62,919 bases of DNA, taken from a bacterium. Lineage in GTDB: Bacteria; Planctomycetota; Planctomycetia; Planctomycetales; Planctomycetaceae. Below, in pieces: positions 1-62,919 of this stretch. The stretch covers positions 1 to 62,919 of the forward strand of contig WGME01000024.1 of the NCBI GenBank assembly GCA_016125225.1, given 5' to 3'. A program made the position numbers and the translations under genes. How positions within the stretch are numbered: position 1 is the stretch's first letter; every line of letters starts with the position of its first letter. Under the pieces are notes generated by a model. The model was not told the origin of the DNA and did no database searches. It saw only the letters and a program-made list of their open reading frames with translations.

Positions 1-136
1 AGTGGAACGCACCATCTCCTGGCTGGGTAACTACCGACGGCTCTTGGTGCGACACGAATACCATATTCACATGTTCCAGGGGTTTATTACACTCGCCTGC
101 CTCATGTTATGCCTCAAACGGTTTTGAAACCGCCTC
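1..136 (+). mobile_element. Right end of an IS5-family insertion sequence (left part outside window)
   Basis: The window opens inside the last codons of an IS5-type transposase, followed by a short AT/GC-mixed tail that should hold the terminal inverted repeat. A TA dinucleotide at 137-138 would fit the TA target duplication of the IS427/IS1031-like IS5 subgroups, so I place the end near 136. This boundary is inferred; the matching left end is not in the window. Confidence 0.5.
2..127 (+). CDS. IS5-family transposase, C-terminal fragment (5' end outside window)
   Basis: Reading from base 2 gives 41 residues ending at TGA (125-127). They begin VERTISWLGNYRRLLVR and end LACLMLCLKRF. This is the conserved end of the DDE transposase of IS5 elements: the catalytic Glu of the DDE triad is the E in VERT, followed by the W-L-x-x-x-R-R-L helix and the hydrophobic LACLM helix. 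The rest of the gene lies to the left. The stop region overlaps the end of the opposite-strand zinc-ribbon gene at 114-127. The family is recognised by motif only, so the subgroup is not certain. Confidence 0.8.
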   Translation: MERTISWLGNYRRLLVRHEYHIHMFQGFITLACLMLCLKRF

Positions 137-338
137 TAGTCTCTCCACTAGCAAAGAACCACTCGGCGTCTTTCGGGAGCACTATGCTGGCGACACTTCT
201 GTCAATTGCTTCGACGGCCGATTTCAAGCTCGACACCACGGATTTAACTCTACATTTCGGGCATATCACTTTTTGTCCGACGAATCCGTCTGGCACATTC
301 TTTGAGAAGCCGCATTGCGGGCAATCGAAAGGAATCAT
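114..338 (-). CDS. Small zinc-ribbon protein, probably 3'-truncated by the IS
   Basis: A 74-residue protein starting MIPFDCPQCGFSKNVPDG with two CxxC knuckles (CPQC near residue 6, CPKC near residue 28), the usual zinc ribbon found at the N-terminus of many planctomycete proteins. I chose the internal ATG at 338 over the longer frame because GGGAGG stands just upstream. After the ribbon there is a Ser/Ala/Val-rich helix and then the end ASGETRGGFKTV. The last six codons or so fall inside the presumed IS terminus, so the native C-terminus was probably replaced when the IS inserted. Function unknown; such ribbons usually head longer membrane or regulatory proteins. Confidence 0.5.
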   Translation of the reverse strand: MIPFDCPQCGFSKNVPDGFVGQKVICPKCRVKSVVSSLKSAVEAIDRSVASIVLPKDAEWFFASGETRGGFKTV

Positions 339-423
339 GGTCCCTCCCAGCGAGAGTAAAAAGACGCGGCTCCGAATCCCTTCCCGCCCCACCAAATCTT
401 CCTGACTGCGGATACCGGACAAT

Positions 424-780
424 GAATTTGCGGCCCGCAGGGTTGGTGTAGGCTCAATCGTGGTGAGAGTGGCCCGAATCTGTCAATTCGTAGAGTGAAC
501 AGAAAGGCTGGTTCGATGGCAAAACCGCCCGCAGGGCACACGGAAGTGATAACAGATTGGATATCCCATGAACCGGAGGAAAACCAATGAACGGCGTAGA
601 TCGTAACGCCTTCATGCGATAACACAATCTCCCATGACGTAACGGTTGAATTCTGGTAGCAGAACCGGAAAAGTAGTCGGGATGGGTGCTGACCGGGGTT
701 GCAAACCTGGCTGGCTTACGATGGCGGACGGTCGATGCGGTACTACCTTCCCGCTCCCGTCCGCCGTTGGCCCAATCATC
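424..780. other. Gene-free stretch
   Basis: No reading frame here has a convincing start, codon usage or motif. The minus-strand frames crossing it have Ser/Pro/Arg-rich shadow translations. I see no tRNA and no strong hairpin. The final bases (AGAAGG at 781-786) are the ribosome site of the next gene. Confidence 0.4.
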
Positions 781-795
781 AGAAGGTAGAGCACA

Positions 796-1593
796 TTGAC
801 TGAACAACCCCCCAATTCTTGTGGGAAAAGTTCCCACTTGGATGCTCCCGCTTCGTATGCCGACGATTTGTTAAACTTCAGTACGCTGGATGTTCCACTC
901 GAAGCTCCTAGAGGATTGCCGTCAGTGCTTAAAGTGGCGTACGAGTCAATTACACAAGCATTATGGCACGCCGCAGAACTTTTGCAGCATACACCCCGGT
1001 CAGAGGCGATGTTTCATGATCTAGCAAATGATCTGTGCCAGCACATTCGGGCGGCAGATGACGCCTACCGGAATGCAGAAGTCCTTTTACTTGCTTCAAA
1101 CGAAGACTCCGGTTCCCTGCAAAACGCACTTAGCACGGCACGCAACATTCAAGACAGGTGCGGCCACGTAATTCTTGGCAGTGTCCCATACGATCAGGCG
1201 AGAAACTACCTTCGAACTGTTCCTCAATTCAATCTTCGCGAAATGCTTCTGTTGATGCGTTCGCAAGTTTGTCAAATAGCGTTTTCGTCTAACCTGAGAA
1301 GGCAAGGGACACAAACCAATTCAGATTCCCCAACACAAGAATCAAGCCCGCACAGTGATGTTACTACTAGGCCGAATACTAAACCGGAGCCGCAGGCCGG
1401 GAATGGTACAGCCATGCGTCGCGGACAAAGGCCAAAAACATATCCTCACGATGTAAAGATTGTGGCCGCGTGGGAGACTGGGCAGTGCCGCACCAAGAAA
1501 GATCTAGCTGAGACGCTCGGCCATAATCTGAAGCTGGTAGAAGCCGCGATCGAAAGGGCCCGCTCTCGCCGTCGCCGATGCGCGGACAAATAG
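796..1593 (+). CDS. Unknown protein with C-terminal HTH-like segment
   Basis: A 265-residue protein starting at TTG 796, supported by AGAAGG nine bases upstream; no good ATG exists near. Residues about 35-170 look helical with no motif I recognise. Residues 175-210 are a Ser/Thr/Pro/Gln-rich linker. The end (about 215-265) is basic and looks like a helix-turn-helix: it runs from TYPHDVKIVAAWETGQ to KKDLAETLGHNLKLVEAAIE and ends in an Arg-rich tail. A DNA-binding role in the mobile element is inferred from that tail and from the repeats that start in its last codons. It could be a regulator of the downstream accessory genes. No homologue recognised. Confidence 0.55.
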   Translation: MTEQPPNSCGKSSHLDAPASYADDLLNFSTLDVPLEAPRGLPSVLKVAYESITQALWHAAELLQHTPRSEAMFHDLANDLCQHIRAADDAYRNAEVLLLASNEDSGSLQNALSTARNIQDRCGHVILGSVPYDQARNYLRTVPQFNLREMLLLMRSQVCQIAFSSNLRRQGTQTNSDSPTQESSPHSDVTTRPNTKPEPQAGNGTAMRRGQRPKTYPHDVKIVAAWETGQCRTKKDLAETLGHNLKLVEAAIERARSRRRRCADK

Positions 1594-1705
1594 GCCCCTG
1601 TCAATAGTCCGAATTTGTCCGCGCTCTCTGTGCGCGTGCAGTTTTCCGCTTACAAAAACACGCATACCTAAAGAAAACTGCGGACAAATTGCCTCGGACA
1701 AATTC
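1583..1705. repeat. Iteron-like CGGACAAAT repeats
   Basis: The 9-mer CGGACAAAT occurs at 1583-1591, inverted at 1613-1621 (ATTTGTCCG), and directly at 1681-1689 and 1695-1703. The last two are 14 bp apart and share the longer core CGGACAAATT. They lie between the HTH-tailed gene and the excisionase-like gene. Spacing and orientation fit an operator or a replication/excision protein binding array; which one is inference. Confidence 0.6.
1638..1681. promoter_or_regulatory. 9-bp inverted repeat inside the iteron array
   Basis: GCAGTTTTC (1638-1646) is perfectly repeated in inverse as GAAAACTGC (1673-1681), with a 26-bp AT-rich centre. The arms sit between the inverted and direct CGGACAAAT copies. 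The layout suggests a control region for the following small-gene cluster. Confidence 0.4.
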
Positions 1706-1764
1706 AAAAGACCGAACCGTACGGAAGATTCTGTCAACGCAATTACGCGTTGAAGGAATCATCG

Positions 1765-1998
1765 ATGAACGGACCCATCCCCCCAGCGCTTCGCCGATCC
1801 GAAGCTGTCCCACTTGCTGACCGCCTAACCTGGAACGTCTCCGACGCTGCCAAGGCCACGGGGTTGAGCGCACGCACGATTCAACAAGCGATCTATCGCG
1901 ATGAACTTCCTGCCATTCGTGTCGGACGGCGGGTGCTGCTGTCGCCCGACGCTGTGCGGGCTTGGCTTGAATCGAAGTCCACGTCTGTCGCTCGCTGA
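1765..1998 (+). CDS. Excisionase/MerR-like helix-turn-helix protein
   Basis: A 77-residue protein. The core WNVSDAAKATGLSARTIQQ, then IYRDELPAIRVGRRVLL, then SPDAVRAWLES is the standard excisionase (xis/AlpA-like, HTH_17) fold: a winged helix that bends DNA at attachment sites or represses element genes. I prefer ATG 1765, with AAGGA about seven bases before it, to the TTG at 1750. It follows the repeat array and precedes a GC-rich hairpin. In an element that carries a tyrosine recombinase, a role in excision or control is likely but not shown. Confidence 0.75.
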   Translation: MNGPIPPALRRSEAVPLADRLTWNVSDAAKATGLSARTIQQAIYRDELPAIRVGRRVLLSPDAVRAWLESKSTSVAR

Positions 1999-2016
1999 TC
2001 CTGTCCCGATAAGGCC

Positions 2017-2051
2017 GACGGCCGCGCACTTGTCAGAGTTGCGCGGCCGTC
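2017..2051 (+). promoter_or_regulatory. 12-bp perfect stem between two element genes
   Basis: GACGGCCGCGCA (2017-2028) pairs exactly with TGCGCGGCCGTC (2040-2051), loop 11 nt. No T-run follows; instead the AGGAG ribosome site of the next gene begins four bases on. It may be a processing or translation-control structure, or a Rho-type pause. Confidence 0.55.
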
Positions 2052-2068
2052 ATGCAGGAGATTCAATC

Positions 2069-2518
2069 ATGAGAAGTCTATCCGATCGCTTTGCGTCGGT
2101 CGATGGCCATGTAGAGGGTGAACGCCGGAAAGTCACCGCGCTTGAACTGCTTTCGGCCCATCGACGACAAACGATTCTAACGGCGCGGCGGGTGTTGCTT
2201 GAGTTTTTGTTGAGTCAACCAGACGGCATCGGATCGCTGGATGACGTCCGCAAATCGATCGACCTGCCGGGCGGGGTTGACCCGAAGTGCATGGGGCCGG
2301 TCCCTGTTTCTTTGCGGGCTGCGGGTTTGATCGTACCTGCCGGGTTCATTTCGTCAGCGAGGCCAGTTGCCCACGCCCGGCCTGTCCGTGTTTGGCGATT
2401 GGTTGATCGAGCTGGTGCACTGGCCTGGCTGCGGGAGAATCCACTACCAGACACGCCCGCAAAGCCCTGTGATGGTTCCCAGTTTCTGTTGTTCGGGGGG
2501 GCTACCGATGGCCGCTGA
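2069..2518 (+). CDS. Unknown element protein, winged-helix-like
   Basis: A 149-residue protein. ATG 2069 has AGGAG nine bases upstream; the longer upstream frame is a shadow. The N-terminal half contains a helical stretch (TARRVLLEFLLSQPDG, then LDDVRKSIDLPG) and a following PVSLRAAGLIVPAGFI segment that resembles a small winged helix of the kind that reads DNA in plasmid and element replication modules. The end is Pro-rich. Its stop overlaps the next start by 11 bases, which implies coupled translation. No named family recognised, so function is open. Confidence 0.55.
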   Translation: MRSLSDRFASVDGHVEGERRKVTALELLSAHRRQTILTARRVLLEFLLSQPDGIGSLDDVRKSIDLPGGVDPKCMGPVPVSLRAAGLIVPAGFISSARPVAHARPVRVWRLVDRAGALAWLRENPLPDTPAKPCDGSQFLLFGGATDGR

Positions 2519-2876
2519 CTATCCCCGGCGGAAGCCGTTTTTCTCCGTCAAATTCTGTCGTCATCTGGCCGACTGTGGAGCGTCAAAAGACATCGGGCCG
2601 GACGGGTGCTGGCTGCTAACAGTGATTGTTACCACAGAGGATGCACTGCGATATTCCAAACCAGTGAAGTTCTACAACGTCCAACTGATGGGACATAGTG
2701 GCTTGGGGTCAGAAAATGCGTTGAATCGTGTCCGCAAGCGGTGTGTTGATGCTGGTTGGCTGCATTATGTACCGGGGGCAAAAGCGAAGCCCGGCGCATA
2801 TTGGGTTACGACGCCAAAGCCTGCATCACCTCAGGATTCCCCTACAAAAACGGAGGGGAAAGTGCAGGTCTTCTAA
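2508..2876 (+). CDS. Winged-helix-like N-terminal part of a replication-like protein
   Basis: A 122-residue frame beginning MAADYPRRKPFFSVKF; ATG 2508 lies inside the end of the preceding gene. Residues 10-100 carry a pattern like the winged helix of element replication proteins: a conserved CWLLTVIVTTEDALRY strand, NALNRVRKRCVDAGWLHY recognition helix and wing, then GAYWVT. The frame ends right after a Pro/Lys-rich linker at TAA 2874-2876. The next frame (+1) continues at once with a NPDPIPNPDS linker and a helical domain, so this is probably the first piece of a longer gene that has lost its frame near the A5 and G4 runs at 2846-2857. A programmed shift is possible but less likely. Confidence 0.5.
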   Translation: MAADYPRRKPFFSVKFCRHLADCGASKDIGPDGCWLLTVIVTTEDALRYSKPVKFYNVQLMGHSGLGSENALNRVRKRCVDAGWLHYVPGAKAKPGAYWVTTPKPASPQDSPTKTEGKVQVF

Positions 2877-3231
2877 CCCTGACCCTATCCCCAATCCTGA
2901 TTCCATCATCATCACCCAATTGGGAGATACGCCATCGACAGTCACCCCTGCCGACCAGAAAGCGGCGTTGATGGTGTTGGTGAAAGAGTGTGGGGTCTAT
3001 CGCCCGGAATGTGTTGACGTTGCCCTCTCAAATGGCATGACGCCCGATCAAATCCGCGACGTGGTGGCCATCTACCGCGCTGCTGGAAACGCGGGACGCT
3101 GGAAACCCGGTATTTTGTTCGATCGGCTCTCTCGTCCTGGCGCATTCACGTTGAAGGCAGATCAAGGCTGGTACGGTGATGCGGACAACTGGACGGCTCA
3201 AAGGACCAAAGTAACCGCAGGCAATCCGTAG
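2877..3231 (+). pseudogene. Middle fragment of the replication-like gene (+1 frame)
   Basis: This frame has no start codon with a ribosome site. It opens with an Asn-Pro-Asp linker (SNPDPIPNPDS) that reads as the direct continuation of the Pro-rich linker of the preceding frame, then a compact helical domain: PADQKAALMVLVKECGVY, MTPDQIRDVVAIYRAAGN, WKPGILFDRLSRPGAF. The pattern of helices ending in a W-x-P-G-x-L-x-x-R-L motif is what I expect in the C-terminal half of element replication-like proteins. It ends at TAG 3229-3231, after which the same frame stays open. Confidence 0.45.
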
Positions 3232-3459
3232 AATGACCTGGAAGCTGTCCACGGTCAGCGACTGAACGGGTTGAGCAATGCGGACCTTTCGAGGCTGGTC
3301 GAGAGTATCGAATCTCATAAAGATCGTCTGTTCGTTCAGGGGGTGCTGTCCGGTCCCCTTGGAATATCGAACCGCGAATGCCGTGCGGTGCTGCTCCGGC
3401 AACTTCAACGCGAACTGATTGCACCGCCACAACTCGCTACGGTGTCGCGGGCGAGCTGA
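3232..3459 (+). pseudogene. Distal fragment of the replication-like gene, after an in-frame TAG
   Basis: The frame continues from the TAG at 3229 with no gap: DLEAVHGQRLNGLSNADL, then SRLVESIESHKDRLF and RAVLLRQLQREL. A TTG at 3271 could start a 62-residue peptide but has no clear ribosome site. The helical Leu-rich content and the uninterrupted frame suggest this is the natural C-terminus of the gene cut by the amber codon. It could instead be a small independent gene. Confidence 0.35.
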
Positions 3460-3479
3460 TCCAACATCAGAGATTTCCC

Positions 3480-3821
3480 ATGCCGAAGAACCTTCCCATT
3501 GATAACATGACCCAATCAACGATCTCAGAGGCGGAAGCGGTCCCGTTGATAAACCGCGATGAGCCGAGCACCGACCTACCCGGGATTTTCAGGGGGAGGG
3601 GGGCCGGAAAAGTGTGGGGGCCGCTGTTCGACTGGTCCGCGACTCCGAGCCGGTCAGACTTGGCGTTGATTCGCCGAGCCGTGATCGATGACTGGCAGAT
3701 TCCCCTGGAGCTCCATCCCGTTGTCGTGGGGTTCGTACGTCGCGGTCTGTACACCGATCACGACCGCTTGGCCCGATCCGCTGCGGAAACGCTCGCAATA
3801 TTGGAAAGCCGTGCCAGATGA
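3480..3821 (+). CDS. Unknown small protein A (shares a domain with the next gene)
   Basis: A 113-residue protein (ATG 3480; ATG 3507 is an alternative, both with weak ribosome sites). Residues about 55-113 form a helical domain: SRSDLALIRRAVIDDWQIP, then VVVGFVRRGLY, then AAETLAILES. The next gene carries the same pattern (R-x-E/D-L-x-L-x-R-x-A-V-x-x-D-W-x-I-P). The N-terminal 50 residues are low-complexity and not shared. The stop overlaps the next ATG as ATGA, so the two are translated together. No function known; a pair of related small helical proteins next to an integrase may be regulatory or DNA-binding. Confidence 0.5.
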   Translation: MPKNLPIDNMTQSTISEAEAVPLINRDEPSTDLPGIFRGRGAGKVWGPLFDWSATPSRSDLALIRRAVIDDWQIPLELHPVVVGFVRRGLYTDHDRLARSAAETLAILESRAR

Positions 3822-4075
3822 CCAAAACCGGACGCGAACGAAAACGCCACCGAATGCTGCGGCAACGACTTGACAAGCTCCCATTGCCGACCCGCGGCGA
3901 GCTGCGATTGCTCCGAAAGGCGGTCCGCCACGATTGGCCGATCCCAACGGAAAAACGCCCTGGACTGCTGCGGGATGTGCTGCACGTCATGGTCAACTCG
4001 CATCCCCGGCAAAGTCTGGCTGCTGTGAAAGTGCTGATCGAAATGGACTCCGCGAACCTGCGGAATGCCCGTTGA
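3818..4075 (+). CDS. Unknown small protein B (paralogue of protein A)
   Basis: An 85-residue basic protein. It starts at ATG 3818 in a 4-base ATGA overlap with the previous stop. The first 25 residues are Arg/Lys-rich; residues 27-80 repeat the domain of its neighbour: TRGELRLLRKAVRHDWPIP followed by GLLRDVLHVMVNS and a final AAVKVLIEM helix. The shared D/E-L-x-L-x-R-x-A-V-x-x-D-W-x-I-P line makes a tandem duplication likely. The basic head suggests nucleic-acid contact. Nothing more can be said of its role. Confidence 0.55.
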   Translation: MTKTGRERKRHRMLRQRLDKLPLPTRGELRLLRKAVRHDWPIPTEKRPGLLRDVLHVMVNSHPRQSLAAVKVLIEMDSANLRNAR

Positions 4076-4148
4076 ATTATGATCTTCTACTGAGTGTCCA
4101 GCGTTACAATGCTGACCGCCTTTGCCGTTCGCTGCGGGTCGTGGAGAC

Positions 4149-4185
4149 CTGAGAACCTCCCGTCCCGTAGCGACGGCGTTCTCAG
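4149..4185 (+). promoter_or_regulatory. Hairpin in front of the integrase start
   Basis: CTGAGAAC (4149-4156) pairs with GTTCTCAG (4178-4185), and inside it CCGTC (4160-4164) pairs with GACGG (4172-4176). The AAAGG ribosome site of the integrase follows immediately. It could act as a terminator for the upstream genes or hold back integrase translation; no U-run is present. Confidence 0.5.
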
Positions 4186-4198
4186 AAAGGTTTCTCAA

Positions 4199-5461
4199 AT
4201 GGCCTCTGTCTGTTGCGATCCGAACGGCCTCAAGCGAGTCGTGTTTCAAGGGTTGGACGGGAAGCGTCGAACCTTGCGACTCAGCAAAACCGCTAAGCGG
4301 AATGCGGACACGGTGGCCCGACACGTTGAAGAAATCCTGTCAGCCGCTGCTGCCGGAAACGCCACTGATCCCAAAACGTCCGATTGGCTCCGGGATTGTC
4401 CCGAAGGGATGTACGAGAAGCTTGTGGCCGTGGGTTTGGTCAACCCGCGCGACGTGGCCACTGCAACGGCGTTAGGGCCATTCCTGGATGTGTACCTTGG
4501 CAGACGGACCGATGCCAAGAACGGAACGCGGGTCTTCTACGGTCACACGATTCGCAACCTGAATGCGTTCTTCGGTAAGTTGCGGATGCTCAAAAGCATC
4601 GCTCCAGCAGAATGTGATGACTTCCGTCGATGGCTTGTGACAGAGGAAAAACTCTCCCCGGCCACCGTAGCCCGGCGCTGCAGCCTGGCCCGGACATTCT
4701 TCCGTGACGCGCTCCGTCGCCGATTGATTGCCTGCAACCCTTTCGAGGGAGTGGGCGGTGGCCCGAAGAACAACCCTGAGCGATCCCGGTTTATCGACCG
4801 GTCAACAATTCAGACCGTGATTGATTCGTGCCCCTCTGTCGAATGGCGTTGTCTGGTAGCGCTCTCCCGGTTCGCTGGTCTCCGCGTACCGTCAGAAGCC
4901 TTAACACTTCAGTGGCAAGACATCGATTGGGAACGCGACCGAATGGTGATCCATTCACCCAAGACGGCCCACCACGATGGCAAGGCTACGCGGGTCTGCC
5001 CACTCTTCCCGGAACTGCGGCCATACCTTGAAGAGTTGTTTGATCAAGCGCCAGATGGCGCGGTGTTCGTGTTGCCCTCTCTGCGACCAGTGAGTGCGGA
5101 CCGGGAAGACTGGAAGGCTATCAACCCACGAACGCAATTCGAGCGGATAATCCGTCGCGCCGGTCTGACACCGTGGCCACGACTGTGGCATAACCTGCGT
5201 GCAAGCCGTCAAACGGAGCTGGTGGAAGAATATCCGGCCCATGTCGTCTCTGCCTGGATCGGCAACACCGAACGGATTGCGGCAAAGCACTACCTCCAAG
5301 TTCTCGATTCCCACTTCGACAAAGCGGCGCGCGGCACGTCGGAACCGGCTAGACTGGACGCGCACGCAGAAACAGAAAACGAAAAAACCACAGTTTTTGC
5401 AGTGGATTCCGAATGTTTAATAGGCCCGGCTGGATTCGAACCAGCAACCAAAGGATTATGA
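4199..5461 (+). CDS. Tyrosine recombinase (integrase) of the element
   Basis: A 420-residue phage-type integrase that would insert and excise the element by site-specific recombination. ATG 4199 follows AAAGG at a proper distance; the frame upstream of it is spurious. An N-terminal SAM-like core-binding domain covers about 95-190. The catalytic domain shows the first Arg in FAGLRVPSEAL, a Lys in HSPKTAHHDGK, HxxR in WHNLRASRQ, and the Tyr nucleophile in AAKHYLQV. The usual LGH is IGN (SAWIGNTER), so the second His is replaced by Asn, as in many planctomycete integrases. The last 17 codons (through GPAGFEPATKGL) read across the tRNA gene on the other strand and stop in its anticodon loop. Confidence 0.9.
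   Translation: MASVCCDPNGLKRVVFQGLDGKRRTLRLSKTAKRNADTVARHVEEILSAAAAGNATDPKTSDWLRDCPEGMYEKLVAVGLVNPRDVATATALGPFLDVYLGRRTDAKNGTRVFYGHTIRNLNAFFGKLRMLKSIAPAECDDFRRWLVTEEKLSPATVARRCSLARTFFRDALRRRLIACNPFEGVGGGPKNNPERSRFIDRSTIQTVIDSCPSVEWRCLVALSRFAGLRVPSEALTLQWQDIDWERDRMVIHSPKTAHHDGKATRVCPLFPELRPYLEELFDQAPDGAVFVLPSLRPVSADREDWKAINPRTQFERIIRRAGLTPWPRLWHNLRASRQTELVEEYPAHVVSAWIGNTERIAAKHYLQVLDSHFDKAARGTSEPARLDAHAETENEKTTVFAVDSECLIGPAGFEPATKGL
5421..5461. other. Probable attachment site (tRNA 3' half)
   Basis: The integrase reading frame runs into the 3' half of the tRNA and stops in the anticodon loop, and the tRNA is whole. This is the classic layout where an element enters the 3' end of a tRNA gene and restores it. 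A second copy of the tRNA 3' half should mark the other end; I do not see it between 1 and 5400, so it probably lies left of the window. Confidence 0.55.
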
Positions 5462-5493
5462 GTCCTCTGCTCTAACCGTTGAGCTACGGGCCC
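5421..5493 (-). tRNA. tRNA with CAU anticodon, most like tRNA-Ile2 (lysidine-modified)
   Basis: The minus strand folds as a complete 73-nt cloverleaf: acceptor GGGCCCG pairs with CGGGCCT (one G-U), D stem GCTC/GAGC, anticodon stem GAGGA/TCCTT with loop CTCATAA, T arm GCTGG-TTCGAAT-CCAGC, discriminator A. CCA is not encoded. CAU is shared by Met, initiator and Ile2 tRNAs. The D-loop, the GACTCATAATC context and the GGTTGCTGGTTCGAATCCAGC-type T arm resemble ileX more than elongator Met, and the G1-U72/A73 end is not initiator-like. If Ile2, TilS would convert C34 to lysidine to read AUA. Confidence 0.85.
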
Positions 5494-5644
5494 GGTGTCG
5501 GCTGTCAGGGAAAAGACTGCCGAGTGGTCTGCGGCGGAGTATCATCCATGCCTGAACCGATGGCAAGGTCTGCGGCGAGACTTTTCGGTCGACGCCGCAG
5601 GGTCTCGCGGGGGATCCGATGCCATCGGATGTCATCCGCGACCG

Positions 5645-6271
5645 TTAGGGTATCGCGGCGACCGAGTTGGGGTTTTCGGTGATCGCCGAGGTGGCCGACT
5701 TCTGTTCCTCTCGGAACGAATGGATCACCAGCATGATGGACCCAATCACGAGGAACGAGTCGGCATAGTTGAAGATGGCCCAGTTGAAGGTGCCGAAGAA
5801 CTGAAAATCGAGGAAGTCGCGAACGCCATAGACAGGGCTGCCATCGCGTGGGTCGATCAACCCATGCCAGCCCAGGCGATCGTACAAATTGCCCAGAGCA
5901 CCGGATAAAACGCCGGCCAATGCGACGGTAAGCCACATGCTGCGGGCATGTTTCAACACGAACAGGAAGTACAAAACGCCTACGACGGCGACAACGCTGA
6001 AGAGGGCAAAGAGGCCGCTGAATCCCTGGCCTAACCCCCACAACGCGCCGAAGTTGACGTTGGTCTGCAACTGAAAGCGAACCCAGTCACCGGCGCGCCA
6101 TTCCCATTCCGATTTGCCGGGCCAACCCAGACTGGAAAAGACGAACTGCTTCGACGCCAGGTCGATGGCCGTCAATCCGACGACCAGTCCTGTAAAGAGG
6201 ACGTAGCGACTGACGGGGACAGGCAGATGTTGATCCGCTACCGCCAAGAGCCTTCGCGCTTCCGTTCGCAT
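5645..6271 (-). CDS. lspA: Lipoprotein signal peptidase (signal peptidase II)
   Basis: Cleaves the signal peptide of lipid-modified prolipoproteins in the inner membrane. With the start at ATG 6271 the protein has 208 residues; the start is uncertain because no clear ribosome site is seen and an internal TTG is possible. Four membrane spans are visible. Family motifs are present in order: DLASKQFVF in the first helix, NVNFGALWGLGQG, GNLYDRLG, VRDFLDF and NYADSFLVIGS; the aspartates of the last two are the catalytic pair. The first 34 bases overlap the end of the upstream DksA-type gene, so the two are probably co-transcribed. The many lipoproteins in this genome need this enzyme. Confidence 0.92.
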   Translation of the reverse strand: MRTEARRLLAVADQHLPVPVSRYVLFTGLVVGLTAIDLASKQFVFSSLGWPGKSEWEWRAGDWVRFQLQTNVNFGALWGLGQGFSGLFALFSVVAVVGVLYFLFVLKHARSMWLTVALAGVLSGALGNLYDRLGWHGLIDPRDGSPVYGVRDFLDFQFFGTFNWAIFNYADSFLVIGSIMLVIHSFREEQKSATSAITENPNSVAAIP

Positions 6272-6630
6272 TCGACACAGTTCCTGGCGTAAGGAATGAC
6301 TTTCAGCCGGGCCTTCGGAATGATCGACTTGGCCGCCGATACCCCGGCAGAGACGCAACTTTCACAGCGACCGAACGAGCCCGCTTCGATCCGATCTAAA
6401 GCGGCGTCGATCTCTTCCAGCAGGTCTTGTTCGTTCTCCACACGTCGGAGCGCGAAGTCTTGCTCGTAATTTTCGGTGCCTAATTCAGCCAGATGGGTGG
6501 GTGACTTCGAGTCCCCCCCGCCATCCATATCCAAGGCTTCGTTGGTCAATTGCACCACGTCGCCTCGGACCCGCGCTCTCAAGGCGAGCAACAGTCTGCG
6601 AAACTCTTCCAGTTCGGGGGCTTTCAACAT
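6238..6630 (-). CDS. DksA/TraR-family zinc-finger protein
   Basis: A 130-residue protein of the DksA/TraR type, which binds the secondary channel of RNA polymerase and adjusts transcription. Residues about 5-75 form the helical hairpin. Its tip carries ENYEQDFALRRV rather than the classic DxxDxA, the variant common in non-proteobacterial members. A C4 zinc finger follows: CESC and, 25 residues later, CVEC. The stop lies inside lspA. In planctomycetes a dksA-like gene next to lspA is a frequent pairing as far as I recall. The exact gene name is not assigned because several paralogues exist. Confidence 0.85.
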   Translation of the reverse strand: MLKAPELEEFRRLLLALRARVRGDVVQLTNEALDMDGGGDSKSPTHLAELGTENYEQDFALRRVENEQDLLEEIDAALDRIEAGSFGRCESCVSAGVSAAKSIIPKARLKVIPYARNCVECERKREGSWR

Positions 6631-6982
6631 GAATCTTGCGGCCTACTGAAAGGGTTCGGTGGGAAAACACCCACGATTTAGCGAGAGCACTTTAGTATGG
6701 ACCAAGGGACGGGCACGGTCAATATCGCCCGGCACATCGACGTAAACCTTTCAGCAGAATCCGCTTACAGCAGACGAATAAATATGAATCCTAAGTCGGT
6801 ACGAGTCCGGCGGGTAGCACATTTTCGCTCGATTGTTGAACCTCTGGTGTTCAATTCTGTCTGTCCAAGACCCGTAAATTGCCAGGTCCAACCGGGTTGC
6901 GAGCGGGATCGGGATTGACGGAACCTGTGTTGACTACGATAGTTCTCGTGTCAAAGTCCGTATATTTAAGTCGCTGGATTTC
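6631..6982. promoter_or_regulatory. Divergent promoter region (dksA-like / proA)
   Basis: About 350 bases without a gene, between divergent dksA-like and proA. It should hold promoters for both. TTGAC-like boxes (6915, 6930) and a TATATT (6961) are visible, but their spacing does not form a clean sigma-70 promoter. I see no riboswitch or strong hairpin. Confidence 0.35.
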
Positions 6983-8242
6983 ATGAGCCATCACGCCGAT
7001 TATGCCCGTCAGCTTGCCCAACGCGCCCGTCAGGCCTCCCGCGCGATGGTGGGCGTTTCCGGTCAGCAGAAGACCACCTGGCTGAAACGTTCCGCGGAAA
7101 ATCTGATCGCGAATGCCGCCGATCTCGTCGCTCGCAATGCACAGGATCTGGAACAGGCGCCGAGCTTTGGTCTCACGGCGGCGGCCATCGATCGCTTGCG
7201 ACTCACACCAGCCCGTATCGAATCCATGGCGAAAGGATTGCTGGAAGTCGCGGCCCTTCCGGAACCGGTGGGCGAGGTCATCGAAGGATACATTCGCCCC
7301 AACGGTCTGAGCGTGCAAAAGGTCCGAGTTCCTCTGGGTGTGGTCTTTTTCATTTTTGAATCGCGGCCGAACGTGACGGTCGATGCCGCGGCGTTGTGTG
7401 TGAAAAGCGGAAACGCCGTGATCTTGCGCGGGGGCAAAGAGGCTCTGCAAAGCAATGTGGCATTGTATCGCATCTTGAAGAACTCACTGATTGAGACCGG
7501 TCTGCCCGAACACGCCGTGCAACTCATCGCCACGCCTGATCGGGAAGTGGTGGGCGAGATGCTAAAACTCCGTGGTCTGGTGGACGTCACGATTCCCCGG
7601 GGCGGCAAATCGCTGATTGAACGCGTCTGCGCGGAAGCGACGATGCCGGTCATCAAACATTTTGATGGCGTGTGTCATGTGTATGTGGATCGTACGGCCG
7701 ATCTCGATATGGCCGTGAACATCCTACGGAATTCCAAGTGTCAGCGCACAGGCGTCTGCAACGCGGCGGAATGCGTGCTGATTCATCAGGAGATCGCGGC
7801 GGAGTTTCTGCCCCGCATGGCGGAAATGTTCGCGACAGAACAGGTGGAAGTCCGAGGATGTGCTGCCACGCAAGCCGCCATCCCTTGGGCCAAGCTAGCG
7901 AGCGAAGACGATTACCGCACCGAGTATCTGGATAGGATCATTTCCTGCCGTGTGGTGACGGACATCAATGAAGCCATGGATCACATCGGAACCTATGGCT
8001 CACAACATACCGAGACGATTGTGACCAGCGATGTGGCCTCGGCGGACTGCTTCACCCGCATGGTTGATTCTTCGGCGGTGATGGTGAATGCCAGCACCCG
8101 CTTTAACGATGGCGGTGAACTTGGCCTGGGGGCAGAGATTGGAATCAGTACCGATAAGTTTCATGCGCGGGGCCCCTGCGGGTTACGCGAAATGACCAGC
8201 TACAAATGGATTGTTCGAGGACAGGGGCAGGTCCGTGAGTAA
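6983..8242 (+). CDS. proA: Gamma-glutamyl phosphate reductase
   Basis: A 419-residue cytoplasmic enzyme of proline synthesis: reduces gamma-glutamyl phosphate to glutamate-5-semialdehyde with NADPH. It belongs to the aldehyde dehydrogenase superfamily. Visible hallmarks are [40 protein letters not shown] and the active-site cysteine in [12 protein letters not shown]. The C-terminal part has the expected TYGSQHTE and GLGAEIGIS segments. Length fits the family (about 415-420). No proB lies next to it. The next gene, fliM, starts only 47 bases on, on the same strand. Confidence 0.95.
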
Positions 8243-8289
8243 CGGCTTGCCAGAGTGAAGTCACATCCGGCTCAAGGAGGAGCCAGAAC

Positions 8290-9393
<1,104 letters not shown>

Positions 9394-9532
9394 CTCGCTT
9401 GACTTTCCGTAGAAGTTGCCAGACAGTGAACAGCCTTCTTGACGGAATCGCTGTCAACCGATAACAATGCTTGGTTTGCGTAGGACGTCGAGAGATGTTC
9501 CGCGCCCTGTCTCAGTCAATATCTTCAATAAT

Positions 9533-9581
9533 GTCCACCCGTCGGTGGACAAGAACCTGTGGGCTTCCGTGTACGAAGCCC
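9533..9581 (+). promoter_or_regulatory. Two leader hairpins upstream of infC
   Basis: GTCCACC (9533-9539) pairs with GGTGGAC (9544-9550) around a CGTC loop, and GGGCTTC (9561-9567) pairs with GAAGCCC (9575-9581) around a 7-nt loop. The infC ribosome site GGGAG (9596-9600) follows. They may be part of an mRNA control leader for the infC operon. About 180 bases before them, after fliM, hold no gene. Confidence 0.5.
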
Positions 9582-9609
9582 GTATTTGCAGTTTTGGGAG
9601 TGATGAGCA

Positions 9610-10119
9610 ATCGAAACGACGCATCGCATCAACGATCAGATCCGCCTTTCCCCCGTGCGAGTGGTTGACCAGAATGGTCAGATGCTGGGAGTGATTCCAA
9701 CGGTTGAGGCCCAACGGCTGGCTTACGATTCCGACCTGGATCTCGTGGAAGTCGCGCCGAATGAACGCCCGCCGGTTTGCCGGATCATGGACTACGGCAA
9801 GTTCAAATACGAACAGAAGAAGAAGCATGCGAATTCGACGAAGACGCATCAGATTCAACTGAAAGAAATTCGCCTGCGTCCCAAAACTGGTGAACACGAC
9901 ATTGAGTTTAAGACGAAACAGGCTCGGGAGTTTCTGTCTCACAAGGACAAGGTCAAACTCAACGTCATTTTCCGTGGCCGGGAAAACGCCCACCATGACC
10001 GTGGCCGGGAAATGCTGGCACAGATTATCGAGAAGCTGCAGGATGTCAGCAAAATCGAAAAGCCACCCGGTTTGGAAGGGGGCCGCAATATGACTGCGGT
10101 TCTCGCGCCGAAAGCCTGA
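9610..10119 (+). CDS. infC: Translation initiation factor IF-3, predicted ATC start
   Basis: IF-3 binds the 30S subunit and proofreads initiator tRNA pairing. The first ATG/GTG candidate (GTG 9655) would delete the conserved head [16 protein letters not shown], which is in frame upstream. That frame is closed by TGA at 9604-9606, leaving ATC at 9610 as the only plausible start, with GGGAG nine bases before it. A rare start codon (AUU/AUC) is a known hallmark of infC and lets IF-3 repress its own synthesis. The result has 169 residues, normal for the family. N-domain [20 protein letters not shown], linker [13 protein letters not shown] and C-domain [12 protein letters not shown] are all present. 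Confidence 0.88.
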
Positions 10120-10134
10120 GAACAAAAAGAGTTA

Positions 10135-10165
10135 CGGCCAAACGACGCTCGTGGCCGGAATTTTT
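10135..10165 (+). terminator. Hairpin plus U-run between infC and rpmI (terminator/attenuator)
   Basis: CGGCCA (10135-10140) pairs with TGGCCG (10152-10157), with an inner CGA/TCG extension, followed by GAATTTTT. It looks like an intrinsic terminator placed inside the ribosomal operon, so partial read-through or attenuation is likely. Confidence 0.65.
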
Positions 10166-10274
10166 CCCTGCAGCATGGAAACCACAACGGGGTTCCGCTT
10201 ATAATCCGCGATTCCCGCGACGGGACCATGCGAGCAGAACTGCTGATCCGCAGCGATCCGAAGGATAGACGGCA

Positions 10275-10475
10275 ATGCCGAAGTTGAAGACACACAAAGG
10301 GATGCGGAAACGCTTCAAGCTGACCGCATCAGGCAAAATCAAGTACCGCAGTGCCAACCGCGGCCACAAGTTGAGCCATAAAAGCAGCAAGCGGAAACGT
10401 CGTTTGCGTGGCGACACGGTGCAGGACGGCTTCAACGCCATTCTGGTGGCTGAGGGATTGGCCCCCGCCCTCTAA
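10275..10475 (+). CDS. rpmI: 50S ribosomal protein L35
   Basis: A 66-residue, highly basic protein beginning [21 protein letters not shown], the L35 signature, with the KRKRRLRG stretch near residue 40. GAAGGAT precedes the ATG by ten bases. It sits in the conserved order infC-rpmI-rplT. The length is normal. Confidence 0.96.
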
Positions 10476-10558
10476 GCCGGAAAGCGTTACAGGATATTCT
10501 TTTTGACATCGATTCCCGCAAGCCGTGATTGGCTGCCGGGACAGATCACGAGACAGTC

Positions 10559-10918
10559 ATGCGTATCAGCTATAGCGTTGCTCGTCACCGGTCGCACAAG
10601 CGGCTTTATCGGGAATCCAAAGGCCGCTGGGGTGCCCGCAAGAACCTCATCCGGACAGTCAAAGAGCAAGTCGTCCGCGCCCGGTGCTTTGCGTTCCGCG
10701 ATCGCCGTAACCGCAAGCGTGACTTCCGCGCTCTGTGGATCATCCGCCTGAAGGCCGCTGCCACCATGCACGGCATGCGGTATTCGGAATTCATCCACGG
10801 CCTGACGCTGGCCAACATCGAGTTGAACCGGAAGTCGCTGAGCGAGTTGGCCATTCATTCGCCGGACGTGTTTGCGGAAATCGCTGGCATCGTGAAGTCG
10901 GCGCTCGCTGCCGCGTAG
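10559..10918 (+). CDS. rplT: 50S ribosomal protein L20
   Basis: A 119-residue protein that binds 23S rRNA early in 50S assembly and in several bacteria represses this operon. I take ATG 10559 because the family start (here [22 protein letters not shown] in pattern) aligns there; the frame opens earlier without meaning. Basic N-terminal helix, [18 protein letters not shown], then the globular part [20 protein letters not shown] strong hairpin terminator follows 30 bases after the stop. Confidence 0.95.
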
Positions 10919-10949
10919 ATCTTCGGATCTCGCTGATTGCAAATCTCAC

Positions 10950-10982
10950 CAGCCCGACTGCTCATGGCAGCCGGGCTGTTTT
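10950..10982 (+). terminator. Intrinsic terminator/attenuator between rplT and pheS
   Basis: CAGCCCGACTGC (10950-10961) pairs with GCAGCCGGGCTG (10967-10978) with one mismatch, followed by TTTT. It stands 38 bases before the pheS start, so it could end the ribosomal transcript or attenuate pheS. Confidence 0.75.
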
Positions 10983-11019
10983 GCTGATATCGGTTCACTT
11001 TGCTCCAGGTGATGTTCTC

Positions 11020-12021
11020 ATGGACCCGCTGACTGCCTTGGCCCAGTTCGAATCGGAAGGTCTGGCTGCGATTGCCGCCGCCACAGACGCCGCCGCTTTG
11101 GAGCAGGTCCGCATCCAGTTTCTCGGCAAGAAGCAGGGGCGTCTTAAGGATCTGCAGTCGGTCGTCGGCAAGGCGACTCCGGAAGAACGTCCCGTCGTGG
11201 GCAAACGCTTCAACGAAGCCAAAGACCGTGTCACCGAGGCGCTTGAAGCTCGGTTGAACGAGGTGGCCAAACCTAAGATCGCCGCGACGGCGATCGATTT
11301 GACATTGCCCGGTGTCCCCACCGACTTCGGTCGTCTGCACCCTCTAACGCAGACGATGCGCGAATTCCGTGAGATCATGGCCCGCTTCGGCTTCGAAGTG
11401 GTGGATGGTCCGGAACTGGAAGATGAGCCGCACAACTTCAACGCGCTCAACATCCCGCTCGACCACCCGGCTCGCGATCCGCTCGACAACTTCTACCTGG
11501 CAGCGGCCTGCACAGCGCATGGCAAGCCGGTGCTGATGCGCAGCCAGACCAGCACGGTGCAGATTCGCGTGATGGAACACCGCCCGCCTCCGGTTCGGGT
11601 CATTTCCATCGGCCGGGTCTATCGCCCCGATGACATCGACGCCACGCATCATGTCATGTTCCATCAGATGGAAGGGCTGATGATCGGCCCCGATGTCACG
11701 ATGGCCTCACTGAAGAGCGTGCTCAAGATGTTCGCCGCGGCCTACCTGGGTGGTGATACCGAAGTCCGCTTCCGTCCCTCGTTCTTCCCGTTCACTGAAC
11801 CTTCGGTCGAGGTAGATGTGCGCTGGAAGGGGGGCTGGTTGGAACTCGGCGGGGCCGGGGTGGTTGATCCGAACGTGCTGCAGGCCGTTGGTTACAACCC
11901 CGAAGAAGTCGGGGGTTTCGCCTTCGGCCTGGGTATTGCCCGGTTCTGCATGCTGCGGCACGGCATCGATGACATCCGCCTCTTCTATCAGAACGACATT
12001 CGCTTCCTGAAGCAGTTCTGA
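11020..12021 (+). CDS. pheS: Phenylalanine-tRNA ligase alpha subunit
   Basis: A 333-residue class II aminoacyl-tRNA synthetase subunit that carries the active site of the PheS2PheT2 enzyme. I start at ATG 11020 ([14 protein letters not shown]); the upstream frame runs through rplT. N-terminal coiled coil to about residue 90; then [21 protein letters not shown], the motif 2 region ([17 protein letters not shown], then [12 protein letters not shown]) and motif 3 ([31 protein letters not shown]). All are intact. pheT, normally next, is absent here: the following gene is convergent and only 15 bases away. Confidence 0.96.
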
Positions 12022-12036
12022 GCGGCGAATGATCGA

Positions 12037-13212
12037 TCACGGAATCAGCAGCGTCGTGTAACCGGCAGTCTGCTTATTGAGAATCACCGTCAGCGCGGCG
12101 GCGGCAATTGGGATTTGTGGATCGACGGTGGAGGCCGCAAAGCCCTTGGCATTGAGCGCCTGCCCACACACAAAGAGTTCCACGCCGTGCGATTTGAGCT
12201 GTTCGATCAACTTCAGATTGGGGTTGTGATCGACGCCATAGCGGAGAGCATAAAACTCGTCTTTCAAAACCGACTTCGTGGCCTCCCCGTGAAAGACAAT
12301 CGCGATGCGCACATCGCCGCTGCTGAATCCGTGCAAGCCGTACAGGTTCAGAACCCGCGCGGCCCGCTCGAGCCCTTTGTTCACAGCGTTCGGGGACGAG
12401 TCCGCTGTGACATCAAAGACGAGTTTCATGCCGGGTTGCGGGGGTTCCACCACGCTGTCATAAGCCACCACGCCGCCATATCCCGCGATGATGGGGTATT
12501 GCCATTCGCGTAAGCCCGCGGCTTTGCTCTTGGTGAACTCCACGAAATAGTTTTCCTTGAGAACGTCGGCGGGTTCGCGGGTTTTGAGGTAGCCGGCCGC
12601 TATGATTTCGCTTTCAAAGACCTCTTGCCCGGCCCGCACATGGCCCAGCACCCAGTCGCTGCTTTCCCCGGCGACACGGCGGAAATCGATGACAATCACC
12701 CGTCCGCCTGGCTTCAAGGCCCGCTGCAACGAGGTCATTGTCTTCAGCGGGAATTCGAAATGGTGATAGGTGTCGCAGATGAAGGCGACATCGACTGATT
12801 CCGGCGGCAACTCCGTGGAGTCCGCCGTGCAGAGGACGGTTTCCACGTTCTTTAATCCGGCGGCACGGCTCGATGTTTCAATGTGCTTCAGGAAGTTTGG
12901 TGTGATATCGACGGCCAGCACGCGGCCTTCCGGTCCCACCGCTTCGGCGAACAATCGCGTGAACAATCCCGTCCCGGCACCGATATCGGCGACGGTCTGC
13001 CCCGGTTGAATCTGACACGCCGCCAGAATTTCATTGCGGCGGGTATAGACTTCGCGACTCTCGACTTCGAAGCGTTTCACGAACGCAGCCACATCCGGAT
13101 CGCGGAACGAATCGTTGACGCCGGGTTTGACGCTTTTCTCTTGTGCCATGACGGACGTGGTCACGGCCACGATGGCGATCAGAAACAGACTAAGGCGACG
13201 CAGAGACAACAT
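12037..13212 (-). CDS. Exported SAM-methyltransferase fused to a DsrE-like domain
   Basis: A 391-residue protein starting at ATG 13212 (the GTG just before it is also possible). Residues 1-24 are a signal peptide ending VMAQ. Residues about 40-240 are a class I methyltransferase: motif I VADIGAGTGLF (74-84), then VLAVDITPNFL, VDVAFICDTYHHFE, and LKPGGRVIVIDF. From about 265 to the end is a DsrE/DsrF-like sulfur-carrier fold (VNKGLERAARVLNLYG, IAIVFHGEAT, SHGVELFVCGQALNAKGF, AAALTVILNKQTAGYTTLLIP), with one Cys in FVCGQ at the usual site. It is last in the sulfide operon. An exported SAM enzyme is odd because SAM is cytoplasmic; planctomycete compartments or a lost methyl function are possible. 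Confidence 0.75.
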   Translation of the reverse strand: MLSLRRLSLFLIAIVAVTTSVMAQEKSVKPGVNDSFRDPDVAAFVKRFEVESREVYTRRNEILAACQIQPGQTVADIGAGTGLFTRLFAEAVGPEGRVLAVDITPNFLKHIETSSRAAGLKNVETVLCTADSTELPPESVDVAFICDTYHHFEFPLKTMTSLQRALKPGGRVIVIDFRRVAGESSDWVLGHVRAGQEVFESEIIAAGYLKTREPADVLKENYFVEFTKSKAAGLREWQYPIIAGYGGVVAYDSVVEPPQPGMKLVFDVTADSSPNAVNKGLERAARVLNLYGLHGFSSGDVRIAIVFHGEATKSVLKDEFYALRYGVDHNPNLKLIEQLKSHGVELFVCGQALNAKGFAASTVDPQIPIAAAALTVILNKQTAGYTTLLIP

Positions 13213-13263
13213 CACTACAGAATCCTTGTCAAAATGCCGTTCACGGACAACCCCCGAAGTCCT

Positions 13264-14457
13264 TTACGCACGCCCCTTGAGCATACCATGCCAGTACAGA
13301 ATGGGCAGCAGGTATCGCTTGAGAGCCCACATGGACCAACGCTCTTTGGATTGATCCACAGGAAAGGTTTCTTCGGGTGTCTTCTGGTAGTTGAACTCGG
13401 CGAGGACGAGTTTGCCGATCCCTGTCACCAACGGACACGATGTGTATCCGCTGTATTTTGCGGGGCAGACCTTTCCCTGCATGGCTGCCAGCAGATTTCT
13501 GGCAACGACCGGGGCCTGCTTGCGAATGGCCGCCGCGGTTTTTGATGTGGGCAGGTTACTGCAGTCTCCCAAGGCAAACACATTCGAGAACCTGGGGTGA
13601 CGCAGCGTTTCTTTGTCGACTTCCACCCATCCGTCTTTATCTGCGAGCGGGCTTTGAGCCAGGAATGTCGGCGGCCCCATCGGTGGGGTCACATGCAGGA
13701 GGTCATACTTCAGCGACACGAGTTCCTGTGTGTCGAGGTTCTTCAGCACGGCCTGCCGGGTATCGGCCTGCACTTCGATCAGTTCGTGTCGAAAACGACA
13801 GTCGATCTGCTTGCGGGCAATGACCTGTTCCAGCGTTGATCGATACGGCTCGACGGCGAAGATGCTGGAGAGTGCCGAGGCATAGATGATGTTCGTGTTC
13901 TCGCGCACTCCGGCTTCCCGGAATCGATCATCAGCCAGGTACATAATTTTCTGCGGAGCGCCGCCACATTTCACGGCTCCCGAAGGATTGGTAAAGATCG
14001 CCGTGCCTCCGCGGAAGTTGCGGATGGCTTCCCACGTCGAATCGACCGTGGCGAAGGAATAGTTGCTGCACACTCCCCCTTTGCCGACAGCATCTTTCAA
14101 ACCCTGGACCTTATCCCAGTTGATCTGCAGGCCCGCAGCCACCACCAGCCAATCGTAGGTGATGGTCTCACCAGTGTGTGTTCGCAACAGATTCTGGCTG
14201 GGGACAAATTCTGCGACGGCATCTTGAATCCAGGTGACACCACGGGGCATCACCGACGCCTCGGACCGTTCTGTCGCTTCCTTCTTAGCCAGCCCGGCTC
14301 CAACCAGGGTCCACAGCGGTTGATAGTAGTGCTTATCAGAAGGTTCGATCACTGCCACATCGGGGCGGGAGAACCAGCCTCGGGTGAGTCTCGCTGCTAC
14401 AGTGAGTCCCGCTGACCCACCACCCACAACCACAATCTGATGATGTTTGTTTGACAT
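13264..14457 (-). CDS. sqr: Sulfide:quinone oxidoreductase (type II-like)
   Basis: A 397-residue FAD enzyme that oxidises sulfide to persulfide/polysulfide and passes electrons to quinone at the membrane. ATG 14457 begins MSNKHHQIVVVGGGSAGL, an FAD-binding Rossmann motif; the long upstream frame is a shadow of tauE. Redox cysteines: Cys164 in AVKCGGAPQK and Cys341 in YTSCPLVTG, as in type II SQR; Cys130 is extra. The second FAD motif NVFALGDCSN is at about 292-301. The C-terminus has an amphipathic, Trp/Leu-rich membrane anchor (WSMWALKRYLLPILYWH). It lies 22 bases after tauE. Confidence 0.9.
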   Translation of the reverse strand: MSNKHHQIVVVGGGSAGLTVAARLTRGWFSRPDVAVIEPSDKHYYQPLWTLVGAGLAKKEATERSEASVMPRGVTWIQDAVAEFVPSQNLLRTHTGETITYDWLVVAAGLQINWDKVQGLKDAVGKGGVCSNYSFATVDSTWEAIRNFRGGTAIFTNPSGAVKCGGAPQKIMYLADDRFREAGVRENTNIIYASALSSIFAVEPYRSTLEQVIARKQIDCRFRHELIEVQADTRQAVLKNLDTQELVSLKYDLLHVTPPMGPPTFLAQSPLADKDGWVEVDKETLRHPRFSNVFALGDCSNLPTSKTAAAIRKQAPVVARNLLAAMQGKVCPAKYSGYTSCPLVTGIGKLVLAEFNYQKTPEETFPVDQSKERWSMWALKRYLLPILYWHGMLKGRA

Positions 14458-14479
14458 AATGAAACTCACTGAAAGAGGC

Positions 14480-15298
14480 TCACGTCTGAAGATTGCGTGC
14501 GATGACGAACACTGCCACCGCCAGGATGGCCACGACGAACACCTTCTGAAGGACAACCGCCGGAAGCCGACGAGCCACCTGCTGACCCACGAACAACCCA
14601 ACAACACCGCCGATGACGAACAGCCCGGTGATGGCGGGGGAAATGGTGCGGCCTGACCAGGCCTGTGCCGTGATTCCCGAAACACTCACCAGCGAAATCA
14701 CCATCAACGACGTTCCAACCGCGCGATGAATCGACATCCCGCTGAACAGGACCAACGCTGGCACAATCACAAATCCGCCGCCGACTCCGAATAAACCCGA
14801 CAACACGCCGGTCATTAATCCCACACACAGCAACAGCACGGCACAGCGCGAAGTCAGTATCAATAGACCCGTGGCATCCCGTTGACAGGTTGGGCCTTCT
14901 GCATCTCCCGTGGGACCGCAATCCACTCGGGGAACAGCAGGCCGGGAAGCCTGCCGCCAGAGCCGGATGGCCACAATGATCATCAAGGCCGCAAATGCCA
15001 GCAGCAGAACGGCATCGGAAAGTCGACTGGCAATCCATGTTCCCAGCGGTGCTCCCAGCATTCCAGCAATCGCAAAGAGCACGCCAGTCCGCAGTTCGAC
15101 TTCGCCCAGCTTCCAGCGATGCAGAAACCCCACAAACGAGGTGGCTCCGACGGCTGCCAATGAGATTGCCACGGCATCCTTGGTGGGAACATTCAGGCCA
15201 TACACCAGCAACGGCACGGCAAAGATGGCACCACCGCCACCGGTGAGCCCCAGCGATAATCCCACGATCGCACCGAAGAGCAGACTTAAGGGAGACAT
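14480..15298 (-). CDS. TauE/SafE-family membrane transporter
   Basis: A 272-residue inner-membrane protein with about eight helices arranged as two repeats: FGAIVGLSLGLTGGGGAIFAVPLL at the head is one, and MTGVLSGLFGVGGGFVIVPAL starts the second. This G-rich G-x-G-G-G motif pair is typical of TauE/SafE, thought to export sulfite, thiosulfate or related sulfur anions. ATG 15298 is chosen because GGAGGAGGG is upstream and the longer frame is inside the previous gene. In staphylococcal and other sulfide operons TauE sits between the persulfide dioxygenase and SQR, exactly as here, which suggests export of the oxidised product. Confidence 0.85.
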   Translation of the reverse strand: MSPLSLLFGAIVGLSLGLTGGGGAIFAVPLLVYGLNVPTKDAVAISLAAVGATSFVGFLHRWKLGEVELRTGVLFAIAGMLGAPLGTWIASRLSDAVLLLAFAALMIIVAIRLWRQASRPAVPRVDCGPTGDAEGPTCQRDATGLLILTSRCAVLLLCVGLMTGVLSGLFGVGGGFVIVPALVLFSGMSIHRAVGTSLMVISLVSVSGITAQAWSGRTISPAITGLFVIGGVVGLFVGQQVARRLPAVVLQKVFVVAILAVAVFVIARNLQT

Positions 15299-15326
15299 CA
15301 CAGGGCCCTCCTCCATCGACGACGTC

Positions 15327-16760
15327 TTAGCGGCTGCAACCCGTGGTACACAGGGCCGGAGCATCACCCTGGGCTTCCACCGGCAGTTGAGACGCAAGCC
15401 ACGCTTTGTATCCCCCCACCATGTCGCTCATGTTGGTCCGTCCGGCTTCGGCCAGCAGGCTGGCGGCAATCGCCGAGCGATAGCCCCCCTCGCAGTGGAC
15501 CACCACCGAACCTTCCATGGGAACTTCGGCCAGCCGTTCCGCGAGATGCGTCAGCGGAATGTTATGACTTCCCGCGAGATGTCCCGCCTGCCATTCCTTG
15601 GTTGCACGGACATCGAGCACGAAGGGTTGCTGTGATTGTGCCAAAGCCTCGGCCAAAGCCGGGGCCGTGATACGTGGCACCATGGCAATCAATTCGGGAT
15701 GCAGATCCAACGCGGCCATGCCGTCCCGGAGATAGCCGACCGCATTGTCGAAACCGATGCGTCCCAGACGCATCACGGCTTCGTCTTCCTGACCGGGTTC
15801 CGCAATCACCACGATCGGGCGGTCATGATCGAGCAGAGAACCGCACCACGTAGCATATTTGCCTTGCAAACCGATGTTGAGCGACCCCGTCAGATGAGCC
15901 GCTTCAAAATCGACGGCGTCACGCACATCGAGCAGTTGCCCACCCTGGTTCTTGATTCGCAACACTTCCTCAACCGACAAGGGCTGAAGCGATGTCTGCA
16001 ATGTGGCACCCAAATCAGCCCGTTCCTGGCGGTTCTTGATCGCATCATAAACGAAGTAGTCTGGGGCTTCTGGTTGTTCGGTTGTGACGAGTTGCTTGAA
16101 TTCCTCAAGGCTCATCGGTTGCAGGGCGTAGTTGAATTTCTTCTGCTCGCCGATCGTGGAGACGGTCTCTTTGCTCAAATTCTTGCCACACATCGACCCG
16201 GCCCCATGTGCCGGATAGACCAGCGTGCTATCGGGCAGGTCGCGCAGCTTCTGCAGTGAGTGGTACAGCATCTCGGCGAGTTCGTCGGCCGTGACGCCGA
16301 TCGAAGCCAGTAGATCGGGACGGCCAACATCACCAATGAAGAGCGTGTCCCCCGTCAATACGGCGTGAGGAATGGAATCGCTCTGGGCGAGGTCGTAGAC
16401 GACCACCGAAATGCCTTCGGGTGTGTGACCCGGTGTTTCGAGGAATTCCAACCGGACATCGCCCAGTTCAATACGGTCACCATCGTGCATGGCCTGGAAG
16501 TCGAACTCGGCCTGGGCTCGCGAACCCATGACGATGCGAGCCTGCGCCCGATTCCGCAATTCGATGTGACCGGCCAGAAAGTCGGCATGAAAGTGGGTCA
16601 GCACGACATAGTCGATGTGATACCCCGCCGCATCGGCGTCTTGCAGGTATTGTTCGATATCGCGTTGCGGATCGACCACGACGGCTCGCTGCGTGCGTTC
16701 ATCCGCAATCAGATACGACGCATGTGCGAGGCAACCCAGATAGTACTGCTTGATGAACAT
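15327..16760 (-). CDS. Persulfide dioxygenase-rhodanese fusion (CstB-like)
   Basis: A 477-residue three-domain enzyme. Residues 1-235: metallo-beta-lactamase/ETHE1-like non-heme iron dioxygenase (THFHADFLAGH 55-65, PGHTPEG 110-116, GDTLFIGDVGRPDL 137-150, YPAHGAGSMCGKN 182-194), which turns glutathione or low-molecular-weight persulfide into sulfite. Residues 258-355: a rhodanese fold without catalytic Cys (IAEPGQED at 319-326), a pseudo-domain. Residues 365-460: an active rhodanese with Cys423 in VHCEGGYRS. This order matches staphylococcal CstB. The tail ends ALCTTGCSR, two free cysteines that the family does not require. Gene order and spacing (42 and 28 bases to neighbours) mark it as an operon member. 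Confidence 0.88.
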   Translation of the reverse strand: MFIKQYYLGCLAHASYLIADERTQRAVVVDPQRDIEQYLQDADAAGYHIDYVVLTHFHADFLAGHIELRNRAQARIVMGSRAQAEFDFQAMHDGDRIELGDVRLEFLETPGHTPEGISVVVYDLAQSDSIPHAVLTGDTLFIGDVGRPDLLASIGVTADELAEMLYHSLQKLRDLPDSTLVYPAHGAGSMCGKNLSKETVSTIGEQKKFNYALQPMSLEEFKQLVTTEQPEAPDYFVYDAIKNRQERADLGATLQTSLQPLSVEEVLRIKNQGGQLLDVRDAVDFEAAHLTGSLNIGLQGKYATWCGSLLDHDRPIVVIAEPGQEDEAVMRLGRIGFDNAVGYLRDGMAALDLHPELIAMVPRITAPALAEALAQSQQPFVLDVRATKEWQAGHLAGSHNIPLTHLAERLAEVPMEGSVVVHCEGGYRSAIAASLLAEAGRTNMSDMVGGYKAWLASQLPVEAQGDAPALCTTGCSR

Positions 16761-16802
16761 GATGTGCTCCTCATGAACGGTTTCAGTGTTTTACCAGCGA
16801 CA

Positions 16803-17402
16803 TTACGAATGACAGCAGGATGTGGGAGCGTTGGTGGCACAGGTCGCTGTCGAGGAATTTGCGGTCGGAGTTTTCGGCACCTGGTTCCAAGGCATCCGGG
16901 CGAGCAGCATGCCCATGCCGCAGGTGTCGGTGATTCCGGCAAAGACTAGCCCCGCACCCACAAAGGCCGATAGCCCGATGAAGTACGGATGGACGAACGC
17001 TCCCAAGGCAGCCCCGATCAGCACCAGAGATCCCGCTGCGATTCGCACCTGCCGTTCGAGCGAGATGGCTTTCTTCCCGCGGACCACCGGCAACCCGGCC
17101 TGATCCCAGGCGAGCGTGCCCCCTTCGACATTCACCACATTGGTGTAACCGGCCGCCTGAATTTTTTCGCAGGCCTGCTTACCCCGACTACCCGAGCGAC
17201 AGATGACATACAGTGGCGACCCGGCCGGATCGCGACCCGCCGTCAACTGGGCCGGATTCAACTGGTCCAAAGGCACATTGCGGGCACAGCCAACGTGGAT
17301 TTCTCGGTATTCCACGGGCGTGCGGACATCGACCAGTTCGATGGTCTCGCCGCTTTGAATTCGATCAAAGAGTTGTTTCGGGGCAATGGTGGTCATGGAC
17401 AT
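16803..17402 (-). CDS. Rhodanese with DUF2892 membrane domain (YgaP-like)
   Basis: A 199-residue sulfurtransferase anchored to the membrane. Rhodanese domain at 5-108 with ELVDVRTPVEY and Cys68 in the loop CRSGSR; DUF2892 domain at 112-170 with two helices (LVLIGAALGAFVHPYFIGLSAFVGAGL) and CGMGMLLARMPWN. ATG 17402 has AGGAGA upstream. The tail after 180 is Thr/Ala-rich and holds three cysteines, ending SCCHS; this is unusual and resembles the Cys tail of the next gene product. First structural gene of the sulfide operon after arsR; it likely accepts sulfane sulfur from SQR or passes it to the dioxygenase. Confidence 0.85.
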   Translation of the reverse strand: MSMTTIAPKQLFDRIQSGETIELVDVRTPVEYREIHVGCARNVPLDQLNPAQLTAGRDPAGSPLYVICRSGSRGKQACEKIQAAGYTNVVNVEGGTLAWDQAGLPVVRGKKAISLERQVRIAAGSLVLIGAALGAFVHPYFIGLSAFVGAGLVFAGITDTCGMGMLLARMPWNQVPKTPTANSSTATCATNAPTSCCHS

Positions 17403-17461
17403 GATGGTCTCCTGTTCGTTGAATCCAGGCATCTCGGATGCGAGGCAGTTATCTTGTTAGT

Positions 17462-17475
17462 TCGGAATATTCCGA
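17462..17475. promoter_or_regulatory. ArsR operator 2 (TCGGAATATTCCGA)
   Basis: A perfect 14-bp palindrome 60 bases before the rhodanese start and inside the arsR-rhodanese gap. It keeps the six-base half-sites of the copy in the arsR promoter (TCGGAA-N2-TTCCGA), so both are probably bound by the ArsR protein encoded beside them. Confidence 0.75.
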
Positions 17476-17495
17476 TCTTTCTGGCGTACAAAAAT

Positions 17496-17801
17496 CTAGG
17501 TCGTGGCGGTATCAAACCGCGATTCGATGCAACGCAAAATTCCGGCCAAATGGGGTTCGGTTACTCGGTAATACACCTGTCGTCCCCGCTTGTCGCTCGT
17601 CAAAAATCCGCAACGCTGCATCAAACGCAGGTGTTCGGAAGTCATTGCCGTGGGCAAATCACAGGCTTCCGCGAGTTCACCCACGGTGTATTCCCCGGAA
17701 AGCAGCAGTTGAATGATCCGCAGGCGGTGGGCGTGAGCGAGCACCCGCAAGCATTCCGCTGCTTGGCTTAAGGCGTCGAGGCTGGTTAAGCGAGGAGACA
17801 T
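17496..17801 (-). CDS. ArsR-family repressor of the sulfide operon
   Basis: A 101-residue winged-helix repressor: LAHAHRLRIIQLLLSGEYTVGELAEACDLP, then MTSEHLRLMQRCGFLTSDKRGRQVYYRV, a complete ArsR domain. Cysteines are at 17, 47, 64 and 91. Persulfide sensors of the BigR/SqrR type use a Cys in the second helix and another near the C-terminus; the equivalent residues here appear to be Gln31 and Asp97 (alignment by eye), so the sensing pair must differ. It is transcribed with the sulfide genes and has matching operators in its own promoter and before the next gene, so it should be autoregulated. Confidence 0.9.
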   Translation of the reverse strand: MSPRLTSLDALSQAAECLRVLAHAHRLRIIQLLLSGEYTVGELAEACDLPTAMTSEHLRLMQRCGFLTSDKRGRQVYYRVTEPHLAGILRCIESRFDTATT

Positions 17802-17833
17802 GGTTGAGAATCTTTCTGTGAGCTACGTACTCA

Positions 17834-17861
17834 AATATATCGGAAGTTTCCGACATGTCAA
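17834..17861 (-). promoter_or_regulatory. arsR promoter with operator 1 in the spacer
   Basis: On the minus strand TTGACA (17856-17861) and TATATT (17834-17839) are 16 bases apart, a near-consensus sigma-70 promoter. Most of the spacer is the 14-bp inverted repeat TCGGAAACTTCCGA (17840-17853), so a bound repressor would block polymerase directly. The arsR ATG is 33 bases further on. Confidence 0.8.
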
Positions 17862-17936
17862 TCAGTAATTCGTGGACGAGGGGGAATATTACTGGAATGA
17901 ACCCGGGATGCCCCTGGTCAGCGACCGATCGCCGGT

Positions 17937-19811
17937 TCAGTCGAGATAGACGAATTCCTGGGAATTGAAGATCGCCAAGGCGGCGTCGGTCCAGGCGGCA
18001 TCTGCGGTTTCTGTGCTCTGCTGCTGATGGACGAACTGCAACAGACGAGCTACTTCCGCATCACTTGGCGAGCGGGACAGTACCGCTCGATAGAGATGCA
18101 CAGCCCGACCGGCATCGTCGGCAGTCCGATCAAGAAGAGTTGCCGCCAATGCCGTTGCGGCGGCATGCGTCAACTCGCCATTCAACAAGGCCAATGCTTG
18201 CGGGGCTGTGGTGGATCGCCCGCGGAGGGGGCAACTGGCATTGGCATCGGGCCGGTCAAAGGCTTCAAACAGCGGATACCGCAGGTTCCGGCGGGCAAAG
18301 AGATAAATGCTGCGGCGGGTGTGATCGGCGGCGTTTTCACTCGTCACCCATTGGCCTTTCAGCAAGGTCTGCACGAGTTCTTCGGGCAGCGGCGGACGCA
18401 CGCCGTGACCACCACGGTCATCATTGAACTGACTGCTCGCCATAAGCAACGCATCCCGCAACTGCTCCCCATCGAGCCGCCGGAGCAGGCCGCGACTCAA
18501 AAATTCCCCCGCCGGATCGAGTTGCAACCGACGATCCCAATCGGTATCCCCCGGCAACCGCCGAGCTGTTTGACGATAAGTCGCCGAGAGGACTATCTGC
18601 CGATGCAGGGCTTTTAGACTCCACCCCTGTTCGATCAATTCGCAGGCCAGCCAGTCGAGCAGTTCGGGATGCGTCGGGCCAAGGTTGATCACACCGAAGT
18701 CGCTGCCGGTGGCGCAGAGACCGCGTTGAAAATGCTGCTGCCAGAGACGGTTCACGATCACCCGGGCCGTCAACGGGGTGGAACCATCGACCAACTGCCG
18801 GGCGAATTGCAGACGGCGTTGTCCTGGATCAGAACTAGTGCTTGATACCGATGAATCCGCAATGGCGATACGCGGCAGTGCCGCCTCGATGGTTGGCCCC
18901 GGCCGTCGGTGATCGCCCCGAATCCAGATCCGCGCTGGTGACGTATTCGTTGGTGGCGTGAGGCGAAAGGAATAGTACGGGGCATCGCGTTTGAGGGACG
19001 GGACAGCCGGCTCGAACACGGCCCGCAGCCGATAGAAATCAGCTTGGCTGATCGGATCGTACTTGTGATCGTGGCACTCCGCACAACCGATTTGCAGGCC
19101 GAGGAAGACCGCCCCCACGGTGCCGGTCAGTTCGTTCAATCGGAAGTGACGGCGTTCCAACTGATCGTTGACGTCGGGCATATCCGGGCCCGCGAGGCAG
19201 AACGTAGTCGGAACCATGACCGGTGGTTCGAGTTGGTCTCCCGCGAGTTGCTGGACCACGAAGTCGGAATAGGGCAGATCGCGGTTGAACGCTGCAATCA
19301 CCCAGTCGCGATACTGCCAGGCATCGGGACGGACTTTGTCGTGTTCAAAACCGTCAGTCTCGGCGAAGCGGGCCAGATCGAGCCAGTGCTGAGCCATCCG
19401 CTCGCCATAGGCCGGAGAAGCCAGCAACCGATCAACCACACGCTCGATGGCATTGGGTGTCGTGTCGGCCAGAAAGTCATCTAATTCTTCAGCTGTCGGA
19501 GGAAATCCGGTCAGGTCAAAGGTCACCCGACGCAAGAAGGTGGGCCGCTCGGCTTCGGGTGCGAGGCCGAGTTGCTTGGTTGATAATTGCTCCAGAATGA
19601 AGGCATCAATAGGTGAGCGGATGGGTGATGGCATCGAGACCTCAGGCACCGTCGGCTTCAATAACGGCCGAAAGGCCCAATGGTCGCGATCATCGGCCGT
19701 CACCGGGACTTCGGAGATGGCATTCGTCGGGACATCATCCTCTGACGTGGCGATCAATGGCCATACGATCGCAGAACAAACTACCAGCAGCAGGGCACGC
19801 CGAACAATCAT
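17937..19811 (-). CDS. DUF1549/DUF1553 (PSCyt2/PSD1) exported cytochrome-like protein
   Basis: A 624-residue secreted protein of the large planctomycete family with DUF1549 then DUF1553. ATG 19811 has AAAGGA upstream; the signal peptide runs to about residue 23. DUF1549 is at about 65-270 (SPIDAFILEQL, FLRRVTFDLTGFPPT, YGERMAQHWLDLARFAETDGF, DRDLPYSDFVVQQLAGD) and ends with a CxxCH haem-type motif, GCAECHDHKYDP, near residue 250. DUF1553 occupies the last 280 residues (TARVIVNRLWQQHFGRG-like, QTARRLPG, FEAFDRPDANASCP). The partner DUF1501 gene follows in the same operon. Thought to take part in extracellular polysaccharide use; function not established. Confidence 0.92.
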   Translation of the reverse strand: MIVRRALLLVVCSAIVWPLIATSEDDVPTNAISEVPVTADDRDHWAFRPLLKPTVPEVSMPSPIRSPIDAFILEQLSTKQLGLAPEAERPTFLRRVTFDLTGFPPTAEELDDFLADTTPNAIERVVDRLLASPAYGERMAQHWLDLARFAETDGFEHDKVRPDAWQYRDWVIAAFNRDLPYSDFVVQQLAGDQLEPPVMVPTTFCLAGPDMPDVNDQLERRHFRLNELTGTVGAVFLGLQIGCAECHDHKYDPISQADFYRLRAVFEPAVPSLKRDAPYYSFRLTPPTNTSPARIWIRGDHRRPGPTIEAALPRIAIADSSVSSTSSDPGQRRLQFARQLVDGSTPLTARVIVNRLWQQHFQRGLCATGSDFGVINLGPTHPELLDWLACELIEQGWSLKALHRQIVLSATYRQTARRLPGDTDWDRRLQLDPAGEFLSRGLLRRLDGEQLRDALLMASSQFNDDRGGHGVRPPLPEELVQTLLKGQWVTSENAADHTRRSIYLFARRNLRYPLFEAFDRPDANASCPLRGRSTTAPQALALLNGELTHAAATALAATLLDRTADDAGRAVHLYRAVLSRSPSDAEVARLLQFVHQQQSTETADAAWTDAALAIFNSQEFVYLD

Positions 19812-19834
19812 CAAGCGGTCCTTTCTGCGAGGTC

Positions 19835-21268
19835 TCAGGCCAGGATGTCCTGCACGATGTCGACATCATCAGTGGGGCCGATCAAACGCTCATCGAGACC
19901 ATTGTGGAAATACGATAACGCCTCGGGATCGAGTCCCAGGAGATGCAGCAGCGTGGCATGGAAGTTCCGGATATGGACCGGATTTTCCACGGCCCGCAGG
20001 CCGACCGGGTCGGTGGCTCCATAGGTCATGCCCGGCTTCACGCCGCCTCCCGCCAGCCAGACGGTATAGCCCCACGGGTTATGGTCGCGGCCTTTGCCTT
20101 GTTCGCTCATCGGCATGCGGCCGAACTCGCCCCCCCAGATGATGAGCGTGTCGTCCCACAACCCACGGCGACGCAGGTCGGTCAGCAATCCCGCCACGGG
20201 TTGATCGGTCGCCGTGCAGAGTTCGGTGTGATTCTGCAGCACGTTGCCATGCGCATCCCAACCGTTGGTATCTCCCGAATACAACTGCACGAAGCGCACG
20301 CCCCGTTCCACCATGCGGCGGGCCAGCAAACAGCGGCGGCCAAACTCGGCGGTCTCCGGGCGATCGAGTCCATACAGCCGGTGCGTCTCAGCGGTCTCTT
20401 CATCAATCGCGACCAACTCCGGTGCGGTCGATTGCATCCGGAAGGCTAACTCATACGACTGCATGCGGGCGGTGAGTTCATCGTGCTGATCGTGAGCCGC
20501 CGTGTATTCCTGATTCAGTGTTTTGATGAAGTCGAGCACACGACGTTGGCGGGTTACATCGACCCCTTCCGGCGGAGCGAGATGCAGGATGGGCTTCGCA
20601 CCAGGCCGCATCGGGACGCCTTGAAAACTGGCGGGAAGATAACCGCTGCCCCACGCGGGCGGCCCCCCTTTCAAACCGCCGCCGGGATCGGGCAGAACCA
20701 CGAACGCGGGCAGATTGCGGTTCTCGCTCCCTAATCCATAAGCGACCCAACTGCCGACACTCGGCCGCCCCATCAGAATGCTGCCGGTGTTCATCTGATA
20801 GACCGACTGCGGGTGGTTCACACTGTCGCCATGCATGCTGCGAATCACGCACAACTCATCAGCATGGTGGGCGAGTGCGGGGAGCAGATCGCTCACGGCG
20901 ACCCCAGACTCTCCGCGCGGCCGCAACGGCTTCACCGCGGGCAACAGTGGATTGGTCGCCACATTCCGCCGCGTGGCCACCATGCCAAAACTCTCCGGCA
21001 ACGGCTGCCCGGCAAGTCGCTCAAGGTCCGGCTTGGGATCAAACAGATCGACATGGCTCGGCCCGCCATGCATGAACAGCCAGATGACCCGCTTCACTTT
21101 CGGCGTCTGATGTGGCATCGATGTCCGAGCACCGGCCCCAGCCGCTTGAACAACGCGCTGGCCGTCATCACACAGCAGGTTCGACAGCGCCAGCCCGAGA
21201 CAACCGCCCCCCATCCGCAACAGATCGCGGCGCGGCATCAGCGACGGCCATGCAGAATTGTGGAACAT
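19835..21268 (-). CDS. DUF1501 Tat-exported protein
   Basis: A 477-residue protein of the sulfatase/alkaline phosphatase-like DUF1501 family. It opens with a twin-arginine signal (PRRDLLRMGGGCLGLALS, about residues 12-29), so it is exported folded. The core has VIWLFMHGGPSHVDLFDPKP, ELCVIRSMHGDSVNHP, GSWVAYGLGSEN, QLYSGDTNGWDAHG, IIWGGEFGRMP and GRDHNPWGYT, the conserved metal-site segments. It is transcribed before the DUF1549/1553 gene, the standard planctomycete pair, with 23 bases between. The substrate is not known. Confidence 0.93.
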   Translation of the reverse strand: MFHNSAWPSLMPRRDLLRMGGGCLGLALSNLLCDDGQRVVQAAGAGARTSMPHQTPKVKRVIWLFMHGGPSHVDLFDPKPDLERLAGQPLPESFGMVATRRNVATNPLLPAVKPLRPRGESGVAVSDLLPALAHHADELCVIRSMHGDSVNHPQSVYQMNTGSILMGRPSVGSWVAYGLGSENRNLPAFVVLPDPGGGLKGGPPAWGSGYLPASFQGVPMRPGAKPILHLAPPEGVDVTRQRRVLDFIKTLNQEYTAAHDQHDELTARMQSYELAFRMQSTAPELVAIDEETAETHRLYGLDRPETAEFGRRCLLARRMVERGVRFVQLYSGDTNGWDAHGNVLQNHTELCTATDQPVAGLLTDLRRRGLWDDTLIIWGGEFGRMPMSEQGKGRDHNPWGYTVWLAGGGVKPGMTYGATDPVGLRAVENPVHIRNFHATLLHLLGLDPEALSYFHNGLDERLIGPTDDVDIVQDILA

Positions 21269-21372
21269 ACCGAGTCTTCCGAAAGGAGACTAGGCAGTGT
21301 ACCAAACCCCACGCACGATGCCACGGGATTCTGACAATAGAGATGAGATTGCTTCCCAGTCTCATCACCGAA

Positions 21373-22125
21373 TCATGGTGCAGCCGGAACGATCGTGCCT
21401 AGTCGTAAGCGGCCGTCGGTTTGCCACAGGTCGCCGCCGCCGTTATGACCTTTGTGGTTCGGGTGGAAATTGTCGATGTATTGCACGTCGGTGAGTCGAC
21501 CGGTGGCGATCAACGTCTTGAAAAGATGATCGCGTTCGACGTCGACATCGGCGGCGATATGATGCGTGATCTGACCCGTGGTGTGACTGAGGCCGACACG
21601 CTCATCATAGGTCGCCGAGCCGAACCAGAGAGGGCGACCCTGTTCATCCTGCTCGCTGGAACTCCAGAACCGCACATGATGCCGTTGCCGGGGATTGTCG
21701 CCCACCGGTTGTTCGTACGCGAGGTCTTCCTTCCGGCCGTAGAGATAGAGGTTGCTGACCGGGGCTTCATCGTAGGGGCGTTCCACGACCGTATCGACCG
21801 CGATCTTCAGGTCGCTTTTGAGACCGAGAGCCGCGGCCCGATACCAGCCCGCCTGGCTCAGCAGCGACTCCAGATCGGCCTGCGTGCCAATCAGACCGAC
21901 ATTGATCGGGTCGCCGGGATGACCGTCTTTGGTGACGGTGATGTTCGGTGCGGAATCGAGAGCCGGGTGTCGATGGGCATAGGTTTCCCACAGCAGCGGC
22001 ATCACGAGATAAGCTACTGCCAGGTAAATCAGCAAGCCAACCACAATGCCCGTGACGAGCCGGAAGCGTCGAACTCGCCGTGGTGGTTCCGGAACAGGGG
22101 ACGCATCATCGGGCGCGGTCGTCAT
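21373..22125 (-). CDS. LssY C-terminal domain membrane protein
   Basis: A 250-residue protein with one N-terminal helix (LVTGIVVGLLIYLAVAYLVMPLL, about 26-48) and then an LssY_C domain: DPINVGLIGTQADLESLLSQAGWYRA, SNLYLYGRKEDLAYEQP, HHVRFW and ATYDERVGLSH, HHIAADVDVERD. This domain is found alone or fused to PAP2-type phosphatases; its role is not known. I use ATG 22125; there is no clean ribosome site and an upstream TTG/ATG at 22191 would add 22 residues. The neighbour upstream is the old yellow enzyme gene, 75 bases away on the same strand. Confidence 0.8.
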   Translation of the reverse strand: MTTAPDDASPVPEPPRRVRRFRLVTGIVVGLLIYLAVAYLVMPLLWETYAHRHPALDSAPNITVTKDGHPGDPINVGLIGTQADLESLLSQAGWYRAAALGLKSDLKIAVDTVVERPYDEAPVSNLYLYGRKEDLAYEQPVGDNPRQRHHVRFWSSSEQDEQGRPLWFGSATYDERVGLSHTTGQITHHIAADVDVERDHLFKTLIATGRLTDVQYIDNFHPNHKGHNGGGDLWQTDGRLRLGTIVPAAP

Positions 22126-22200
22126 GGGTTCGGCATCACTACGAAGACGGATTGATCGGCGTGGTGTCTGTGGCGATTTTAATCCTACCACGCCGTCAAT

Positions 22201-23355
22201 CTACCGTGTCCGTCGCTGCACCGCATAGCCATACGAGATCGGCCACGTCGGTTCCGCTCCCAATTCCTGCTGGGCTTGGATGGCCCAGTACGGTTCGCGG
22301 AGCAGTTCCCTTGCGAGGAAGACCAGATCGGCTGCCCCCGACGTGACGATTTCATTGGCCTGATGCGCTTCGGTAATGAGACCCACGGCTCCCGTCATGA
22401 TGCCCGTGGCTTCACGGATCTGGCGGGCCAGCGGCACCTGATACCCCTTGCCGACGGGAATCTTTGCATGCGGCACCAATGCCCCGGAGGAAACGTCGAT
22501 CAGGTCGATGCCCAACTCTTTCAACCGAGCAGACAACACCACCGATTGCTCGACATCCCAACCGCCGTCGACCCAGTCGGTCGCGGAGATGCGGACAAAG
22601 ACCGGCAACTCAGCCGGTACGATGCTGCGGACCCCCGTCGCGACACGCAATGTCAGCCGCATGCGGTTTTCGAGACTGCCGCCGTAATCGTCGGTGCGTT
22701 CATTGCTCAACGGCGACAGAAACTGATGCAGCAGGTAGCCATGAGCCGCATGGACTTCAATCACCTTGAAACCGGCCGCCAAAGCCCGGCGGGTGGCCGC
22801 TTCGAAGTCAGCGACGACACCATCGATGCCGTTTTGATCCAACGCCTTCGGGACCGGGCTCCCTTCGCTGAAGGGAATCGCACTGGGGCCGATCACTGGC
22901 CAGCCGCCCACCTCCGGTGTCAGCAACCCCGCTCCCCCTTTCCAGGGCACATCGCAACTCGCCTTGCGGCCGGCATGGGCGAGCTGAATGCCCGCCACCG
23001 CCCCTTGCGATTCGACGAATTTCACGATGCGGGCCAGCGGAGCAATGTGGTCGTCGCTCCAGATTCCCAGATCTCCCGGTGTGATGCGGCCTTCTGCAGT
23101 CACAGCCGTCGCCTCGGCAATCACCAACCCCACTCCGCCAGACGCCCGGCTGCCGAGATGGACCAGATGCCAATCGTCCGCCAATCCATCCTTCGCGATG
23201 TACTGGCACATCGGCGACATCACCACCCGATTCCGAAACGTCACCCCCCGCATCGTCAACGGCGAAAACAAATCCGCCGCTGACAATTCACGATCATGCA
23301 TCGCCTCTGCGGCAGCTTCGGGTGAAGAAGAACCTGCAGTCGTCTGATTGGCCAT
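22201..23355 (-). CDS. Old yellow enzyme family NADH:flavin oxidoreductase (YqjM/NamA-like)
   Basis: A 384-residue TIM-barrel FMN enzyme that reduces activated alkenes with NAD(P)H. Markers: LFSPLTMRGVTFRNRVVMSPMCQY (FMN-site Cys in MSPMCQY as in YqjM), GLVIAEATAVTAEGR, IQLAHAGRKAS, EVHAAHGYLLHQFLSPLSNERTDDYGGS with the His-x-x-H-type substrate pocket (HAAH), and GAVGLITEAHQANEI near the end. The first 25 residues are a loose Ser/Ala-rich head. The physiological substrate is unknown. Confidence 0.9.
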   Translation of the reverse strand: MANQTTAGSSSPEAAAEAMHDRELSAADLFSPLTMRGVTFRNRVVMSPMCQYIAKDGLADDWHLVHLGSRASGGVGLVIAEATAVTAEGRITPGDLGIWSDDHIAPLARIVKFVESQGAVAGIQLAHAGRKASCDVPWKGGAGLLTPEVGGWPVIGPSAIPFSEGSPVPKALDQNGIDGVVADFEAATRRALAAGFKVIEVHAAHGYLLHQFLSPLSNERTDDYGGSLENRMRLTLRVATGVRSIVPAELPVFVRISATDWVDGGWDVEQSVVLSARLKELGIDLIDVSSGALVPHAKIPVGKGYQVPLARQIREATGIMTGAVGLITEAHQANEIVTSGAADLVFLARELLREPYWAIQAQQELGAEPTWPISYGYAVQRRTR

Positions 23356-23485
23356 GTTGACATTTCCCAGTCAAAAACATTCCCGATCGCCGAGCACAGC
23401 GTGCGATCCTCACCCCTCTAACTACCGGCGCCCGGCTGATGTCTTTCACGCGGGCGGGAAACATCGACGTCTGCAGCTGGCAAGT

Positions 23486-24223
23486 TCAAACCTTCTGCCG
23501 CTCCAATTCAGCCTGTGCGCCCTTGATCAAGTTGTATCGATCAGAATCGTGAGATACCTGCGAAAGATGTGTCTCGGCCGTGCTGAGTGTTTCGCGAAGC
23601 AGATCCCAATCCTGTTTCCGTGAGAGTCGCACGGCAGATAACAGTGCAACTGCAGCGTGATAACCGACAAAGGGTGTTTCTACTTTAAGTCGGTCCGCCA
23701 GCCACGGATAAAACTCGGGATTAGGTTTGAGTTGCAAGATCGCAACGGCAGCCAGCCGCTGTCCGGGAGAATCACTACCGGAAAACTCCATGATATAGGG
23801 GTAGCACGCTACGGCCAGGGTGCGCATCTTGGTGACAATTTTCTCCATCTTTCGGGTCCGTTCGTCGGAAGAGGGCATTGATGCCCGTATGGCTTCGTAC
23901 TCGAAAGCCAGGCTTTGCATCTGTTGCCTTGCTAAATCGTTGTCTCCCTTAACGGCAAGGCGATCTATCCGCTCGGCCGCTCGTGCCTGCTCCTGGGTGA
24001 TTCCTTTCGCGGCGTCCGGATTCTGTTGTATAACCGCCTCCGCTTCTCGATTGACTGCTTTTCGTAACTTTCCCTCAATTCCACCGGGCAGTGCAAATTC
24101 TTCGAGATTGTTAAGAATTCGATTGAAGGCTTCGCGATGCAATAACATGACCAGCAGTACAAGAGAGGGCCAAGTGATCGCAGTTATTAGCTCTGCAATC
24201 GCTGAAATTGTGGTTGAATTCAT
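23486..24223 (-). CDS. Unknown membrane-anchored helical protein
   Basis: A 245-residue protein with base composition lower in GC than its neighbours. ATG 24223 has AAGGGA eight bases upstream. One membrane span at about 15-35 (ITWPSLVLLVMLLHREAF) is followed by a charged, coiled-coil-prone region (about 40-120, rich in Glu, Arg, Ala and Gln) and then Ala/Leu-rich helical pairs (GQRLAAVAILQLKPNPEFYPWLADRL, GYHAAVALLSAVRLSR) that look like HEAT-type repeats. No family recognised. A signalling or effector-type role has been proposed for such TM plus helical-repeat proteins in general, but nothing here proves it. Confidence 0.6.
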   Translation of the reverse strand: MNSTTISAIAELITAITWPSLVLLVMLLHREAFNRILNNLEEFALPGGIEGKLRKAVNREAEAVIQQNPDAAKGITQEQARAAERIDRLAVKGDNDLARQQMQSLAFEYEAIRASMPSSDERTRKMEKIVTKMRTLAVACYPYIMEFSGSDSPGQRLAAVAILQLKPNPEFYPWLADRLKVETPFVGYHAAVALLSAVRLSRKQDWDLLRETLSTAETHLSQVSHDSDRYNLIKGAQAELERQKV

Positions 24224-24381
24224 CAATCATTCCCTTATAAACGGACGTTTTGCGATCATAATCACGATGCGATTACGTCGAATACATTCTGATTGGTTGA
24301 TACATAGTAGCCCTCTGTTTTCCAAATTAATAGATGTCGGTTGATCGCTGGCTGGTGTCCCTACTTATCAACGTCGCTCTC

Positions 24382-25326
24382 TCAGGATATGCCGCATTTA
24401 CACTCAACCCACGGCAATACCCGCTGCGTTAGATTCATCCCGTTGAGCACGGCGGATTGTTGGGGGCCGCAGGTGGGGCATTCGAACAGAGCTTCGATGC
24501 CCCAGAGGTCGACGAAGACGCGGCCGCGTTGGAGTTGCAGGGCTTGTCGTTGCACTTCATACATTGCGGTGATCGACGGCGGGGTGAAGAGTCCCTGTTG
24601 CGCGAGGTCTTCCATGACTCCATTGCCGCTGCGCATGGGGATGAGGCTCACGCAGTGCGATCCGGCAGCGAAGGCGGTTTCGATGGACTGGAGTGCCCAG
24701 GTGATGCCTTCGTCATCGGTCAGCCCCGGAGGTCGCAGCAGCACAAACGTGCGGATGTCGATGTCGCTGTTTCGGAGTGTTTCGCAGGCCCGCTGATAAT
24801 CGGCGACGGTCATCTGCTTGTTGAGTCGCGGCAGAATCTGCGGATGCACGGTCTCCAGTCCGAGGGCCACTTCCAGTCGACCGGTGAGCAAGGACTGAAA
24901 CTCCGCGATGTGGGTATTCATCAGACGGGGATGATTCTCGACGATCACCGTCTCGAATGATTGTACGAGTTCCGCGATGGCCGGGTAATCGCCGGGCGGA
25001 ATCGCGAGCGGGTCGAAGAAATTTCCACTGTTATAGAGTTTGATGTGTTTCGCCGGGGGAAGTTGAGCCAGTGCGAAACGGATTTGCTCAGGGATCGCAC
25101 CCGATGGCGTGGGCTGATCGAGAGTGTGTTTCCACAGATCGCAATAGAGGCAATGAAAGGGGCATTCGCGATTGGTGAGAAACAGTGTCGCCACCGGGTC
25201 CACCACACCGGCGGCAGTGCATTCCGGTTCCACCAGCCAGGCATACGGCCGATACGGATCGACCGGCTCTTTCGGCGGTCGTCGGGCCAGGATGTCAGCC
25301 GTGGTGATGTGCGGCAGCGGAGTCAT
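24382..25326 (-). CDS. Radical SAM protein (TIGR01210-like)
   Basis: A 314-residue iron-sulfur enzyme. The [4Fe-4S] site is CPFHCLYCDLWK (CxxxCxxC, near residue 55), followed by LYNSGNFFDP and VALGLETVHPQILPRLNKQ, the SAM-binding features of the family. Two further cysteine pairs at the C-terminus (FECPTCGP and ECKCGIS) look like a zinc site. This matches the small radical SAM family I know as TIGR01210, reaction unknown. The start at ATG 25326 (MTPLPHITTADILARRPPK) fits the family; the frame opens 12 codons earlier at a possible ATG. Confidence 0.8.
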   Translation of the reverse strand: MTPLPHITTADILARRPPKEPVDPYRPYAWLVEPECTAAGVVDPVATLFLTNRECPFHCLYCDLWKHTLDQPTPSGAIPEQIRFALAQLPPAKHIKLYNSGNFFDPLAIPPGDYPAIAELVQSFETVIVENHPRLMNTHIAEFQSLLTGRLEVALGLETVHPQILPRLNKQMTVADYQRACETLRNSDIDIRTFVLLRPPGLTDDEGITWALQSIETAFAAGSHCVSLIPMRSGNGVMEDLAQQGLFTPPSITAMYEVQRQALQLQRGRVFVDLWGIEALFECPTCGPQQSAVLNGMNLTQRVLPWVECKCGIS

Positions 25327-25441
25327 GCCCTCATCATGGGAAGCCGGGACGCGAAACGCCATCACGATTGTTGCCGGTTCCTGCCACCGGTAATCTATCG
25401 GAAGTGGTTGATGCCAGCGGGCCTATTTGCAGGAATAAACG

Positions 25442-26722
25442 ATGTCGCGCGTGCTGATCGGTCTCTCGTTATTACTGGCGACATCTTCGGTGATGAACGC
25501 GGAAGACTGGCCCGGCTGGCGTGGACCACGGGGCGATGGCACCACCACTGAAGTAACGGTTCCGGTGCAGTGGAACGGCGTGACCGGTGAGAATATCGCC
25601 TGGAAAACGCCGATTCCTGGTGTCGGTCATGCTTCGCCGATTGTGTGGCAGGACCGCATTTTTGTCACCACCTGCGTCGAAGAGCAGAACCAGCGATTGC
25701 TGCTGTCACTCGATCGCCGGACCGGAAAAGTTCTCTGGCAGCAGGCGGTGCTCGATGCCCCGCTCGAAAAGCGGCACAAACTCAACAGCCGAGCCTCGGG
25801 CACGCCGGTGACCGATGGTGAATTGGTCTATGTCACGTTCCTAGATCCCGATTTTGCCAGCAACAACGAACGCACTCCTGGCGAGATGGTGGTGGCGGCC
25901 TACAACTTTGCGGGAGAACAACAGTGGGCCAAACGCCCCGGACGATTCGCCAGCACGCACGGTTTCTGTTCGTCACCGGTGCTATTTGAAGACCTGCTGA
26001 TCGTCAACGGCGATCACGACGGTGACTCTTACATCCTTGCGTTGGACAAGGCGACGGGCGAGACACGGTGGAAGTTCGACCGCAAGCATAAGACTCGCAG
26101 CTATGTCACGCCGATCATTCGAGATTATGCCGGCCGTACGCAACTCATGCTGTCGGGGAGCAAGTGTGTCGTCAGTCTCGATCCGCGGACGGGGGAATTG
26201 CAGTGGGAAATGGATGGGCCGACGGAACAGTTTGTCGCCTCGCTGGTTGATAACGGCAAGTACATCTTTCTGACCGCAGGGTTCCCGGACAAGCACATTC
26301 TGGCGATTCGTCCCGATGGAACCGGCAATGTCACCGACACGCACATCGCCTGGCGCACAACGAAAAACTGCTCGTATGTGCCATCACCGATTGTGGTCGG
26401 TGACTATTTTGTGATCGCTTCCGATGAAGGGATTTCGAGTTGTTATCAGGCAGAGACCGGCGAGCGGTTGTGGGTCGAGCGGATGGCCCCGCATTACAGC
26501 GCTTCGCTAGTGACAGCGATGGGTCTGGTTTACTTCCTTGCCGATGACGGCCGGATGAAGATTGTCAAACCCGGGCCGGAGTTCGAACTGGTGGGAGAGA
26601 ATGAACTTGGTGAAGCCTGCTATGCCTCCCCCGCCATCTCGCAGGGCCAGATCTTCGTGCGTGGAGAACAGCATCTCTTCGCGATTGGACCTTCCGCGCA
26701 GGTGACGGAAAAGTCACCCTAG
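25442..26722 (+). CDS. Exported PQQ-like beta-propeller (BamB-like)
   Basis: A 426-residue protein with a signal peptide (residues 1-20, ending SVMNAE) and a beta-propeller of PQQ-enzyme-type blades. The head DWPGWRGPRGDGTTTEV and the repeated Ala/Gly-x-Asp-x-x-T-G-x-x-x-W strands (DRRTGKVLW, KATGETRWKF, PRTGELQWEM, ETGERLWVER) mark the blades. Such proteins are abundant in planctomycetes and may bind polysaccharides or other ligands outside the cell. No PQQ-binding catalytic residues are seen. It is divergent from the radical SAM gene. Confidence 0.88.
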   Translation: MSRVLIGLSLLLATSSVMNAEDWPGWRGPRGDGTTTEVTVPVQWNGVTGENIAWKTPIPGVGHASPIVWQDRIFVTTCVEEQNQRLLLSLDRRTGKVLWQQAVLDAPLEKRHKLNSRASGTPVTDGELVYVTFLDPDFASNNERTPGEMVVAAYNFAGEQQWAKRPGRFASTHGFCSSPVLFEDLLIVNGDHDGDSYILALDKATGETRWKFDRKHKTRSYVTPIIRDYAGRTQLMLSGSKCVVSLDPRTGELQWEMDGPTEQFVASLVDNGKYIFLTAGFPDKHILAIRPDGTGNVTDTHIAWRTTKNCSYVPSPIVVGDYFVIASDEGISSCYQAETGERLWVERMAPHYSASLVTAMGLVYFLADDGRMKIVKPGPEFELVGENELGEACYASPAISQGQIFVRGEQHLFAIGPSAQVTEKSP

Positions 26723-26761
26723 AGTTACGTCTGCGGTCCTATCGGCAATGGTGACCAGCGC

Positions 26762-26983
26762 TTACTGCGAGATTTCGCTGATTCTCTCGCCCTGCAGACT
26801 CACGCCGACGTAACCCGACTGGTGAGTCTGTACCAGGTTCACCGGAGCGAAATTGGCGGCAGCTCGGTCCCAGCCATCGTGATGACCGTGGTCGTAACCG
26901 TTCTGGTAGCCACTGAGCCAGCACATGTAGACGCCCCAAATTGCAACCGGGGCAGCCCACACCATCCAGGCATGTTTGGTCAT
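26762..26983 (-). CDS. Small single-span membrane protein of unknown function
   Basis: A 73-residue protein, MTKHAWMVWAAPVAIWGVY at the start. ATG 26983 has GGGAGAGAG directly upstream; the longer frame is not supported. One helix spans about 5-28, then a short His/Asp-rich stretch (GYQNGYDHGHHDGWDRA) that might bind metal, then an uncharged tail. No homologue recognised. It lies downstream of the propeller gene on the opposite strand. Confidence 0.55.
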   Translation of the reverse strand: MTKHAWMVWAAPVAIWGVYMCWLSGYQNGYDHGHHDGWDRAAANFAPVNLVQTHQSGYVGVSLQGERISEISQ

Positions 26984-27508
26984 ATCTCTCTCCCACAGCA
27001 CAAACAGGGTGATAGGGGTGCGTATGGGGCGACAAAATCTTCGTCTCCACGAAGTTTTCATCGTCTCTTCATCAAATCCTCACAATTACTCTGGCTGGGG
27101 TCAACCCCGTTCGATCGGAATTCACAAATGGCATGCCAGCCGCGGGTGGTTATCGTTTTCCGCCCCCGTTCTTACAACGGGGAATTCGAGCGTTCCCCCA
27201 CTTTTTGTGTGATGAACGCCGCATCGCATGCCCTGATGAGTGACATCGGCGGCGGAAACCTCTGGAAATCACACGATTCCGACTCCACTTGAGGAGTTTT
27301 TGATGAATCCCGAGGGATGACTCAGCGGGAGCTGTCAGTGATTCCCTGGCCAAAGTGGTTGCCGTCGATCTTCACAATTCGGAGTCGCCAGCGACTGTTC
27401 CGTCAGCACGGTTGCTCAGGAAATGCACAACCGAGATGCAACCCAGCCCTTCGATTTCCTGTGTGAAGCCAATTCGGTCACCGTGACTACTGAGTTGAAG
27501 CTAGCGAC
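26984..27508. other. Gene-free stretch
   Basis: About 525 bases with no convincing gene. A short hairpin ACTCC (27282-27286)/GGAGT (27293-27297) with a following T-run is a weak terminator candidate. The rest shows no strong structure or repeat. A small RNA cannot be excluded. Confidence 0.4.
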
Positions 27509-28342
27509 TCAGATACGAGCGGACGTCGCGTCTCGCAGGGTATCCAACCGCAGCGATGACGTTCCGCGGGCGATGGTCGATGACGGCGGGGCTTCACAGT
27601 AGGGGCAGATTTCGCTGTAAATCACCTTCCGACACTTCGGGCATTCATGGACACCATGAACCGGCGGGTTGGAACGCCAGCGGTTGATGACGATGTATCC
27701 GAACACCACCACGGTGAAGACACATAGAATCAGGCCCGCCAAGGGATTTTTGGGAATCATCGCCAGCACGGTCGTGGCGATAATGGCACACCCGGCGACT
27801 CCGAACAGACCGACTTCAACCATCCGTTCGCGATTGGAGCGCGCACGGATCAGATCGTCGTTCATCTGTCGTCCGAGAATTTGCCGTAAGAGGTCGAGCT
27901 TGATCCGTCCGAGATCTTCGAGTTGTTCTTCCGCTTGGCCGGTTGCGGAAAGCAGGCGTTGCACGGTATCAACCACGCGGTAGGCATCGTCTTCGCTAAA
28001 GGCGGTTTGATGGGCCCACAGATTGCGATACTCGCGCAATTCACTTACCAGGCTGCGTTGGAACAGGCCCAGTCGCTGGCGAAAGACCGCGTTCCAGTGA
28101 TCCCACATGACCGTAAGAATGGCGTGGGCATCCCAGAAGGCTTCATCGGGCAATTGCGAATGACGTTCATTCTTCAGACTGCTGCGAACCGTTTGCCGCC
28201 ACTCTCGACCGTAGGCAGCCTGCAATTCGCGCTCGAAGAACGGCATCACCCCCTGGGTGAATTGGTCTAAGGCCACGCCGATGGTTTCATGAGCAGTCAG
28301 CACGAGTCGCCCATCACACAATGTGCCGGTTTTAGCAGACAA
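27509..28342 (-). CDS. Swt1-type HEPN protein with two membrane spans and zinc ribbon
   Basis: A 277-residue protein. Residues 10-135 match the Swt1-like HEPN domain: RLVLTAHETIGVALDQFTQG, MWDHWNAVFRQRLGLFQRSL, and the HEPN R-x4-H motif at Arg106-His111 (EYRNLWAHQ) that is catalytic in RNase members. Two helices at about 177-195 and 201-219 anchor it to the membrane. The end has a zinc ribbon (Cys234, 237, 246, 249; ECPKC and CPYC). The start is at TTG 28342 with no visible ribosome site; TTG 28321 or GTG 28303 are alternatives. HEPN domains often belong to toxins or defence; here the membrane anchor and ribbon may sense or localise. Confidence 0.7.
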   Translation of the reverse strand: MSAKTGTLCDGRLVLTAHETIGVALDQFTQGVMPFFERELQAAYGREWRQTVRSSLKNERHSQLPDEAFWDAHAILTVMWDHWNAVFRQRLGLFQRSLVSELREYRNLWAHQTAFSEDDAYRVVDTVQRLLSATGQAEEQLEDLGRIKLDLLRQILGRQMNDDLIRARSNRERMVEVGLFGVAGCAIIATTVLAMIPKNPLAGLILCVFTVVVFGYIVINRWRSNPPVHGVHECPKCRKVIYSEICPYCEAPPSSTIARGTSSLRLDTLRDATSARI

Positions 28343-28415
28343 GTAAGTCTACGCGGGAACCGGTCGATCGTTGTCAGCCAATTGACAGGTGTTGACGTTA
28401 ACTTTTTGCAACGGC

Positions 28416-29420
28416 TCAGTTCGTTCGGAATATAACGTCCATAACGACGGGCCGGTGGTCGCTACAATCGCTCCAATCGTGATAACACTGCCGAATATCC
28501 CATTCGGAACTGACCCAGATCATATCGAGTTGCAACACAGGACAGGGGACCGGCCAGGTTGCGGCATAACCCCGCCCGTGGTCCGAGAAGGCGTTGCGAA
28601 AGTCTTCACGGAAGAGATCAAATCCGCGCGATTCCGGGGGGGTATTAAAGTCACCCAGAATCAGCGTCGGTCGTTGATCCCAGGATTTAATTGTTTCATG
28701 ACACTTCGATAACGTAGGAACGCGCGGGACTTTTAATGAGGACGCGATATCAACCAGCACCGCTCGACATGGCTGGCCGTCATAGTCGAATTCCATCGCC
28801 ATACATCCACTGTTGGGGGCTAATTCTACCGACGGTTGAATGGTGACCGATCGCTTCGCCATCCAGATCATGCCATACCGTGTGGAATGAGCCGTGTAGC
28901 CGGGCATCAGGCGTTCCCACTCGGCGAGATGTTCGGGTTTGACGCCGCGGGTTTCGAGCAGACCGATGAGGTCGGCATCCAGCGTCTTGGCGAATTCCGT
29001 CACCGCTTCCCGACCGCGGAACAGATGGGCTACGTTCCAGACCACCACGCGCAGTGAGTTTTCTTCGCGTGCGACGACCGGTTGCCAGCCGATATCGACG
29101 GTCACTAGCCAAATCAGTAGAGATCCGAAGACGATCCAGCCCCAGCGGCGGTTCGGCTTCGCCGTTAGTAATACTGCGAGGCATGTCATCACACAGAGGA
29201 TCGGGCGCGGCAGCATGTAGAAGAGCGCGTTCCAGGGTATGCCCCAGCCATCCCGCGCGATAAGCTGCAGCAGCAATCCCAGTCCGACGACGAGCCAGAC
29301 CAGACTGGCCCACCGTCTGCGGCGACGTTGCCAGCGGGTTATATGAGCTATCTGGGCGTCCGATGTCCCCTCCAATGCCTCCGTGGATGCAGTAATGATC
29401 GCCGCCTCATCCTCCGACAT
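28416..29420 (-). CDS. Membrane-anchored endonuclease/exonuclease/phosphatase family protein
   Basis: A 334-residue protein. Helices at about 37-55, 63-82 and 92-110 anchor it; the rest is an EEP (DNase I/inositol phosphatase-like) domain: NSLRVVVWNVAHLF, DADLIGLLETRG, LILGDFNTPPESRGFD and the final SDHRPVVMDV, the catalytic Asp/Asn/His set. The substrate is unknown; membrane EEP proteins may act on phospholipid or nucleic acid. ATG 29420 is preceded by a weak site. It lies between an HEPN gene and a small membrane protein on the same strand. Confidence 0.82.
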   Translation of the reverse strand: MSEDEAAIITASTEALEGTSDAQIAHITRWQRRRRRWASLVWLVVGLGLLLQLIARDGWGIPWNALFYMLPRPILCVMTCLAVLLTAKPNRRWGWIVFGSLLIWLVTVDIGWQPVVAREENSLRVVVWNVAHLFRGREAVTEFAKTLDADLIGLLETRGVKPEHLAEWERLMPGYTAHSTRYGMIWMAKRSVTIQPSVELAPNSGCMAMEFDYDGQPCRAVLVDIASSLKVPRVPTLSKCHETIKSWDQRPTLILGDFNTPPESRGFDLFREDFRNAFSDHGRGYAATWPVPCPVLQLDMIWVSSEWDIRQCYHDWSDCSDHRPVVMDVIFRTN

Positions 29421-29478
29421 GACGAGTCCATTCTGAATACATGCCGAGTCAGATCACCATTCCGCGTGGAAATAATTG

Positions 29479-29871
29479 TCAGCGCCAGATATCCGGGTCA
29501 CGTCGATTGATGATGACAAATGCCAGGATGGCGATAAACGAAGCCACCAGCCAAGCCACATCGAAAGCCCCGCCTTGCATCTCCTGGAATGTCATGCGCG
29601 TCAGCACGCCGAGCGTGAGGGTCACCATCCCTATGGATAACAATCCGATGCCGCGGGCACGGGGATATTTCTCCTGCAGATTCTGGAACAGACGTCCTCG
29701 CGCGAGATAGCCGAAATAATACCCGGCAAAGACGATCACCAAACCCCGCCAGAAAAGATCCGTCCAGCCGAAATAGCCCACGACTCCGCAGATCGCCAGT
29801 GCCAAAACCGTCACCGGCCAGCTTTGAACGGCATCAGAAATCGATTGGCGATCAAGTCGAAAGGATCGCAA
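29479..29871 (-). CDS. Small polytopic membrane protein of unknown function
   Basis: 130 residues from TTG 29871, with AGAGGGG upstream at a seven-base spacing; the 70 codons before it look like non-coding shadow. About four hydrophobic helices: VTVLALAICGVVGYFGW, FWRGLVIVFAGYYFGYLARG, GLLSIGMVTLTLGVLTRM and DVAWLVASFIAILAFVI. The end is basic (NRRDPDIWR). No family recognised. It sits between two other exported or membrane genes. Confidence 0.55.
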   Translation of the reverse strand: MRSFRLDRQSISDAVQSWPVTVLALAICGVVGYFGWTDLFWRGLVIVFAGYYFGYLARGRLFQNLQEKYPRARGIGLLSIGMVTLTLGVLTRMTFQEMQGGAFDVAWLVASFIAILAFVIINRRDPDIWR

Positions 29872-29968
29872 CGGAAGTCCCCTCTCTGCCCAGTCACAGG
29901 CAGGAATTGGCGCTCGCGTGATCCTAACGAATCCTGGATGACGGTACCATGCGGCAGAGTTCGTGAGG

Positions 29969-32518
29969 TTATGGTTCCCGAGCGGTGAACAATCGCGGTT
30001 TGCCTCCCGAGAGTGGAACGCGGTACTCGGAATGCGTCCCAGCAAAGAGGGTGTAGACTTCGGTATTGCCATTGTCAGCATGGCGATAGGTCAGCGGATA
30101 GGGGATGGCATACTCATGCGATTTCCCCGGTTCCAGCGAGACCGTTTCACCCCAGGCACTGTAAGGTCCCTTGGTTTGATAGACGAAGGGTTCTTCGCTG
30201 AGGTTCGTGACCTTCACCGTGGGGATTTCAAAGTCCCCGGTCAGCACATGATCGAGGCCCTGCAACTTCTGCAGCCGCAGTTTGGTCTCGGCGAAGACCA
30301 CATCGGGGACCATTGTCGTCGACGCCGGGCCCGATCCCGTCCATTTCTGCCAGCTCTCCTGGAACAGGCTGACGAACTTCTCGGCATCAAAGGTTTTGTC
30401 GGTCACCATCTCGGGATTGGCGAATGCCGCTGTCCCCGAAATCGATACGCCTTGATCCCAATCGAGTTCGAGCACGCGGCGTTCGTGGGTCGGCTTCTGC
30501 AATTCCGCGAGGACCGCATCGGCGATGTGCAGATTCACCTGGGCATAGGGTTCCCATTTTGCTGATCCGGCTGACCGCGTGCTCAACTTGACGGCGGCAT
30601 TCGGCAATTCAAATTTCAGCGGGACCGCATTCTCCGGCAAGCCGTTCAGGCTCACCGTACCCGTGCTGATCTCCAGCGGTGATAGCAACGTGAACTCGGC
30701 ATTGATGGCCACATCCTCTCCCAACCGCTTCAGGTCGGGAATGATGTCGGTCAGCACGGTGCGATCGGCCAAGCGGGCGAAACTCTTTTCGGGGATGTCC
30801 AGCACGTTGATGCGTGCCAACTGATCATCGACCACCAGCTTTGAAAGGGGTTCGAGCACTTCGGGAGCAATCGCCACTCCCAGTGCGGTGCCGTCGAGTT
30901 GGTCGAGGGTGACTCCGGTGAGCTGAGCGGTTTCGATGGTGCCCGGCTGGGCCAGCGGATTGACTTCCGCCGCTGTGAGACCCATGACCACCGAGATGCC
31001 ATTCTCATCGGTCCGCACCGCTTGCGGGTAAGCCTGCAACCGCGGTTGATAGACGGGCAACGGCCACATGCCGGCGACAATCGGCCCCGGATCGGTCAGC
31101 GTGAGTTGCTGTTCCAGTTGCTGAACGATGTTGGGAACAATGGCTCGCACTTCATTTTCAATACGGCCGCGGGCTCCGTACAAACCACTAGTGAGGCCAC
31201 TCACCACGCGGTCTTGCGTCATGCCCAGTCCCTGCGTCGAAACTCCCGCCGGTTGAGTGACGTAGTAACTGTCGGAAGGGATTGAGAAGTTGGTGCCCAC
31301 CAGCCGTAACCGCAGCTTCTTATTCTCGATGTAAGGCGTGACATCGATGCCTAACCAGACGGTGCGGTTATGGCCAATGCCGATGTTAATGGGGCCGGCG
31401 TAAGCCGATTGCCGTGCCCCCGAGATCGAGGTGCCACTGATCGTCAGGGTGATATTGCGTAGTCCGAGTTGCACATTGACGAGATCTTTTGCGTAGGCTT
31501 TGATCTGCACGCGTTCTAGTTGACCGTAATAGCTGATGCCCGAAAACCGCACGGAAAAGCTGCGGCCCTGCACGCTGGTGCTGTCGAACATGTCGTTCAA
31601 TCGCCCGGTGAGCATGTTCGCGGGAATCATCTGCGGAGCGGCATACGACATGGCATTCAGGGCATCGTTCCCGAGGCGAACGCCCACCGCACCCGGCAGG
31701 TCGAGTGCAGGCACGAAGGGGATGGGTTCAATCGTGAGAGGACGAGATGTCTTGGAGAGTTCGGCCGGTCGATTTCGTGGATCGGCCAGCCAGGCCATGA
31801 CGCCATCGTTCCCCAAGGTTTCAGCGAAAATGTCGTGACCACCGTTCGGGAATTCGGTGAAGGTGATGTTGCCCCCGGCGGCTTTCAAAGCCTCGGCCAT
31901 CGCCTGACCTTCCGCCACTGGTACAAGATGATCGCGTGCTCCATGAAAGGCCCAGACGGGAACCTCTTTCAACGAGGCAACAGTGCCCGGGTCTCCGCCA
32001 CCAGAGAGTACCATCACCGCTGACCACATATCGGGATGGGCCGCGGCTAAGCTCCAGGCGCCATACCCCCCCATCGACCAACCGACCAGCGAAATCCGCT
32101 TTGTGTCGACGACATAGTTCTTTTGCACGTCCGCGAGAATCTTCAATGCCCGATCACTATCGGGGGTGCCAGCCGTCCACGGGGTCAACAAGCGGCCCTG
32201 GGTATCTTCCGCCTGCGGGAAGATGGCGATAAACGGAAAGCTCGCGCCCCGGGCTTTCACATACGGCCCCAGACCCACCATGGTTGGCAACTTGCCATCG
32301 GTTCCCCGTTCACCCGCTCCATGCAGAAACAGAATGGCCGGCGACGGCGTGTTGGCCGCATACCCTGCGGGAATGAAGACCTGATAATTGTGGTCGCCCT
32401 GGTCATCGTGATAAATCCGCTCGACAAACTGCTGAGCAGAAGCGGTGGCGGCGATCAACACCAACCACAAGAGAGACGCTCCGCCAGTGCGAAGCGTGGA
32501 AGATCGAAAGCAGAGCAC
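29969..32518 (-). CDS. Exported esterase fused to a large lipid-binding-like C-terminal region
   Basis: An 849-residue secreted protein from GTG 32518 (AAGGA seven bases upstream). Signal peptide about 1-30. Residues 30-255: alpha/beta hydrolase of the PHB-depolymerase/esterase-D kind with LFLHGAGERGT, nucleophile Ser148 in GWSMGG, WAFHGARDHLVP and NGGHDIF for Asp and His. From about 265 to the end, no catalytic motif: a 580-residue region of beta-strand-rich segments (LNDMFDSTSVQGRSFSVR, NVQLGLRNITLTISG, WLGIDVTPYIENKKLRLRLVG, DQLARINVLDIPEKSFAR). Parts read like BPI/lipid-transfer folds by pattern, but I am not sure. Might bind or deliver a hydrophobic substrate to the esterase. Confidence 0.75.
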   Translation of the reverse strand: MLCFRSSTLRTGGASLLWLVLIAATASAQQFVERIYHDDQGDHNYQVFIPAGYAANTPSPAILFLHGAGERGTDGKLPTMVGLGPYVKARGASFPFIAIFPQAEDTQGRLLTPWTAGTPDSDRALKILADVQKNYVVDTKRISLVGWSMGGYGAWSLAAAHPDMWSAVMVLSGGGDPGTVASLKEVPVWAFHGARDHLVPVAEGQAMAEALKAAGGNITFTEFPNGGHDIFAETLGNDGVMAWLADPRNRPAELSKTSRPLTIEPIPFVPALDLPGAVGVRLGNDALNAMSYAAPQMIPANMLTGRLNDMFDSTSVQGRSFSVRFSGISYYGQLERVQIKAYAKDLVNVQLGLRNITLTISGTSISGARQSAYAGPINIGIGHNRTVWLGIDVTPYIENKKLRLRLVGTNFSIPSDSYYVTQPAGVSTQGLGMTQDRVVSGLTSGLYGARGRIENEVRAIVPNIVQQLEQQLTLTDPGPIVAGMWPLPVYQPRLQAYPQAVRTDENGISVVMGLTAAEVNPLAQPGTIETAQLTGVTLDQLDGTALGVAIAPEVLEPLSKLVVDDQLARINVLDIPEKSFARLADRTVLTDIIPDLKRLGEDVAINAEFTLLSPLEISTGTVSLNGLPENAVPLKFELPNAAVKLSTRSAGSAKWEPYAQVNLHIADAVLAELQKPTHERRVLELDWDQGVSISGTAAFANPEMVTDKTFDAEKFVSLFQESWQKWTGSGPASTTMVPDVVFAETKLRLQKLQGLDHVLTGDFEIPTVKVTNLSEEPFVYQTKGPYSAWGETVSLEPGKSHEYAIPYPLTYRHADNGNTEVYTLFAGTHSEYRVPLSGGKPRLFTAREP

Positions 32519-32753
32519 AATACGTTCCTTCAGGGCCGAGGCGATGAAGAGGCATCCCGCCTCGAACCATGCCATTCCTCTTGCTGGCATCCCGTTGATC
32601 ATTGGACGGTCACTCCTGAGAGTCAACCTCCGCCATCGAAAGTTCATGTTGCCGGTGCCGGGGATTTCGCCTATTCTCCCCGCCCTTCATGACGCGATGT
32701 TCCGCGCGGTGGAGGCCCTTTAATCCGTCAACTGTAGCCTGCAAACGATTGCC

Positions 32754-33512
32754 ATGACGGGAATTGCGATAAGGATGTCGGCTCTTCTGCTGATGGGACT
32801 CAGCGGCTGCCTCGGCCGTGGCGAGACCGATCTGTTGCAGGCGCGGCTGCGCGAACAGCAGCAGCGGTTGACAGAAGCCGAGTCGCAACTCCAGACATCA
32901 CAACGAGATTTGAAACTGGCCCGGAAAGAAACCGAGGGCTTGCGCGTGCAGCTCGCCCAGTCCGGCCAACCCGGCCTGTTGCCCGAACAATCGGACATTC
33001 TGGTCCGGGCTTCCGCGATCAAAATCAACACAATGTTGACCGCAGGTTTCGACCAGGACGACTCTTACGGCGATGATTCCCTTGTCGTCCACTTCATGCC
33101 GGTCGATGATCTCGGTGAGCCGCTGAGGTTGCCCGGCGACATCGAAATCAAGGTTCTGGACCCAGCGTTACCGGAAGACGCGCAAACCATTGCCCACTGG
33201 AACTTTACCGCCGCCGAAAGTCGCGAGAAATGGTTCCGGGGGTTGTTCGGTGCGGGATACCAGTTCACATTACCTTGGAAAGCTCCCCCTGAACATTCGG
33301 AACTTGTTGTGCACGTGCAACTTAAGCCCGCTGATGGCCGGAGTTTCACGGCCTCCCACATCGTGAACATTACTCCTCCGGTAGTCACCACCGATGGTCA
33401 GGAAGTGGTCCCCGCGGGAGCCCGTGCCACGCTGAAGCCGAACTCCAACACGCGTCCCAGCTTCGATGATTCATCGTCCTGGCTGAAGGACGATGTGCCC
33501 GCCTACAGATAA
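32754..33512 (+). CDS. Lipoprotein with coiled coil, unknown function
   Basis: A 252-residue protein. It has a lipoprotein signal (ALLLMGLSGC; Cys19 would be lipidated) and then a coiled coil of about 50 residues (ETDLLQARLREQQQRLTEAE, LQTSQRDLKLARKETE). The rest is a beta-rich domain (DDSLVVHFMPVDDLGEPLRLPG, HSELVVHVQLKPADG). This pattern, a lipid anchor, coiled coil and beta sandwich, recurs in planctomycetes. No named family. The promoter would lie in the 107-base gap from the divergent esterase gene. Confidence 0.75.
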   Translation: MTGIAIRMSALLLMGLSGCLGRGETDLLQARLREQQQRLTEAESQLQTSQRDLKLARKETEGLRVQLAQSGQPGLLPEQSDILVRASAIKINTMLTAGFDQDDSYGDDSLVVHFMPVDDLGEPLRLPGDIEIKVLDPALPEDAQTIAHWNFTAAESREKWFRGLFGAGYQFTLPWKAPPEHSELVVHVQLKPADGRSFTASHIVNITPPVVTTDGQEVVPAGARATLKPNSNTRPSFDDSSSWLKDDVPAYR

Positions 33513-33583
33513 GCGGTTCATTTCACAATCTCTTCATGCGTAACCAGTTGCGGCCGGTTTGACGCCGCCAATCACCGCGCGGT

Positions 33584-34510
33584 ATGCTCATCGATTCCCC
33601 TGTCGGAGTCGATGCCTTGGTCAGTTTGCCTCATCTCGATGACGCGGTGCATAAAGCCGACGTCCTGCTCGATGCCCTCAACTGGATTCGCCAGTTCCGC
33701 GATCGCCATGTCGTGATCAAGCTCGGCGGCAGCGCGATGGAAGAGACCGAGGCCATCAAGCATCTGCTGACCGATGTGATCTTCATGGAAGCGGTCGGCA
33801 TGCGGCCGATTCTGGTGCACGGCGGGGGCAAGGCGATCAATGCGGCCATGACTGCCGCTGGGATTCAGCCACGCTGGGTTCAAGGCCGACGGTACACCGA
33901 CGACGAAACCTTGGAGATCGTTGCCAAAGTACTCGCGGGTGACATCTGCCAATCGCTGGTGGAAGAGATCGATCGCCAGGGGGGCGATGCCGTCGGCTTG
34001 AGCTACCTCACGGTGAATTGCCTCAAAGGTCAGCGGTTGACATTACCGGGACCAAATGGCGAACAATTGGACCTCGGCCGTGTCGGAGAGGTGGTTGATA
34101 TTGATCGGGACCTGTTGCTGACCACCTGCCGAGGTGGACGTATTCCCGTATTGCCCTCCGTCGCACTAGACGCGGAGGGTGGCAAGCTGAACGTGAATGC
34201 GGATACCGCAGCGGCGGCCATTGCTCGCTTGATTCAGGCCGAGAAACTGGTCTTTTTGAGTGATGTGCCGGGGATATTTCTCGATCGCCATGATCCGTCC
34301 ACGCTGCAATCGCATTTAACATCAGCCCGGTGTCGGGAACTGATCGCGGAAGGCATCATCGATTCCGGCATGGTCCCCAAAGTGGAAGCCGCGTTGGAAG
34401 CCTTACAAGCGGGAGTGAAAAAGGTGCACATCATCGATGCCCGTATTCCGCATTCGATGCTGTTGGAGATTTATTCCAAAGAAGGCATTGGCACGGAAAT
34501 TGTGCTGTAG
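33584..34510 (+). CDS. argB: Acetylglutamate kinase
   Basis: A 308-residue enzyme that phosphorylates N-acetylglutamate in arginine synthesis. Amino-acid kinase fold: [27 protein letters not shown], then [31 protein letters not shown], and [18 protein letters not shown]. The first 35 residues precede the usual start of the fold. No good ribosome site is seen before ATG 33584. argD follows 60 bases on and argF after that, so these form an arginine operon. Confidence 0.95.
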
Positions 34511-34570
34511 CCGCGACCTCGTTACTTCATTTGAGTTTCGTCATTCGGATTTCGATATTCTGGATTCATC

Positions 34571-35773
34571 ATGTCCACCACCCAACTCAGCAGTTCGTCG
34601 GTCATTTCCACATTCGACAAGTATGTGATCCCGAACTACCGCCGCTATCCCGTGTGCATCGTGCGCGGCGAGGGGACCACGGTGTGGGATGCGGAGGGTC
34701 GGCGCTATCTCGACCTGTTTCCCGGTTGGGGTTGCAACATTCTCGGTCACTGCCCGGGTCCGGTCGTACGGGCGATTCAGGAGCAGGTCAACAGTTTGAT
34801 CCATGTCCCGAACACCTGGTACACCGAAGCTCAAGGGGCGTTTGCTGAAGCCTTGTGTACGCGCGGCTTTGGTAAAGCCTTCTTCTGTAACAGCGGGGCC
34901 GAAGCCAACGAAGCCGCGCTCAAGATCGCGCGACTATTCGGTGGCGGTACACGCTATCGCATCATCACTTTCGAAAACGGTTTCCACGGCCGGACCTTTG
35001 GTTCGCTCACCGCGACCGCACAGCCGAAGTACCACGAAGGTCTCGGACCGATGATGCCCGGCTTCCGTTATGCCCAGTACAACAATCTCGATTCCGTGCT
35101 GGAACTGGTCGATGACGAAACCTGTGCCATCATGCTGGAACCGGTGCAGGGTGAAGGGGGCGTGAATGTTCCCGATCAGGAATTCCTCGAAGCGCTCCGC
35201 CAGTTGTGTGATGAACGCAATCTGCTGCTGATCTTCGATGAAGTGCAGACGGGTATCGGACGTTTGGGTACCTGGTTCGGGTATCAATCGTTCGGCGTCC
35301 AACCCGATGTGATGACCTTGGGTAAAGGTCTCGCGGCGGGTGTGGCCTGTGGGGCGATGATCTGCAAGTCGGAACTCGCGCCGGTGCTGCGACCCGGCAT
35401 GCATGCGAGCACATTCGGCGGAAACCCGCTCGCGATGGCCGCCGGTGTCGCCACAATCCAGATGATCGAAGACGAAGGGTTGCTGGAGCACAGTCAGGCG
35501 ATGTCGGCCCGTATTCATGGGCACTTTGCGGCTCTCAAGGAAGAGCTGCCGATTATCCGGGAATTGCGGGTTCGCGGCATGATGATCGGCGTCGATCTGG
35601 CAATTTCTGCCGCTCCTGCCGTGGCAAAATGTATGGAACGGGGTGTGCTGATCAACGCGACTCACGACACCGTGGTGCGATTGCTCCCCCCGCTCAACAT
35701 CACGGCGGAAGAGGTCGATGAAGGAATGAGTGTGGTTTGTGAAGTGATCCGGGAGATGGCCGCTGCCGCATAA
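34571..35773 (+). CDS. argD: Acetylornithine aminotransferase
   Basis: A 400-residue class III PLP aminotransferase. PLP-binding Lys in [79 protein letters not shown]-type (here [13 protein letters not shown]) and [15 protein letters not shown] are family signatures. It makes N-acetylornithine from the semialdehyde. Length is normal. A hairpin follows 38 bases after the stop, before argF. Confidence 0.95.
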
Positions 35774-35810
35774 CACTCTCGACAGTTTGAACATGGGGTT
35801 CACGGACGAG

Positions 35811-35838
35811 ACCCAGGGATGCTCTCCCTGGGTTTCTG
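35811..35838 (+). terminator. Hairpin terminator between argD and argF
   Basis: ACCCAGGGA (35811-35819) pairs exactly with TCCCTGGGT (35825-35833), loop TGCTC, followed by TTCTGGTTT, a partial U-run. It probably lowers expression of argF relative to argBD, or ends the first transcript. Confidence 0.65.
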
Positions 35839-35895
35839 GTTTCCAGATGGTTTAGTGGTGAAAAGGTCGTTGTTGAATTCAACGATCGGGAACAG

Positions 35896-36822
35896 ATGAT
35901 GGCCAGGCATGTCAATTCTGCATTAGAAATGTCCACGTCGGACATCGAGCAAATTTTCGTTTATGCTCACACGCTGAAGAAACAGTGGTCGCAAGGGGTG
36001 CGTCATCCGTTGCTGGCCAACCGTGTGCTGACGCAAGTCTTCGAGAAGCCGTCGTTGCGGACACGGGTCAGCTTTGAAGCGGCCATGATGCAACTCGGCG
36101 GCAGCAGCATCTTTCTCTCCTCGAAAGATGCCGGCATCGGCGGCCGTGAATCAATTTGCGATGTCGCGCGCGTGCTCGGCGGCTACAGCGATGTGATTGT
36201 GCTGCGGACTTTTTCCCAGCAATTGATCGACGAATTTATTCGCTGTTCGGGGACGCATGTCATCAATGGGCTCTCAGACTTGCGGCATCCCTGTCAGGCG
36301 CTCACCGATCTCTTCACCATGCAAGAGGCGTTCGGAGACCTGCGTGGTAAGAAGTTCGTTTTTGTCGGTGATGGCAACAATGTGGCCACCTCGCTGGCTG
36401 CGGTTTGCGCACGGTTAGGAGTGCCTCTGACGATTTGCGCTCCGCTCGATTACCGCATCGAAGACGGTTATCTCGCCGAGCTGAAAGCCGTTGTACCCAA
36501 CGCTGAGGTGGTGCAGACCTGCGAATTCAAATCGGCCCTGAAGGACGCGGCGATTGTCTACACCGATGTGTGGACCAGCATGGGACAGGAAGCGGAAGCC
36601 GCGGAACGCAAGCAGGTCTTTGCATCGTATCAGGTGAATGCCGAGCTGATGAAACTCGCTCCGAAGACCGCGCGGTTCATGCACTGCCTGCCAGCGAAGC
36701 GCGGCCAGGAAGTGACCGACGACATTATCGACGGCCCGCAAAGCATCGTCTTCGAACAGGCCGCCAACCGCATGCACCTCGCCAAGGGGTTACTGTGCTG
36801 GGTGCTCGGCGTGGAGCCGTAA
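35896..36822 (+). CDS. argF: Ornithine carbamoyltransferase
   Basis: A 308-residue enzyme that joins carbamoyl phosphate and ornithine. The carbamoyl phosphate site is FEKPSLRTRVSFE, a Ser-Leu variant of the usual STRTR; also HPCQALTDLFTM, FVGDGNNVATSL and FMHCLPAKRGQEVTD with the catalytic Cys. Two ATGs are adjacent (35896, 35899). Third gene of the arg cluster. It lacks argC/argJ/argG/argH here, so the pathway is spread over the chromosome. Confidence 0.95.
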   Translation: MMARHVNSALEMSTSDIEQIFVYAHTLKKQWSQGVRHPLLANRVLTQVFEKPSLRTRVSFEAAMMQLGGSSIFLSSKDAGIGGRESICDVARVLGGYSDVIVLRTFSQQLIDEFIRCSGTHVINGLSDLRHPCQALTDLFTMQEAFGDLRGKKFVFVGDGNNVATSLAAVCARLGVPLTICAPLDYRIEDGYLAELKAVVPNAEVVQTCEFKSALKDAAIVYTDVWTSMGQEAEAAERKQVFASYQVNAELMKLAPKTARFMHCLPAKRGQEVTDDIIDGPQSIVFEQAANRMHLAKGLLCWVLGVEP

Positions 36823-36882
36823 GGTTGATGGTGGAAGGTCGATGGTCGATCGATTCTTACGGTTTATCGCGAGCGCCAAACG

Positions 36883-38154
36883 TCATTCCTGGCGGTAGAC
36901 CGATTCGGGAAATGCATTGAACCAGAACTCGGCGGCGTGGTTCCACAGGGCTTCGTAATCGAAAATAATATGCTCCGGCTTTGTTGGGCTCAAGGCATGT
37001 TGCCAGCGTGATGTTCTGTGGTAACGTTGAAAGTAATAGCTTCCAAGCGGGACCTCTGGCTGCCAGACATCCATGAAAACTGCTGTCTCAAAACGGACGC
37101 TGGGGTAAGACGGAACGCCTAAAGTCTCATGCGACCAGTGCTCCAGGTTGAGTGCTGGGTACCAATCCGGCTTTTCACCACTGAGCCCCCACTGCGGTTG
37201 AACGCTACGAACTGGTCCAAAAAGCTCTGGGCGCATTGATTGCCGCAATCGTAGATGAACTTTTTGATAGGGTGGGGCATAGACCGCCCAACCCAACCAT
37301 GCATCGAGTAATCCCAGCGGATACAGGGCCGGGTAGCTCACGATGATGGCAAGATAACCGTATGTCAGCCGCTGACGCGAAGGGGTTGTCACGGCCTCGT
37401 GGGTCTCAGCGATGACTACGAACGGTCCCCATTCCCACCATAACAGGGCGTTCTGCGCGAGAAAAAACAGGTTCCAGCCAATCACGCCCCAGGAATGGTT
37501 CAGCCCCATCGGTCCCAGGATGCCGAGCAGGCTTAAGTGCATCATCCATGATCCGTACAGCCCGTAACGCCGCGTGCGGGGAATCGCCAGCAGGATTGCG
37601 ACCAGCAATTCTCCCGCTGGTAATGTCCACGGCAGCACCTGCTCCAAATAGACTTGGGTCCAGCTGCTCGAAGGCACTTGCCAACTCGCTATCTTCGGGG
37701 CGAACAACGTGCTGAAAATGCGGCCCCAGTTTTCGACGAACACCACATCGAACTTCGACAGCGCGGAATAGACATAGATGCTGATGGCCAGCCATCGCCA
37801 GCCGGTCACAATCCCCCGCTCATCGGCGAGGGCCACGAGAATCGCTAATAGGAAGAACTGCCAGGCCCAGGGTTGCAGCCGATGTTGGTCGCTCAGGAAC
37901 AACATGGCAAACCCACACGCTGTCACCATCGCGGCAATCGTGCGGCCGGGGCGGGATGACACGACCAGCAAGCCGGTCAGGCCTACCACCGTGACAACCA
38001 GCGACGTCCAATCGAACGCATGCGGTGGTGCCCAAAACAGCAACGGCACGCGCGGAAAGACATCCTGCGGCGTCCACAGCTTCCATGTGACCGCCATCAG
38101 TGCGAGCCCACCGAATCCCAGCAGACGACAGAGCCAGAGGACACGATGGGGCAT
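36883..38154 (-). CDS. Polytopic membrane protein of unknown function
   Basis: A 423-residue protein with about nine hydrophobic segments between residues 5 and 300 (VLWLCRLLGFGGLALMAVTW, TSLVVTVVGLTGLLVV, FFLLAILVALA, LPWTLPAGELLVAILLAIP, WMMHLSLLGILGPMGL, YLAIIVSYPALYPLGLLDAW) and a soluble C-terminal third (from about 310) with a Trp/His/Tyr-rich end. The layout suggests an HTTM- or DoxX-like membrane enzyme, but motifs are not clear enough for a call. It lies opposite to argF, with 60 bases between the ends. Confidence 0.65.
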   Translation of the reverse strand: MPHRVLWLCRLLGFGGLALMAVTWKLWTPQDVFPRVPLLFWAPPHAFDWTSLVVTVVGLTGLLVVSSRPGRTIAAMVTACGFAMLFLSDQHRLQPWAWQFFLLAILVALADERGIVTGWRWLAISIYVYSALSKFDVVFVENWGRIFSTLFAPKIASWQVPSSSWTQVYLEQVLPWTLPAGELLVAILLAIPRTRRYGLYGSWMMHLSLLGILGPMGLNHSWGVIGWNLFFLAQNALLWWEWGPFVVIAETHEAVTTPSRQRLTYGYLAIIVSYPALYPLGLLDAWLGWAVYAPPYQKVHLRLRQSMRPELFGPVRSVQPQWGLSGEKPDWYPALNLEHWSHETLGVPSYPSVRFETAVFMDVWQPEVPLGSYYFQRYHRTSRWQHALSPTKPEHIIFDYEALWNHAAEFWFNAFPESVYRQE

Positions 38155-38162
38155 GGGAATAG

Positions 38163-38257
38163 GTATCAGGGGTCAGGTATCAGGCGCAGAACACAGCATC
38201 CATCTTACCATCGAATGCTACTGGCCCTACACCTTCCTGACACCTGATTCCTCACAC
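38163..38257. repeat. Dispersed TCAGG-rich repeat in the gap
   Basis: The gap has TATCAGGGGTCAGGTATCAGGC on the left (38163-38185, in pattern) and the complementary CTGACACCTGATTCC on the right, with about 60 bases between. A similar TCAGG-rich run stands near the window end (62852-62881). It looks like a small intergenic repeat family of the genome. Confidence 0.4.
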
Positions 38258-38262
38258 CTCTT

Positions 38263-39309
38263 CTATTCTTCCGCATTCAAAAAGACGTCGATCTGCTGGC
38301 CGACATATAGGGCTTGTCCTTCGGGGTTGATGGCGTAGATCACTTGCAGCACACGGGTGTCGACGCGTTCCGTGCCAGCATTTGTCAGTGAGCGTTTCGG
38401 TTCGACATAGGGTTCCACGCGGACGAACGTAAGTGGCAACGCCGTCGCGGCATCTCCCCGCACATAACCCAATCCGGGCAACCCCGGCCGAAACCGTGGC
38501 AAGTCCTGTTCATCGATATCGACCCGCACATGCAGCGTGGTGGTATCACCCAGAACAATCAGCGGTTGCCCGGGCGGCGTGCCGACATACTCACCGGGCC
38601 GCACGTCCACCTTCAGAATGGTGCTGGCAATGGGAGCCGTTACGACCAGGCGTTCGATCTCGGTCTTGGCCTGTTCGACCGCGGCCTTTGCCATCTCGAC
38701 TTCCGCCCGTGCTACGGCGAGTTCTTCTTCCCAGGCCCCGGCTTTCAGCTTTGCATCTTCCGCTTGCGCCTGTTCCAGCATCGCCCGGGCTGCGAGAAAC
38801 GCCTGTTCGCGCTGGATGTAATCCTGAGATGTCCACACTTTCTGAGCCACGAGTTCTTCGGCCCGATCAAGTTCGTCTTTCCGGGCCTTGAGATCCGCCG
38901 CGGCTTTACTCACACGGGCTTCGCTCGGCGGAATATCTTCCTTGCGTGGGAGCTGTTGCATGCGGTGGAGATCAGCCTGAGCCTGAGACAAGCGGGCCTG
39001 CTGTACACGGACGTCTGCCTGTCGTTGTCGGTCATCAAGTCGGAACAACGGTTCTCCCTGCTTCACCGATTGGCCAACTTTGACATAGACCTCAGCGACA
39101 GTACCCGGCACGATCGCAGCCACGTCGATGTTCTCGGATTTGGGTTCCACCAGCCCTGAACCTGCGATAGTCGATTTGTAAGGGGCGCGGCTCGGTTGCA
39201 CCGGCGGATCGGCAGCCGGGGCTGGCCGGTTGGTTTGCATCAGATGCCATGTCATGAAGGTTATCCCCACGACAGCGAGTCCCGGCAGAATTAAGTGGCG
39301 TTGAATCAT
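38263..39309 (-). CDS. HlyD/DevB-type membrane fusion protein
   Basis: A 348-residue periplasmic adaptor. N-terminal anchor (LPGLAVVGITFMTWHL, residues 8-23), biotinyl-lipoyl-like strand pair (AAIVPGTVAEVYVKVGQSVKQGEPLFRLDDR), a long coiled coil (about 100-215, with repeated QARLSQAQADL, VSKAAADLKARKDELDRAEE), then the beta-barrel (VTAPIASTILKVDVRPGEYVG). Third gene of a DevBCA-like ABC exporter operon: TetR, permease, ATPase, adaptor. Probably exports a lipid or small hydrophobic compound. Confidence 0.88.
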   Translation of the reverse strand: MIQRHLILPGLAVVGITFMTWHLMQTNRPAPAADPPVQPSRAPYKSTIAGSGLVEPKSENIDVAAIVPGTVAEVYVKVGQSVKQGEPLFRLDDRQRQADVRVQQARLSQAQADLHRMQQLPRKEDIPPSEARVSKAAADLKARKDELDRAEELVAQKVWTSQDYIQREQAFLAARAMLEQAQAEDAKLKAGAWEEELAVARAEVEMAKAAVEQAKTEIERLVVTAPIASTILKVDVRPGEYVGTPPGQPLIVLGDTTTLHVRVDIDEQDLPRFRPGLPGLGYVRGDAATALPLTFVRVEPYVEPKRSLTNAGTERVDTRVLQVIYAINPEGQALYVGQQIDVFLNAEE

Positions 39310-39362
39310 GATTTTATCCCGATGACGTTAGCCGCGAGGCAACGCCGAGCGCTGATTGCTAT

Positions 39363-40106
39363 TTAATTTTTGCTGGTCACATTCACCACACGTCCGTCCG
39401 ACATTTCGATAATGCGGTCGCCATAGTCAAAGACACGATGATCGTGCGTGACAACGATCACGACGCGCCCAGCCTGCACGGCGACTTCGCGAATCAGTTC
39501 CATGACGGTTTGCCCCGATTTGGCATCGAGCGCGGCAGTGGGTTCATCACACACCAGCAGGCGGGGTTGGTGGACCAGTGCCCGGGCAATGGCGACGCGC
39601 TGCTGTTGTCCGCCGGAAAGCTGCGACGGTAACTGGTTGGCTCGCGAACCGAGTTCCACGTAGTTCAGAACGTGCCGGGCTTGCTCCAGTGCCTGCGGTC
39701 TCGGAACTCCCTGGATGAGCAAGGGGATGGCCACGTTTTCTGTCGCCGTTAGTGCGGGCAGCAGATTGTATTGCTGAAAGACGAAGCCCACGTTCTTCGC
39801 CCGAAACTGCACCAGCTTGCGACCAGGGAGTTGCGATTGCGGCGTGTTGAACAGAACCACATCGCCCGAGGTCGGGTTCAGCAGTCCAGCGATGATGGAG
39901 ATCAGCGTGGTCTTGCCACAACCGCTCGGTCCAACGAGCAACGAGAGTTCACTTGTGGGGACTTCGATATTGATGCCGTGCAGCACGCGGATTTTCGCTT
40001 CGCCATCGCCGAACTCTTTAATGACATTGCGACAGGCCACACCAATCGTTTTGGAAGACATGGGCGTCTCGATGGTGGTCTCTGGGTCCAGAAGGTCTGC
40101 AGTCAT
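39363..40106 (-). CDS. ABC transporter ATPase (DevA/MacB-like)
   Basis: A 247-residue ATPase with Walker [10 protein letters not shown] (59-67), Q-loop [18 protein letters not shown], signature [15 protein letters not shown] and Walker [14 protein letters not shown]-loop [12 protein letters not shown] 40106 is taken; a later ATG (40061, MSSKTIG) is possible. It drives the adjacent FtsX-like permease, 20 bases upstream. Confidence 0.92.
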
Positions 40107-40126
40107 GATCAGGCTTTCTGATACGT

Positions 40127-41269
40127 TTACCGGAACACAATGGCCGGTTCGAGCACCCACACCCGGCGTAAACTGACAAAACTGGCACACACGATGATCA
40201 CAGCAACGGCAACCGCTGCGAGGACGGCCACCTGCCAGGGCATATAGAAGCCCGCAAGATGCGTGAGCCCTTTGGTCGATTCAAAGAAGAGAGCCGCCAT
40301 GCCCACGCCGAGTCCATAGCCGACGAGACCCACGACGGTCGCCTGCAACAACACCATTCCGGTCAGTCCCAGATTGGTCACGCCCATCGCTTTGAGCGCC
40401 CCAAACTGCTTGATGTTCTCGACCGTGAAGAGATAAAACGTCTGCCCGGCGATCGCGGTTCCCACCACAAAACCGAGCAGAATGGTGATGCCAAAGTTGA
40501 TCGGTATCCCAGTGCTCCGCAGGTAGTACCCTACCTGAAACCACAGCATTTCATTCCGCGTATGAGCCTGAAATTTCGTGGCCTGCTCAATACGCTGGCA
40601 AACCTCGCGAGGCGGTACTCCAGGCTCGGGCTCGGCGAGTACGAACGACATCACTTTGCGTTCAGGGGGCACAAACCGAACGGCTTGTGAATACCGTGTG
40701 TAGACAATCGGGAAGGTCTCGAACGGGGCATGCACATCAACGACACCCACGAGCACCCCGCGGGTATCGTTCATTTCAATGGTCCGCCCCAGCCGAATGG
40801 GTTCGCCCACACCGAACAGATATTCATACCCCGCCTTGTCGACCATGAAGGCATCGGGGCGGCGAAGATCGGCGAGCGACCCGGCGAGAATTTTTACCGG
40901 GGCTCCCACCATCGTGGTGTCATCGAGGCCGATCAGGATGACCTGGCGAAACTCACCCGTCTCCAGATTCCGAGCCCGTGCCTGACTCTTGAAAAATCGC
41001 ACGGCCCAATCAACTCCGGGGACTCCCCGCACGCGATTCAGATCACTTTCCGAGAGGGGCTTCACCTCTTCGGTGTTCTGCATGTTCTGGTCGAACACCC
41101 AGATCTGAGCATCGCGCACATTGAGAACCGTCGCCGCGGTCCGCCGCATCAGACTCACGAAGATGGAGGTCTGCTGCGAGATCAGCAACACACCGAACGC
41201 GACGCCAAAGACCGTACCGAAATACTTGGCCCGATCCCCTGTCAGCATTTTCCAGGCAACCCAGTTCAT
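40127..41269 (-). CDS. FtsX-like ABC exporter permease (DevC-type)
   Basis: A 380-residue membrane protein. Helix near the start (FGTVFGVAFGVLLISQQTSIFVSLM), a large periplasmic domain (about 50-240), then three helices: INFGITILLGFVVGTAIAGQT, GMVLLQATVVGLVGYGLGVGMA and WQVAVLAAVAVAVIIVC. The arrangement is that of MacB/DevC permeases. The start overlaps the TetR stop in the ATGA form, so regulator and pump are translated together. Confidence 0.9.
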   Translation of the reverse strand: MNWVAWKMLTGDRAKYFGTVFGVAFGVLLISQQTSIFVSLMRRTAATVLNVRDAQIWVFDQNMQNTEEVKPLSESDLNRVRGVPGVDWAVRFFKSQARARNLETGEFRQVILIGLDDTTMVGAPVKILAGSLADLRRPDAFMVDKAGYEYLFGVGEPIRLGRTIEMNDTRGVLVGVVDVHAPFETFPIVYTRYSQAVRFVPPERKVMSFVLAEPEPGVPPREVCQRIEQATKFQAHTRNEMLWFQVGYYLRSTGIPINFGITILLGFVVGTAIAGQTFYLFTVENIKQFGALKAMGVTNLGLTGMVLLQATVVGLVGYGLGVGMAALFFESTKGLTHLAGFYMPWQVAVLAAVAVAVIIVCASFVSLRRVWVLEPAIVFR

Positions 41270-41895
41270 GACGCCACCTCTTGAGGCATACGTTGTCCCA
41301 AGGCTGCCAGCGAGAAGCGCGTCACATGATCTGCCAGGGTGTCGACTGTCAAATTCCGATAGGCCTCGTCTCCGATCAGCAACCGGATGATGGGCTGATG
41401 GACGTAGTAAAAGAGAACCTGACCCACGATGCTGAAACCGACCTGCCAGCGCTCCGGTTCGGGCATGTCGCCTGGCAGCAACTCAGCCAGAATGGTTCGC
41501 AGGGAATCGGCCATCGGGCGGATGTAGTCGTGAACAATCGCCTCGCAAGCCTCCGTGGGATACGACAGTTCCCGTAACATCAATTGTAGATGCCACTTCG
41601 GTCGATCGGCGGAGAGCATGCGTTCAAACATGGTGCCCACGAACGTACGCAAACGCTGAGCCGCAGGCATGTCCGCAGGTAATTCCGGAAAGGGGATCTC
41701 GTCGGACTGAGCACACTGAGCCAGACGGACCGTTGCGACGTAAAGCTGTTTTTTATCGCCAAAATGGTAATGAACCGCCGCGATATTGGCCTCGGCCTGC
41801 TGGCAGATTTCGCGAATGCTGGCCGCCTCAAACCCTTTGTCAGCAAAGATTTGCCCTGCGGTGTTCAGCAAACGGCGTTTGGTATCATCGAGCAT
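41266..41895 (-). CDS. TetR-family repressor of the exporter operon
   Basis: A 209-residue regulator. HTH domain (ASIREICQQAEANIAAVHYHFGDKKQLYVATV) and a DUF1956-type (CerR-like) C-terminal domain (LQLMLRELSYPTEACEAIV). ATG 41895 is chosen. It is the first gene of the operon and has two inverted repeats around the promoter; binding a hydrophobic ligand should release it. Confidence 0.9.
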   Translation of the reverse strand: MLDDTKRRLLNTAGQIFADKGFEAASIREICQQAEANIAAVHYHFGDKKQLYVATVRLAQCAQSDEIPFPELPADMPAAQRLRTFVGTMFERMLSADRPKWHLQLMLRELSYPTEACEAIVHDYIRPMADSLRTILAELLPGDMPEPERWQVGFSIVGQVLFYYVHQPIIRLLIGDEAYRNLTVDTLADHVTRFSLAALGQRMPQEVAS

Positions 41896-41916
41896 GGTGT
41901 CCGATCCTGAGCGGGA

Positions 41917-41977
41917 ATCAAACAAGTGTTTGATTGAATCATAGCCAGTTGTCCGGTGGAGTCAAACGTTTGTTTGA
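41917..41977 (-). promoter_or_regulatory. Promoter and two operators of the TetR-exporter operon
   Basis: On the minus strand TTGACT (41960-41965) and TATGAT (41938-41943) are 16 bases apart. Operator 1 is the near-perfect 18-bp palindrome ATCAAACAAGTGTTTGAT (41917-41934), just past the -10. Operator 2, TCAAACGTTTGTTTGA (41962-41977), covers the -35. The half-site TCAAAC is the same in both, so the repressor can block the promoter from both sides. Confidence 0.85.
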
Positions 41978-42146
41978 AAATATTTCTTCAAAACATTTGT
42001 ATCCGTGATTTTTTGTATCGCAGTTGAGGCATATGGCTATCTACGATGCGAAAAATCACCATCAAACCGCCCGCCGGATGCCCTCTCCGCCTGCGTTCGT
42101 TGGTTTCCTTCCTTGTCATTGCGGACTCCGCAGTGGAGGGTGATCG

Positions 42147-43493
42147 ATGCCACGTTCTCAACGCTCCTTCAAGATTCGTGCCGCATTGCGGGGGAGTTTG
42201 TTCCGCAATGCCATGCGTTGCGTGGAAATGCTGGCGAAGAGAAACCCAGACCGTTATCCCTACTGCGATCGCGATACGCGCAAGCTAAAAATTATGGATA
42301 TCACCCGATTCGGCAGGTATGAAACCGTTACCGATGGCGTGGGGCTGATCTACAGCTTTGCGAATGTCGGCATCATCATCGGCACGCGCGGTGTCGTGCT
42401 GATTGACACATCCAGTGCTACCTTCTCCAAACAGATCTGGCTGACGTTACGAGCCCAGACTTCGTTGCCCATCGAGCACATCATCTTTACGCATGGACAT
42501 ATCGATCATGTAACCGGTGTGCAGCGATTTCTGGATGATGCCGCGGAACACGGCTTCCCTCGCCCCACCATCTGGGGGCACGAGAAGATGCTCGCGCGGT
42601 TCGATCGCTATGAACGCATGCCAGGCTGGATCACCGAAGTCAACCGCCGCCAGTTCGGCTCTAACAATGTCGGTAAGTCCATCCCGGCCAGCTATGTCCG
42701 CCCCGACTACGTCTTCTCTGATAGCATCGTGATTGATTTCGAAGGAGAACCGGTTGAACTCTATCATGCGGATGCCGAGACCGATGATGCGGCCTGGGTC
42801 TGGCTGCCACAGCGGGGCGTGGCTTATGTTGGCGACTTGCTACTGAACTCGCTGCCCAACACCGGCAATCCGAACAAAGTGCAGCGGAACACACTGGGCT
42901 GGGCGATGGCTTTGGAAGCCATTGCGGCCAAGCAACCCCAGCATCTCATGGGGGGGCACTTCCAGCCAATCGCGGGCGATCAATGTCAGGAAGTGCTGAT
43001 AGAAACGGCACGGGCACTCCGCTACCTGCACGATGCCGTCGTCGATCGTCTGAATGCGGGTCGCTGGCCAGAACAGATACTTTCAGAGAAGTTGCAGCTA
43101 CCCGAAGATCTGCGCTCCAAGCCGTATTTGCGCGAGGTCTATGGCTGCTGCGAGTTCGTGGTCCGTGACGTTTTGCGTCAATACGCCGGTTGGTGGACGG
43201 GCCATCCCGCGGAACTCTTTCCACTGTCACGAGCCGAAATGGGAGCTGAGATGGTCGGGCTGGTGGGAGCTGACCGCCTCCGTGAGCGAATTCGTGAGCT
43301 GATGACTCAGCAACAATGTGCGACCGCGTTACCACTCGCCGTGATGTTGACCGACTCGCCGGAAGTCACCGCCGCTGATCGCGATCTGCTGGCGACTGTG
43401 CTCGAAAAACTCAGCGATTCCGAGCGATCTTTCATCGCCCGCAATCTCTTCGCGCAGGAAGCCGCCGCGGCCAAACGCAGCCAGTCGGGTTGA
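42147..43493 (+). CDS. Metallo-beta-lactamase with alkylsulfatase-type dimerisation domain
   Basis: A 448-residue hydrolase. The metal site is THGHIDHVTG (His116, His118, Asp120, His121); further GHEKMLARF and the H-A-D-A-E-T-D-D segment are typical of the alkylsulfatase BDS1/SdsA group. The C-terminal part (about 300-445) is the helical dimerisation domain. ATG 42147 has GGAGGG six to seven bases before; ATG 42294 is possible. It runs divergently from the TetR gene. Substrate unknown: a sulfate ester or a lactone are options. Confidence 0.8.
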   Translation: MPRSQRSFKIRAALRGSLFRNAMRCVEMLAKRNPDRYPYCDRDTRKLKIMDITRFGRYETVTDGVGLIYSFANVGIIIGTRGVVLIDTSSATFSKQIWLTLRAQTSLPIEHIIFTHGHIDHVTGVQRFLDDAAEHGFPRPTIWGHEKMLARFDRYERMPGWITEVNRRQFGSNNVGKSIPASYVRPDYVFSDSIVIDFEGEPVELYHADAETDDAAWVWLPQRGVAYVGDLLLNSLPNTGNPNKVQRNTLGWAMALEAIAAKQPQHLMGGHFQPIAGDQCQEVLIETARALRYLHDAVVDRLNAGRWPEQILSEKLQLPEDLRSKPYLREVYGCCEFVVRDVLRQYAGWWTGHPAELFPLSRAEMGAEMVGLVGADRLRERIRELMTQQQCATALPLAVMLTDSPEVTAADRDLLATVLEKLSDSERSFIARNLFAQEAAAAKRSQSG

Positions 43494-43617
43494 TGCTGCG
43501 CGCACGGCCTGCAGAGATTCTCACAACATTTTGCTGGCTCTGTCGACTTGCTGGCGTCTCCCTCGTTACGACGTGTACAATCGGCACGTCCCGTAACCCT
43601 CTCGGAGATACCCTCTC

Positions 43618-44334
43618 ATGTCGATCCGCCGATTTGCTCTCACTGCTTGGACGTTTCTCTGCCTCACCACCGCTGGCACGGCTCAACAGGCCGCCATGCA
43701 CGACGCCGTCACTCCCGTCCCCCGCGATGGCGGCTGGATGAAGCGGCACGAATCGTTCAATGAACGCGTCAAACAAGGCAACGTCGACCTCATTTTCATT
43801 GGCGACTCCATCACCCAGGGCTGGGAAGGAGCTGGGAAAGAGGTCTGGGCCAAGTACTGCACCCCGCGTAACGCCGTGAACCTCGGCATCGGCGGCGACC
43901 GCACCCAGCACGTCCTCTGGCGGCTCGATCACGGCAACATCGACGGCATCAAGCCCAAGCTCGCCGTCATCATGATCGGCACCAACAACTCCGGCTCGAA
44001 CACCCCGGAACAAATCGCCGACGGCATCACCGCCATCGTCAAAGACCTCCGCACCAAGCTGCCGGACACCAAAATCCTGCTGCTCGGCATCTTCCCCCGC
44101 GGCACCGATAACAACGATGCGAAGCGTCAGGTCAACATGAAGACGAACGAAATCGTCTCGCACCTCGCCGACGGCAAGATGATCGAGTACCTCGACATCG
44201 GCCCGAAATTCCTGACCGCCGACGGCGTCCTGACCAAAGAAGTCATGCCCGACCTGCTGCACCTCAACCAGTCCAGCTACCAAATCTGGGCCGAAAGCAT
44301 CGAAGACCACGTGAAACGGATGATGGGCGAATAA
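43618..44334 (+). CDS. Exported SGNH/GDSL hydrolase
   Basis: A 238-residue secreted esterase with a signal peptide (about 1-22, ending GTAQ). Block I IFIGDSITQGWEG with Ser nucleophile, block II NLGIGGDRTQHVLWRL, block III IGTNNSG and block V DLLHLNQSSY with Asp and His. Most like PAF acetylhydrolase type I subunits, common in planctomycetes. ATG 43618 has GGAGATACC upstream. The next gene (AIPR) starts 114 bases on and is unrelated. Confidence 0.88.
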   Translation: MSIRRFALTAWTFLCLTTAGTAQQAAMHDAVTPVPRDGGWMKRHESFNERVKQGNVDLIFIGDSITQGWEGAGKEVWAKYCTPRNAVNLGIGGDRTQHVLWRLDHGNIDGIKPKLAVIMIGTNNSGSNTPEQIADGITAIVKDLRTKLPDTKILLLGIFPRGTDNNDAKRQVNMKTNEIVSHLADGKMIEYLDIGPKFLTADGVLTKEVMPDLLHLNQSSYQIWAESIEDHVKRMMGE

Positions 44335-44448
44335 GCCACCGTTCCAGAGTGATTTCAGCGAGCAGGGGGCGTAAGTCCCCTGCTCGCGAAAGCTGGTATC
44401 GAATCCACTGCTTTCTTCTTAAGCACTCGCGCAAGTAGGAGATAGGGA

Positions 44449-46161
44449 ATGGACAGAATCACGGAGAACTTAGTCAAGGAGTTTGCAGGCCAGTACGATC
44501 TCACATCATCACCGACGGATGTGCAGTTCGAGCATTTTGTTAACCTAGCAGTGGTCTCACAATTCTACGAAGAAAGCGTGAATCCGGAAGATGTTCATGT
44601 TGGTGGAGATGCAAATCCCGGAATCGACGGCCTCGCAATCATAGTTAATGGAACAATAGTAACAGATGTTGAGGAGATCACCGATTTAATTGAAGTCAAT
44701 CGGTATCTTGAAGTGGCTTTCATCTTTACTCAAGCCAAGACATCATCGAACTTTAACGGTGGTGACATCGGTACTTTTATCGAAGCTGTTCGTGACTTCT
44801 TTCGGCCGACTCCACATCTTGTTCGCGGCGAAGACATTGCGTTAAAGGCTAAATTGGCGGAAGTGGTTTTTGCACATTCTGCAAAAATGCGAACGAATCC
44901 TACCTGTCATTTATACTACGTCACGACTGGTGTATGGAACAACGATAGCAATCTAGCAGGCCGCTTGGGGCAAGGAAGATCTGATATTGAGGCAACTCAG
45001 CAGTTCAGCAGTGTAACGGCGGATGCACTGGGGGCATCGCAGATTCAAAGACTATATAGACAGAGCCGTGAGGATTTTGATGTGGAAATTGAATTCATGA
45101 ATAAGGTGACGTTGCCTACGTTACCCGGGATTCAGCAGGCATTTATTGGTACAGTTCCAGTAAGCGTCCTTCTAAAGCTTATTTGCGATGACTCTGGAAT
45201 GCTACGACGGACAGTGTTCGAAGATAATATTCGCGACTATCAAGGTGCGACGAATGTTAACAGCGGTATGCAGAATACACTAGAAAACGAGTCATTATCT
45301 CAGGCATTCGTTGTCTTGAATAATGGAATTACAGTTGTTAGCAGGCATCTACAACTCACGGGAAATCGATGTACACTTTCGGGATTTCAGATTGTGAATG
45401 GATGCCAGACAAGTCACGTACTATTCAAATGCAAGGATAAGTTTGACAGTGAAAAGGTGCTCGTACCAATCAAGCTGGTAAGTACACAGGACGAAGAGAT
45501 CGTTAGTGCTATTATTCGCTCAACGAACTCCCAGAATTCGGTCAAGCCTGAAGAATTGGAGGCTATGACTGAGTTTCAGAAAAAGCTTGAACAGTACTAC
45601 TCGACTTATGAAGGTCCGGGAAGATTGTATTATGAGCGGCGATCGAAGCAATACGTGTCGGCCACGATCGAAAAGAGTCGGATTGTAACGATTCCGATTC
45701 AAATCAAGGCCTATGCTTCGATGTTTCTTGAGTCGCCGCATCGTGTGTCCGGATACTACGGCACTGTTCGCTCTCGAATGAAGGGTCAGATTTTCAATAG
45801 CGAACATCGGCCGATACCGTATTATGCAAGTGCGCTCGCCCTCTACAAGCTCGAGTCTCTTTTTAGAAATCAGCTTATTGGTATGGATTACAAGCCACTA
45901 AAGTGGTATTTACTGATGCTGCTACCACGAAAAGTTCTAGGGAAGCCGCCAAACTCTTCTACGAAGCAAATTGATACATATTGCAGTAAGTTAATCGAGT
46001 TTCTACTCGGCGACGTCCACGCCATTAAGTCGAAAATTGAGAAGATTATCTCGCTTTCGGAGGTCGGAGGACGTCCCGAAATCAATAAAGATACACTTAA
46101 AACGCAAGCACTTAGAGATCAGCTTAGTGCTAGAGTGCTTGGTACAGGTGGCGACGGTTGA
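44449..46161 (+). CDS. AIPR-family (abortive phage infection) protein
   Basis: A 570-residue protein of the AIPR family, linked to phage abortive infection. AGGAGATAGGGA precedes ATG 44449. Residues about 20-120 look like a PD-(D/E)xK nuclease: GGDANPGIDGLAI with Asp60 and FIFTQAKTSS with Gln95-x-Lys97. Residues 230-420 carry the AIPR core: VFEDNIRDYQGATNVNSG, FVVLNNGITVVSR, FQIVNGCQTSHV and IRSTNSQNSVK. The gene is richer in AT than its neighbours and flanked by unrelated core genes, so it was probably acquired alone. No modification or partner gene is next to it. Confidence 0.8.
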   Translation: MDRITENLVKEFAGQYDLTSSPTDVQFEHFVNLAVVSQFYEESVNPEDVHVGGDANPGIDGLAIIVNGTIVTDVEEITDLIEVNRYLEVAFIFTQAKTSSNFNGGDIGTFIEAVRDFFRPTPHLVRGEDIALKAKLAEVVFAHSAKMRTNPTCHLYYVTTGVWNNDSNLAGRLGQGRSDIEATQQFSSVTADALGASQIQRLYRQSREDFDVEIEFMNKVTLPTLPGIQQAFIGTVPVSVLLKLICDDSGMLRRTVFEDNIRDYQGATNVNSGMQNTLENESLSQAFVVLNNGITVVSRHLQLTGNRCTLSGFQIVNGCQTSHVLFKCKDKFDSEKVLVPIKLVSTQDEEIVSAIIRSTNSQNSVKPEELEAMTEFQKKLEQYYSTYEGPGRLYYERRSKQYVSATIEKSRIVTIPIQIKAYASMFLESPHRVSGYYGTVRSRMKGQIFNSEHRPIPYYASALALYKLESLFRNQLIGMDYKPLKWYLLMLLPRKVLGKPPNSSTKQIDTYCSKLIEFLLGDVHAIKSKIEKIISLSEVGGRPEINKDTLKTQALRDQLSARVLGTGGDG

Positions 46162-46889
46162 TTTTACTCAGATGTCTACCTGAGTCATTAACTGCAAACG
46201 CTCGTTGATTCTGTGTTTTCAGATACCCTCCTTGCTGCGCCGCAGTGCATTTAAAAGTTGCTTGTCCTGCCGTGCTGACTTTCATGGACTCAACTACATT
46301 CATTCCGATTTTGGCGTTTTCCACGCCTTTTGCCACTCTTTGTTCTGATGAACCCAACTGAGAATTGGAAATCCCGTCCTGCGGTGGCGGCTTTTCATGA
46401 TTTTCGATTGTCGCGCAACTGTTGGGGGTAAGGGTGAAGGCCGGGTGGGGTTGCCATGGAGGCTTCACCGGGGCTTTTTCACAGAACGAGACAGTCGATC
46501 CAGTTCGGCGGGGAGCGGTTGCGTCCAGTGTCGGGCGTGACTGGCGACAGCCGTGCGGTTCATGCTCACCCTGTGCTTCGGATTCGTCCGATGTTGATAA
46601 CCTGCCGCACCTCTGGAAGCCGGAGTCGGTGATCGCACCCTTGACTTGTCAGTCCTGTTGACCCGATCACCCTCGATCCGTGCGCGGGCTGCCGAGAGGA
46701 TCACCACCGCAGTCGGTCCTCTCTGAACGACGGAAACCGTTTCTCGCCGAACCATCGAACTCGCGAACATCAAAGAGGGAGCGCGGACATCCAGTAAGGA
46801 GGTCGGCAGCATCGCATCGGCTTGCGCCGATGGGTAAGATTTCGGGAAACCTTGCACCATCCCATGCTTGATCCCGGAGTGGACCACAG
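46162..46889. other. Gene-free stretch after the AIPR gene
   Basis: No convincing gene in about 730 bases. A minus-strand frame (46130-46468) has a plausible-looking middle but no motif and overlaps the AIPR end. A weak hairpin GGTGAAG (46433-46439)/CTTCACC (46463-46469) followed by GGGGCTTTTTC may be a terminator. The rest is GC-rich and unremarkable. Confidence 0.4.
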
Positions 46890-49091
46890 ATGTCTTCGAT
46901 TTCGCGCCGTGATGCCCTGAAGTTGGCGACCACCTCGATGGCTGCCGCCGCGTTCCTCAATCCCACGCGTGCTGCCCATGCGGAAATTCCTCGGGTGTTG
47001 CCGGCAGGTAAGTTGCCCGACGATGTGCGGCTGGGAAGTCTCAAAGACTACAACGGCTATTTCCCCTGGACGCCGTATCCCACAAAAGAAGCCTGGGAAG
47101 AACGGGCCGAGGAAGTGCGACGGCAGATTCTCGTGGCTTGCGGATTGTGGCCGATGCCGGCTCGACCGCCGGTGGAAGCGACCATTCATGGCAAGGTTGA
47201 ACGCGATGACTACACGGTCGAACGCGTGTCATTCGAATCGCATCCCGGGCTGTATGTCACGGGAAGTTTGTATCGGCCGAAAACCGGCGAGGGTCGCAAG
47301 CCTGCTGTGATTTGTCCACATGGTCACTGGGCCGATGGTCGTTTCTACGATCATGGCGAAGCGAAGGTGAAGCAGGAAATCGAACTCGGTGCCGAGAAGT
47401 TCGAAATGGGGGGACGGCATCCGAAGCAGGCCCGGTCGGTCCATCTGGCCCGCATGGGTTGCGTCGTCTTTCTGTATGACATGCTGGGCTACGCCGACAA
47501 TCAATCATTGTCGTTCGACCTGATTCACAAGTTCGGCCAGCATCTTCCGGAACGAAGTACGCTGGATCATTGGGGCCTCTTCAGTGCTCAATCGGAATTG
47601 CGGTTGCTGAATGCGCTCGGTTTGCAGACCTGGAATTCGATTCGCATTCTTGACTGGCTGGAAACCCTGCCCGATGTCGACCCGACCCGCATCGGAGTGA
47701 CGGGGGCTAGTGGCGGTGGCACGCAGACTTTCCTGTTGGGTTGTGTCGATCCACGACCGGTGGCATTCTTCCCGGCGGTCATGGTTTCCACGGCGATGCA
47801 GGGGGGCTGCACGTGTGAGAATGCCAGTTACCTGCGAGTCAACACCGGCAACATCGAGTTCGCCGCTTTACTCGCCCCTCGCGTGGTCGGATTGGGGGCG
47901 GCCAACGATTGGACCAAAGAACTGGAAACCAAAGGTCTGCCCGAGTTGCAGAAGCACTTCGAGATGCTCGGCGTGCCCAGCCACATTCAAGGCAAGCATT
48001 ACCCGTTCGAGCACAACTTCAATCATGTGACCCGGGCCATGATGTACGGCATCTTCCGCGATGCTTTGGGTCTTGGCGATGCCTCGCTGGAAGAACGCGA
48101 CTATGTCCCGTTGACTCTGGAAGAGGCGACGGTCTGGGATGCCGAGCATCCGCAGCCGCCGACAGGCGATGTGGCCGAGCAGCAGATCCTGCGGGCCTTC
48201 ACGGAAGAGTTTGATCATCAACTGGCCGAACTCACCCCGCATGATGCGGAATCGTTCTCGGAATTCCGCCGGATTGTCGGCGGGGGTTGGCAGGTGCTGA
48301 TCGGTCGCACCCTGTCTCAAACCGGTGAGGTGGTCACGAACAACCAGTCGGACTCATACGGTGATGGGTATCTCACGCATGCCGTCCTGGTCCGCAACGA
48401 AACGCACAAGGAAGAATTGCCCGCTCAGATTTATGCTCCGGAAAACTGGAATCGGCAACTGGTGATCTGGCTGACCGAAACGGGCAAAACCGGGTTGCTG
48501 AATGCCGAGGGGGAACCCAACGAAGCCGTGTCGACCTTGTTGAAGGCGGGCTATGCCGTGGCCGGGGTCGACCTGTTATATCAGGGCGAGTTCCTGGCAG
48601 ATGGTCAGGAATTGACGCAGGCGCGATTGGTGCCGAACCCGCGCGAGTTTCTGGGTTACACGGTGGGCTACAATCACCCCCTGTTTTCGCAGCGGGTTCA
48701 CGATGTATTGACCCTCATTCAGGCAGCTCAACAACATCCCACCATGCCCGAAGCGATTCATGTGGTCGGCACAGGCAAGACCGGTCTGATTGCCGCCGCC
48801 GCGGCGGCCGTTTCGGGAGATGCGATCGGCAAACTGGCGGTCAGCGATACCGGTTTCCGCTTTGCCCAGATCACCGAAATTCGCGATCCGTACCTGCTGC
48901 CGGGGGCTCTGCGGTATGGCGATGTTGGCGGGTTACTCGCCCTGCGAGCACCGTTGCCTCTGCTGATTCAAACCGCTGAACCGAATCACCCCGCCTTGAT
49001 CGACAGTACCTATGCGGCGGTCAAGGGTTTGTCGAACTTCCGCACCGGTCCAGAAGACGCCGTGGCTTTGGTGAAGTGGCTGCAATCCTAA
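46890..49091 (+). CDS. Tat-exported alpha/beta hydrolase (acetylxylan-esterase-like)
   Basis: A 733-residue protein with a twin-arginine signal (SRRDALKLATTSMAAAAF). Residues about 90-400 form an alpha/beta hydrolase of the acetyl-xylan-esterase/prolyl-peptidase kind: PAVICPHGHWADG, the nucleophile in TGASGGGTQTF, and HYPFEHNFNHVTR with a His. A second, less clear hydrolase-like half follows (about 490-730: LPAQIYAPENWNRQLVIWL, VVGTGKTGLIAAAAAAVSG), without a canonical Ser motif. Such two-part proteins are common in planctomycetes for polysaccharide breakdown. Confidence 0.8.
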   Translation: MSSISRRDALKLATTSMAAAAFLNPTRAAHAEIPRVLPAGKLPDDVRLGSLKDYNGYFPWTPYPTKEAWEERAEEVRRQILVACGLWPMPARPPVEATIHGKVERDDYTVERVSFESHPGLYVTGSLYRPKTGEGRKPAVICPHGHWADGRFYDHGEAKVKQEIELGAEKFEMGGRHPKQARSVHLARMGCVVFLYDMLGYADNQSLSFDLIHKFGQHLPERSTLDHWGLFSAQSELRLLNALGLQTWNSIRILDWLETLPDVDPTRIGVTGASGGGTQTFLLGCVDPRPVAFFPAVMVSTAMQGGCTCENASYLRVNTGNIEFAALLAPRVVGLGAANDWTKELETKGLPELQKHFEMLGVPSHIQGKHYPFEHNFNHVTRAMMYGIFRDALGLGDASLEERDYVPLTLEEATVWDAEHPQPPTGDVAEQQILRAFTEEFDHQLAELTPHDAESFSEFRRIVGGGWQVLIGRTLSQTGEVVTNNQSDSYGDGYLTHAVLVRNETHKEELPAQIYAPENWNRQLVIWLTETGKTGLLNAEGEPNEAVSTLLKAGYAVAGVDLLYQGEFLADGQELTQARLVPNPREFLGYTVGYNHPLFSQRVHDVLTLIQAAQQHPTMPEAIHVVGTGKTGLIAAAAAAVSGDAIGKLAVSDTGFRFAQITEIRDPYLLPGALRYGDVGGLLALRAPLPLLIQTAEPNHPALIDSTYAAVKGLSNFRTGPEDAVALVKWLQS

Positions 49092-49173
49092 CCGCTGCAA
49101 ATTGGGATTGACGGGGAACGCGGGCCGACATACCGTCCGCGCTCCCATCACTACTCCCATCAGCAGGTCGATT

Positions 49174-50334
49174 GTGAACCGCCCGTTTGCCGGTTGCGTG
49201 TGGTCGTGCGCCCTTCTCTGTGCTGCCCTGTGGGGCGGCTCGCGGGAAGTCTGGGCAGACGATGCCGTCCCGGCTGCCGCCGATGAACTGATCGTCATGA
49301 CCGATGGTCGGATTCTGCGGGGACGGGTTAGTCGGCATGCCGTCGGCTTCTACATCGAGCGCTCCGGTGGCACGATCCTAGTTCCCAAAGAGCAAGTCCG
49401 CTGCATCGCGCATGATCTGCCGGAAGCCTATCGATTGCAGCGCGAACAGATGCTCGATCCGACCTCGGCCATGCTGATCCAACTGGCCGAATGGTGCATT
49501 TCCTATCGGCTGTATGAAGAGGCCGGACAGGAACTGAAGCGGGCTTTGCGACGCGATCCGCAGAATGAAACGGCCCGCCGCATGCTGGCCAAGCTGGAAG
49601 ACCGGCTGCTGGCTGCTCCACAGGGTTCCGCGAACAAACCCAAGTTCGATGTGCTCGGCATGGCCGTCGCCGATGTCGAATCGCTTGGCGGACTATCCAA
49701 AGAAACCGCCGAGGAATTCACCACCCGCATTCAGCCGCTGCTGATCAATAAGTGCGGCAATGGATCGTGTCATGGCTTCGGAAGTACGACGGATTTTCGC
49801 TTGGCGCATGTCCGTATTGGCAGTGCCAACCATCGCCGATCTTCGGAGCAGAATCTGGCGTTGGCCTTGAAATTGATCACCATAGACACCCCGGCATCAA
49901 GTCCTTTGCTGCAACGTTCGCAAGGGGCACATGGTGGTGCTTCACTGGCGATCTTTGGTGGGGCCGGCGGTGCCGATCAGTATCAGACTTTGGAAACCTG
50001 GGTTGATACGGTGTGTGCTGAACGGCAGGCCGAAGCGGCAAAAATTGCCGGTCGGACTCCGCTGAAGACTCCCCGCACGGCGACATCGTCACCAATGCCC
50101 AACCCGCCGACCATGATCCAAACGACGGCTTTGGAGCAACCCGCTGAGCCTGAGGTTCTCAGTTCGCCCGTTCTGGCGAACGCACAGTATCTGGCCGCGC
50201 AGAACTCCGACCGCGATGCCCTGCCATCTTCAGAGTCGCCACCAACTCGCCAGCCTCGATCGCAGGATGCCTTTGATCCTGAAGAATTCAATGCCCAATT
50301 CGGCGGTCAACCGGTTTCGCGTAACCGTCGCTGA
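49174..50334 (+). CDS. Exported cytochrome-like protein with unusual CxxxxCH
   Basis: A 386-residue protein from GTG 49174 (AGCAGG just upstream); the 24 codons before are not needed. Signal peptide to about 29. Residues 35-75 are a short beta-barrel-like segment (LIVMTDGRILRGRVSRHAVG). Residues 90-150 are helical, TPR-like (AEWCISYRLYEEAGQELKRALRRDP). Then ITRIQPLLINKCGNGSCHGFG, where two cysteines are spaced as CxxxxCH rather than the haem CxxCH seen in planctomycete cytochromes. The C-terminal 100 residues are Pro/Ser/Gln-rich and low complexity. Haem binding is therefore unsure. Confidence 0.65.
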   Translation: MNRPFAGCVWSCALLCAALWGGSREVWADDAVPAAADELIVMTDGRILRGRVSRHAVGFYIERSGGTILVPKEQVRCIAHDLPEAYRLQREQMLDPTSAMLIQLAEWCISYRLYEEAGQELKRALRRDPQNETARRMLAKLEDRLLAAPQGSANKPKFDVLGMAVADVESLGGLSKETAEEFTTRIQPLLINKCGNGSCHGFGSTTDFRLAHVRIGSANHRRSSEQNLALALKLITIDTPASSPLLQRSQGAHGGASLAIFGGAGGADQYQTLETWVDTVCAERQAEAAKIAGRTPLKTPRTATSSPMPNPPTMIQTTALEQPAEPEVLSSPVLANAQYLAAQNSDRDALPSSESPPTRQPRSQDAFDPEEFNAQFGGQPVSRNRR

Positions 50335-50391
50335 AACCCTTGGTCGCTCTCATCCAGGAAACTTCCCGACATCACTTAAGGACTCATCGTG

Positions 50392-50556
50392 ATGCCGTCA
50401 CTTCGTTTGTTCGCCAAGCATGGTCTCTGGCTTTTGCTCATCGGAGCTCTATGTAGTTCTGGCTGCATGATGATGCGGAACGCAAAGCCCAAAACTCATG
50501 TCACCGATGAGTTCTCTTGCGGAGAGAGAACACCGCCGGGGCAACCCCGTTATTGA
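50392..50556 (+). CDS. Small lipoprotein
   Basis: A 54-residue gene. AAGGA stands ten bases before ATG 50392. It reads MPSLRLFAKHGLWLLLIGAL then SSGC, a lipoprotein signal whose Cys25 would be lipidated, and then a short mature part with four Met/Arg and one more Cys. No family recognised. It lies just before the large beta-helix protein and after the cytochrome-like gene, on the same strand. Confidence 0.6.
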   Translation: MPSLRLFAKHGLWLLLIGALCSSGCMMMRNAKPKTHVTDEFSCGERTPPGQPRY

Positions 50557-50814
50557 TGTGATAGCAAGGTCAGTGCCGAGGTCTGTTCCCACAGGCACGG
50601 CAAAATTGGCCGGAGTCGAGAAGTCAGTTCTCGATCGAACGCAAAAAAGGGCCAAAAACCGGGGGTAACTGGGGTTGTCGCGATGCATTCGGATTGCTGG
50701 GTGTTTCAGCCATCGCTACAACCCGCCGGTCATCTCCTGAAGTTCTCGTGAGTGTGACCACGTTCCGATCCGTAACGGTTGTTGAATACCGGCCGTTACC
50801 GTTGAGGTGTGTCG

Positions 50815-53800
50815 ATGCAACTGATGTCTTCACAACAAAACATTCGCTCTCGCCTACTGCGTTGGTCGGTGGTCTGGATCGGGTTAACCCTGCTCCTGGC
50901 TTCCTGGCCGGCCGCGGTCTTGAGTCAAGACCCCTGGAGTGCGCAGTCTTGGGCCACTCAAGGGGCTCAAGAAAACTCGGAGCTCTTTGGTTCGCAATAC
51001 AGCGGACGGTCGGGCCAGGCCTTCGGTAGCCTCATCCGCGGCGGATTTGTGACGGGTCCCGGCATCGGTCGAGAAGACAGTTTCGCACCCGTCGAATTCA
51101 TGCCTTATGCCTTCATTGAAGACGGCATGGTTTTCGGGGATCTGCGTGGCTTCCGTTCGACGCAGGATAAGTATGGTGCCAACGTCGGTTTGGGCTATCG
51201 CCAATATGTGCGAAGCTGGGATCGCATCCTCGGCGTCAACTTTTTCTACGACTACGACAACACCTCCACGCAGCTCTTCCGTCAGTACGGCTTTGGACTG
51301 GAAACGTTGGGCAGCCTGTGGGACATGCGGCTGAACACTTACTTTCCGACATCGCAAGATACCAAGCAGCTCAGCCTGGAGTTTCTGCCGGACAGCATTC
51401 GCTATTCGGGTAATAACATTCTGTACGATCAACTGCGGACCTTCGGCGTCCACATGAAAGGTCTCGATCACGAACTCGCTGTTCCTCTGCCGGGTCGTTT
51501 TTCCGAGCGACACGATGTTCGCGGCGTGGTCGGTTGGTATCACTTTGAAGGTCGTAATGTTGACCAAGTCTGGGGTTGGAAAGGTCGAATTGAAGGCGAT
51601 CTGATTTCCAACGTCCACATGGGACTCGAAGTCACCAACGACAGCGTCTTCGATACTAACGTGGTCTTTCAAGTGGCGGTCAGCTACGGCGGCTTCAAGC
51701 AGAACGATGGGCGGCCGACCAACCAGTTCAACCGCATGACCACACCGATTCAACGTCAGTACACCGCTGTGGTGCAACGAGTTTCAACATTGGAATCGGA
51801 CCTGGTGGCTTTGAAGGCCAACGGCGATCCCTACTTTGTCGAACACGTGGCCAGTGCCGATCCGTATGATCGAACATCGGCCAATCCGTTTGGAGCATTC
51901 GGTCCGACCTACGATCCGACAGCTCCGTTGGGAAGCTATGAAAATCCCTTCCTGACGATCGATCAGGCTCAGGCACAGGCCGGCGGAGATATCATCTTCA
52001 CCTGGACCAACAGCCAGTTCGACAACATGCCAATTGTCGCGGAATCGGGAGTGCAGACACTGGGTGAGGCCGATGGTGTGAATCATACGGTTCTGTTGCA
52101 ACCCTTCGGCTTCGTCGACTTACCTCGGGCCATCAATAACCCTGACCCCACAGTGCCAGAACTCCGGCCTTTGCTGACCAATATCGTGGGTGATGCGATC
52201 ACGTTGACCAGTGGTGCAGCGCAGCCAGACGGTAGCATCCTGCGTACCGAAGTCAGTGGCTTCCGCGTGGGTGATGAAAACGATCCGTCCACTGGTCCGA
52301 CTGGCAACGGTATCTTCGGTGATAACGTGACAGCCGTTGATGCCGACTTCAACCAGATCAACTATGCGGCCCTGGACGGCATTCTGCTCAATAATGTCGG
52401 TGATGTGGCATTCTTCAATACCTCGGTTCTCAATGCTCGGGGAACCGGCTTTCATGTCGATGGGGGAACGCCGCGCGTGACCTTTGAAGGGGATGGTGAT
52501 GAAGACCCGACCATCCGCCAGGAATTACAATACAATGATACGACTGTGACGGGCGGACAAGCCGTCATCATCGAGAACACGAATGCCGGCAGCTTTGTCG
52601 ACCTGTTTGGGACCAGCCCATCAACCATCATTTACGACAATGCTGGCGGTATCTTAATTCAGAATAACACGGGTGGTAGTGCCCGCTTTGGTGATGTTGT
52701 CATTACGAACGAGATCGCCAGCGGAAACGGTGTCATCGAGATTTTCAATAACAGCGGGGCCTATACCTTTGCGAGTGCTGTTAATCTCGATGGAATTCTG
52801 CATGACGGGTTGTACGTGAATCAGCTGCAATCTGGTGGACAGGTTACCTTCCAGAATACCTTGGATGTGAGCGACCGCATCGCCTACGGCTTGCATCTCT
52901 TTGAAAATGAAGGCAACGTGCTGTTTATTGATGATGTGACTGTGGACACCGATGGCACCGTCGCGACATCAAATGATCCCGCGCTCAGTTATCTCCGCAG
53001 TTCCGGCAATGTCACCTTCCGTGGCGACGTGGTTTTGGAACTCGGTAATGGCCTGGGGATCGAGATCGGGGAAAACAACGCCAATCCCGATAACACGGGA
53101 ACTTTCACGGTTAATGGTGATACGTCGATCCTCGGATTTGCTGATACGTCTCTGTTGATCATCGAAGATGATTCGACTGTCAACTTTGGTGCTGTTGCGG
53201 TCAACGCCCGCGGTGCGGAAGGGGTTGTCATCGATCAGCAACGCGGGAATGTCACGTTCAGCGGCCTGGTGAATGTCAGCAACTCTGCTGGCAGCAATCA
53301 AACTGGTGTTGTTCTCGTCCGCAATACAAACGTCATTAACTTCAGTTCTCTTTCGATCAATGGAGCCTCATCGCTGGGGTTGGCCAACTTTACTTATGAC
53401 AATTTGACCCAGCCGGTTCCGATTGCAGGCTTGGCTGCGTTGAATAACCCAGGCACCATTCGCATGGGGCAGTTGAACATCGACTCAGTCTTCGGTGCAG
53501 CACTGTATGGTCGTAATGTTGGCGTTCAATCGACGGATATAACCACAGCCACCGGGGGGATCTTTACGAACGGCGGAACACTCGACAGCACATTTGAAGC
53601 CGCCGTCGACATTGATACCTCTGTGATTGGCTTGGCCTTCGACTCGGTGAGTGCCACTCAATCCGCTCGCCAGGGGATTCGCCTGGTGAACAACGACGTG
53701 ACCGGCCGTGCCTTCGGCTTCCAGGTCGATCCGGGAGTCGATACGGCTCAGGCCGGTGGTGCCATCATCCAGTCAGCCCTGGAAGGGGCCCTCTTCCAGA

Positions 53801-54861
53801 ACACAGGCAATGTCTCATTGCGGGCCCAGGATTACATCCAGAACGGCCTGGAAGGCATTCATGCTTTGAACGTCATTCCGCAGTTGCTGGATACAGACAT
53901 TCCGACGAGGTTCACTGGGGTGTTTTCTGCCCAATCGATGAACATCATTCAGTCGGGGGAAGAAGGAATTCAGACCGACAACGTGCTTAACGTGTCGATT
54001 CTGAATTCAGTCTTCACGCAGAACGGTGGATTCAATGACTTCGCGGAAATCCTGATTCAATCGAGCTTCAATCCAGATGATGTGGTTGGCGTGGCCGATT
54101 ACGTAGTGACATTGGATCTGTTGGATCTGACGGAAACCGGATCGGATGCCATTCGCGTGTTGACACAAAGCGGGGGAGAAGGTTCCACGCTGGATTTGTC
54201 GCTCACCAACAGCCAAAGTCAGATTACGCTCACGGCGGGAGCCGGAGATACCGGGTTGTCGATCGACTGGTCAGGTGGCATGACGGTCTTCGTCGACAAC
54301 AACTTGTTCCAGTTCTTCCCTGTGTTGAGCGGCGGGATCGAAATCTTCCCGCGTGATCTCTTCGCTCTGGCTGACATTACCATTACCAACAATGCCTTCC
54401 AGGGTACGAGTGCCGGGGTCAATGACATCAACATTCAAACGCTCGGCCCATCGCAAATCTTCATCGACAATAACTCGTTCAACAACAGCGGCTTTGCCAG
54501 CATCTCGATGTTCCTGTCGCTGAATGCAGACTCTAACACCACGATCACCAACAACATCATTACCGATGCCGGTGACCAGTCGGTGGGTGTCCGCTTCCAG
54601 TCGATTGAAGCCCCGGCCTCGGTCACATTGTTCGGCAACGACTTCCTGTTCACGAACAACGACCTGTTCTTTGATGAACGGGGCTTCGATTTCCTGTCGA
54701 CGACGGGACAAATCGATTTCTTTGGCAGCGACGCTGTGAACAATCCGAACAACATTGTGACCATCGATCAGACCCAGGGAGCTGGCTTCCCGTGGTTTAA
54801 CTTCCCAATCAATGGCCTGTTCACTGGTTCGGTCCTCGTGAACGGTTCATTGCAGCCGTAA
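50815..54861 (+). CDS. Inverse-autotransporter-like beta-barrel with long beta-helix passenger
   Basis: A 1348-residue exported protein. ATG 50815 has GAGGTG eight bases upstream (GTG 50809 is worse), and a hairpin (50772-50778/50793-50799) lies just before it. Signal peptide to about 39. Residues about 70-310 look like the beta-barrel of inverse autotransporters (intimin-like): FVTGPGIGREDSF, GVNFFYDYDNTSTQLFRQYGFGLETLG, MRLNTYFPTSQD, WYHFEGRNVDQVWGWKGRIEGDL. From about 375 to 1340 is a right-handed beta-helix of short strands with Asn ladders (NNTGGSARFGDVV, NNAFQGTSAG, DNNSFNNSGF, NNIITDAGD). Barrel first, passenger after, is the type Ve order. Probably a surface adhesin or enzyme-like shaft. 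Confidence 0.78.
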   Translation: MQLMSSQQNIRSRLLRWSVVWIGLTLLLASWPAAVLSQDPWSAQSWATQGAQENSELFGSQYSGRSGQAFGSLIRGGFVTGPGIGREDSFAPVEFMPYAFIEDGMVFGDLRGFRSTQDKYGANVGLGYRQYVRSWDRILGVNFFYDYDNTSTQLFRQYGFGLETLGSLWDMRLNTYFPTSQDTKQLSLEFLPDSIRYSGNNILYDQLRTFGVHMKGLDHELAVPLPGRFSERHDVRGVVGWYHFEGRNVDQVWGWKGRIEGDLISNVHMGLEVTNDSVFDTNVVFQVAVSYGGFKQNDGRPTNQFNRMTTPIQRQYTAVVQRVSTLESDLVALKANGDPYFVEHVASADPYDRTSANPFGAFGPTYDPTAPLGSYENPFLTIDQAQAQAGGDIIFTWTNSQFDNMPIVAESGVQTLGEADGVNHTVLLQPFGFVDLPRAINNPDPTVPELRPLLTNIVGDAITLTSGAAQPDGSILRTEVSGFRVGDENDPSTGPTGNGIFGDNVTAVDADFNQINYAALDGILLNNVGDVAFFNTSVLNARGTGFHVDGGTPRVTFEGDGDEDPTIRQELQYNDTTVTGGQAVIIENTNAGSFVDLFGTSPSTIIYDNAGGILIQNNTGGSARFGDVVITNEIASGNGVIEIFNNSGAYTFASAVNLDGILHDGLYVNQLQSGGQVTFQNTLDVSDRIAYGLHLFENEGNVLFIDDVTVDTDGTVATSNDPALSYLRSSGNVTFRGDVVLELGNGLGIEIGENNANPDNTGTFTVNGDTSILGFADTSLLIIEDDSTVNFGAVAVNARGAEGVVIDQQRGNVTFSGLVNVSNSAGSNQTGVVLVRNTNVINFSSLSINGASSLGLANFTYDNLTQPVPIAGLAALNNPGTIRMGQLNIDSVFGAALYGRNVGVQSTDITTATGGIFTNGGTLDSTFEAAVDIDTSVIGLAFDSVSATQSARQGIRLVNNDVTGRAFGFQVDPGVDTAQAGGAIIQSALEGALFQNTGNVSLRAQDYIQNGLEGIHALNVIPQLLDTDIPTRFTGVFSAQSMNIIQSGEEGIQTDNVLNVSILNSVFTQNGGFNDFAEILIQSSFNPDDVVGVADYVVTLDLLDLTETGSDAIRVLTQSGGEGSTLDLSLTNSQSQITLTAGAGDTGLSIDWSGGMTVFVDNNLFQFFPVLSGGIEIFPRDLFALADITITNNAFQGTSAGVNDINIQTLGPSQIFIDNNSFNNSGFASISMFLSLNADSNTTITNNIITDAGDQSVGVRFQSIEAPASVTLFGNDFLFTNNDLFFDERGFDFLSTTGQIDFFGSDAVNNPNNIVTIDQTQGAGFPWFNFPINGLFTGSVLVNGSLQP

Positions 54862-54877
54862 TGAGTTGAGCATGGAT

Positions 54878-54907
54878 GGCACGCCCGGACGTAAGATCAG
54901 GCGTGCC
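54878..54907. terminator. Hairpin between convergent genes
   Basis: GGCACGCC (54878-54885) pairs exactly with GGCGTGCC (54900-54907), loop 14 nt. No U-run, but it stands between the convergent beta-helix and nadK genes and may stop transcription both ways. Confidence 0.5.
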
Positions 54908-54978
54908 AATCGCCATCTTACCCCGTGCTCGGTTTGACCACTTCTACGCATGCCTGCCAGTATCACCCCGGCGTGCGG

Positions 54979-55830
54979 TCAAGCCCCGTACTTGGGGTGG
55001 CCGGACCAGCCGAGTTTCTTGTGCAATGACCTATAGAAACTATGGTGCGGCATGCGGGCCAGCAGCAGCGAGACGTCGGCTTTCCGAACCTCGATCACGT
55101 CCGTCGGTGCCAGTGGCAATTTGACTTGGCCATCAATCGAGAGGGTCACGCCCGGTTGGGCATTCGTGGCCTGCATGCGGTAGACGCAATCGGCCCGATC
55201 GACCAACGGCCGATTCGTCAAAGTATGCGGGCAAATCGGGGTGATCACAAATGCCTGCAAATCCTGCTTCAGAATCGGTCCTCCGGCGGCCAGGTTATGA
55301 GCCGTGGAACCGACAGGCGTGCTGACCAGTAAGCCATCGCCCGCATAACTGGAGACCGGCTGGCCATCAATCGACAGCTCGATGAACAGGAGCTGCAAGG
55401 CACCGGCGGAGAGGATCGCGACCTCATTCAGGCCCAGATACGTTTCCACCGTATCATCGTGATGGATGATGCGGCATTCGTACATCAGGTGGGGAACAAC
55501 CTCGTAGGCCTGTTCGGCAATGATCGGCACACTGGCCATCAACTCTTCCGGAGAGAGATCTGCCAGGAATCCGAGATGGCCCAAGTTGACGCCGATGATG
55601 GGGCGCTGATGATGCCCCAGTTGCCGGCAGGCACGCAAGATCGTGCCGTCGCCCCCTAAGGCAATCACCAGATCAGCCTGATGTTCGGGAAGAATGCCAT
55701 CGGTCACGACGACATCCGCAATTGTCACGTGCGGATAGTCCTTCAGGCGATCCACCAGCTCCTGCCGAACGCGTCCCACGCGTTCACCAGGATCGCGTAA
55801 CACGATGAGGACACTCAGCGGCTGCGACAT
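54979..55830 (-). CDS. nadK: NAD kinase
   Basis: A 283-residue enzyme that phosphorylates NAD to NADP with ATP or polyphosphate. ALGGDGTILRACRQL holds the GGDGT motif; GVNLGHLGFLADLSPEEL, NEVAILSAGALQLLFIELSIDG, GDGLLVSTPVGSTAHNLAAGGPIL and ITPICPHTLTNRPLV follow as in the family. ATG 55830 is chosen with AGGA ten bases before; TTG 55836 is possible. Convergent with the beta-helix gene. Confidence 0.95.
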   Translation of the reverse strand: MSQPLSVLIVLRDPGERVGRVRQELVDRLKDYPHVTIADVVVTDGILPEHQADLVIALGGDGTILRACRQLGHHQRPIIGVNLGHLGFLADLSPEELMASVPIIAEQAYEVVPHLMYECRIIHHDDTVETYLGLNEVAILSAGALQLLFIELSIDGQPVSSYAGDGLLVSTPVGSTAHNLAAGGPILKQDLQAFVITPICPHTLTNRPLVDRADCVYRMQATNAQPGVTLSIDGQVKLPLAPTDVIEVRKADVSLLLARMPHHSFYRSLHKKLGWSGHPKYGA

Positions 55831-55956
55831 TCTCAAGGGTTCCTCGAACGAGATCCTCTGTCTCTGGCCAGGATCATACGTCGTGCGAGAAACAGCGTCG
55901 AGGGCCGCGGGGGATCGCAGAATTCTTACCGACTGACTGCCTGTGCGGAGTTCGAA

Positions 55957-56793
55957 CTACCGCTGGGAAACGCGACCGGTTAACACGGCCCGCTGCATCT
56001 GTTCGAAGGGCAATTCCTTCACAATTCCCTTGAAAATCTTCGATTCCCAGGTTTCGATCAGTTGCCGATCGAGTTCGGTCAACGACCATTTCCATTCGTG
56101 CTCGGCCACCAGTTCGGAGCGGTGACCGAAATCCGCGCGACGCTTCACCGAAATCGGCAACACGCCTTCCTGACGCAACGACCGGTTCAACACCAGACGC
56201 GGACCCGGCAGAAACGATTGCGGATGCAGCACGGCATTCAGTTCCACGAGCGCATCAGCATAATTCAGATACGCATCCAGCAACGCCGCTTGCGGAGCAG
56301 CCGCGGTTTGTACCTCATAAGCATAGTGCGGCGAATGCAGTGACATGTGCCGCGTGGCTGCGTCGTACTTGGTTTCAAACTGCGGACGCAATTGGAACTG
56401 CAGCAGTTCGATGGCCAGGCGATCATCGGCCTGGCCGTTGCGGACCAGTTCTCCTGAGACTTCCCGGGCATGGTCTTCCGCCAGTGCCAGGTACCGCCGT
56501 ACCTGATCTTGCGAGATAATCGCATAATGTCCGGCGGCGTCATTCAAAACGGTGAACCGGTGATGTGCCGGTTCAAAAATCGTCACTTCCTGCAGGGAAT
56601 CGATATAATCGTAGACTTTCCCTGCGTGAAACAACGTCAGGCTGCGAGCCATGATGGTGGCTTTGACCGAGGGATCGCTGCCGACGTGGGTCTGGTCGCG
56701 GGTGACGGTATAGATTCGCAGTTCCTGGGCCACGGTCACGTTGCCGATTACAGCGCAGGTCAGTCCCACAGCCAGGAAACATCGAATGGGCAT
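55957..56793 (-). CDS. Exported protein of unknown function
   Basis: A 278-residue protein from ATG 56793 (AGGAGAG about ten bases upstream). Signal peptide MPIRCFLAVGLTCAVIGNVTVAQ. The mature part begins LRIYTVTRDQTHVGSDPSVK and is a mix of helix and strand (RSLTLFHAGKVYDYIDSLQEVTIFEPAH, DQVRRYLALAEDHAREVSGE, AELVRNGQ-like). It ends with an Arg/Glu-rich amphipathic helix. No family recognised. Confidence 0.65.
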   Translation of the reverse strand: MPIRCFLAVGLTCAVIGNVTVAQELRIYTVTRDQTHVGSDPSVKATIMARSLTLFHAGKVYDYIDSLQEVTIFEPAHHRFTVLNDAAGHYAIISQDQVRRYLALAEDHAREVSGELVRNGQADDRLAIELLQFQLRPQFETKYDAATRHMSLHSPHYAYEVQTAAAPQAALLDAYLNYADALVELNAVLHPQSFLPGPRLVLNRSLRQEGVLPISVKRRADFGHRSELVAEHEWKWSLTELDRQLIETWESKIFKGIVKELPFEQMQRAVLTGRVSQR

Positions 56794-57057
56794 CACGTCG
56801 TTCTCTCCTGTGGAGGAAATGCAGAGGCCGACCACGCGGGGGCAACAATGGCGCACGAAGGGCGCAAGTGGCGATGTACCGGACATCGAAAGACCTCACA
56901 AGACGGAGCCATGCGACATGATCCCTCTCGCCGGTATTTCTCGGTCAGTTGGCGATATCATCGGCAGTTGTCGCCGAACATTTTCACGGTCCAGCCCATG
57001 TGGTGAGACATCGCCTTCGCCGGAGTTGAACCGTAAGTCAGGGGAATTCCAGCCACC

Positions 57058-57834
57058 ATGCAGCTAACAGATCGTGTGGTTCTGATCACGGGCGGACGAC
57101 GCGTGGGGGGGCAATTGGCCCTTGATCTCGCAGACCGTGGAGCCCACCTGGCGCTCACTTATTTTCAAAGTGAGGCGGCGGTCTCACAGACGGCTGAGGC
57201 CTGCCGATCACGGGGCGTCCAGGCGGCCACATTCGCGGCCGATTTGCGTGACCCGCAGCAGACCGACGAAGTCGTATACCGAGTCGTGGAGACGTTCGGG
57301 CGAATCGATGTGCTGATCAATCTCACGAGTATCTATACCCGCACGCCCTTCGACACATTGGTGCCGACAGACTTTCAGGAACAGATCGCTGCTAATCTGA
57401 CGGCACCTTACTGGATGGCCGTGGCGGTGGCGAAGCAGATGCGGCAACAACCGCCGATCGACGGATTGCAGGGTAAGATCATTCATTTCACCGACTGGGC
57501 GGTCGACCGTCCTTATCGAGATCACTTGCCGTATCTGGTGGCCAAAGGAGGGTTGGTCACGCTCACCAAAGCCTTGGCGGTGGAACTTGCCCCGACCATT
57601 ATGGTCAATGCCATCGCACCGGGGACGATCGAACCTCCGCCGGGAACGACCGACGAACATCTGGAACGCATCCGCCAGTCGGCGGCCTTGGAGCGGATTG
57701 GTTCGCCAGCGGATGTGAATCGGGCCGTGCTGTACCTTCTGGAAGGGACCGACTTCGTGACCGGAGAAATTCTCCGGATCGATGGCGGTCGCTTTCTGGG
57801 ACCGGTTCATCAGACTTCAGCGGATCGCGCTTGA
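57058..57834 (+). CDS. Short-chain dehydrogenase/reductase (pteridine-reductase-like)
   Basis: A 258-residue NADPH enzyme. The coenzyme loop reads LITGGRRVGGQLALDLA; the RR in TGGRRVG is typical of pteridine reductase/FolM-type members, which lack the usual TGxxxGIG. Active site: FTDWA (Ser replaced by Thr/Asp region) and YLVAKGG (Tyr-x3-Lys). NAIAPGTIEPPPG precedes the variable lobe. So a pterin or a 3-ketoacyl-type substrate is possible; folate-linked function is a guess. The stop overlaps the next start (TGATG). Confidence 0.85.
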   Translation: MQLTDRVVLITGGRRVGGQLALDLADRGAHLALTYFQSEAAVSQTAEACRSRGVQAATFAADLRDPQQTDEVVYRVVETFGRIDVLINLTSIYTRTPFDTLVPTDFQEQIAANLTAPYWMAVAVAKQMRQQPPIDGLQGKIIHFTDWAVDRPYRDHLPYLVAKGGLVTLTKALAVELAPTIMVNAIAPGTIEPPPGTTDEHLERIRQSAALERIGSPADVNRAVLYLLEGTDFVTGEILRIDGGRFLGPVHQTSADRA

Positions 57835-58397
57835 TGGCGGAAGTTGCCCCCCCGCCGCGTTATGCACCGGAACTGCCATTGCCTCCGTATGCCTATGTGC
57901 CGGGACAGACGCCGCATCCGGTGAGTGACCCGGGGGGGCATGCCTTTGGCCAAAGCCGACCAAGCGTGGTCATCCATGATCCCGCCGAGATCGCCGGGCA
58001 TGTCATGCATCGCCATGCCATTGATCTCTTCAACCATGGTTATTACTGGGAAGCCCATGAAGCCTGGGAAGCCTTGTGGGTAGCCGTGGGGCGTTCCGGT
58101 CCGGTGGCCGATCTGCTGAAAGGGTTGATCAAACTCGCCGCAGCCGGTGTCAAATTGCGAGCTGGTAATGCCGCTGGAGTTCAAAGGCATGCCCAGCGTG
58201 CCCGACAGCTGTTTTTGAATTCTGCCGATAGTTGTGACAATGTGTCGCTCCAAATCGGATTGTCACAGAACCATCTGGTCCAACTCGCCGAACAGCTTAC
58301 TGACAGGTTATCTCTTCCGCAGACCGCAATGGGGCGACCGGTGATGAATTGGAATCCGCCAGATGCCACCGCTCAAACAAATCAGGCCGCGGAGTAA
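57834..58397 (+). CDS. DUF309 protein
   Basis: A 187-residue protein. After a Pro-rich 55-residue head it has the DUF309 motif LFNHGYYWEAHEAWEALWVA with conserved His/Glu/Trp, then LLKGLIKLAAAGVKLRAGN. The helix-rich fold is thought to bind metal; role unknown. ATG 57834 overlaps the SDR stop, so the two are translated together. A hairpin straddles its stop. Confidence 0.82.
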   Translation: MAEVAPPPRYAPELPLPPYAYVPGQTPHPVSDPGGHAFGQSRPSVVIHDPAEIAGHVMHRHAIDLFNHGYYWEAHEAWEALWVAVGRSGPVADLLKGLIKLAAAGVKLRAGNAAGVQRHAQRARQLFLNSADSCDNVSLQIGLSQNHLVQLAEQLTDRLSLPQTAMGRPVMNWNPPDATAQTNQAAE

Positions 58398-58414
58398 GTC
58401 CCCCACGGCCTGAT
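58381..58414. terminator. Hairpin at the end of the DUF309 gene
   Basis: ATCAGGCCG (58381-58389) pairs exactly with CGGCCTGAT (58406-58414), loop 16 nt containing the stop codon. It lies between convergent DUF309 and bfr genes and likely ends transcription, though no U-run is present. Confidence 0.55.
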
Positions 58415-58441
58415 GGAATTGCAGCGGTTGGTCGAGGCGGT

Positions 58442-58927
58442 TTAGTGGCCTTCGTCCCCTTCGCCGATCTGGTGGCCGAGGTAAATCTCGAGGCCCATGG
58501 TCTGGATCAGGCCGAGTTGTGATTCGAGCCAGTCGACGTGCTCTTCCGATTCCACCAGGATGCTGGTGAGGAGATCGCGGCTGCCGGGATCGTTTTCTTC
58601 CTCGCACACCTTCACGGCTTCACGGTAGGTCAGCACGCCTTTGGTTTCCAGGGCCAGATCGTGCTCGAACTGTTCCGGCACGGTGCCACCGACGCGGATC
58701 ACATCGTACCGTGCGATCTCGGGGACCCCTTCCAGAAAGATGATGCGGTCGATCAGTTTTTCGGCGTGCTTCATCTCGCCGATCGATTCGTGGTAATGCT
58801 TGTCACCCAGCTTGTTCAGGCCCCAGTTTTTGCACATCTTGGCCTGGACGAAGTATTGATTGATGGCGGTCAGTTCGATGGTCAGGCCAGCGTTCAAAGC
58901 ATCGATGACACGTTGTGAGCCTTGCAT
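58442..58927 (-). CDS. bfr: Bacterioferritin
   Basis: A 161-residue iron-storage subunit, 24 of which form the shell. Ferroxidase ligands Glu18, Glu51, His54 and the haem-ligand Met52 match E. coli numbering exactly (IELTAINQYF and GEMKHAEKLID), and VCEEENDPGSRDLLTSILVESEEHVDWLE gives the later Glu and His. ATG 58927 has GAGGAC upstream. The frame before it is not needed. It stores iron and detoxifies peroxide. Confidence 0.95.
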   Translation of the reverse strand: MQGSQRVIDALNAGLTIELTAINQYFVQAKMCKNWGLNKLGDKHYHESIGEMKHAEKLIDRIIFLEGVPEIARYDVIRVGGTVPEQFEHDLALETKGVLTYREAVKVCEEENDPGSRDLLTSILVESEEHVDWLESQLGLIQTMGLEIYLGHQIGEGDEGH

Positions 58928-59195
58928 GATTGTCCTCAATGAAAACGATGTCGCATCCGGCACCATCACGACCGGTACCGACGAGCGGATTCTAGGGGGA
59001 AGTCGCCTGCGATTGCCATCGCGGCGAAAGGCCCGGGCAGGAATTTCCGGGAATTGATATCGAGTCCGGGAGAAGACCTCAACGCCACGTGTATGTTCCG
59101 CGGATTGAGTCTCAATGAACCGTCGAGATGGGTGATGACCGGAGGCGATTCGGTGGGCTGAGGGCGGTTTAGAGGGGCAGGCAACTCAGCTCGCG

Positions 59196-59642
59196 TTACT
59201 CACCGGAACGAGTTTTGCTTTCGTTCAATTTCAACCAATAGATCCCCAACTGTCCGACGGCTTGCATGAATTCCTGGAAATCGACGGGCTTACGAACGTA
59301 ACTGCTGGCTCCACGCGCGTAGCTGCTGACGACATCTTCTTCTTCACTGGATGTGGTCAGGACAACAACTCGCAGGTCGCACAACCACGGATCGCTGCGG
59401 ATGGTCTTGAGAAATTCCAAACCGTTCATGCGCGGGAGCTTCAGATCCAGGAGGACGAGACCGGGCAAGTGCCGGGCATCTCGGCCGACATAAGGTCCTT
59501 CCGCTCGCAGGTACTCCAGGGCTTCGATTCCATCGCGTACAACGATCACGTCGTTCGCCAGACCATGCTTGGTGAGGGCCCGCATGGTGAGCACGACATC
59601 ATCAGGATTGTCTTCGACTAATAAAATCTGTCGCGTGTCCAT
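59196..59642 (-). CDS. Single-domain response regulator (CheY/Rcp1-like)
   Basis: A 148-residue receiver domain. Acidic pair Glu10-Asp11 (LLVEDN), phosphoacceptor Asp66 in LLDLKLPRMNG, conserved Thr in VVVLTTSSEEED and Lys in VRKPVDF. The extended EYLRAEGPYVGRDAR insert is typical of the Rcp1 group that pairs with phytochrome-like or other hybrid kinases. ATG 59642 has AGAAGGGCGGG upstream. No kinase is nearby. Confidence 0.9.
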   Translation of the reverse strand: MDTRQILLVEDNPDDVVLTMRALTKHGLANDVIVVRDGIEALEYLRAEGPYVGRDARHLPGLVLLDLKLPRMNGLEFLKTIRSDPWLCDLRVVVLTTSSEEEDVVSSYARGASSYVRKPVDFQEFMQAVGQLGIYWLKLNESKTRSGE

Positions 59643-59958
59643 GCCCGCCCTTCTGACCTGACGCTCATCGCTGCTGTGTGAATCGACCGTGGATTGCAGG
59701 CAGTCTACTGGATTGTCTTTCACGTCGCCTGCTTGTTAACGATATCTTATTCCCACGAGATTTCTATACGGAGAATCACGCATCTCCTTCAGTTTTTTTG
59801 CCTCAAGAATGGTGGTTTTTTTGCAACACTCTGGTGCATTTCGTGACGTAGGGGACCTGCGGGCATGCATCAATAGGTGCTTCTGCATATGATTCGGAGG
59901 GCAGCACCGCAAACCTTCGCTTTTCAGCGAGTGATTTCCTAAATATCAGGAGTGGACC

Positions 59959-62709
59959 ATGCCCCGCGTGTTCGGTCTCATTTCTCTCATCAGCGGTCTC
60001 GTTTCGCTCGTTGACGGTCTTTCAGGATCGCCACTGGTATCGGCACAGGAACCACTCAGCCTTACCGGGCATTCCGATCCTGCTTACGCCGCTGAGTATC
60101 TTTCTGATGGCTCGCGGTTAGTAACGGCAGCTTTTGACAAAACCCTGAAGCTTTGGGATCTGAAATCACGTACTTGCTTGAAGACCATGCAGGGGCATAC
60201 GGGGCTGGTATTGTGCCTGTCGATCTCGCCCGATCAAACGCAGTTGGTATCAGGCTCACTCGATAATACGCTGCGCCTCTGGGATCTGCCACAAGCGACA
60301 CCGGTGGCAGAGTGGAGAGCCCATGAAAAGGCAGCCGTGCTGGCGGCGAGTGCGGACGGACAATGGATTCTCACAGGCGGAGGTGATGCGACGCTTAAGA
60401 TTTGGAAAGCATCCGATCGTCAATTGATTCGCGACCTGGGTCCACAGCCGAGTCCCGTCGTCAAAGTGGCGATTCGTCCCGACAATCAACAGATCGCCGT
60501 GGCTGATGCCACTGGTTTCATTCGGTTCTATCATCCTCAAGAGGGAACTCTGCAGGGAACGATCGGTGCTCATCCCGCTGAGGTCACCGGGCTGGGCTAT
60601 CCCCCGAACAATGCCTTCGTGTTGTCTGCGGGAAGCGATGGCTGGGTGCGGCGATGGCCGAACCAACTGCCAGCCACTCGTCAAGCTAAAGGCCATGCTC
60701 AACCATTGACCGCGTTGAAGGTGAGCCCCAATAGCAGTTACTTCGTCACCGCCTCGACCGATCAGACCGTACGCATCTGGGGATATGGTGATGCCGCCGA
60801 GCAACGCCAGCTCGAAGGACATACCGGCGTGATCGCGACATTGGTTATTTCGGCCGACAGCAACCGCATCGTCACCGGCGGAGCTGATAAGATCCCACGA
60901 CTTTATGACGCCGGGAATGGTCAGCTGGTGAAGGCCTTTCCTGAGCAGGGGACGCCCATCGTCGCGATCGCGATTCATCCCAACGGTCAGGAGATCGCGG
61001 TGGCTGACGCTTCTGGTGCCATCAAGATCTATGGTGTCAACGATGGCAATGAGATTCGCACACTGGCCGGTCACGCCGGTGGGACTTTCACTCTGCAGTA
61101 CGCCCCCAATCAGCAGTGGCTAGTTTCCTCGGGTGCTGACAAAGTTGTCCGGGTCTGGAACAACGGCGATGGCAACGAGATTCGCAAGTTCGAACTGCCG
61201 GAAGTCTGCCGAGCCGTCGCCATCTCTCCCGACAGTCAGACCGTGGCTCTGGGGTGTGATGACAAGCAAGTCCAGCTATTTGCCCTGGGCGATGGCAGTT
61301 TGCAGCAGACGCTTCCAGCGATGTCCGATGCCATTGCGGGGCTCGATATCTCGCGAGATAACCAACACCTCGCGATGACCAGCCGGGCAGGACAGGTCAC
61401 GATCTGGAACCTGCCTCAGAAACGCTGGGTTCAACAGTTCGCATCAGTCACAGGTTCAACCGTGACTGCCTGTTGGGGCGGTGATCACAAAGCGATCTTC
61501 CTGGCTGGTCCCGAGCATACCGTACTGGTGGATGCCATCTCGCTGCAGATGAGCCATCAGGCCGATGATCAGCGGATCAATGCGCTCGCCATGCATCCCA
61601 ACAGCGGTTGGCATGCAACCGTTGGCAACGACGCGCAGGTGAAATTGTGGGACAGCGGCAACGGTAACGCCATCCGTCAGTTCCTCGGGCATCAGGGACC
61701 CGTCAAGTCGGTCGCGATTCGCCCCGATCAGCAGCAACTCGCTTCCGGTGGCAGTGATCAACGCCTGATCTTGTGGAACATCAATGACCCGGCTAGCCCG
61801 CAATATGACATCAAGACTCCAGCGGAAGTCACGCAGATCGTTTACAGCCCAGACAGCAAGAAGCTCCTCATTGCCGGCAGCGACCATCTGCTGCGCAGCT
61901 ATGATCCCACGCCCCCCAATCCTCCGCCGGCCCAACCCCCTTCGCAAGAACCGGCTCAAGTGACCAACGGTCATACATCGCCCATCGCGGCCATCGCCTG
62001 GGCTCCCGATAGTACCACCGCCTACAGTTCCGCGGCCGATGGACTGACACGGAGTTGGAAGATCGCTTCGGTTGGAGCAACGGCGACGTTCAGCGGGCAT
62101 CAGTCACAGGTCTATGCGGTGGCGTGGGACCCGACGGGCAAATGGATTGCCTCGGGGTCGAATGATAAGACCGTGAAGGTCTGGGACGCTGCGACGAAAC
62201 AGAACGTGCGGACCTTCGCTCCGCAAGCCGGCGCAGTTTACGGTCTCTGCTTCAGCCATGATGGCCAGCAGATTCTGACGGCGGGTGGCGACAAGACCGT
62301 GCGGGTTTACAAGACCGATGATGGTGCCGAACTGAAGCAGCTCGCTGGCCCGACCGATGCGGTTTATACGATTACTCTCAGTCCGGACGGCAGCAAAGTG
62401 GCCGCGGCGGGCCTCGATCGGCAGATCTTCATTTGGGATTTGGCCAGTGGGCAACTCACGCGTACCTTGGCAGGGCATCCGGATGACATATACCGGGTCG
62501 ACTTCAATCCGGCGGGAACCCGACTTGTCTCGGTGGGATATGCGGGCCACCTGAGAATCTGGGACCCGCAGCAGGACCAGCCGTTGCATTCCCATAAGTT
62601 GCCCTATGTGGCCTACTCGGCCGTCTACTCCCCCGATGGCACGCAGATCGCCGTCACAGGCAACGACAGCCAGATCCATCTGATCGAAGTTCCGCCCCAG
62701 GCCCGGTAA
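59959..62709 (+). CDS. Exported WD40-repeat protein
   Basis: A 916-residue protein with a signal peptide (about 1-30, ending VSAQ). AGGAG is seven bases before ATG 59959. The mature part is about 14-15 WD40 repeats forming two propellers, with typical G-H...W-D spacing (LSLTGHSDPAYAAEYLSDG, KTLKLWDL, TLRLWDL, QTVRIWGYGD, KVVRVWNNGDG, KTVKVWDAATK, FIWDLASG, LRIWDPQQD). A Pro-rich linker (PPNPPPAQPP) near residue 650 separates the halves. Abundant in planctomycetes; likely a protein-protein scaffold outside the cytoplasm. A strong hairpin terminator follows. Confidence 0.9.
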   Translation: MPRVFGLISLISGLVSLVDGLSGSPLVSAQEPLSLTGHSDPAYAAEYLSDGSRLVTAAFDKTLKLWDLKSRTCLKTMQGHTGLVLCLSISPDQTQLVSGSLDNTLRLWDLPQATPVAEWRAHEKAAVLAASADGQWILTGGGDATLKIWKASDRQLIRDLGPQPSPVVKVAIRPDNQQIAVADATGFIRFYHPQEGTLQGTIGAHPAEVTGLGYPPNNAFVLSAGSDGWVRRWPNQLPATRQAKGHAQPLTALKVSPNSSYFVTASTDQTVRIWGYGDAAEQRQLEGHTGVIATLVISADSNRIVTGGADKIPRLYDAGNGQLVKAFPEQGTPIVAIAIHPNGQEIAVADASGAIKIYGVNDGNEIRTLAGHAGGTFTLQYAPNQQWLVSSGADKVVRVWNNGDGNEIRKFELPEVCRAVAISPDSQTVALGCDDKQVQLFALGDGSLQQTLPAMSDAIAGLDISRDNQHLAMTSRAGQVTIWNLPQKRWVQQFASVTGSTVTACWGGDHKAIFLAGPEHTVLVDAISLQMSHQADDQRINALAMHPNSGWHATVGNDAQVKLWDSGNGNAIRQFLGHQGPVKSVAIRPDQQQLASGGSDQRLILWNINDPASPQYDIKTPAEVTQIVYSPDSKKLLIAGSDHLLRSYDPTPPNPPPAQPPSQEPAQVTNGHTSPIAAIAWAPDSTTAYSSAADGLTRSWKIASVGATATFSGHQSQVYAVAWDPTGKWIASGSNDKTVKVWDAATKQNVRTFAPQAGAVYGLCFSHDGQQILTAGGDKTVRVYKTDDGAELKQLAGPTDAVYTITLSPDGSKVAAAGLDRQIFIWDLASGQLTRTLAGHPDDIYRVDFNPAGTRLVSVGYAGHLRIWDPQQDQPLHSHKLPYVAYSAVYSPDGTQIAVTGNDSQIHLIEVPPQAR

Positions 62710-62740
62710 CGGCGGTATTTCGTCGGGGTGGTCCAATGAA

Positions 62741-62774
62741 GAAAGCCCGGTCTTCTAGCGAAGGCCGGGCTTTC
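62741..62774 (+). terminator. Strong hairpin terminator after the WD40 gene
   Basis: GAAAGCCCGGTCTTC (62741-62755) pairs with GAAGGCCGGGCTTTC (62760-62774), loop TAGC, one T-G wobble. The 15-bp stem ends in CTTTCC. It should stop transcription of the WD40 gene. Confidence 0.85.
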
Positions 62775-62784
62775 CGTATATCAA

Positions 62785-62919
62785 CAGGTTGGTGAGAAAT
62801 GAGAGCTTTTTGCACGGGTTGTGCGGGTTTGTGTTGTTATTGTTGAGCGAGGGGTCAGGTACAAGGTGTCAGGCATCAGGTTCGAGACGGACTAAAGTCT
62901 GTCTGAACTCTCAACCCTC
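62785..62919. other. Gene-free window end with TCAGG-rich repeat
   Basis: No gene is visible. The run GGGGTCAGGTACAAGGTGTC then AGGCATCAGG at 62852-62881 resembles the one at 38163-38257. Confidence 0.4.

Follow-up and report, generated by a model that had tools for sequence, protein, structure and literature searches.

Characterised ArsR-family sensors of sulfane sulfur have one cysteine pair in common, and many ArsR proteins encoded beside sulfur genes lack this pair and may act otherwise, according to the parts of PMC12423496 on which we draw. In SqrR, SoxR, sHdrR, YgaV and HlyU, which combine an ArsR fold with sulfur target genes, the shared cysteines lie in α2 and in α5 or the C terminus (PMC12423496 and PMC8960804, in part). 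The bigR operon of Xylella and Agrobacterium comprises bigR, blh and a gene for a TauE-related transporter (PMC5823870, in part). RexT of Nostoc is a redox-responsive protein of the same fold with non-metal cysteines, using vicinal Cys40-Cys41 and binding ATTCG-N15-CGAAT, and D-x-H-x10-H-x2-E in α5 and CxC in α3 are motifs of ArsR/SmtB metal sites (both from excerpts of PMC8960804). Persulfide dioxygenase-rhodanese genes are widespread in the Planctomycetes bins of one study (PMC7887784, in part).

We analysed a 62,919-nt contig (WGME01000024.1, assembly GCA_016125225.1; Planctomycetota; Planctomycetia; Planctomycetales; Planctomycetaceae), hereafter the window, in which positions 12037-17861 hold six minus-strand genes of the sulfide/persulfide-type content described in the initial annotation, in agreement with Pfam and NCBIfam. 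The features are as follows:

17834-17861, minus strand: operator O1 within the arsR promoter (sequence; logo of 102 loci; hexamer register test)
17496-17801, minus strand: arsR, predicted ArsR-family repressor of 101 aa with C17, C47, C64 and C91 (Pfam/NCBIfam ArsR helix-turn-helix)
17490-17494, minus strand: T5 tract directly after the arsR stop, 14 bp ahead of O2 (sequence)
17462-17475, minus strand: operator O2, TCGGAATATTCCGA, 20 bp past the arsR stop, ahead of the rhodanese gene (sequence)
16803-17402, minus strand: rhodanese with a YgaP-like transmembrane part (Pfam/NCBIfam; start picked by ribosome-binding site)
15327-16760, minus strand: CstB-like protein, metallo-beta-lactamase plus two rhodanese domains (domains; end-to-end alignment to 3tp9 and 3r2u)
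14480-15298, minus strand: TauE/SafE-type exporter (Pfam/NCBIfam)
13264-14457, minus strand: sulfide:quinone oxidoreductase, SQR (homology to mitochondrial SQOR)
12037-13212, minus strand: UbiE-like methyltransferase fused to a DsrE domain (Pfam/NCBIfam)

The gaps, described earlier as short, measure 22-51 bp from the rhodanese gene onward and 93 bp between arsR and the rhodanese gene. A megablast search of 72,556 plasmid records gave no match. Judged from its sequence, the locus is quite probably an autoregulated sulfide/persulfide operon with an ArsR repressor released by reactive sulfur and a roadblock at O2.

In Staphylococcus aureus, the cst operon is regulated by CstR of the CsoR family, whereas the regulator here is, as had been noted, an ArsR protein. 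CstA has a multidomain make-up that none of the six genes shares, and the genes extra to this locus encode the membrane rhodanese and the methyltransferase-DsrE protein. The proposed parallel with cst otherwise stands, with the CstB-type domain order, TauE and SQR common to both, and the fusion is indeed missing from the cst genes that the consulted parts of PMC5480029 list (tauE, cstA, cstB and sqr). The bigR operon resembles the locus in having a repressor of ArsR fold that works at the -10 region, a sulfurtransferase-dioxygenase and TauE, and differs in that the consulted sections of PMC5823870 name no SQR, methyltransferase-DsrE protein or second operator. Blh is of the DUF442-ETHE1 type, in contrast to the CstB type found here, and the NCBIfam Blh model gave 50.2 bits against a cutoff of 625.

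The CstB-like protein appears to be of the persulfide dioxygenase-rhodanese type, with a metallo-beta-lactamase domain followed by two rhodanese domains, of which the last carries the active-site cysteine (HCEGGYRS) and the first has none evident by eye. It aligns end to end with 3tp9 (337.7 bits) and with 3r2u (211.3 bits), which we take to be CstB. SQR is close to mitochondrial SQOR chains (439.3 bits, 1.6e-130) and scores below cutoff with the NCBIfam type III selenoprotein SQR model (233.8 versus 525 bits); in full-length homology its VKCGGAPQ and YTSCPLVTG, which presumably hold the redox cysteines, align to VKCAGAPQ and YTSCPLVTG of SQOR. We infer that the TauE/SafE-type exporter serves sulfite or thiosulfate efflux. 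The methyltransferase-DsrE protein is apparently exported: by eye, its N terminus resembles a signal peptide ending VMA-QEK, and a hydrophobic N terminus ending before a conserved Q is found in 22 of 22 such fusions, the window's included. The cysteine of the window's DsrE domain is C349.

As the initial annotation stated, the inverted repeat TCGGAA-N2-TTCCGA lies at 17840-17853 and 17462-17475. In the whole genome (G000; 6,353,456 bases, 6.35 Mb, 42 contigs), these are the sole copies of the exact repeat, and a control with the pattern reversed gave zero matches. At O1, the operator (TCGGAAACTTCCGA, 17840-17853) occupies the whole 16-bp spacer between the -35 hexamer TTGACA (17856-17861) and the -10 hexamer TATATT (17834-17839). 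Across relatives, promoter hexamers in register with O1, both matching at no fewer than four of six positions, were found in 94 of 100 loci, compared with 0.06% of random positions. The conserved operator is looser than the 14-bp palindrome, namely TCG-N2-A-N2-T-N2-CGA, or TCGnnAnnTnnCGA, and the genome of the window has two other TCGnnAnnTnnCGATAT matches, examined by inspection only. The expectation that the palindrome would recur upstream of related arsR genes holds in its generalised form, present at 99 of 108 genes, missing at nine and seen in 25 of 6,010 control windows of the same loci; the perfect form is one version of the looser operator (21/108 upstream sites). For these counts, 94 CstB-like matches (one the window's own, 82 in 80 regions, three more added and eight left out) were considered, repeated loci were removed (from 125 to 112 to 109), and loci with <120 bp upstream or downstream were left out.

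The two-operator layout recurs in many related bacteria. The doubling is conserved: of 107 loci, 47 have an exact second operator beyond the arsR stop, where chance would give 0.36, and 37 of the remaining 60 have one that departs at a single position (about 6% expected). A promoter-plus-operator pattern matched 71 sites in 149 genomes (the window's own included), with 0 matches for its reversed control; the strict pattern is absent from 96 of these 149 relatives and, among 273 genomes from the phylum's other classes, was present in just 5. An intact ArsR gene lies within 400 bp of 56 sites, a count that is partly circular, since many of these genomes had also served to define the pattern; at 14 others, the first gene is a different member of the operon or the remains of an ArsR gene, and the last site lies on a short contig. 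With 70 of 71 sites lying ahead of sulfur genes or of arsR, whole or as a remnant, the proposed control by ArsR agrees with the sequence distribution, and the operator predicts a sulfide/persulfide regulon in many planctomycetes. In further genomes, all nine additional sites, four of them from one genus already sampled, precede ArsR (8) or a rhodanese gene (1).

Loci were also chosen on ArsR sequence alone, taking the best 80 of 350 picked by two peptide patterns and keeping 46 after removal of first-set loci and of those with <3 kb downstream, although three of the 46 (L192, L198 and L255) repeat first-set loci. Sulfur genes were present in 43 of the 46, each with at least 3 kb downstream, and none was recognised in L232, L247 and L271; five of the 30 CstB assignments were weak (33-52 bits) and are probably other rhodanese proteins, for example reductase-rhodanese fusions. 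Eight units without arsR each carry a single operator, although two of them (L324 and L325) contain a match with one mismatch that falls within a coding frame. In six units where a remnant of arsR is probable, O1 and an O2-like site are both retained, the remnant assignment of two (L153 and L164) being partly based on the O2-like site itself.

The regulator has an ArsR-family fold (PF01022, 37.6 bits; NCBIfam NF033788, 80.6 bits, cutoff 55), and its structural model (pLDDT 89.5) has SmtB and CzrA as top Foldseek matches, with SqrR, BigR, HlyU and E. coli 3cuo also found. A relative in culture, Blastopirellula marina, also encodes such an ArsR (L231). A profile alignment to BigR (3pqj) places Q31 at the α2 cysteine and D97 at the C-terminal cysteine, confirming the earlier suggestion that the BigR/SqrR pair is missing. 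BigR senses by Cys42 and Cys108, and any sensing cysteines here must lie elsewhere because both positions are replaced. The NCBIfam BigR equivalog gave 48.3 bits against a cutoff of 155 and exceeded that cutoff in 0 of 149 genomes; the cutoff is strict, since 14 control genomes also gave no match. C17 (α1), C47 (end of α3), C64 (after α4) and C91 (α5) are all retained in 107 of 109 ArsR loci and are our candidate sensing cysteines; conservation of C17 is partly built in because one peptide pattern contains it, and C47, C64 and C91 are unaffected.

ArsR most likely represses its own operon and leaves the DNA in response to reactive sulfur species, a response that we infer from the genes present and by analogy with BigR and SqrR. 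In the mechanism we propose, a dimer would bind TCGnnAnnTnnCGA; at O1, where it would fill the observed -35/-10 spacer, it would block RNA polymerase, and at O2 it would most likely halt polymerase that has leaked through arsR. Such a roadblock, which we propose from the position of O2, may separate arsR from the enzyme genes and would allow the repressor gene to be read at a low level with the enzyme genes off. When reactive sulfur rises, modification of the ArsR cysteines would cause it to leave both operators, and the enzymes, exporter, SQR and methyltransferase-DsrE protein would be made.

Since metals and sulfide interact, ArsR could instead sense a metal or metalloid through its many thiols, its control of sulfur genes being incidental. 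Its family membership fits this, as do four conserved cysteines able to bind a soft metal, the 80.6-bit match to a metalloregulator subfamily model that is broad, and C64, which we believe matches a CmtR ligand cysteine. The α5 zinc motif is nevertheless incomplete (E82-x-H84-x10-R95, with R95 replacing the second His) and T39-V40-G41 stands where our own alignment places the α3 CxC, although other cysteine-based metal sites are possible, and the recognised genes at the sites are sulfur enzymes in a search that did not cover metal genes. On balance, we regard a metal sensor as improbable.

Readings of O2 other than a roadblock were also weighed. It is the same kind of operator as O1, with different flanking sequence, and a T-rich tract lies about where an UP element sits; O2 could thus serve the enzyme genes as a promoter of their own, likewise repressed by ArsR. 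In the O1 register, the only one examined, both hexamers reached at least four of six matches in only 4 of 84 O2 sites, compared with 94 of 100 at O1, and the logo of 102 loci has a conserved C as the sixth base of the hypothetical -10 hexamer, leaving a sense promoter of the O1 kind rejected and a second promoter doubtful overall; an antisense promoter in that register (15/84 sites) was likewise rejected. Of the 79 loci with both operators, 56 have a tract of at least five T, which precedes O2 by 10 or 11 bp in 52 of them; these tracts are usually longer and nearer than the window's T5 (14 bp). Counting against the roadblock, the tract lies nearer to O2 than, we assume, the active site of a polymerase stalled there would be. 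That the tract is an intrinsic terminator, with O2 incidental, would suit the 58 of 107 loci in which at least six consecutive T lie no more than 60 bp from the arsR stop, 25 of them without an exact O2. Yet the 40 nt ahead of the tract fold worse than other arsR windows (mean -7.7 versus -9.8 kcal/mol), giving no sign of a terminator hairpin before it, and the tract keeps an almost fixed distance from O2 whereas the stop does not, making this reading very unlikely. Cooperation of O1 and O2 through DNA looping is suggested by the operator pairs of 79 loci, separated by 368-502 bp, but it was set aside as highly improbable because this spacing shows no helical phasing (R 0.14, p 0.20 at 10.5 bp; p at least 0.14 at four other periods, 10.2-11.0 bp).

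No description of a planctomycete ArsR two-operator regulon was found in a literature search conducted largely outside subscription journals and partly on excerpts. We tentatively advance, as a serious possibility, a planctomycete class of reactive-sulfur ArsR sensors that combines a cysteine set non-homologous to the BigR/SqrR pair, an operator in the promoter spacer and a roadblock operator that follows the repressor gene and has no promoter. This large and coherent group lacks the known pair, and because its operator, regulon and four candidate cysteines are predicted, alternative sulfur sensing by ArsR is open to direct testing. If the roadblock is real, the cell could make repressor while keeping the enzymes off. 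The operator also ties a methyltransferase-DsrE protein of no assigned function, apparently exported, to a sulfide/persulfide regulon. Finally, recognition-helix residues 52-53 of ArsR vary with the operator core, GA half-sites accounting for 82 of 164 with M53 (residue 52 other than N) and 0 of 36 with N52 or V53 when relatedness is ignored.

The operon and its neighbours are arranged as follows.

17801 to 12037, minus strand: six-gene operon encoding ArsR, a rhodanese with a YgaP-like membrane part, a CstB-like protein, TauE, SQR and a methyltransferase-DsrE fusion
17937-19814, same strand as the operon and upstream of it: DUF1549/DUF1553 (PSCyt2/PSD1) gene
10735-12021, converging on the operon from the other side: frame that looks by eye like pheS

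The CstB-like protein of the window aligned from one end to the other with both 3tp9 (337.7 bits) and 3r2u (211.3 bits), and its last rhodanese domain retains the active-site cysteine. Mitochondrial SQOR is a close relative of the SQR (439.3 bits). CstB-like proteins were present in 75 of 149 genomes, including that of the window. We fetched 100 regions around CstB-like or methyltransferase-DsrE matches and annotated them by the window's proteins, which yielded 45 ArsR genes above the score limit, the window's included; one of these, L148, was followed by no recognised sulfur gene. A second set, for which ArsR sequence was the sole criterion, consisted of the best 80 of 350 matches in a one-genome-per-species collection, with titles that were nearly all of planctomycetes (one was Candidatus Dadabacteria and two just 'bacterium'). 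After repeats were removed, 46 loci with at least 3 kb downstream remained, three of which still repeat first-set loci, and sulfur genes were found in 43 of the 46: rhodanese in 43, CstB-like in 30 (5 weak), TauE in 20, DsrE in 13, methyltransferase in 9 and SQR in 6. The operator-bearing operon filed under Candidatus Dadabacteria (L211) reflects either a binning error or transfer.

The initial annotation had placed the palindrome TCGGAA-N2-TTCCGA at two positions, and both are exact: 17840-17853, within the arsR promoter (O1), and 17462-17475, past the arsR stop (O2). These are its sole occurrences in the whole genome. Across 99 genomes (this one and 98 relatives) the exact palindrome was found in 55, commonly in 1-4 copies each, and alone is therefore not specific. 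Sought upstream of related arsR genes, as had been proposed, it recurred as the generalised operator TCGnnAnnTnnCGA in 99 of 108 loci, and in its exact 14-bp form in 21 of 108; a control of 6010 other 200-bp windows from the same loci contained TCGnnAnnTnnCGA 25 times. Before further removal of repeats, TCGnnAnnTnnCGA lay upstream in 102 of 111 arsR loci versus 0.68 expected. It was missing upstream of arsR in nine of the 108 (L148, L168, L197, L205, L227, L232, L233, L250 and L254), though L168, L227 and L250 keep TCG-N8-CGA there. The logo of the 102 upstream sites reads aAAa.ACT.ATTGACATgTCGgaA.aTTcCGATATAtTtga, a standard promoter whose spacer is taken up by the operator; good promoter hexamers were present at 94 of 100 O1 sites.

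The second operator is conserved as well. Exact TCGnnAnnTnnCGA occurred within 120 bp past the arsR stop in 47 of 107 loci (0.36 expected), and a one-mismatch form in 37 of the remaining 60, compared with about 6% in resampled sequence. Unlike those of O1, the flanks of O2 (49 sites) show a T tract followed by no clear -35 or -10, and the same logo has a third, TATCGA-like half-site downstream. Among 79 loci with both sites, the tract lies 10 or 11 bp ahead of O2 in 52 of the 56 that bear one; L093, L119 and L206 are examples with T7-T8 at a nearly fixed distance and the third half-site. The window's own tract is a short T5 located 14 bp ahead of O2, and a third half-site after O2 is not evident.

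The regulator has a cysteine pattern of its own. Of 109 loci, 107 retain all of C17, C47, C64 and C91, and the other two lack C64 only; the eight ArsR matches from newly searched genomes likewise have all four. The BigR/SqrR cysteine pair is indeed absent, as the annotation had suggested (the BigR positions are Q31 and D97), and by this pair and by NCBIfam score the protein is not a member of that sensor group; its alpha5 metal motif is also broken (R95). In a structure model (pLDDT 89.5), alpha1 contains C17 and alpha5 contains C91; C47 lies at the end of alpha3, and C64 follows alpha4. The nearest solved folds to the model are SmtB and CzrA, and it also matched HlyU, SqrR and BigR. Residues 52-53, with which the recognition helix begins, covary with the operator core: GA half-sites made up 82 of 164 where these residues are AM, HM, PM or GM and 0 of 36 with N52 or V53 (p 5e-10, relatedness ignored). 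Operator specificity in the ArsR family is described as set by a degenerate alpha4 tetrapeptide (PMC10509353). The same genome encodes an orphan paralogue (L321:6869-7174, contig C26; 70% identity, 101-codon open frame) that keeps all four cysteines. The 11 kb read contained no TCGnnAnnTnnCGA site upstream of it, and nothing resembling the operon genes was noticed alongside.

Searching the 149 genomes with the pattern TTGACAnnTCGnnAnnTnnCGATA gave 71 sites in 53 genomes, and none for the reversed control. At 56 sites an ArsR gene lies within the next 400 bp, at 14 the first gene is another operon gene or an ArsR remnant, and the remaining site sits on a short contig in which no gene was recognised. 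Eight of the 14 units have neither arsR nor a remnant and begin with rhodanese (4), SQR (2, with one further gene before SQR in L325) or methyltransferase-DsrE (2); they carry a single operator and no second site in the leader, and in L324 and L325 a one-mismatch match falls within a coding frame. The other six look like arsR remnants, apparently decayed or internally deleted, with O1 and an O2 of at most one mismatch. Four are clearer (L098 and L317 by weak matches, both missing the HTH; L163 and L323 by eye) and two less so (L153 and L164, called partly from the O2-like site itself). These loci keep both sites as though another ArsR acts in trans. O2 accompanies an arsR present, or once present, between promoter and enzyme genes, with the caution that two of the remnant calls partly rest on O2. 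Among 294 genomes drawn from the phylum, 18 had TTGACAnnTCGnnAnnTnnCGATA sites (control 0), with sites in just 5 of 273 genomes of other classes, so the strict pattern is mainly of the window's own class. ArsR is next at eight of nine sites in newly searched genomes and a rhodanese gene at one; four of the nine come from one genus, to which two earlier genomes belong.

Adjacency and the covariation at residues 52-53 suggest that ArsR binds the operator. There it would most likely repress, with O2 probably serving as a roadblock, and reactive sulfur would free it, a model taken by analogy from BigR and SqrR (PMC5823870, PMC12423496). The operon should work in the manner of the bigR and cst systems, though by its regulator it is not a cst operon. 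Judging by titles and the first lines of abstracts, none of the papers surveyed describes this regulon.

The last gene (12037-13212) and its relatives join a SAM-type methyltransferase, its GAGTG motif intact, to DsrE. All 22 fusions read, the window's included, have by eye a signal-peptide-like N-terminus and are apparently exported; at least 90% of them share C146 (methyltransferase part) and C349 (DsrE part). The query matched in at least 136 of 149 genomes, many matches being other methyltransferases; only 18 among the matches listed, including the window's own, cover both domains in one alignment, some others having the halves as separate alignments in one longer frame or as separate genes. 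In L095, L143, L183 and L186 some 150-185 additional residues separate the domains; scans of L095, L143 and L186 gave no Pfam hit to this stretch at 1e-5. Near operons of this kind we also noted two proteins of about 550 aa that fuse a pyridine nucleotide-disulfide reductase to rhodanese, of CoADR-RHD or Npsr type (L151:6811-8481 and L185:7785-9434), and similar weak matches at several further loci.
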